In this document: positions 1 through 21,661 of the stretch, piece after piece
How positions within the stretch are numbered: position 1 is the stretch's first letter
Layout: every line of letters begins with the position of its first letter
Virus record (IMG/VR): IMGVR_UViG_3300030430_000612
Location: 1 to 21,661 of that record
Origin: a virus
Length of the DNA stretch: 21,661 nt
Direction: 5' to 3' (one strand)
Program-made: the position numbers and the translations under genes
The notes under the pieces: generated by a model
What the model was told of the DNA's origin: nothing
Databases searched by the model: none
Seen by the model: the letters and a program-made list of their open reading frames with translations, nothing else

Positions 1-59
1 GCTTTACGATACAATTCTTCGTATTCAATGCGTTTCGACTCTTTTAAACAAGCATCCAT
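1..59 (-). CDS. 5' end of a gene truncated by the window edge
   Basis: Reading down from position 59, an ATG opens a frame of 19 full codons, MDACLKESKRIEYEELYRK, that runs off the window. The ATG shares one base with the stop of the holin-like gene upstream (TAATG), the junction used throughout this operon, so it is probably a real coupled start. The visible part is charged and helical with one Cys and no signal peptide. Its place after a holin-like gene would suit a lysis gene such as an endolysin, but nothing in 19 residues identifies one. Confidence 0.55.
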   Translation of the reverse strand, partial: MDACLKESKRIEYEELYRK

Positions 60-517
60 TATGGTTTTACCTTCATATATTTACTGACTGCACGGTTCCC
101 AAACCAGAACGACATAATAGCAGCAAATAATCCTGCTGTAGCATCATCCCATATCAGTGACAAAGCACGACCTAAATCATGCCCAACATTTAACAGGGCC
201 AACAACGCCGTTACCTTCACTCCAACGAATAAAGCAAAAAAACAATAAGTGATAACAGGGCGCACACTTCCACGTAGTGCGTTGATAAAACCTCCCGCAT
301 CAATTGAATCATGCTTATACAGCCCCTCTGTTTCTTTTATATCTGCTTCCTTGTCCATTATACTCAGTTTGAGTTCAGCGCGCTTGGACATGAGATCCAT
401 TTCAAGCTGCGCTCTTTCCAGCTCATGCTTGTGTTCTTGATTTGCTTTGAAATAATTCAATACCTCTGGCAAAAAAGAAGTTCCAAATCCTAACAAGCTA
501 CCTAAGAGCGTAATCAT
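59..517 (-). CDS. Holin-like membrane protein (3TM holin type)
   Basis: This 152-aa protein has a hydrophobic N-terminus (about residues 1-20), a long charged helix or coiled coil (about 25-62), the motif LRGSVRPVIT (81-90), and two further hydrophobic segments (about 86-108 and 125-142). A basic tail follows. An N-terminal segment, a charged linker and an RP-containing second segment is the layout I associate with the 3TM phage holin family, which would permeabilise the inner membrane at lysis. The ATG overlaps the previous stop by four bases (ATGA) and has GGAG seven bases upstream. The family call rests on layout and motif memory; another membrane role, such as a virion-associated protein, is possible. 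Confidence 0.7.
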   Translation of the reverse strand: MITLLGSLLGFGTSFLPEVLNYFKANQEHKHELERAQLEMDLMSKRAELKLSIMDKEADIKETEGLYKHDSIDAGGFINALRGSVRPVITYCFFALFVGVKVTALLALLNVGHDLGRALSLIWDDATAGLFAAIMSFWFGNRAVSKYMKVKP

Positions 518-840
518 TTTGTAACTCCATTCTTTTTACCGTTCATCGCTGTAAATCCAAAATACGCTGCACATAAGCCACTAACACTTACAATATAGAT
601 ACTTGCAATATCTGTTATCAGTCCTGCGGCAGCATCAAAACCAAAAATGGAACAAGCCAATATTACAACTGGATATAAGACCATGCCACTTAGAGCAAAC
701 CAAGTCATGTGTCGTTGGCTATCACGTTTCTTATCCTCATCAACCATTTGGCGACGATGATCTTCAAGCTTTAATTTATCCCATTCATCTCTATTAATAT
801 TACCATTTTTGTCTAAATCAGCTTTTTCGAACTCAGTCAC
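514..840 (-). CDS. EF-hand, two-TM membrane protein, holin-like
   Basis: I choose the GTG at 840 rather than the ATG at 924. The longer frame would overlap the previous gene by 73 bases and add an unconvincing extension. The GTG has AGGAA nine to ten bases upstream, overlapping the preceding TAG stop. The 108-aa product starts with a canonical 12-residue EF-hand loop, DLDKNGNINRDE (residues 8-19), with acidic or Asn ligands at 8, 10, 12 and Glu19 last. A highly charged helix (about 22-44) and two hydrophobic segments (about 46-67 and 78-98) follow, ending in a Lys-rich tail. It sits between other small membrane proteins in the presumed lysis module. Small size, two TM segments and a charged tail fit a class II holin or holin partner. 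Calcium binding is inferred from the loop only. Confidence 0.75.
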   Translation of the reverse strand: MTEFEKADLDKNGNINRDEWDKLKLEDHRRQMVDEDKKRDSQRHMTWFALSGMVLYPVVILACSIFGFDAAAGLITDIASIYIVSVSGLCAAYFGFTAMNGKKNGVTK

Positions 841-851
841 AACTTTAATTC

Positions 852-1316
852 CTATCTTGCTAACCAAATAAATCCTACCATACCACCTACCAAAACAATA
901 AACAAAGCAATACCCGCTGTCCACTCCATGATCGTTTGCTTGATTTCCATGCGCCGAAACTCATGTTCGCGTTTTTGCTTTCTTATATTAGCCTCTATTC
1001 TCAAAAACTCCTGCCAGTGACTTGGGCCTAAAATAGCAGGGTGCGAAATCAACTCACGTAACTCGTCGCGCATTTGTTTTGCTTTTTTGCGAGCTAAAAA
1101 AACCTCCATGGCTTGCGCTTGTACGCCGCCACCTAAAGCCTTGTACCAAGGCGGTTTTTCGATCATCTTTTCAGCTTGATCCAACTCAGCCATACATCCC
1201 GCCCATTGCTGAAGCTGTTGGCCCATATCTTGAAGATCGCGTCCGACGCTGATAGATTTTTTCATAAAATTAAAAGCTGCTGTGGCACCTGCAATCGCAG
1301 TCACTGGGTCTATCAT
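852..1316 (-). CDS. C-terminally anchored helical membrane protein
   Basis: The 154-aa product has a small-residue N-terminal stretch (about 1-15), a long helical body rich in Lys, Glu and Gln (about 25-130), and one strong hydrophobic segment near the end (about 132-153), leaving only an Arg after it. The KPPWYKALGGGVQAQAMEVF region and the charged QMRDELRELI helix resemble a family I remember near holin genes of marine phages, with no established function. The ATG overlaps the previous TGA by four bases (ATGA); GAGG lies about eleven bases upstream, so reinitiation may contribute. Possibilities include a spanin-like or holin-regulating tail-anchored protein. I cannot choose between them. 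Confidence 0.7.
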   Translation of the reverse strand: MIDPVTAIAGATAAFNFMKKSISVGRDLQDMGQQLQQWAGCMAELDQAEKMIEKPPWYKALGGGVQAQAMEVFLARKKAKQMRDELRELISHPAILGPSHWQEFLRIEANIRKQKREHEFRRMEIKQTIMEWTAGIALFIVLVGGMVGFIWLAR

Positions 1317-1477
1317 GTATCATAAAACCTCACTGGACAGATGTAATCTGGCGGCATCGTGTAGACTTTATCATACCACACATGATAGGGTCTGTCATAT
1401 CCACAATCATATGCACAGACCTTATATAATCCGAAATTGAAGGCATGGCCCCAAAAAATAGCGACCAAAACGCACAC
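1313..1477 (-). CDS. Small Cys-containing protein, likely exported (GTG start)
   Basis: A 54-codon frame fills what otherwise looks like a 160-base gap. It starts with GTG at 1477, sharing the G of the upstream TAG stop (TAGTG), and ends in a TGA that overlaps the next ATG by four bases. It therefore abuts both neighbours exactly like the other genes. The product begins MCVLVAIFWGHAFNFG, a hydrophobic export-signal-like stretch. It then carries VCAYDCGYDRPYHVWYDK, with Cys21 and Cys25, and a third body Cys at 47 in DYICPVRF. The paired Cys residues after a hydrophobic start suggest a disulphide-bonded secreted peptide. No strong Shine-Dalgarno is visible and the signal lacks a basic n-region, so expression by coupling is inferred. 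I do not recognise its function. Confidence 0.6.
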   Translation of the reverse strand: MCVLVAIFWGHAFNFGLYKVCAYDCGYDRPYHVWYDKVYTMPPDYICPVRFYDT

Positions 1478-1686
1478 TACTTTTTTAAGTTTCGGATTTC
1501 ATCATATAATTGTTTTTGATCTGCTCGTACCTCTTGCAGAACTAAATTCATTGTTTCTAATTGAGTTTCTAAAACTTGTATCTTGGTCTGATTAGTAAAT
1601 ATCATCTTTAGAACAGCATAAAGGCCGGCTAGAACAGCAAGGCAAAACGCTACTACTGGACTTATTATAGCATCAGACAATTTCAT
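1477..1686 (-). CDS. Small N-terminally anchored coiled-coil protein
   Basis: The 69-aa product has one hydrophobic segment (about residues 8-30, VVAFCLAVLAGLYAVLKMIF) followed by a heptad-like charged helix (about 33-66, including VLETQLETMNLVLQEVRADQ). This build resembles XhlA-type haemolysin/holin accessory proteins and also small spanin-type proteins. The gene lies at the head of a run of membrane proteins before the holin-like gene. Its ATG is coupled to the preceding stop (TAATG). No catalytic motif is present; a membrane role in lysis is inferred from topology and neighbourhood. Confidence 0.7.
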   Translation of the reverse strand: MKLSDAIISPVVAFCLAVLAGLYAVLKMIFTNQTKIQVLETQLETMNLVLQEVRADQKQLYDEIRNLKK

Positions 1687-1895
1687 TAACCTGCATCGTC
1701 AGTTTTTTCTAAGTTTGCCTTTAACATATCAAGAAATGCTTGGCGACCTACCTTAAGTTGGGTAAGATTAAATTCTGCTGATGCAATCTTATTGTCTAAT
1801 GAAGCTATGTGATTAATGCACACTTTAGCCTCGTCGGATAGTTGACTTTCTGTGTATTCGACATTATCAATAACGACCTTTTTTTCTTCAGTCAC
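1686..1895 (-). CDS. DUF6447-like small protein
   Basis: A 69-aa soluble, acidic, mostly helical protein. The start YTESQLSDEAKVCINHIASL followed by a helix LDNKIASAEFNLTQLKVGRQ matches the pattern I remember for the DUF6447 family, common in marine phage tail or lysis regions and of unknown function. The start is GTG at 1895, preceded by AAAGGAG with a six-base spacer, one of the better ribosome sites in the window. The stop overlaps the next ATG (TAATG). No active-site residues are apparent. Confidence 0.7.
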   Translation of the reverse strand: MTEEKKVVIDNVEYTESQLSDEAKVCINHIASLDNKIASAEFNLTQLKVGRQAFLDMLKANLEKTDDAG

Positions 1896-1916
1896 CTTGA
1901 TCTCCTTTAGTTTGCC

Positions 1917-2231
1917 TTAAGCGGCCCAAGGGCGTCCGCTCATGGTTGGTGGGTTTTTAAGATTATCTATGCCTTTCTTCAGATTTTCTTCAGTCGCGTC
2001 CTTGTCCAACTTTGCTTGCGCCCAAGCAATGCAATTTACTTCTGTAACACTCTCGTAAGCAATGAAATTACTATCCGATGGGTCAGGTGTATGACTTGTT
2101 GTGCCATAGCTGCTTACACTATGTTCACCATCAACTGCAGTGCATCGCCAGTGCAAGGTTTGTATGCCTTTGCTTCCGCTTGTAGTTTCATATTCAGTTT
2201 GACTTATTGTCCATGTGTATTCAATTGCCAT
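1917..2231 (-). CDS. Conserved phage protein after the tail fibre (DUF7936-like)
   Basis: The 104-aa protein opens MAIEYTWTISQTEYETTSGS, then HWRCTAVDGEHSVSSYGTT, then a helical C-terminus with IAWAQAKLDKDATEENL. This pattern (MAI.YTW...Q.EY near the N-terminus, a central HWR-type beta segment, a terminal AW.Q..LDK helix) recurs in small proteins next to marine phage tail fibres, which I associate with DUF7936. It has AAGGAG eight bases before its ATG, the strongest site in this part of the operon, suggesting an abundant product. Position after the fibre gene suggests a fibre chaperone, decoration or accessory virion protein. The function is not known. Confidence 0.75.
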   Translation of the reverse strand: MAIEYTWTISQTEYETTSGSKGIQTLHWRCTAVDGEHSVSSYGTTSHTPDPSDSNFIAYESVTEVNCIAWAQAKLDKDATEENLKKGIDNLKNPPTMSGRPWAA

Positions 2232-2246
2232 TATAGCATCTCCTTT

Positions 2247-5200
2247 TTATCCGCAATACATTACGCAAGATACAAGTTTTACACCTGTCTCTCTGCTTCC
2301 GATTGTTACTTTTCCGATGGTTTTACTTCTGATGATGTCGTCCGACTGCACCTTGGCAGTTCCATCCCCATTACTTTCCAATAAATCACCACCATCACAA
2401 GCACCCGTCACCAATACTGATCCAATACCAAGAGAAGTCACCATTACTTTATTTTCTGGTGTAAATTTATTGACTACCCCATAAACTCTTTTATCTCCAA
2501 CTGTATCAGAAACTTTTACTTTTGCGTGATCTGCTCTCGTCTGACCTGCTTTAGGATGAGGTGCTTCTTCTCCTGTTTTTATGTCGGGCTGTGTATTTGG
2601 ATAGACATCTAGTTCATCTATCGTGCTTACCACAGTGCCAACCTGTACACTTGTAGAAATACCAGAGCTTTCGTGTTTACCTGAAAAACCGTTCAGTGAA
2701 ACAGTAGAGCCACTTACCTCAATGCTTCCTTCATCAGCATTGCCTTGGCGGAATATAATTAAAAGCCCGTCATTATTCTGACGATTTATAAAAACAGGTG
2801 GTGTTGATGTGGTGGACGTATTGTTTGCTGCGTAGAAAAAATTGGCAGCGCTATGTAAATTTCCAAAGTATGCGTTACTATTTCCCGCTGCCGACGATCC
2901 AAAAATAATATCATCACCAGAATAATCCGTTTGCAACGCCGATGCCTGATTAGCTGTCTGAATTTGAAAAGCGCCGCTAGCCAAGATGCGCATGACTTCC
3001 GTGCCGCCAGTTTGAAACGAAAGATACCCTGAGTTGGCGTTGTTGAAAGACACTCCGCCAGCCGATCCAGAGCCAGAGATGACACCCAAATCTAATGTCT
3101 GATTTGTATTATTTGTAAATCGCCCAACGATCCCAGATGAAGAATTAACGACGGTAAATTTTTCTGTTGGATTGCTAATTCCAATTGCCACGTTGCCGCG
3201 ATCAAGCACGAGATTGTCGGCGTATGACGTACCATTATTTCTCAAGGTAAATGAGTATTTTACAAGACCAGACGAAACAACCTGATTGAGCTTTAGGTCG
3301 AACTCACTACCACTTGTTAAAGCATACATCCAGCTTTGAACTACATTCGTACCAACGCCTTGAGCTGCAGGTTGTATCGTTAAAGGAGCATCTTGATTTG
3401 TAGCTCCAATACCAACGAAACCGCTGCTGTTGATGCGCATATGTTCTGAGCCGTTGTTTGCAAACTGTAGTGCATCCCCAGACAAATTTATGTAGTTTGT
3501 AGTGTCGTGAAAATAAATGGTTCCAGCACTAGAGCCGTTATCAACTAAGATGCCACCGCCGTACACATGCAGCTTTTGGCTAGGCGAAGTGGTCCCTATA
3601 CCCACGTTGCCACTGGAATTAATCACAAAACGTGTAGCAGTCGCATCAACATCATAAATCTCAAACCCTGCATTTGAAACGCCTGTGGTTCCTTGACCAA
3701 ACTCAAAGTTATCAGCACTAGACGCTGTACCTTCAAGCCTAATACGTGACAATCCACCAGTATCTTTGAGGTGAAGCTCTACTTGAGGTGAGTCTGTTCC
3801 AATCCCAACGTTGCCATTTTCATCAATCCTCATAGCCTCCGAAGAAGTATTACCTGCTGATGTAATGAATGCTAATTCTTCCCTGCCGCCTGTTGTATTC
3901 AAGGCTACTGAAACTATACCAGCAGGGGCGGTGCCTGATTGTGATCTAAAAGCAATTCCTGATGCAGTATCTGCCGCACCACGATCTTGGAATATCTCAA
4001 ACCTGTTCCATGTACTTTCAGTTCCCGCCGCAAACGTTGTATCTTCTGACGGCAGTGTATGAACCATCTCACCCGTTGATTTAATGCGCAAACGTTCTGA
4101 GGCCGCTGTGGCTATAGCAAGAAAATCATTTGTGTGATTATATTGCAAAAAGCCACGATAACCTTCATTTCCAGTAGTACCATCAGAAAAGAAAATAGAA
4201 CCGTTATTATTGTTACTAGAAGCAATAGTTATGCCTGTTGCACCAGATGTGCCTACAACAAGATTTTGCGCTCCCGCTGTTTGGCTGCTTGGTGCAGTGT
4301 TTGCAATCCCCACGTTGCCGCTGCTGTCGATGCGCATACGTTCTGTGCCAGTCGTTGCAAATGTCAACGTACCATTAGAAGATTCTTGTGCATCAAGTAT
4401 AACACCTGCATCGTTTCCTGTTTTTTGAAATGTGCTAATCTTTAAGCCAGAGGAATCTAAACCAAAAACAGATTGTAAACCATTTGTTGTCCCTTCAACT
4501 TGCAAAGCTGCACTAGGCGAACTCGTCCCTATCCCAACGCTGCCGTCACTGGTTATGCGCATACGTTCCGAAGTGCCATCGCCATTGACAAATTTTATAC
4601 CATTTGAACCGTCTAATGTATTAATAAAAAATCTCGCTGTTCCGTTTTCATTAAAACGTTGCGCCACAGCACCACTGGTTGAATTTAAACAAAATACAAC
4701 TCCTGTGCTACTTACGTGCAATGGAAAATCAGGGGCCGTCCCAATCCCCACGTCGCCGCTGCTATCTATCGTTACAGCATCGTTTCCTCCAGCTTTTCTG
4801 AATACGTGAGATGCGCCTGTCACATTACCCATTTGATATATAGCTTGACCGGCATTAGAAGATGCTTCATTTCCTGAGAGTGCTATAAATGCGCCTCTTG
4901 CAGAAGACTGACCCCCATTTCCTGCATCAATAATAATTCTTTGATCATCAGACCCATCAGAAGTTACAGATTTTATCATTAGTTGATTAGTCGTAACTCC
5001 AAAATCAAACTCGTCTGTTCCATCTGATAGTGTCAGGGTTGTGTTGGGCGTAGCACCAATTCCAACCTTATTATTAAATATGGCTGTCCCTGCGTCACTC
5101 ATATCAAGTGTCAAGGCAGTCACGTTGCTTCCGCCATCATTGCCTCGAAATACCATGTCTCCATCTTGGACAATAGAGTACAATTGAAAGTCATTATTAT

Positions 5201-6062
5201 CTCTTCTAAGTAGCCCATAATACGTGCCACCATCATGAAGCTGGACTTTTCCATTGTCTTCTGCATCGAGAATAATATCACCAGCTACATCAAGTGTTAG
5301 ATCGCCACTCGACAAGTCTATCTCTGTGCCATCAATTGTGATGTTATCTACTGATATTCCGCCATCAGCCGTTAAAGTGCCGAAAGATACATTTTGTGAT
5401 GCGCCTGTTACCGTGAGCGTACCTGATGCATCTGGAAGATAAATAGCTCTATCAGCGGTCGGATCATTTGCATAGAGAAAGGTTTCAAAACTGTCAGAAG
5501 TCGAGCCTTCAAAACCTACGAAACCGTTGCTAGTAGGTGAGCCAGAAATAAAAATACTATTAGAATAAAGTCTGTTGAGAGATGGATTAAAGTAAACACC
5601 TCCATCTAATACAACAGCTTTATTACCGCTGCTCGTCGATGCAACACCAAGAATAAAGTGATTTGCGTCTGTGTCAGGATCAGGATCGGTGACATAAACT
5701 TGGGTTGCTGTATCTGCATTTCCTGTAAGACTACCCGTTACCGAACCTGTAACAGTCACACCGCCGCTGGTAACCTCTAACTTAGTGCTTCCACCTGTTT
5801 GAAGTTTTAGACTGCCTGTTCCCGCGTCGTTGATTATACTGTCAGAGGCGTTATGAAATATCTCTAAGTCATTGCTATCGCCCATAAGAAGTTTTGTATT
5901 ATCACCAAAGTTGAAATCCCTTGCTGCTAGAGCGTTATCTAGCTCGCTGAGAGTGATCTTTTTGGTTACATTGGCACTAACGTCAGCAATGACAAAGACG
6001 TCATCATCAGCCGTTTGTGCGCCTGTCTGACTATCTAGTTCCGATATTTTTTTATCAGCCAT
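2247..6062 (-). CDS. Long repeat-rich tail fibre
   Basis: The 1271-aa product begins MADKKISELDSQTGAQTADD, a virion-attachment-type N-terminus seen in many marine phage fibres. The long middle is low-charge, Gly/Ser/Thr/Asn-rich and built from degenerate units of the form MRI-x-SSGNVGIGT-xxPS-xx-LHV. I count about ten such units (for example GNVGIGTTSPSQKLHV and GSVGIGTSSPSAALQV), expected to form a trimeric beta-structured shaft. The end (about residues 1146-1271) is a separate compact domain containing VYGVVNKFTPENKVMVTSLG, DLLESNGDGTAKVQSDDIIR and a terminal CVMYCG. No S74-type intramolecular chaperone with its Ser/Lys autocleavage region is visible. GAGG lies six bases before the ATG. Role: host recognition at the tail tip. 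Confidence 0.9.
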   Translation of the reverse strand: MADKKISELDSQTGAQTADDDVFVIADVSANVTKKITLSELDNALAARDFNFGDNTKLLMGDSNDLEIFHNASDSIINDAGTGSLKLQTGGSTKLEVTSGGVTVTGSVTGSLTGNADTATQVYVTDPDPDTDANHFILGVASTSSGNKAVVLDGGVYFNPSLNRLYSNSIFISGSPTSNGFVGFEGSTSDSFETFLYANDPTADRAIYLPDASGTLTVTGASQNVSFGTLTADGGISVDNITIDGTEIDLSSGDLTLDVAGDIILDAEDNGKVQLHDGGTYYGLLRRDNNDFQLYSIVQDGDMVFRGNDGGSNVTALTLDMSDAGTAIFNNKVGIGATPNTTLTLSDGTDEFDFGVTTNQLMIKSVTSDGSDDQRIIIDAGNGGQSSARGAFIALSGNEASSNAGQAIYQMGNVTGASHVFRKAGGNDAVTIDSSGDVGIGTAPDFPLHVSSTGVVFCLNSTSGAVAQRFNENGTARFFINTLDGSNGIKFVNGDGTSERMRITSDGSVGIGTSSPSAALQVEGTTNGLQSVFGLDSSGLKISTFQKTGNDAGVILDAQESSNGTLTFATTGTERMRIDSSGNVGIANTAPSSQTAGAQNLVVGTSGATGITIASSNNNNGSIFFSDGTTGNEGYRGFLQYNHTNDFLAIATAASERLRIKSTGEMVHTLPSEDTTFAAGTESTWNRFEIFQDRGAADTASGIAFRSQSGTAPAGIVSVALNTTGGREELAFITSAGNTSSEAMRIDENGNVGIGTDSPQVELHLKDTGGLSRIRLEGTASSADNFEFGQGTTGVSNAGFEIYDVDATATRFVINSSGNVGIGTTSPSQKLHVYGGGILVDNGSSAGTIYFHDTTNYINLSGDALQFANNGSEHMRINSSGFVGIGATNQDAPLTIQPAAQGVGTNVVQSWMYALTSGSEFDLKLNQVVSSGLVKYSFTLRNNGTSYADNLVLDRGNVAIGISNPTEKFTVVNSSSGIVGRFTNNTNQTLDLGVISGSGSAGGVSFNNANSGYLSFQTGGTEVMRILASGAFQIQTANQASALQTDYSGDDIIFGSSAAGNSNAYFGNLHSAANFFYAANNTSTTSTPPVFINRQNNDGLLIIFRQGNADEGSIEVSGSTVSLNGFSGKHESSGISTSVQVGTVVSTIDELDVYPNTQPDIKTGEEAPHPKAGQTRADHAKVKVSDTVGDKRVYGVVNKFTPENKVMVTSLGIGSVLVTGACDGGDLLESNGDGTAKVQSDDIIRSKTIGKVTIGSRETGVKLVSCVMYCG
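2985..5075 (-). repeat. Degenerate repeats within the tail-fibre gene
   Basis: Blocks encoding MRI..SSGNVGIGT..P recur, seen on the plus strand as variants of ccaatcccaacgttgccgct followed by a atgcgcatacgttc-type segment. Clear copies are near 3410-3455, 3590-3620, 3800-3840, 4305-4350, 4530-4575 and 4738-4770; looser ones are near 2985, 4085 and 5050. Spacing is irregular and the sequence between copies is unrelated, so these are shaft repeats that have diverged at protein level while keeping DNA identity at the motif. Confidence 0.7.
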
Positions 6063-6065
6063 GAC

Positions 6066-6728
6066 TTACCTCAATTCTGCCCAGTAGCCTATCGTTGCAG
6101 AGCCGTTGACCTTGTAGTAATGATTGTTTGGAACAATTGCTGAAACACCGTTCAAAGTCGTCCCAACCGATATATATGTGGAGTTGTCAGCCGATAGCTG
6201 TAGAGTGACATCTGCATCCGTGTCAACGTTTACCATAATCGGTTTTCCAGTAGTGTTTTGAAACGCTGTACTGACGGATCGACTGCTTGACATGTCTTGC
6301 CATGTTTGACTAGTTCCGACCCCTGTAGTGGAAATCAAGCTATTTACGGCAGTCTTAAAATTAGCTGGAGAAATCAAATAATATTTTGTGTCTGTGCCAG
6401 TGGTAAGCTCTGAAGATGTTGCGCCTTTTAACTGACCCTTCTGTGTGATTGTTGAGCTTTCATCGCCAGTGACAATGTGAACATCCTCAAACAACTTAAA
6501 TGCTGTTGCAGACTGATCCATAAGAGCAATCGTTATATTTGATGAATTGGCTTCATTTCGGATGTACAGCTTGCCTGTATCCGTTTCGTACCAGATTTGA
6601 TTTGCGTAAGTCGTTGTTGGTGCAGCCGTGCCACTATTCGTTGAGGCTAAAGCTTGCAGTGCGTTGTTTAAATCTGCTCTAAGATCAGCAGCCGCTTGAT
6701 TTGCTATGTCCATATCATGTTGTGACAT
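6066..6728 (-). CDS. Tail fibre base or fibre-attachment protein
   Basis: The 220-aa product starts MSQHDMDIANQAAADLRADL and continues NNALQALASTNSGTAAPTTT and IWYETDTGKLYIRNEANSSN. This N-terminal module is widespread at the start of marine phage fibres: a helix, then a Gly/Thr hinge, then a W-containing beta unit. The C-terminal half (about 135-220) is beta-rich and ends IGYWAELR, and may be a small head domain. The protein lies between the J-like hub genes and the long fibre, suggesting it links hub to fibre or is a second, shorter fibre. Its ATG shares a base with the preceding TGA (TGATG). Confidence 0.8.
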   Translation of the reverse strand: MSQHDMDIANQAAADLRADLNNALQALASTNSGTAAPTTTYANQIWYETDTGKLYIRNEANSSNITIALMDQSATAFKLFEDVHIVTGDESSTITQKGQLKGATSSELTTGTDTKYYLISPANFKTAVNSLISTTGVGTSQTWQDMSSSRSVSTAFQNTTGKPIMVNVDTDADVTLQLSADNSTYISVGTTLNGVSAIVPNNHYYKVNGSATIGYWAELR

Positions 6729-7609
6729 CAGGTATTATACTCCACAAATGCAGTAAGTGCGCTCACCTCTGGGCTAAACCCGCTTGTGCTTGATCTAAAG
6801 AATACACGAAATCTAAAAGCGCGTCCACTAAACTGACCTGCACGAAATTGTTTGAAGTCTGACCATGTAGGTGAACCGGCAGGGTCATCATCAGTCATGC
6901 TTACTTGATAAATTAAATTACAGTCGCCATGATTTGTCCTTAGATGAACACTATCAAAGCCTGTGTTGGTGCTGTCATTTCTATTGAAGCTGCTTGAGTA
7001 AACTATGCCTGTAGGCAAATCATCAAACAACTGAGGCAGAGCATCGACAAAACCATTAGTTAAGTCTTTACGTTCTAACGTTGCATCAATCCGCACATTC
7101 ACAAGTCTTACCGTGCTATCATGCGTTTGAATGTAATTACTAAAATCATAGCGGTTTGTCAGACCTGTATTTCCATCAGTTGTATAGATTTTATTGCTCG
7201 CAACGGTCAATCCAACCTTTGTCCCACTAAATGCGGTGTGTTCAGCTTGAGTGAGAGATTGAGAATACGACGTTATATCTGCCGTGGGAACAATTACAGA
7301 AGCAAAATCTGCCGACGGCTTTCCACCTTTAGAATAGGCTTTTATCATATAGGTGCCAGCCCGTGCAGGAACATTTACGGAATTGGCAGGTCGTGGTACT
7401 TTCTCCACAGCCGTAGTCGCATCACTATATCGCGCTGTTGGTTCATCAGAACTCACAGCCGTAGAGGTGGAATGTCTGATCTCATAGTAACTGAGATTTG
7501 GATCAGTTATTGGTTGCCATTCCAAATGCGTAGATGTGCCGTTGACCTCATAGTTAAAGGCTTGTACATCTCCTGCTAGGCGTCTAGATCTTGCTATTTT
7601 TATAGTCAT
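6728..7609 (-). CDS. J-like tail hub, detached C-terminal part (FN3 plus terminal domain)
   Basis: The 293-aa product has an N-terminal fibronectin-III-like domain (about residues 20-108: STHLEWQPITDPNLSYYEIR through GTYMIKAYSKGGKPSADFA). A C-terminal beta domain follows, with the signature MTDDDPAGSPTWSDFKQFRA and RAFRFRVFFRSS (about 240-278). That signature is normally found near the end of single-chain J/host-specificity proteins of lambda-like phages. Here it is a separate gene whose ATG overlaps the preceding TGA by four bases (ATGA). It probably assembles with the 693-aa hub at the tail tip. A sequencing error is unlikely to be the cause because the junction is a clean coupled stop/start rather than a shifted frame. 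Confidence 0.75.
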   Translation of the reverse strand: MTIKIARSRRLAGDVQAFNYEVNGTSTHLEWQPITDPNLSYYEIRHSTSTAVSSDEPTARYSDATTAVEKVPRPANSVNVPARAGTYMIKAYSKGGKPSADFASVIVPTADITSYSQSLTQAEHTAFSGTKVGLTVASNKIYTTDGNTGLTNRYDFSNYIQTHDSTVRLVNVRIDATLERKDLTNGFVDALPQLFDDLPTGIVYSSSFNRNDSTNTGFDSVHLRTNHGDCNLIYQVSMTDDDPAGSPTWSDFKQFRAGQFSGRAFRFRVFFRSSTSGFSPEVSALTAFVEYNT

Positions 7610-9687
7610 CGTGTCACAAATGGTCCTTTAGTTCCATGCGCGTTTATAGCTCTCGCTCTTACAGTATATTCACCTTCTTCAATATCCTTAAATTCAAACA
7701 ATCCTAGCTGACCTTTATTAACAGCCACAAAGTCTTGTTGATATGCTTGAACTCGCACATATTGATCGTACTTGTCAGGATCGGCTACCATCGTAGCAAC
7801 TAAGGTATTATCAATATAATTGTCTTGCGCTGTGGTATTTGATAACCCAACAGACCGATTTAAGAGACAGATTACATCGTCAATCGCAACATTTTGTGTG
7901 CCAAGATCAGCAACATTTCCTAAGAATTGTTGCGAAGGATCTGTCTGTAATAAACGGGTTTCACTAGAGCTTGCTGTACCAACGATTATTCTTAGCAAAG
8001 AAATTACAATTGCCATAAAATTGACGTCTGCTTCACCTTTTGTCGTTCTCAGAAGTTGCACTTCCACCGTGTCAATCTGGGCAGGATGTGGCGAAGAAAC
8101 TGTCACAAATAGCGTTGTACTTATTTTTTCATTATACTGAACTTCTGCAACCTCATGGGTAATCCCAATATCAGGAACAGAAAATGGCGAAACCAAGGTT
8201 GTATTATTGCTTTCGAAGCTTGTTTCGTCTATCACTTCGTTCCATGCAAAAACGCCTTCGCTGATTTCTTGTAAACTCATATTTACTTGCAGCGTCATGT
8301 CGGACGCCAAGCCAAAGCTCCATTCGACTACCTCAAAGTTTTTAGCGTTAAAGCCTAACCTGTCATAAGTAATCGTAACTAAATCACCAACAGTAAGGTT
8401 TAAGCAACGCATTCCAAAAGAACCAGAAATCTGCAACTGTTCTCTGTTTCTATACAGCGCTAATTTTGCAATCCTTTGAGCCGTTGCACTAGAGGCGACA
8501 AACGGCAATTGCATCTCAAGAATGCTTTCTTCATTGTTATCGACGTTGAGAAACACTGAGCTTGAAAAGCTAGGGAAGTTAGCAAGTTGCCAGTTGGTTT
8601 CTGCGCCACGATGTAAGCCAATAATTTTGTTAAAACCATCCTTTCTACTGTTACGTGTACTTATAGAAAGACCAGAGCGGAAATCATCTTCTGTCAGTGC
8701 CAGAACTGGAGTTGTATATTTAGCAGCTTTACATTGCCATTTGCCTTGGCTGTACCATACCATGCCGCCCATCGTATCAACGATACTACCTATGACCTTC
8801 TGTGGATCAACGTCTGTTGTAAAAGAGCCGTTGCAAGTGTAACGCTTTTCTGTGCCACCTGCTGCAAGAGTAACATCCTCATCACAAATGTTTGCAGCCG
8901 CAGAAAATAAAGTATCATCAATTTCATCCGCGTCAGCTATACCCGACGAAATCAAATAGTCTCTTAGAACAAGAGCGGAATTATTGCTATAATTTGTTGC
9001 AGATGTTCTTGGATCAAACAGTTTTTTACCCTTGATAACTGCCGTGATATTAGGTGCACCGTTTGGATAAGCGTCTGGGTCAAACTCAAAAGTACAATGA
9101 AGATACGCTATGCCTGACGCCGTATGACTTTCATTCCAAGTTGTGCTTCCATTTATCGGGCTGAACGCTTGATCATCTGTTCCTAGCTTTTCTAAGATTG
9201 TACAAGCACTATTAAATCTTGAGACGGTTTCGCCCACTTGATCGACCGCAGAAGTAACAACACCACTACCATTTTTTGTAATCTCAAACTCATCAATATA
9301 GATCTCTTCATACGACTGAATTTCATGATCGGCAAAAGCAATCATTCTGTGTAGTTTATCATTTCCATCAGTTGTTTCTTGATAGAAAATTACACCGCCA
9401 ACTTTTGTTTCTCCATAAATTTGAGCGGTTGGCAAGGCAGCGCCTAACTGGTTTACTTCATATGATCTTATTTGATTGTCAAATTTGGGCTGTGTCAAAG
9501 CTGAATAGGCATATCCCAGCGCAACTTTGCCAGCAAAATTAAGAAAAGCAGTTGCACTAGCGAAGGCACCTTTTAGAGTTGCAAAGCCAGCAGCAATACT
9601 TGTACCTCCTGTAATGGTTGCAAGACCAACTGTAAGTATAGCCCCAAAAAGTCTTTGTCTGTCTTCTTTTTTAGCCACTTGTGACAC
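7606..9687 (-). CDS. J-like central tail hub / host-specificity protein
   Basis: The 693-aa product has a hydrophobic N-terminus (about residues 12-62, GAILTVGLATITGGTSIAAG and following), as in phage tip proteins related to lambda gpI/gpJ. A QIYGETKVGG motif (about 89-98) marks the start of the hub fold. A Phage-tail_3-like body follows (about 110-480), including DPRTSATNYSNNSALVLRDY and LTVGDLVTITYDRLGFNAKN. The end (about 655-690, LFEFKDIEEGEYTVRARAIN) looks like the last strands of an FN3 domain, so the chain stops inside what is usually one longer J protein. The start is a GTG at 9687, overlapping the previous gene by 17 bases. GTG at residue 4, with GGGGTG upstream, is an equally plausible start. 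Confidence 0.8.
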   Translation of the reverse strand: MSQVAKKEDRQRLFGAILTVGLATITGGTSIAAGFATLKGAFASATAFLNFAGKVALGYAYSALTQPKFDNQIRSYEVNQLGAALPTAQIYGETKVGGVIFYQETTDGNDKLHRMIAFADHEIQSYEEIYIDEFEITKNGSGVVTSAVDQVGETVSRFNSACTILEKLGTDDQAFSPINGSTTWNESHTASGIAYLHCTFEFDPDAYPNGAPNITAVIKGKKLFDPRTSATNYSNNSALVLRDYLISSGIADADEIDDTLFSAAANICDEDVTLAAGGTEKRYTCNGSFTTDVDPQKVIGSIVDTMGGMVWYSQGKWQCKAAKYTTPVLALTEDDFRSGLSISTRNSRKDGFNKIIGLHRGAETNWQLANFPSFSSSVFLNVDNNEESILEMQLPFVASSATAQRIAKLALYRNREQLQISGSFGMRCLNLTVGDLVTITYDRLGFNAKNFEVVEWSFGLASDMTLQVNMSLQEISEGVFAWNEVIDETSFESNNTTLVSPFSVPDIGITHEVAEVQYNEKISTTLFVTVSSPHPAQIDTVEVQLLRTTKGEADVNFMAIVISLLRIIVGTASSSETRLLQTDPSQQFLGNVADLGTQNVAIDDVICLLNRSVGLSNTTAQDNYIDNTLVATMVADPDKYDQYVRVQAYQQDFVAVNKGQLGLFEFKDIEEGEYTVRARAINAHGTKGPFVTR

Positions 9688-10087
9688 CCCAAAACATCAT
9701 GTCAGAAGTCACAGGGTCTATGGAAAGTTTGCTATTACCAACGAAACAAACGACGCGCCCAATGCAAACACCAAAGACGATTGGTAACACTCCATCTTTT
9801 TTATCATACGGTTCCGCAACAATTGACCCAATCGGTGGCAAAGTTGTGTTTAGCCTTGTCAATCTACTGTCTACGGCACTAACCAAATCTTTATGCTTTG
9901 TGGATCTCAACCATCTTCGATAGGTAACAAGCGCTCCTTTTGCTGTATTGTATTCCCCAAGAAATTCATCAGCAAAACCCTCGCCTCTTTGCAAGGCACA
10001 AGCCTTATTTGCAAACGTGATGCAATCGTGGTCACCCCATGAAAATGGTCTAAAACGACTTTGCTCAATGTAGTCATTAAAGGTCAT
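9671..10087 (-). CDS. NlpC/P60-like tail protein (DUF6950-like)
   Basis: The 138-aa product carries FSWGDHDCITFANKAC at residues 15-30. The W-G-x-H-D-C signature, with Cys22 as candidate nucleophile, matches the NlpC/P60-related proteins (DUF6950-type) found just before the J-like gene. They are functional counterparts of lambda gpK, thought to cut peptidoglycan or help tail-tip assembly. The later IGSIVAEPYDKKDGVLPIVF and GVCIGRVVCFVG segments fit the beta half of the fold. No His occurs anywhere after about residue 65, so the usual catalytic His of NlpC enzymes is not visible. Activity is uncertain. The ATG overlaps the preceding TGA (ATGA). Confidence 0.75.
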   Translation of the reverse strand: MTFNDYIEQSRFRPFSWGDHDCITFANKACALQRGEGFADEFLGEYNTAKGALVTYRRWLRSTKHKDLVSAVDSRLTRLNTTLPPIGSIVAEPYDKKDGVLPIVFGVCIGRVVCFVGNSKLSIDPVTSDMMFWGVTSG

Positions 10088-10746
10088 TCACCACCCCACT
10101 TCAGCACAGTTGTTTGAAGATCATTGAGGTAGTCGAACGCCTTGTCATTAGGGAAAAAGAGCTTTTGATACTCTGATGAATATCTTCTTGTTTTACGTGT
10201 TTGCAGGTCAATCAACTTGCTTTCAACTTTAAGGGCTATTGTTGCCGCATCAGGATCTTCAAGGATGTCCATTTGATCCATATAACCAGTGAATAAATTA
10301 ACTAGTAAACTTGGCTCCCCTAATGTATTATCAAGATCTGATGTGTCTTCTAATAAAATCGCAGTACCATCTTCATTAAGTGTTTTATTTTTGTTAGCAT
10401 CAAGGATACCAAATTTTATCCTGCACTCCCGCCCCTGATAAGGCTCTTGCAGCGCCAAAGATACAGTTTCTTGAGGTACACCCGATAAAGTGATTGTTGA
10501 GCCAGAAGCCCTTAAATCTGCTGTCTCTGTTACTTGTGAGATTTGAAGCATATTACCTGTGCCGCTATAAGTAATGCCTCCTGTCGTTAGATCACCTAAT
10601 CCTGTCCACAGATACAAAGGGCCAGCTTGAAGAATACTACCAGAAAAATCAATCTTACGCTCATCAAACATTAGTTCAATCGCAAAAAATGGAAATATTT
10701 CATCAAGCTCAAGAACACCTGCAACTGTGTCTAAAGAGCGTGTCAT
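10084..10746 (-). CDS. Distal tail / baseplate hub protein
   Basis: The 220-aa product contains an N-terminal beta region (FPFFAIELMFDERKIDFSGS) and a central GITYSGTGNMLQISQVTETA stretch. It ends with TRRYSSEYQKLFFPNDKAFD and LQTTVLKWG. The R-Y-S-x-E-x-Q pattern followed by F.ND.AFDY...LQ...WG is shared by tail proteins coded directly before an NlpC-like gene and J, in the position of lambda gpL or of the DUF2163-type proteins of gene transfer agents. It likely forms part of the ring joining tail tube and hub. The ATG overlaps the previous stop (ATGA), with GAGG seven bases upstream. The exact family is not certain. Confidence 0.65.
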   Translation of the reverse strand: MTRSLDTVAGVLELDEIFPFFAIELMFDERKIDFSGSILQAGPLYLWTGLGDLTTGGITYSGTGNMLQISQVTETADLRASGSTITLSGVPQETVSLALQEPYQGRECRIKFGILDANKNKTLNEDGTAILLEDTSDLDNTLGEPSLLVNLFTGYMDQMDILEDPDAATIALKVESKLIDLQTRKTRRYSSEYQKLFFPNDKAFDYLNDLQTTVLKWGGE

Positions 10747-11366
10747 GGAACAACCTCAATCGCAGCAAAGGTGATGCCATAAAAAGACGCACTATTTATA
10801 TTCCAATCCTGTTCCCCACTATTTAAACGAAAACGACCTACAGGACTTGAGGTTGTGACCGCTGCATTGTCACTTGGCGCAACTCTAATAGAAGGCCAAA
10901 GGTCTAAAGTTGCTTGTCCATTACTGTTAGTATCAACATTAGTGAGTACTTTATGGAGTGTCGCACTTGATCCACCCCCAAGCTGGATGTAATCACCCGC
11001 TTTTAACCAGTTTGTAACATTATTACTGCACCCATCTATACTTAATGAACTACCTGTTTGATTTGCACCGTTAACTAATGGCGTCCCACCCAGATTTCCA
11101 GAAGCAGTTGCCCCCAACGGATCACCTAATAAAAAAGAACCGGCCATACCGTTTAAGCTGAGAAGAAAACCAAGCCATATTTCAGCGTCGGATCTAATCA
11201 GCGGCGGAAGCTGTATTTCACACTCCCATCTTTGACCGCTATGATTATGGATTTGCTGTCTGTAACTAAATGGCGAACTTGTCAGGGCAGTCTGGTTTAC
11301 AGCCCTTAATGTCACATTCATTAAACCTGTGTGACTTGGTAATGTTCGTGGATAAGTGATAGCCAT
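10743..11366 (-). CDS. Distal tail protein
   Basis: The 207-aa product is mostly beta. It has an N-terminal half (SPFSYRQQIHNHSGQRWECE, LPPLIRSDAEIWLGFLLSLN, GSFLLGDPLG) and a C-terminal half (LKAGDYIQLGGGSSATLHKV, RLNSGEQDWNINS). A first domain that wraps a tube-like beta barrel and a later LxxGDYIQLG segment recur in minor tail proteins lying right after the tape measure, in the position of lambda gpM. Its start shares a base with the tape-measure stop (TGATG), with AGGAG seven bases upstream. It probably forms the first ring at the distal end of the tube. Assignment relies on position and remembered sequence pattern. Confidence 0.7.
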   Translation of the reverse strand: MAITYPRTLPSHTGLMNVTLRAVNQTALTSSPFSYRQQIHNHSGQRWECEIQLPPLIRSDAEIWLGFLLSLNGMAGSFLLGDPLGATASGNLGGTPLVNGANQTGSSLSIDGCSNNVTNWLKAGDYIQLGGGSSATLHKVLTNVDTNSNGQATLDLWPSIRVAPSDNAAVTTSSPVGRFRLNSGEQDWNINSASFYGITFAAIEVVP

Positions 11367-12763
11367 CAGAAAGCTCCTGCAAATGATCCACCGCGTCGCT
11401 TAGCGTCTAGCACAGCCGCTTTTGATGCTTCCTGTATTTGTGGCATTAAGCCTAAAATCTCTGCTCTGACGGTCTGCTGTACTCCTGTAGTCACATTAAT
11501 GCTTTGGTTCACAACTACTGTGTCACCGCCTAGTTTATTATTTGGTATCACATTTCCGCTTCTATTAGGTATAATAAGCTCCGGCCCAGCTTCTCCAACC
11601 ATGTAAGGTCTGCCAGCAGAAACGGGGCCACCCATTCCCCTTGTTTCAATATTACCAAATGACGGAAATGATTGAGATATAGCTCCAGAAATAAAACCTG
11701 TGATTTTTTTTACTACAAATATTCTAAAAAGCTCTCCAATAATATCACGAGCCATTAGTCGAAACGCATCTTTTGCAGATTTTGTACCATCTGCCAAGGA
11801 CATGAAAGCGTCTCCAAATTTTTTTCCGATCATATCAGAAATCGTTTCAGTCTTAGTTTTGATTTTATCTAAAGCATCTTCACCAGTTTTACCGACTTTT
11901 TTAAAGTAAGAGAAAAGATCAATTGTCGTCATATTGCTTAATTCTTGTTGTAGATTTTTTATACCAGCAAAAGGTTTTTTTAATTCGTGGTCTAATTTAA
12001 ATGCAGCTTCTGCTGCATCCTCAATGGCAATAATTGAGTCATTTAAAGCATCGAGTGTGCCACTTGTATCTAAGTTCATGCTTTCTTTTACAGCAAGAAT
12101 AAATTCTAATACACTTGCTCTAGCATCGTGGAATTGTATGATTGCGTTTTTTGCAAAAAGCCGTAATCTTTTTCCAACTCGATCAAAAACTTCTCTAATA
12201 ATTGAAGGCAGATTAGTGACGACAATCAAAAATCCATTAAAGCCATTTATAATACCGTTAATTGCAATTTTAGCAGCCTCTTTGAGCACTTCAAATCCAC
12301 GCACTAACAAATTAAATAAAGGAGTTAATTTCTCTGTCACCGGTGCTAATGCGGATTTCACATCTTTACCAAACCTTTTGAAGTCAAAAGTTGTTTCTCT
12401 GGTCTTGCTTGCAACCATCGCAAGCGCACCGCCTGCAGCAACAAGCGCACCAATAATCATACCTTTGGGGCCAAAAACAGAGGCAAGTTGTGGACCTTGC
12501 ATCGTCATTATTCTAAGCGCATCAGTTCCCATAGATGCTTGCACAGCAATATCTTGAAACTGCAAAGAAGCCATGCCCAGATTGCGGGTAAGATTTCCTG
12601 ATGTTCTCGTTAATGCTCTATTGGTGTTTGCGTATTGTTTAAAGGCAACGTTAGATTTTGCCACCTGACTATTAACCTTGCCAAGTTGATCTTGCACTGC
12701 TTTCATTTGAGGAACTGCATTACCAACAGCATTCATCTCAAACGTGAGCTTTTCAACTGCCAT
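11366..12763 (-). CDS. Tape measure protein (short)
   Basis: The 465-aa product sits directly after the gpG/gpGT genes. The N-terminus is helical (about 1-60), then LGMASLQFQDIAVQASMGTD (63-82) and a hydrophobic stretch (about 101-118, GMIIGALVAAGGALAMVASK). More helices and two hydrophobic segments follow (about 165-183 and 343-362). A typical tape-measure end follows: GGPVSAGRPYMVGEAGPELI (378-397) and a basic-Gly tail. It sets tail length and may cross the host membrane during DNA entry. At about 1.5 angstrom per residue it predicts a tail near 70 nm, about half of lambda's. AGGAG lies ten bases before the ATG, which is inside the end of the frameshifted gpT frame. Confidence 0.85.
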   Translation of the reverse strand: MAVEKLTFEMNAVGNAVPQMKAVQDQLGKVNSQVAKSNVAFKQYANTNRALTRTSGNLTRNLGMASLQFQDIAVQASMGTDALRIMTMQGPQLASVFGPKGMIIGALVAAGGALAMVASKTRETTFDFKRFGKDVKSALAPVTEKLTPLFNLLVRGFEVLKEAAKIAINGIINGFNGFLIVVTNLPSIIREVFDRVGKRLRLFAKNAIIQFHDARASVLEFILAVKESMNLDTSGTLDALNDSIIAIEDAAEAAFKLDHELKKPFAGIKNLQQELSNMTTIDLFSYFKKVGKTGEDALDKIKTKTETISDMIGKKFGDAFMSLADGTKSAKDAFRLMARDIIGELFRIFVVKKITGFISGAISQSFPSFGNIETRGMGGPVSAGRPYMVGEAGPELIIPNRSGNVIPNNKLGGDTVVVNQSINVTTGVQQTVRAEILGLMPQIQEASKAAVLDAKRRGGSFAGAF

Positions 12764-13240
12764 CTTTTTCGCGCTCCTGTTTTATCTTAAAATAAGCGAC
12801 CCATTCATTATACTCTGAAAGGCTGATCTGATCTATTTCAGATATGGTTTTGCCTAAATGCTCTGCTAGAGAAATCAGATTGTATCTAAACGGATCGCTC
12901 CTTAGTTTTTTTCCTGTTCCTCTTCTGAGGCACTATCAAAGATCGCACCAAACATCTTAGGAATGACTTCAAATTGCTCACCCATTAGCTTAAATTTATG
13001 ACCATGATCGAAAACCTTGTTACCAGAAGCATCAAGTGCTTTCATTATGACAAGATCAATCATACCGTCAGCAGTTTGCTCATTTAAGAAATTTGGATGT
13101 TTCTTTTGCAATTTACTTAGATCACGAAAAGTAAGTGGCTCAAAATAAAACGTAAAAACCTTACCATCTTCACGCTCTATATCTACTGATCTCAATTCTT
13201 TTTCGGGTCTACTAGCAAAAAAATCATCAGCCAAAGACAT
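12753..13240 (-). CDS. gpGT-like tail assembly chaperone, made by -1 frameshift
   Basis: The product is residues 1-112 of the gpG-like protein followed, after a -1 slip at 12905-12911, by 50 residues read in the shifted frame to a TGA at 12753: 162 aa in all. The extension starts LRSDPFRYNLISLAEHLGKT and continues ISEIDQISLSEYNEWVAYFK, which is the usual look of the T domain of siphophage chaperones (a helix with LAEHLGKT..EI...S..E.NEW.AY). The shifted frame is open over the whole 138-base gap before the tape measure and ends 11 bases inside it. In lambda, gpG and gpGT in fixed ratio bind the tape measure and recruit tube protein. Here this is inferred from site, order and frame. Confidence 0.85.
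12902..13240 (-). CDS. gpG-like tail assembly chaperone
   Basis: The unshifted product has 112 aa: MSLADDFFASRPEKELRSVD, a beta segment (VFTFYFEPLTFRDLSKLQKK) and an acidic C-terminal tail SASEEEQEKN. The YFEPLTFRDL segment followed by a helix is typical of G-type chaperones located between tail tube and tape measure. The start is coupled to the tail-tube stop (TAATG) with no strong Shine-Dalgarno, so its level follows that of the tube gene. Most ribosomes should end here, with a minority continuing into gpGT. Confidence 0.85.
   Translation of the reverse strand: MSLADDFFASRPEKELRSVDIEREDGKVFTFYFEPLTFRDLSKLQKKHPNFLNEQTADGMIDLVIMKALDASGNKVFDHGHKFKLMGEQFEVIPKMFGAIFDSASEEEQEKN
12905..12911 (-). 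promoter_or_regulatory. Slippery heptamer A AAA AAC for -1 frameshifting
   Basis: On the coding strand the gpG frame ends GAA AAA AAC TAA, so A AAA AAC fits X XXY YYZ in the zero frame one codon before the stop. A GAGG lies seven bases upstream of the heptamer and could act as the Shine-Dalgarno-like stimulator known from dnaX-type sites. I find no strong stem-loop just downstream. Confidence 0.85.
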
Positions 13241-13641
13241 TAGACAGTACCGATAGTCAGCGCACCAGTAAGTTGCAATTCAGCCTCTAGTGTAGCCAAA
13301 CCGTCATGCGTTGCACCCTTTGCTACAGACGTAACTATGAAAGTACCTGACAGCTTTACATCACCGCTTGCTGTGCCTTCTGAGTAAAATTCAGCATCAA
13401 CACTATCACGCTGTAAAAGGTCAATCTGTGAAGCACTGTCAGGGTCTAAAAATGCGCTTATGCTTGCTGTACCTGTAGCAAGACCCGCCTTATACGTCCT
13501 GTTCGTCGATCCCATCGTTGTACTGTCAACTGTGTCTGACGTCATAGTAAGTGACCAGCTTAAAAGCTCGCCTACTGAGGCCGGCGTACCGCCAGTGGTT
13601 ATCACCTTGCAGTCACCATCTGATCCGAAATAAGTAGCCAT
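13240..13641 (-). CDS. Major tail tube protein
   Basis: The 133-aa beta-rich product begins MATYFGSDGDCKVITTGGTP and holds LLSWSLTMTSDTVDSTTMGS, RTYKAGLATGTASISAFLDP and VKLSGTFIVTSVAKGATHDG. The W-S-(L/I)-T-x-x-x-D-x-x-D-(S/T)-T-x-x-x-S-x-x-x-x-x-x-x-x-G pattern is the signature of short siphophage tail-tube proteins. AAAAGGAG with a seven-base A/T spacer precedes the ATG, the strongest ribosome site among the tail genes, fitting a protein made in hundreds of copies. It polymerises around the tape measure. No C-terminal Ig-like decoration domain is present. Confidence 0.85.
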   Translation of the reverse strand: MATYFGSDGDCKVITTGGTPASVGELLSWSLTMTSDTVDSTTMGSTNRTYKAGLATGTASISAFLDPDSASQIDLLQRDSVDAEFYSEGTASGDVKLSGTFIVTSVAKGATHDGLATLEAELQLTGALTIGTV

Positions 13642-13656
13642 AAAAAAACTCCTTTT

Positions 13657-14100
13657 TTACTTGGCTGTCTCTACATCTGCCATAGATGTAACATATCTTA
13701 CATTGAATGTCAGCTTTACAATCCCTATGGGTTGCTCCGCATCACCAGAAAAATTCATCTCTGTGCTTATCAATGTTGCTCCTTTTGCAAGGCTGTTGAT
13801 GGTGAAATCCCCAGCAATTGCTTCTTCGACTTGAACGCATATTGCATCCACATCATCATCAAAAGTATCGGTTGCCTTAACGTAACAATCAACCTCAACA
13901 CTTAATTCTCTCGTAATATCCGTGACGCCCATATTTTGACGACTTGACGCCTCCGAACCTGTATAAACCGTGATAGCAGGAAGGCTTGCATCAGTTATTG
14001 GATAAACTCTTGTGCCAAATACTCGACTGCTGACAAGACTTACGCTTGATGAAAGCGTAGAAATAAATCTGTCTCTGATCGACTTTCTAACGTGCGCCAC
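13657..14100 (-). CDS. Tail terminator / gpU-like protein
   Basis: The 147-aa product has an N-terminal helix (VRKSIRDRFISTLSSSVSLV), the segment LPAITVYTGSEASSR, and strands TRELSVEVDCYVKATDTFDD and QPIGIVKLTFNVRYVTSMAD. A helix, then a LPAI.V motif, then E..V.....DD.. with terminal strands is the fold pattern of tail terminators such as lambda gpU. The place between the joining protein and the tail tube supports this. The start is GTG at 14100, coupled to the preceding TAG (TAGTG) with GGAG eight bases upstream. A gpZ-like role is a less likely alternative. Confidence 0.75.
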   Translation of the reverse strand: MAHVRKSIRDRFISTLSSSVSLVSSRVFGTRVYPITDASLPAITVYTGSEASSRQNMGVTDITRELSVEVDCYVKATDTFDDDVDAICVQVEEAIAGDFTINSLAKGATLISTEMNFSGDAEQPIGIVKLTFNVRYVTSMADVETAK

Positions 14101-14396
14101 TATTGTTTCTCCAATTGTACGTCCGTGACACCAGTGCCATCATGGATAAACGCTCTTACTTTGTAATTGATTGAATTTATAATCATTGTATTACCGAATG
14201 CGATAGATGACACATCCGTAGTTCTACAGGTCAATCTTGGCTGTTCTTCATGTACTGGCACAATACCACCCGCATCAACTGGCACAGTTTCATTATCGAA
14301 TATACCCTTTATTGTAGCCCCTTCGAAGGTAACATTGACGCCATGCTCGTTAGTTGACAGCATAATTGTTAAATCAGCATCAAACGGTATAGACAT
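14100..14396 (-). CDS. Head-tail joining protein (FII-like)
   Basis: The 98-aa product has a helical or charged start (MSIPFDADLTIMLSTNEHGV) and a beta body with IKGIFDNETVPVDAGGIVPV, PRLTCRTTDVSSIAFGNTMI and YKVRAFIHDGTGVTDVQLEK. The order I.G.FD followed by P.l.....d and a final YkV......G...l.L is that of lambda gpFII and related joining proteins, which sit at the neck and bind the tail terminator. GAGG lies seven bases before the ATG, which is coupled to the upstream stop (TAATG). Confidence 0.75.
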   Translation of the reverse strand: MSIPFDADLTIMLSTNEHGVNVTFEGATIKGIFDNETVPVDAGGIVPVHEEQPRLTCRTTDVSSIAFGNTMIINSINYKVRAFIHDGTGVTDVQLEKQ

Positions 14397-14590
14397 TATT
14401 CATCCTCTGGCGTTGATACTTTCTTAACAGCGCGATCTGTTTTTTTTAGTGTTTTTGGCTTTGTCGCTTTCTTAGCAAAACCACGTTTAATTAGCTTCTC
14501 AGCAATGCGGTCTGGTATGTCATGCTCTTCGCCTTGATGCATATTGCCGCCCATGCCAATTGTGCATTTTTTTAATATCTTTACTTTCAT
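14396..14590 (-). CDS. Small basic protein downstream of the capsid gene
   Basis: A 64-aa product with 14 Lys residues. It begins MKVKILKKCTIGMGGNMHQG, then EEHDIPDRIAEKLIKRGFAK, then a Lys/Thr/Pro tail. The compact first 40 residues (two strands with a Gly-rich turn, then an I..k.A..Li.rG.A helix) resemble small proteins often coded after capsid genes of HK97-fold phages, of uncertain role in decoration or head completion. AGAGG lies six bases before the ATG. It is the first gene after the capsid hairpin, which may set its expression. Confidence 0.7.
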   Translation of the reverse strand: MKVKILKKCTIGMGGNMHQGEEHDIPDRIAEKLIKRGFAKKATKPKTLKKTDRAVKKVSTPEDE

Positions 14591-14608
14591 GGTTTACCTC
14601 TTGAGGAT

Positions 14609-14632
14609 AGAGAGGGCATTTCTGCCCCCTCT
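14609..14632 (-). terminator. GAAA-capped hairpin after the major capsid gene
   Basis: In the RNA, AGAGGGGGCA pairs with TGCCCTCTCT over ten base pairs with one G-U, closing a GAAA (GNRA) tetraloop. It lies in the only intergenic gap over 50 bases, 12 bases after the capsid stop and 19 before the next ATG. There is no U-tract after it, so a full intrinsic terminator is unlikely. A 3'-end-protecting, processing or partial attenuation element for the abundant capsid mRNA is more likely. Confidence 0.65.
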
Positions 14633-14643
14633 GTTAAGCTTAA

Positions 14644-15963
14644 TTATGAAGGATCAACTTCATTTGTGATTGCGAAGCTAACCGCATGACGTACGCCGAC
14701 ATCCAATTCAGTGTGCAGTACCATTTTGACTGTACCTGCTGATGATCCAGTAAATGGATCAACAAGTATAGATGGCGCTCCAAACTGTGCAATTATTAAT
14801 TGTGAGAAGTCACCAAAAATAAGCGCAGATGCATCTGTCCCGCCATCGCCCGGATTTAGGTTTGTTGGCACGTTAGATGTAAACGCCGCAGGATACCCAT
14901 ATAGGTTATTCCAAGGATCGTTAAGTATCATCACGCTGTCAGTTGAAGCAACTCTTGCTGTTGTCGCCATTGCAGCTTTGACTGCTGGATGTGACAAAAA
15001 GCCAGCAGCATTTTGATCGCGAATTCCGTTGTCCTCTTCAACTAATTTCGTTAGATCAACTACGTCATCCCATGTCAACGCTGCACGATCTGTACCAGAA
15101 GAGATATCTAAATCATTTACACCTGATGTGTTTAAGATACCTGTTGGCTGGCCTGATGACCCACTTCCTTGAATTGCATGAAACTCCATACGATCAGCAG
15201 CAGATGCCAATAGATCATTGCGGATAATTTGCTCAATCGCAGGAACGCTTTCAAGCATCAAAAGACGTGACATTGTTTGAGATGCACCCATAGTACGGGG
15301 TTGCAGCGTCACGCCGCCATCTGTAGGCGATCCATCCGAAACATCAGCCAATTCTTCAACAAATGCGGCACTTGCGCCTGTTGCTAACTTTGGCATCTTT
15401 ATCCGATTTGTTAGACCCGTCATATATGTTGCGCCCAATTCACCAAGAACGCTACGCGCACGAAGAGCTTCAATGAACATATCCGCTCTATGTACCGTTG
15501 GAACAAAATCATCAAAAACAACTTCGGAACTTGACCCGCCTGTAGCTGCTGTTGCAAGTGGCGCTCGTTGACCCCATGCAAAATCTGGCACATAGACCCC
15601 TTCAGCTTCACGCCCGATACGGTGCGCAATCTCATCATTGAGTTCGCGCTCGTAACCAGCATTTCTCCAATTTTGTGTGATTTGAGCTTGAACCATACGA
15701 CCAAGAGAATATTCACGCTTCTCTTTCACTGGTACGTCAATTGCTGATGGAGAAACATCTAACGGCTTGTCTGTAATAGCGTTAAGAAGTTCACCACGAA
15801 ACTCATCAACTGATGTTCCCTTAGCGATTGCTTCGTTTGCAAGGTCGCGCTTGTTGTGCTTGGCCCCAAGTGCCAAGATTTCGGCATCATTCTTACGTGC
15901 GGCACGAACTGCTTCAGCTTTTACCGCATCAAGATTGATGTCTGTTTTGACTTCATCTGTCAT
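14644..15963 (-). CDS. Nested product: stand-alone major capsid protein
   Basis: Met433 of the fused gene has AAAAGGAG ending eight bases before its ATG, one of the best ribosome sites in the window. It lies in the linker directly after the protease domain (GRSVPAEPKPSTSKGDVK). Starting here gives a 439-aa protein with a helical delta/scaffold segment (about 433-515) and the complete HK97-fold capsid, the normal size for a capsid precursor. A head needs hundreds of capsid copies but few proteases, so this internal start would supply the excess, like the C/Nu3 overlap of lambda. The nested start is inferred from sequence. Confidence 0.7.
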   Translation of the reverse strand: MTDEVKTDINLDAVKAEAVRAARKNDAEILALGAKHNKRDLANEAIAKGTSVDEFRGELLNAITDKPLDVSPSAIDVPVKEKREYSLGRMVQAQITQNWRNAGYERELNDEIAHRIGREAEGVYVPDFAWGQRAPLATAATGGSSSEVVFDDFVPTVHRADMFIEALRARSVLGELGATYMTGLTNRIKMPKLATGASAAFVEELADVSDGSPTDGGVTLQPRTMGASQTMSRLLMLESVPAIEQIIRNDLLASAADRMEFHAIQGSGSSGQPTGILNTSGVNDLDISSGTDRAALTWDDVVDLTKLVEEDNGIRDQNAAGFLSHPAVKAAMATTARVASTDSVMILNDPWNNLYGYPAAFTSNVPTNLNPGDGGTDASALIFGDFSQLIIAQFGAPSILVDPFTGSSAGTVKMVLHTELDVGVRHAVSFAITNEVDPS

Positions 15964-16620
15964 TTTAACATCTCCTTTTGATGTTGAGGGTTTAGGTTCT
16001 GCTGGAACTGATCGCCCAACACCAACAAGATTTGACCTATCTGCTGGCACTGAAACTATCGAAACTTCCATAGGTGTGGTTTTGATCCTGTAGTAGTTTT
16101 CTGGATCGTCATCACGTTCAATTCGACCATCAATCCGATAGCCTACACTGATGTTTGCTCTGATGCCATCAGTCACATCATTGAACACTTCTGAGGCAAG
16201 CGCACTTTTTCCAAACCGCACCTTTGCACGAAGACGCCGTGCATTCTCATCAAGTTCAACTCCTTCGACAACGCCTATCTGCTTAGTCATATCGTGATCT
16301 AAAAGCAAAGGCGCTCTCCCACTATTCAAAAATCTTAAATCCATGCTGTCGGGCGAGTGATCCATGACTTCAAGTCCAAAATCTCTCTCAACAGGTTCTT
16401 CAGAAGATACGCCCACCATTACACGTCTGTTCTTCTCATCAATAGACTTATCGTCATCCATATAATGACCACGCACAGACATATCTTCGCGGTTAAAGCG
16501 TTCTTCTTGCTCTTCTTCTTCATCATGGATTTTAGCATACGTAATCACATAAGTGTCATCTGTTTCTTGGATGTCCACAATGTGACGCTCCTCCATTTCT
16601 TCAAATAGATCGTCTGTCAT
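14644..16620 (-). CDS. Nested product: protease-capsid from an internal start
   Basis: Met214 of the fused head gene is preceded by GAGAGG with a seven-base spacer to the ATG, as good as sites before accepted genes here. Starting at 16620 would make a 658-aa protein, MTDDLFEEMEERHIVDIQET onwards, lacking both N-terminal domains and keeping protease and capsid. The border falls in the linker right after the DUF5824-like domain (about residue 205). Translation from this site is inferred, not shown. Confidence 0.5.
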   Translation of the reverse strand: MTDDLFEEMEERHIVDIQETDDTYVITYAKIHDEEEEQEERFNREDMSVRGHYMDDDKSIDEKNRRVMVGVSSEEPVERDFGLEVMDHSPDSMDLRFLNSGRAPLLLDHDMTKQIGVVEGVELDENARRLRAKVRFGKSALASEVFNDVTDGIRANISVGYRIDGRIERDDDPENYYRIKTTPMEVSIVSVPADRSNLVGVGRSVPAEPKPSTSKGDVKMTDEVKTDINLDAVKAEAVRAARKNDAEILALGAKHNKRDLANEAIAKGTSVDEFRGELLNAITDKPLDVSPSAIDVPVKEKREYSLGRMVQAQITQNWRNAGYERELNDEIAHRIGREAEGVYVPDFAWGQRAPLATAATGGSSSEVVFDDFVPTVHRADMFIEALRARSVLGELGATYMTGLTNRIKMPKLATGASAAFVEELADVSDGSPTDGGVTLQPRTMGASQTMSRLLMLESVPAIEQIIRNDLLASAADRMEFHAIQGSGSSGQPTGILNTSGVNDLDISSGTDRAALTWDDVVDLTKLVEEDNGIRDQNAAGFLSHPAVKAAMATTARVASTDSVMILNDPWNNLYGYPAAFTSNVPTNLNPGDGGTDASALIFGDFSQLIIAQFGAPSILVDPFTGSSAGTVKMVLHTELDVGVRHAVSFAITNEVDPS

Positions 16621-17259
16621 ATCTTCACCTCTCTTAGATGACATTGGGTGGCCCTTTGGTAAAAGGTCAGTATCGTGCTTTCCACTACGGAACTTTCCAT
16701 TGCGGAGAGCATACAAATATGAGTTTACCCTTGCAAATGCCCATTGCTCTGGACTCTTGACGCTTGGTCTTACGCTCTGAGGGTTGGTCTTGTATGCGCC
16801 TACACCGCGATTAAACACCGCCGATAAAGTTCTAAGGTTAGTGCGTTTACTAGCTACATTTCCTACTTTTTTATTATGATCGTCGGCTTTTTTCTGTAAA
16901 CCCTTACGCACCGCTCCAGTTATAGCTCTTAAACCACGCTCTTCTTTTTCTAATCTATCTCTAATAATTTTTGACCATCTAAAACCAGCGTCACCGCCCC
17001 ACAAAGACCATGCAATACGTCCGTTAGATGGATAACCATCCTCGCCAACTTCAAAACCTTCTGCTTTCTTATCAACTTCATGGCGACTGAAAAAAGAAAA
17101 CATACGCTTTACCGTATCCTCAGAAAGCTCTTTATCGTTCACAATGTCTCTAGCTCTAGCAATGCCAACAGCAGTGCCACCACGCCCAAACTCTCGCCGC
17201 CATTCTAAACCACGCTCCGCTTCGGCTTTCATTCCTGCTGTTGGTTTATATGTCGCCAT
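14644..17259 (-). CDS. Fused head protein: N-terminal domains, prohead protease and major capsid
   Basis: This 871-aa chain has four parts. Residues 1-100 (RGLEWRREFGRGGTAVGIAR, FFSRHEVDKKAEGF, GRIAWSLWGGDAG) are a domain often attached to phage head proteins. Residues about 135-205 resemble DUF5824 (VFNRGVGAYKTNPQSVRPSV, SPEQWAFARVNSYL). Residues about 278-425 are an HK97-type S78 prohead protease with LLLDHD (His322) and ISVGYR (Ser371) as likely catalytic residues. Residues about 433-515 look like a helical delta/scaffold region, and 516-871 are an HK97-fold capsid (MPKLATGASAAFVEE, GVTLQPRTMGASQTMSRLLM, GSGSSGQPTGIL). Protease-capsid fusions are known. The two extra N-terminal domains and internal starts at 16620 and 15963 are the notable points. 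It overlaps the portal gene by 14 bases; GAGG lies six bases before the ATG. Confidence 0.85.
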   Translation of the reverse strand: MATYKPTAGMKAEAERGLEWRREFGRGGTAVGIARARDIVNDKELSEDTVKRMFSFFSRHEVDKKAEGFEVGEDGYPSNGRIAWSLWGGDAGFRWSKIIRDRLEKEERGLRAITGAVRKGLQKKADDHNKKVGNVASKRTNLRTLSAVFNRGVGAYKTNPQSVRPSVKSPEQWAFARVNSYLYALRNGKFRSGKHDTDLLPKGHPMSSKRGEDMTDDLFEEMEERHIVDIQETDDTYVITYAKIHDEEEEQEERFNREDMSVRGHYMDDDKSIDEKNRRVMVGVSSEEPVERDFGLEVMDHSPDSMDLRFLNSGRAPLLLDHDMTKQIGVVEGVELDENARRLRAKVRFGKSALASEVFNDVTDGIRANISVGYRIDGRIERDDDPENYYRIKTTPMEVSIVSVPADRSNLVGVGRSVPAEPKPSTSKGDVKMTDEVKTDINLDAVKAEAVRAARKNDAEILALGAKHNKRDLANEAIAKGTSVDEFRGELLNAITDKPLDVSPSAIDVPVKEKREYSLGRMVQAQITQNWRNAGYERELNDEIAHRIGREAEGVYVPDFAWGQRAPLATAATGGSSSEVVFDDFVPTVHRADMFIEALRARSVLGELGATYMTGLTNRIKMPKLATGASAAFVEELADVSDGSPTDGGVTLQPRTMGASQTMSRLLMLESVPAIEQIIRNDLLASAADRMEFHAIQGSGSSGQPTGILNTSGVNDLDISSGTDRAALTWDDVVDLTKLVEEDNGIRDQNAAGFLSHPAVKAAMATTARVASTDSVMILNDPWNNLYGYPAAFTSNVPTNLNPGDGGTDASALIFGDFSQLIIAQFGAPSILVDPFTGSSAGTVKMVLHTELDVGVRHAVSFAITNEVDPS
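15972..15979 (-). promoter_or_regulatory. Internal Shine-Dalgarno for the capsid start
   Basis: AAAAGGAG in the coding strand, eight bases before the in-frame ATG at 15963, placed at the protease/capsid border of the fused head gene. It decides the start of the stand-alone capsid form. Confidence 0.75.
16628..16634 (-). promoter_or_regulatory. Internal Shine-Dalgarno for the protease-capsid start
   Basis: AGAGAGG in the coding strand with GAGG ending seven bases before the in-frame ATG at 16620, in the linker between the DUF5824-like and protease domains of the fused head gene. Confidence 0.55.
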
Positions 17260-18736
17260 CTGAGACCTCTGGTTCTGCTGGTGACTTCATGCCAAATGGT
17301 TCAAAAGCCATAGATAGTCCGTATCTTTCAGCCATCTCTTTATCAGATCGAATTTGACTAAACAGCTCTTCAACGTCGCGCCCATAGTTCGCCGCGATGT
17401 CGTTCATACTTACTATTCCGTTAGAAAGCGCTGTGACATGAGCGTTAATCTCTCTTTGTGGATCAACCCAAGCAAAACCGCGCCCTCTGAAGTGTAGATT
17501 GTCAGAAAACTTGTCTAGTTTTGTGATTGGAATAGGGATATCACCAAATGAAAGGGCAGATTTTAGCCAAGTTCTGAAAACAGGTTCGCAAAAATGCTGT
17601 ATAATGAAAGATTGCAAAGTTTTATAGTGATCTCGCTCTTCAATCGTTCCCTGCCTAATAGAAGAATAAGAAACACCCTTCAAATCGTTTGATAGGCTCG
17701 TGTAACTCACGTTAAGGCCCGACGCTATACCGCGCAAGACCGCTTCCTCAAAATCCGCAAAGGCTGATGTTGGGTGCGCTGGGTCTATCATTTTAAAGTC
17801 ATGCCCAGAAGGTAACTGATAAACGGACGCTGGGGCCATATCAATTACTGGTACATCATCTTCAGTCATACTGTCACCGGCAAATTCATCACCGTCTGGA
17901 GTTGTAATGATACCAAACTTTGCAGCCGCCGCTCTAGCTGCAATCAACTCAGCCTCTCGATATCCATGCAGCATTTTAAGGGATGCAATAGCAGGCGCCA
18001 TAAAAGGTTCGCCGCGCGTCTGAAATGTGCGCTGTGAAATAAAGAGATGCAGCATTTCATCTGCTGATATGCGTTGATGTTTCCTTGAGCTTCTATTTGT
18101 GAAGTTAAAGCTGTCATTTGGATGACTGGTCAGAACATAATAAGCCACTGGTTTCTGGTATTGATCGACTTCAACGCCCATACGAATTTCATTGCCATTG
18201 TCGGCACGTCCATTTTTATCGTGGTCAATTAAATCAGCTTCAAGAAACTGAATATTAAAGCCATCTCTAAAGTTTCCGGTCATATACTTTACAAAAACCT
18301 CGCCATCTCTGGCAAGCGTTTCAGCAACAAATCTTTGACAGTCTAGCCACGACATACGCCCTGTCACTTCGGGATTGCCACACCTTCCCCAAACCTTAAA
18401 CGCATTTTCTAAAATAGCATTACCAGCAGCATCCAAACCACCGTCGGAGTTAGTGGCTCTTACTTGTACAGTAAAACCTTTTTCGCCAACAACATTTGTA
18501 CGGATGAGATTTAGAAACCGCTTTGCGTATTCGTTATCTCTAGCAAGCTCCCTACTTCTATTTCTTAAAATAGGTAAGTCTAACTTTAATTCGCTATCTG
18601 CTGAGAAGCTAGAACCGACAAAATCGGCAAATAATCTGCCTTGATTTGCACCCGCGTAACTTCTGCGCCTCCGTCTCCGCACAGGTGTTACTGTTGATGT
18701 CACTTGATCGCGCCTAAAAATATCGAATAAACCCAT
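17246..18736 (-). CDS. Portal protein (lambda gpB family)
   Basis: The 496-aa product matches the lambda-type portal family in length and motifs. It has an Arg-rich N-terminus (VRRRRRRSYAGANQGRLFAD), LRNRSRELARDNEYAKRFLN, VVGEKGF and LARDGEVFVKYM. Further on are ISADEMLHLFISQRTFQTRG, the stem-region YTSLSNDLKGVSYSSIRQGT and the late FRGRGFAWVDPQREINAHVT. It forms the dodecameric ring at the capsid vertex through which terminase pumps DNA. The ATG shares a base with the previous stop (TAATG) and has GAGG eight bases upstream. Its C-terminus overlaps the fused head gene by 14 bases. Confidence 0.9.
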   Translation of the reverse strand: MGLFDIFRRDQVTSTVTPVRRRRRRSYAGANQGRLFADFVGSSFSADSELKLDLPILRNRSRELARDNEYAKRFLNLIRTNVVGEKGFTVQVRATNSDGGLDAAGNAILENAFKVWGRCGNPEVTGRMSWLDCQRFVAETLARDGEVFVKYMTGNFRDGFNIQFLEADLIDHDKNGRADNGNEIRMGVEVDQYQKPVAYYVLTSHPNDSFNFTNRSSRKHQRISADEMLHLFISQRTFQTRGEPFMAPAIASLKMLHGYREAELIAARAAAAKFGIITTPDGDEFAGDSMTEDDVPVIDMAPASVYQLPSGHDFKMIDPAHPTSAFADFEEAVLRGIASGLNVSYTSLSNDLKGVSYSSIRQGTIEERDHYKTLQSFIIQHFCEPVFRTWLKSALSFGDIPIPITKLDKFSDNLHFRGRGFAWVDPQREINAHVTALSNGIVSMNDIAANYGRDVEELFSQIRSDKEMAERYGLSMAFEPFGMKSPAEPEVSDGDI

Positions 18737-19320
18737 TAGATAAACCTCATAAGAGGACTGGAGGAGGTTTTGCGCCCATTCTTGATGTCACGCTTTCGCT
18801 GCTCTGTTTTTGCTTCACTCCGATAATAATCACGATGCGCTCTCAGTTCTTCTGGCGACATCTTTGTGATTGATCGACCTGCAATAGAATAGGAACTAAG
18901 ATCACCGTCTGCTCTGTTTTCCATCACCGCTTCGATCTTATCTAGCATTAATTCTGCGTGGCTTCGTGGGTCAGCAATCTCATCAAGATCGCCTATAATT
19001 TTAAGCTCACCAGTTTCAACAACTCTACGAGCGCTGTCACTGTTTCGCAGCATTTCAAGCTGATAACGATAAATGCCAGGCGTGTAGGTTTGAGTGGTGT
19101 TTACGCCCAGCGTAAAAAGATAATCATCATCACTTGCGCTTGCCGTTGCGAAGATTTCTGTATTTGTCGAGTTCAGGGATTTCGCAACAAACCTGAGCGT
19201 ATGAGTTGAGTTATCGTAATCTGTGCCAAGTGTCGTATTTTTGAACAACACAAAGTCACCAACAACTATTTCTTTCGGTACTTCTGTCGGTGCATTGGCG
19301 GCTTCAAACAAGTTAGCCAT
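18736..19320 (-). CDS. gpW-like head-tail connector candidate with extra N-terminal beta domain
   Basis: The 194-aa protein lies between large terminase and portal, exactly where lambda has gpW. Its C-terminal part (about residues 117-185) is helical with DPRSHAELMLDKIEAVMENR and SYSIAGRSITKMSPEELRAH followed by a basic helix and tail. This has the gpW-like order of helix, short beta turn (SI.GR.I), helix. The N-terminal 110 residues are beta-rich (IVVGDFVLFKNTTLGTDYDN, YTPGIYRYQLEMLRNSDSAR), like a small Ig-type domain, and absent from lambda gpW (68 aa). The ATG is coupled to the terminase stop (TAATG). The connector role is inferred from position and pattern; a neck or decoration protein is possible. 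Confidence 0.65.
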   Translation of the reverse strand: MANLFEAANAPTEVPKEIVVGDFVLFKNTTLGTDYDNSTHTLRFVAKSLNSTNTEIFATASASDDDYLFTLGVNTTQTYTPGIYRYQLEMLRNSDSARRVVETGELKIIGDLDEIADPRSHAELMLDKIEAVMENRADGDLSSYSIAGRSITKMSPEELRAHRDYYRSEAKTEQRKRDIKNGRKTSSSPLMRFI

Positions 19321-21167
19321 TATTTATATCCCAGAACAAAATTGTTATGACGCGCTATATTACCACGCCGCTTTGGTGGGTTTCGTTGTGATGATATCAT
19401 ATTTTGCGCCTGTTTAGCAAGATTATCAAGATTTAGACCCATTAATTGAAGTGCAGCTAGTGCATATACTCTACAATCAAGCGCCTCATTGCGCTGCCTC
19501 ACTTTGACCCACTCACGTCTTGGGCGGCCCTTGAAATATCGTGTGACCTTCTTTTCCGATGTCAACATTCTGAAATATTCCTCACTCCGCTCTATTGGGA
19601 AATGACAATATCCCGCTCCCTCCTCAGTGATTTTTAGCCTAGCAAATATAAGCTCTTTGGTCGTGTCTGTACCAACAGGAAAAAGATTTATCCGACCGAT
19701 ATTGTTCCTTGATGGCTTGCCAATGATCGGCTTGCCTTCTCCACCAACACCTTTAATAGCGAAAACCCGCTTGCCTGTGCGTTTTTTTACATAGTTATAA
19801 ACTTGCTGGGTGTAATGTCCCCCACTGTCAATGCAGCTTGTTCTGATTGTCATTTCACCACGCTTAGGATGCACAAATGTCTGACCCAAAACCTCATCAA
19901 GCAAAGACCAAAGCTCCGCACTTGATGGATCGCCATAAATTTCATCATAGGCAATCGACCAAGTTTCTTCACCCTTGCCAACACCAAGCACCTCATAAGC
20001 AAGTCGATCATCCTGTACGTCAACGCCAGCACATAAAACTAAAACGCCCTCTGGCACATTATCTTCATAATATTCTTTCCGCTCAAATAAATCGTATTCA
20101 TCTATCCGCTCACCTTCCTCTTCATAGCATTCGCCAAGAGTAGTATTCACCCAAGCTTTAAGGCGCATAGGATCACGCTTTGATTGTAAGAAATCAGTGA
20201 CAATATCTTCTAGTGGCGTCCAAGGTGAATATAATGCTGAGAGATGAAACCCTGCTGTTTTGCCATCACCTTCAGCCGTAGCTTTCCATTGACCATATCG
20301 GATTGCTTGAAACCTTTTTGCATCGCCCCACAAACTGCCACAATGTTCACAACAGTATTCTGCCGTTGAAGCTTTCCCATCTGTCCATTGGACATTTGAC
20401 CACTTCAAATTTTGACGCTCACCACAATCAGGACATGGCACAAAATACTTTCGTTGATCGCTATGCTCAAACGCACGTTCTATTCTGGATGCACCTTTTT
20501 CAGTTGGTGTGCTAACCATAATAATCTTACGGTTCCAAAAAGTAGCGGACCGTTTTCTTGCCAATGCAACAGGGTCGCCTTCCGTGCCAGCAGATATTGG
20601 GTATCTGTCAATTTCATCACAAAGAATAATCCGACATGGCCTAGAGGCTAGAGAAGAAGGGCTATTCGCACCGCAAGCAGTAACGTGACCACCCGCAAAA
20701 ACCTTGTGCAAAGTTGTATTACCGCTATCTCTGGTTCTGGGATTTGCTATCTTAGCCGATAAAACTGGCGTATCTCTAACTGCAGGAGCAAGTCTATCTT
20801 TGCTCCAAGTCTGGGCCATTTCCAAAGTCGGCTGAACAACTAGCATGGGAGCTGGGTCTTGATGTATATGAAATCCGACAACATTGTTAATCAATTCAGT
20901 CTTACCTATTTGTGCAGCAGTCATAAGCACAACGCTCTCAACTTTAGGATCACTCACAGCATCCATCATGCCTCGTTGATATTCTGCTCTCCGTGTTGAC
21001 CACTTACCAGCTTCAGCAGAACTCTCAGAAGAAAGTTGTCTGTAATTATCAGCCCATTCAGAAATAGTCAGTTTTGGCGGTGGGGCCATCACTGTCCGTA
21101 ACGTAGCTTCAAGCTGCCGTTTCAGTTTCGCCGCTTGACGCTTCTTTATTGTATCCGACCAGTTCAC
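19320..21167 (-). CDS. Terminase large subunit (GpA family)
   Basis: The 615-aa product has the GpA-type motor and nuclease. The N-terminus holds MAPPPKLTISEWADNYRQLS and SAEAGKWSTRRAEYQRGMMD, then a Walker A-like TAAQIGKTE (83-91, Lys89) and a Walker B IILCDEIDRYP (180-190, Asp184/Glu185). A zinc-type pair CPDCGE and CCEHCG (Cys245, 248, 272/273, 276) follows. The C-terminal nuclease has candidate acidic residues Asp383 (GVDVQDD), Asp447 (CIDSGG) and Asp564 (NEALDCRVYALAAL). It cuts concatemeric DNA and drives ATP-dependent packaging into the prohead. The start is GTG at 21167 with AGAGG six bases upstream, overlapping the small subunit gene by 59 bases. Confidence 0.95.
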   Translation of the reverse strand: MNWSDTIKKRQAAKLKRQLEATLRTVMAPPPKLTISEWADNYRQLSSESSAEAGKWSTRRAEYQRGMMDAVSDPKVESVVLMTAAQIGKTELINNVVGFHIHQDPAPMLVVQPTLEMAQTWSKDRLAPAVRDTPVLSAKIANPRTRDSGNTTLHKVFAGGHVTACGANSPSSLASRPCRIILCDEIDRYPISAGTEGDPVALARKRSATFWNRKIIMVSTPTEKGASRIERAFEHSDQRKYFVPCPDCGERQNLKWSNVQWTDGKASTAEYCCEHCGSLWGDAKRFQAIRYGQWKATAEGDGKTAGFHLSALYSPWTPLEDIVTDFLQSKRDPMRLKAWVNTTLGECYEEEGERIDEYDLFERKEYYEDNVPEGVLVLCAGVDVQDDRLAYEVLGVGKGEETWSIAYDEIYGDPSSAELWSLLDEVLGQTFVHPKRGEMTIRTSCIDSGGHYTQQVYNYVKKRTGKRVFAIKGVGGEGKPIIGKPSRNNIGRINLFPVGTDTTKELIFARLKITEEGAGYCHFPIERSEEYFRMLTSEKKVTRYFKGRPRREWVKVRQRNEALDCRVYALAALQLMGLNLDNLAKQAQNMISSQRNPPKRRGNIARHNNFVLGYK

Positions 21168-21588
21168 TTAAAGCCTCTAAAACTGCGCTTTCTATTATCT
21201 CTTGTACTTCTTTCACAGATGCCGCCGCATGAGCTTCAGCAGCGACCTTAGTAGGAGCCGCTAGTAATTTCGTCTTACACTTTCCAAGCTGACTTTCAAA
21301 CTGTTTGACAATATGTTCAATGTAGACCAAATCACCACGCTCTATTGCGTTTTCCATTTCCTTAGCGTCGGCTTGCTCTTTTGCTAATCTTGCTCTTTCT
21401 GCTCCAAGTTCAAGATTGTTGTTATTATTTCCAGCAATATTTCTGATATGCCTTAAATATTGTAATCTCACCGCATCAACGTCATACTTTCCACGATCTT
21501 GTCTATCAATCACATCATGCTTTATTAGCCTTGAAAGTACGGATTTATCAATTGCTAGGTGCTTTGCGCAATCATCAAGACTAGCCAT
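21109..21588 (-). CDS. Terminase small subunit (Nu1-like)
   Basis: The 159-aa product has an N-terminal winged-helix or HTH region (MASLDDCAKHLAIDKSVLSR, KYDVDAVRLQYLRHIR), a Asn-rich linker, and a long charged helix (AERARLAKEQADAKEMENAI) ending AALKEVQ-type helices. This matches lambda Nu1-type small terminases that bind the packaging site and regulate the large subunit. I prefer the ATG at 21588, with AAGGG eight bases upstream; the ATG at 21609 (166 aa) also has AAGGG, but only three bases away. The ERARLAKEQAD segment and the adjacent terA-like gene support the call. Confidence 0.8.
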   Translation of the reverse strand: MASLDDCAKHLAIDKSVLSRLIKHDVIDRQDRGKYDVDAVRLQYLRHIRNIAGNNNNNLELGAERARLAKEQADAKEMENAIERGDLVYIEHIVKQFESQLGKCKTKLLAAPTKVAAEAHAAASVKEVQEIIESAVLEALSELVGYNKEASSGETETAA

Positions 21589-21609
21589 CCAACATACCCT
21601 TCTTGGCAT

Positions 21610-21653
21610 TGACCCTTAATATTATTTCTGTCGCTGGAAAAAAATCAGGGTCA
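21610..21653. repeat. Seven-base inverted repeat upstream of the terminase genes
   Basis: TGACCCT (21610-21616) and AGGGTCA (21647-21653) face each other 30 bases apart, flanking an A/T-rich stretch with a seven-base A-tract. It lies immediately before the small-terminase start, where cos or pac sites and leader elements are often found. With so little upstream sequence I cannot assign a role, and chance is possible. Confidence 0.3.
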
Positions 21654-21661
21654 GAATTACC

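Follow-up and report, generated by a model that had tools for sequence, protein, structure and literature searches.

Nested translation starts predicted in a fused module-protease-capsid head gene of a virus related to the CRP roseophages

How can a single reading frame that joins a prohead protease to the major capsid protein yield many capsid subunits and few proteases? This question is raised by an 871-codon ORF at positions 14644-17259 (- strand, ATG at 17259) of the window, which is the whole 21.7-kb virus record analysed here (21,661 nucleotides). Gene roles in the window were assigned from profile searches. The gene order, all on the - strand, is terminase, head-tail joining protein, portal, fused head gene, head closure, tail terminator, tail tube and tail chaperone. 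The features of the fused head gene are as follows.

14644..17259, - strand: fused head gene, longest product, 871 codons, started at the ATG at 17259
17265..17270, - strand: Shine-Dalgarno sequence (SD) AGAGGT of the full-length start, anti-SD energy -7.0
16933..17247, - strand: N-terminal helical domain phrog_2859, residues 5-109, profile match with E 3e-28
16672..16881, - strand: DUF5824 domain, residues 127-196, profile match, other domains instead in relatives
16628..16633, - strand: internal SD GAGAGG of the predicted protease-capsid start, 7 nt spacing, anti-SD energy -12.5
16618..16620, - strand: internal ATG, codon 214 (M214), predicted start of a 658-aa protease-capsid product
16036..16428, - strand: S78 prohead protease core, about residues 278-408, H322 and S371 invariant
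15940..16017, - strand: suppressed synonymous change around the predicted capsid start, codons 415-440, from synonymous divergence
15972..15979, - strand: internal SD AAAAGGAG of the predicted capsid start, 8 nt spacing
15961..15963, - strand: internal ATG, codon 433 (M433), predicted start of a 439-aa capsid protein
15550..15963, - strand: predicted delta/scaffold domain, helical, about residues 433-570, from AF2 secondary structure
14647..15498, - strand: mature HK97-fold capsid domain, about residues 588-871, Pfam PF05065 and alignment with PDB 8gta chain A

That two N-terminal domains, a prohead protease and the capsid protein are joined in one gene, as the first-pass annotation had proposed, was confirmed by profile searches: the N-terminal module consists of a phrog_2859-like domain and DUF5824, the protease is of the S78 family and the capsid protein is of the HK97 type. 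Peptidase_S78 was matched at residues 313-408 and Phage_capsid at 590-864, both above the Pfam cut-off, and the phrog_617 profile 'major head protein' spanned residues 271-868 (E 2e-106), which places the gene among the phrog_617 fusions, where a single ORF encodes the S78 protease, the delta domain and the HK97-fold capsid. The catalytic residues H322 and S371 were invariant in 37 sequences, including those of R4C and VP882, and the capsid structure of R4C (8gta chain A) was matched in sequence from residue 589 (E 3.5e-18). The two internal ATG/SD pairs, at 16620 with GAGAGG and 7 nt spacing and at 15963 with AAAAGGAG and 8 nt spacing, were found where that annotation had placed them.

The AF2 model of the full-length protein was weak (pLDDT 64), and only its low-confidence linkers and secondary structure were used. 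Segments with pLDDT below 50 included residues 210-271 (nearly continuous) and 404-443, and both internal ATGs lie in these predicted disordered stretches, in line with the earlier claim that each falls at a domain border. Residues 443-564 were modelled, at low overall confidence, as helical, followed by a disordered stretch and then the shell domain. This predicted layout after residue 443 would correspond to a delta domain and shell of the HK97 type, and the helical region at about residues 433-570 may be analogous to the HK97 delta domain.

The closest isolates were the CRP roseophages CRP-406, CRP-811, CRP-821, CRP-822, CRP-823 and CRP-831. Phages of the CRP-822 type share the gene order and the three-part gene with the window, at about 45-82% identity in pieces; unlike here, the gene is annotated there solely as 'major capsid protein', and the paper on these phages makes no mention of a protease (PMC12629253). 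In IMG/VR, 80 loci were related to the fused gene at 46-100% identity, and separate protease and capsid ORFs were found in none of these close loci. The reading frame was open over the fused region in 86 of the 87 related IMG/VR and phage loci, some of which end at contig ends. The exception was CRP-823 (L083, PV211013), in which an extra T in a TTT run at about position 3699 shifts the N-terminal module; in its GenBank record the gene is split in two by this extra T, and both parts are called 'major capsid protein'. CRP-823 was considered as a natural test of the internal starts and was set aside as deciding nothing, the difference being one extra T in a phage outside the two purified ones.

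For the internal starts the case rests on comparison and not on this sequence alone: by a crude initiation score, M214 ranked first and M433 seventh of the 53 in-frame start codons, the low rank of M433 arising in this model from local structure that must be opened. Of the 47 homologues that remained after dereplication at 95%, 45 have Met433, which sits inside a fast-changing linker and forms an invariant column in alignment A3. The two exceptions, the cyanophages S-CBS1 and S-CBS3, have a Met a few residues downstream. An SD preceded Met433 in 45 of 45 sequences at spacings of 5-8 nt, with its core in frames 0, 1 and 2 in 15, 15 and 15 cases. Since amino-acid conservation cannot produce such an equal spread over three reading frames, selection on the nucleotides is indicated. 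No other internal Met of the gene was both strongly conserved and preceded by an SD in the 47 homologues. Median anti-SD energy at this position was -7.4, with values at or below -6 in 89% of the homologues; the corresponding shares were 8% over all codons and 11.5% for internal ATGs in frame.

Synonymous sites were analysed in two ways. In short, the seven codons upstream of the ATG were recoded synonymously and SD strength was compared; the native SD of M433 was stronger than the average recoding in 98% of cases, with a mean z of -1.93 versus +0.13 for 1013 control ATGs. Synonymous divergence also fell to its gene-wide low at codons 415-440, whichever of three identity bands was taken and also when clades were weighted. 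Differences were found in 57 of 357 conserved-residue codons of this stretch (16%) versus 38.6% elsewhere, with a binomial p of 8e-21 over 22 pairs that is only indicative, the pairs being disjoint and not fully independent. One small clade (L049, n=3) lacked the minimum. In the cyanophages S-CBS3 (L087), S-CBS1 (L088) and S-LBS1 (L091), a Met without an SD is found at the start of the delta domain, which perhaps reflects weaker use of SDs in cyanobacteria. The gene-wide synonymous minimum, the SD in three frames and the nearly invariant Met bear out the prediction that the capsid SD/ATG pair is conserved at synonymous sites, and on these comparisons M433 is strongly supported as a start for the capsid protein.

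Two other readings of this conservation were weighed. Met433 and its flank might be kept as a cleavage site of the gene's own protease, since they lie between protease and scaffold in a predicted disordered linker, where a cut would be useful. The residues flanking Met433 vary freely, however (SKGDVK, SLEDVT, TQRSDP, VKTEIA and NIEVKL), while the nucleotide SD is kept, and both the recoding test and the synonymous minimum measure constraint on the nucleotides rather than on the protein. A cleavage site in place of a start is thus extremely unlikely; a cut in this linker in addition to initiation is possible. The other reading is that only the full-length protein is made and is cut by its protease into module, protease, scaffold and capsid. 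This is the published view for the related fused genes of MD8 (PMC8508860) and Murka (PMC10892653), each described as one propeptide, and both a protease and linkers are present here. It predicts no conservation of SDs, whereas the SD persists across three frames and synonymous change around M433 is suppressed, and a T=7 shell would then probably need about 415 proteases and modules per procapsid. We regard it as very improbable.

For the protease start the same signals were found at lower strength. In 44 of 47 homologues a Met lay no more than 16 codons upstream of the RHI...ETDD motif, usually with an SD, and in the recoding test the SDs were better than synonymous recodings (mean z -1.18). 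Codons 204-219 formed a real but small synonymous minimum, 53 of 186 codons differing versus 38.2% elsewhere (p 0.0036). Synonymous conservation at M214, which the first-pass annotation had named as a check, was thus borne out in part: a Met with an SD just before RHI...ETDD is functionally kept, and the statistics are weaker than at M433. A start at M214 is supported, less strongly than that at M433.

These weaker signals leave room for a gene with two tiers only, in which M433 is used, a Met and an SD occur near codon 214 as by-products of an A/G-rich, charged linker, and the full-length protein is the source of all protease. Such a reading would agree with the small synonymous effect, with the weak SD in several relatives and with the exact Met codon, which floats by several codons among relatives, although floating is expected of a start in a linker and not of a protein feature. 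Against it, a Met with an SD before the protease recurs despite swaps of the domains upstream (CRP-821 M324, L104 M124, L179 M291 and S-CBS3 M213), and the ORFs of distant fused genes are mostly 550-750 codons long, about the size of the predicted M214 product (658). We consider two tiers unlikely. M214 may be an old gene start that was retained after domains had joined upstream.

The region upstream of M214 (16621-17259) is mosaic among relatives, with swaps in loci L019-L036, L082, L085 and L087. The first slot is occupied by the phrog_2859-like helical domain or by another domain (the L019-L033 group), and the second by DUF5824, Hva1_TUDOR (CRP-811, L034) or a PNEHAARL-type domain (CRP-821, L036, S-CBS). 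Residues 1-213 were modelled by AF2 with a pLDDT of 84; a search of the PDB gave no match to the fold and no solved relative. In BFVD, the phrog_2859-like domain matched predicted phage proteins that bear the names prohead protease, XkdF, portal, ParB and Dps, and it is a mobile domain of phage head-region proteins. Judged by this pattern of swaps, the N-terminal end of the head gene behaves as if it were an acceptor site for domains.

Given the ORF, its domains, the SD/ATG pairs, their conservation at the nucleotide level and their position in predicted disordered linkers, it is quite probable that one frame with three translation starts specifies capsid, protease-capsid and module-protease-capsid proteins, the longer forms being co-assembled as a protease-bearing minority. 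Initiation at M433 would give a complete HK97-type capsid protein, with delta/scaffold and shell domains; initiation at M214 would place the S78 protease on its N-terminus, and initiation at codon 1 would add the N-terminal module. The common C-terminus would let the longer forms build into the shell as a minority. In HK97-fold capsid proteins the N-terminus faces the procapsid interior, so such subunits would carry protease and module inside. There, the protease would cut the linkers and the delta domain and release itself by self-cutting. While use of the starts, co-assembly, self-cleavage and product ratios are predictions, the idea of three nested products with a common C-terminus drew strong support from the comparison at M433 and weaker support from that at M214.

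The expected ratio, with much capsid, less protease and little N-terminal module, was supported by a model of initiation for its last part: the full-length start was modelled as weakest in 37 of 39 homologues. For the other two products the order did not follow, M214 and M433 having similar modelled strengths, equal within the simplified initiation model, and this model was dropped as a source of product ratios since it did not separate them.

The closest known arrangement is C/Nu3 of phage lambda, in which the gpC protease is of the S49 type. Both genes have one frame, an internal start and a common C-terminus, and in both the fusion of protease to assembly domain is, or is here predicted to be, a minor form that enters the procapsid; the internal in-frame SD and ATG are here conserved at the nucleotide level. 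In lambda the shared part is the scaffold only and the capsid protein is encoded by a separate gene (PMC8508860). Here, in contrast, the shared part comprises scaffold and capsid, a third tier lies upstream and the protease is of the S78 type. From its sequence, the fused head gene would work like C/Nu3 and is not a member of that system, given its S78 protease and the capsid in the same ORF. AAV (VP1/VP2/VP3) and the herpesvirus protease-scaffold also have nested proteins that share their C-terminus within one shell or scaffold, with an enzyme on the longer form; these belong to other viruses with other expression mechanisms and serve as analogies only.

Fused genes of the phrog_617 type (MD8, Murka/FoX, VP882, phiHAP-1, RcCronus and R4C) have homologous protease, delta and capsid domains. 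At the capsid border, those compared have a Met, which in most of them is preceded by an SD; unlike the gene studied here, most lack an N-terminal module. An internal start is not mentioned in the papers on MD8 (PMC8508860), R4C (PMC10276861) and Murka (PMC10892653).

A wider set of 86 fused genes was assembled from prophages and virus contigs, most of them 31-46% identical to the query. Record titles named Proteobacteria, Nitrospirales, Planctomycetota, Cloacimonadota and others, with the reservation that metagenome bins can be mixed; L110 and L121 (stops or frame breaks) and L187 (cut short) were left out. An in-frame ATG was found within the protease-capsid linker in 86 of 86 genes, with an SD at or below -5.5 in 70 of them versus 14.5% of control windows, and in 44 of the 86 it was the ATG with the best SD of the whole gene. 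Following dereplication at 80%, the recoding test gave a z of -0.93 versus -0.04 for control ATGs chosen in the same way (p 2e-11). In 43 of 69 cases the SD core was in frame 0; lysine/glutamate-rich linkers could therefore account for part of the signal, an effect for which the recoding test allows. The arrangement at the capsid border was the same in VP882, phiHAP-1, PT1, Arya, Persinger, PPpW-3, KA2-1 and RcCronus. In R4C, M189 is preceded by GGAGG at the right distance, the strongest SD among the ATGs of its gene. By cryo-EM, the R4C virion contains 415 copies of the capsid product of its fused gene (PMC10276861); the chain in 8gta has 268 residues, from an ORF of 629. A query with R4C against viral contigs returned no relatives.

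On this evidence we favour, with some reserve, an internal capsid start that is general to S78 protease-capsid fusions in tailed phages and prophages of many bacterial phyla. Such fusions would be nested gene sets in which a minority of subunits takes the protease into the procapsid, together, in the marine lineage, with an exchangeable N-terminal cargo module. The first-pass annotation had considered the nested arrangement new. An internal capsid start in fused protease-capsid genes was not found reported in the open-access literature (subscription papers being outside its scope), and novelty holds to that extent; the capsid start itself is not special to this gene and appears to be shared by such fusions generally.

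A conserved internal start would solve the copy-number problem of fused protease-capsid genes, which must supply about 415 capsid subunits while few proteases are needed, and it suggests how the protease gets inside the procapsid. For many phages, the 'major capsid protein' as annotated would then begin at the wrong place and have the wrong size, with consequences for structural work, phylogenies and the identification of proteins. The N-terminal module would likewise be carried into the head, and this end of the protein points to a natural place for other domains to be carried there.

Two further elements were noted in the window. At 12756-12911 (- strand), the end of the tail chaperone ORF (12902-13240) has a -1 frameshift site of the lambda G/GT type: the slippery run A_AAA_AAC is followed at once by the TAA stop, and a GAGGA lies some 10 nt upstream. 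The -1 frame reads LRSDPFRYNLISLAEHLGKTISEIDQISLSEYNEWVAYFKIKQEREKDGS and ends just past the start of the tape-measure gene; the slippery run and the -1 extension are kept in more than 40 related loci. Just after the capsid gene lies a 64-codon ORF (14396-14590, - strand; MKVKILKKCTIGMGGNMHQGEEHDIPDR...), below the length limit of the ORF list, and in the CRP phages a hypothetical gene is annotated at this place.
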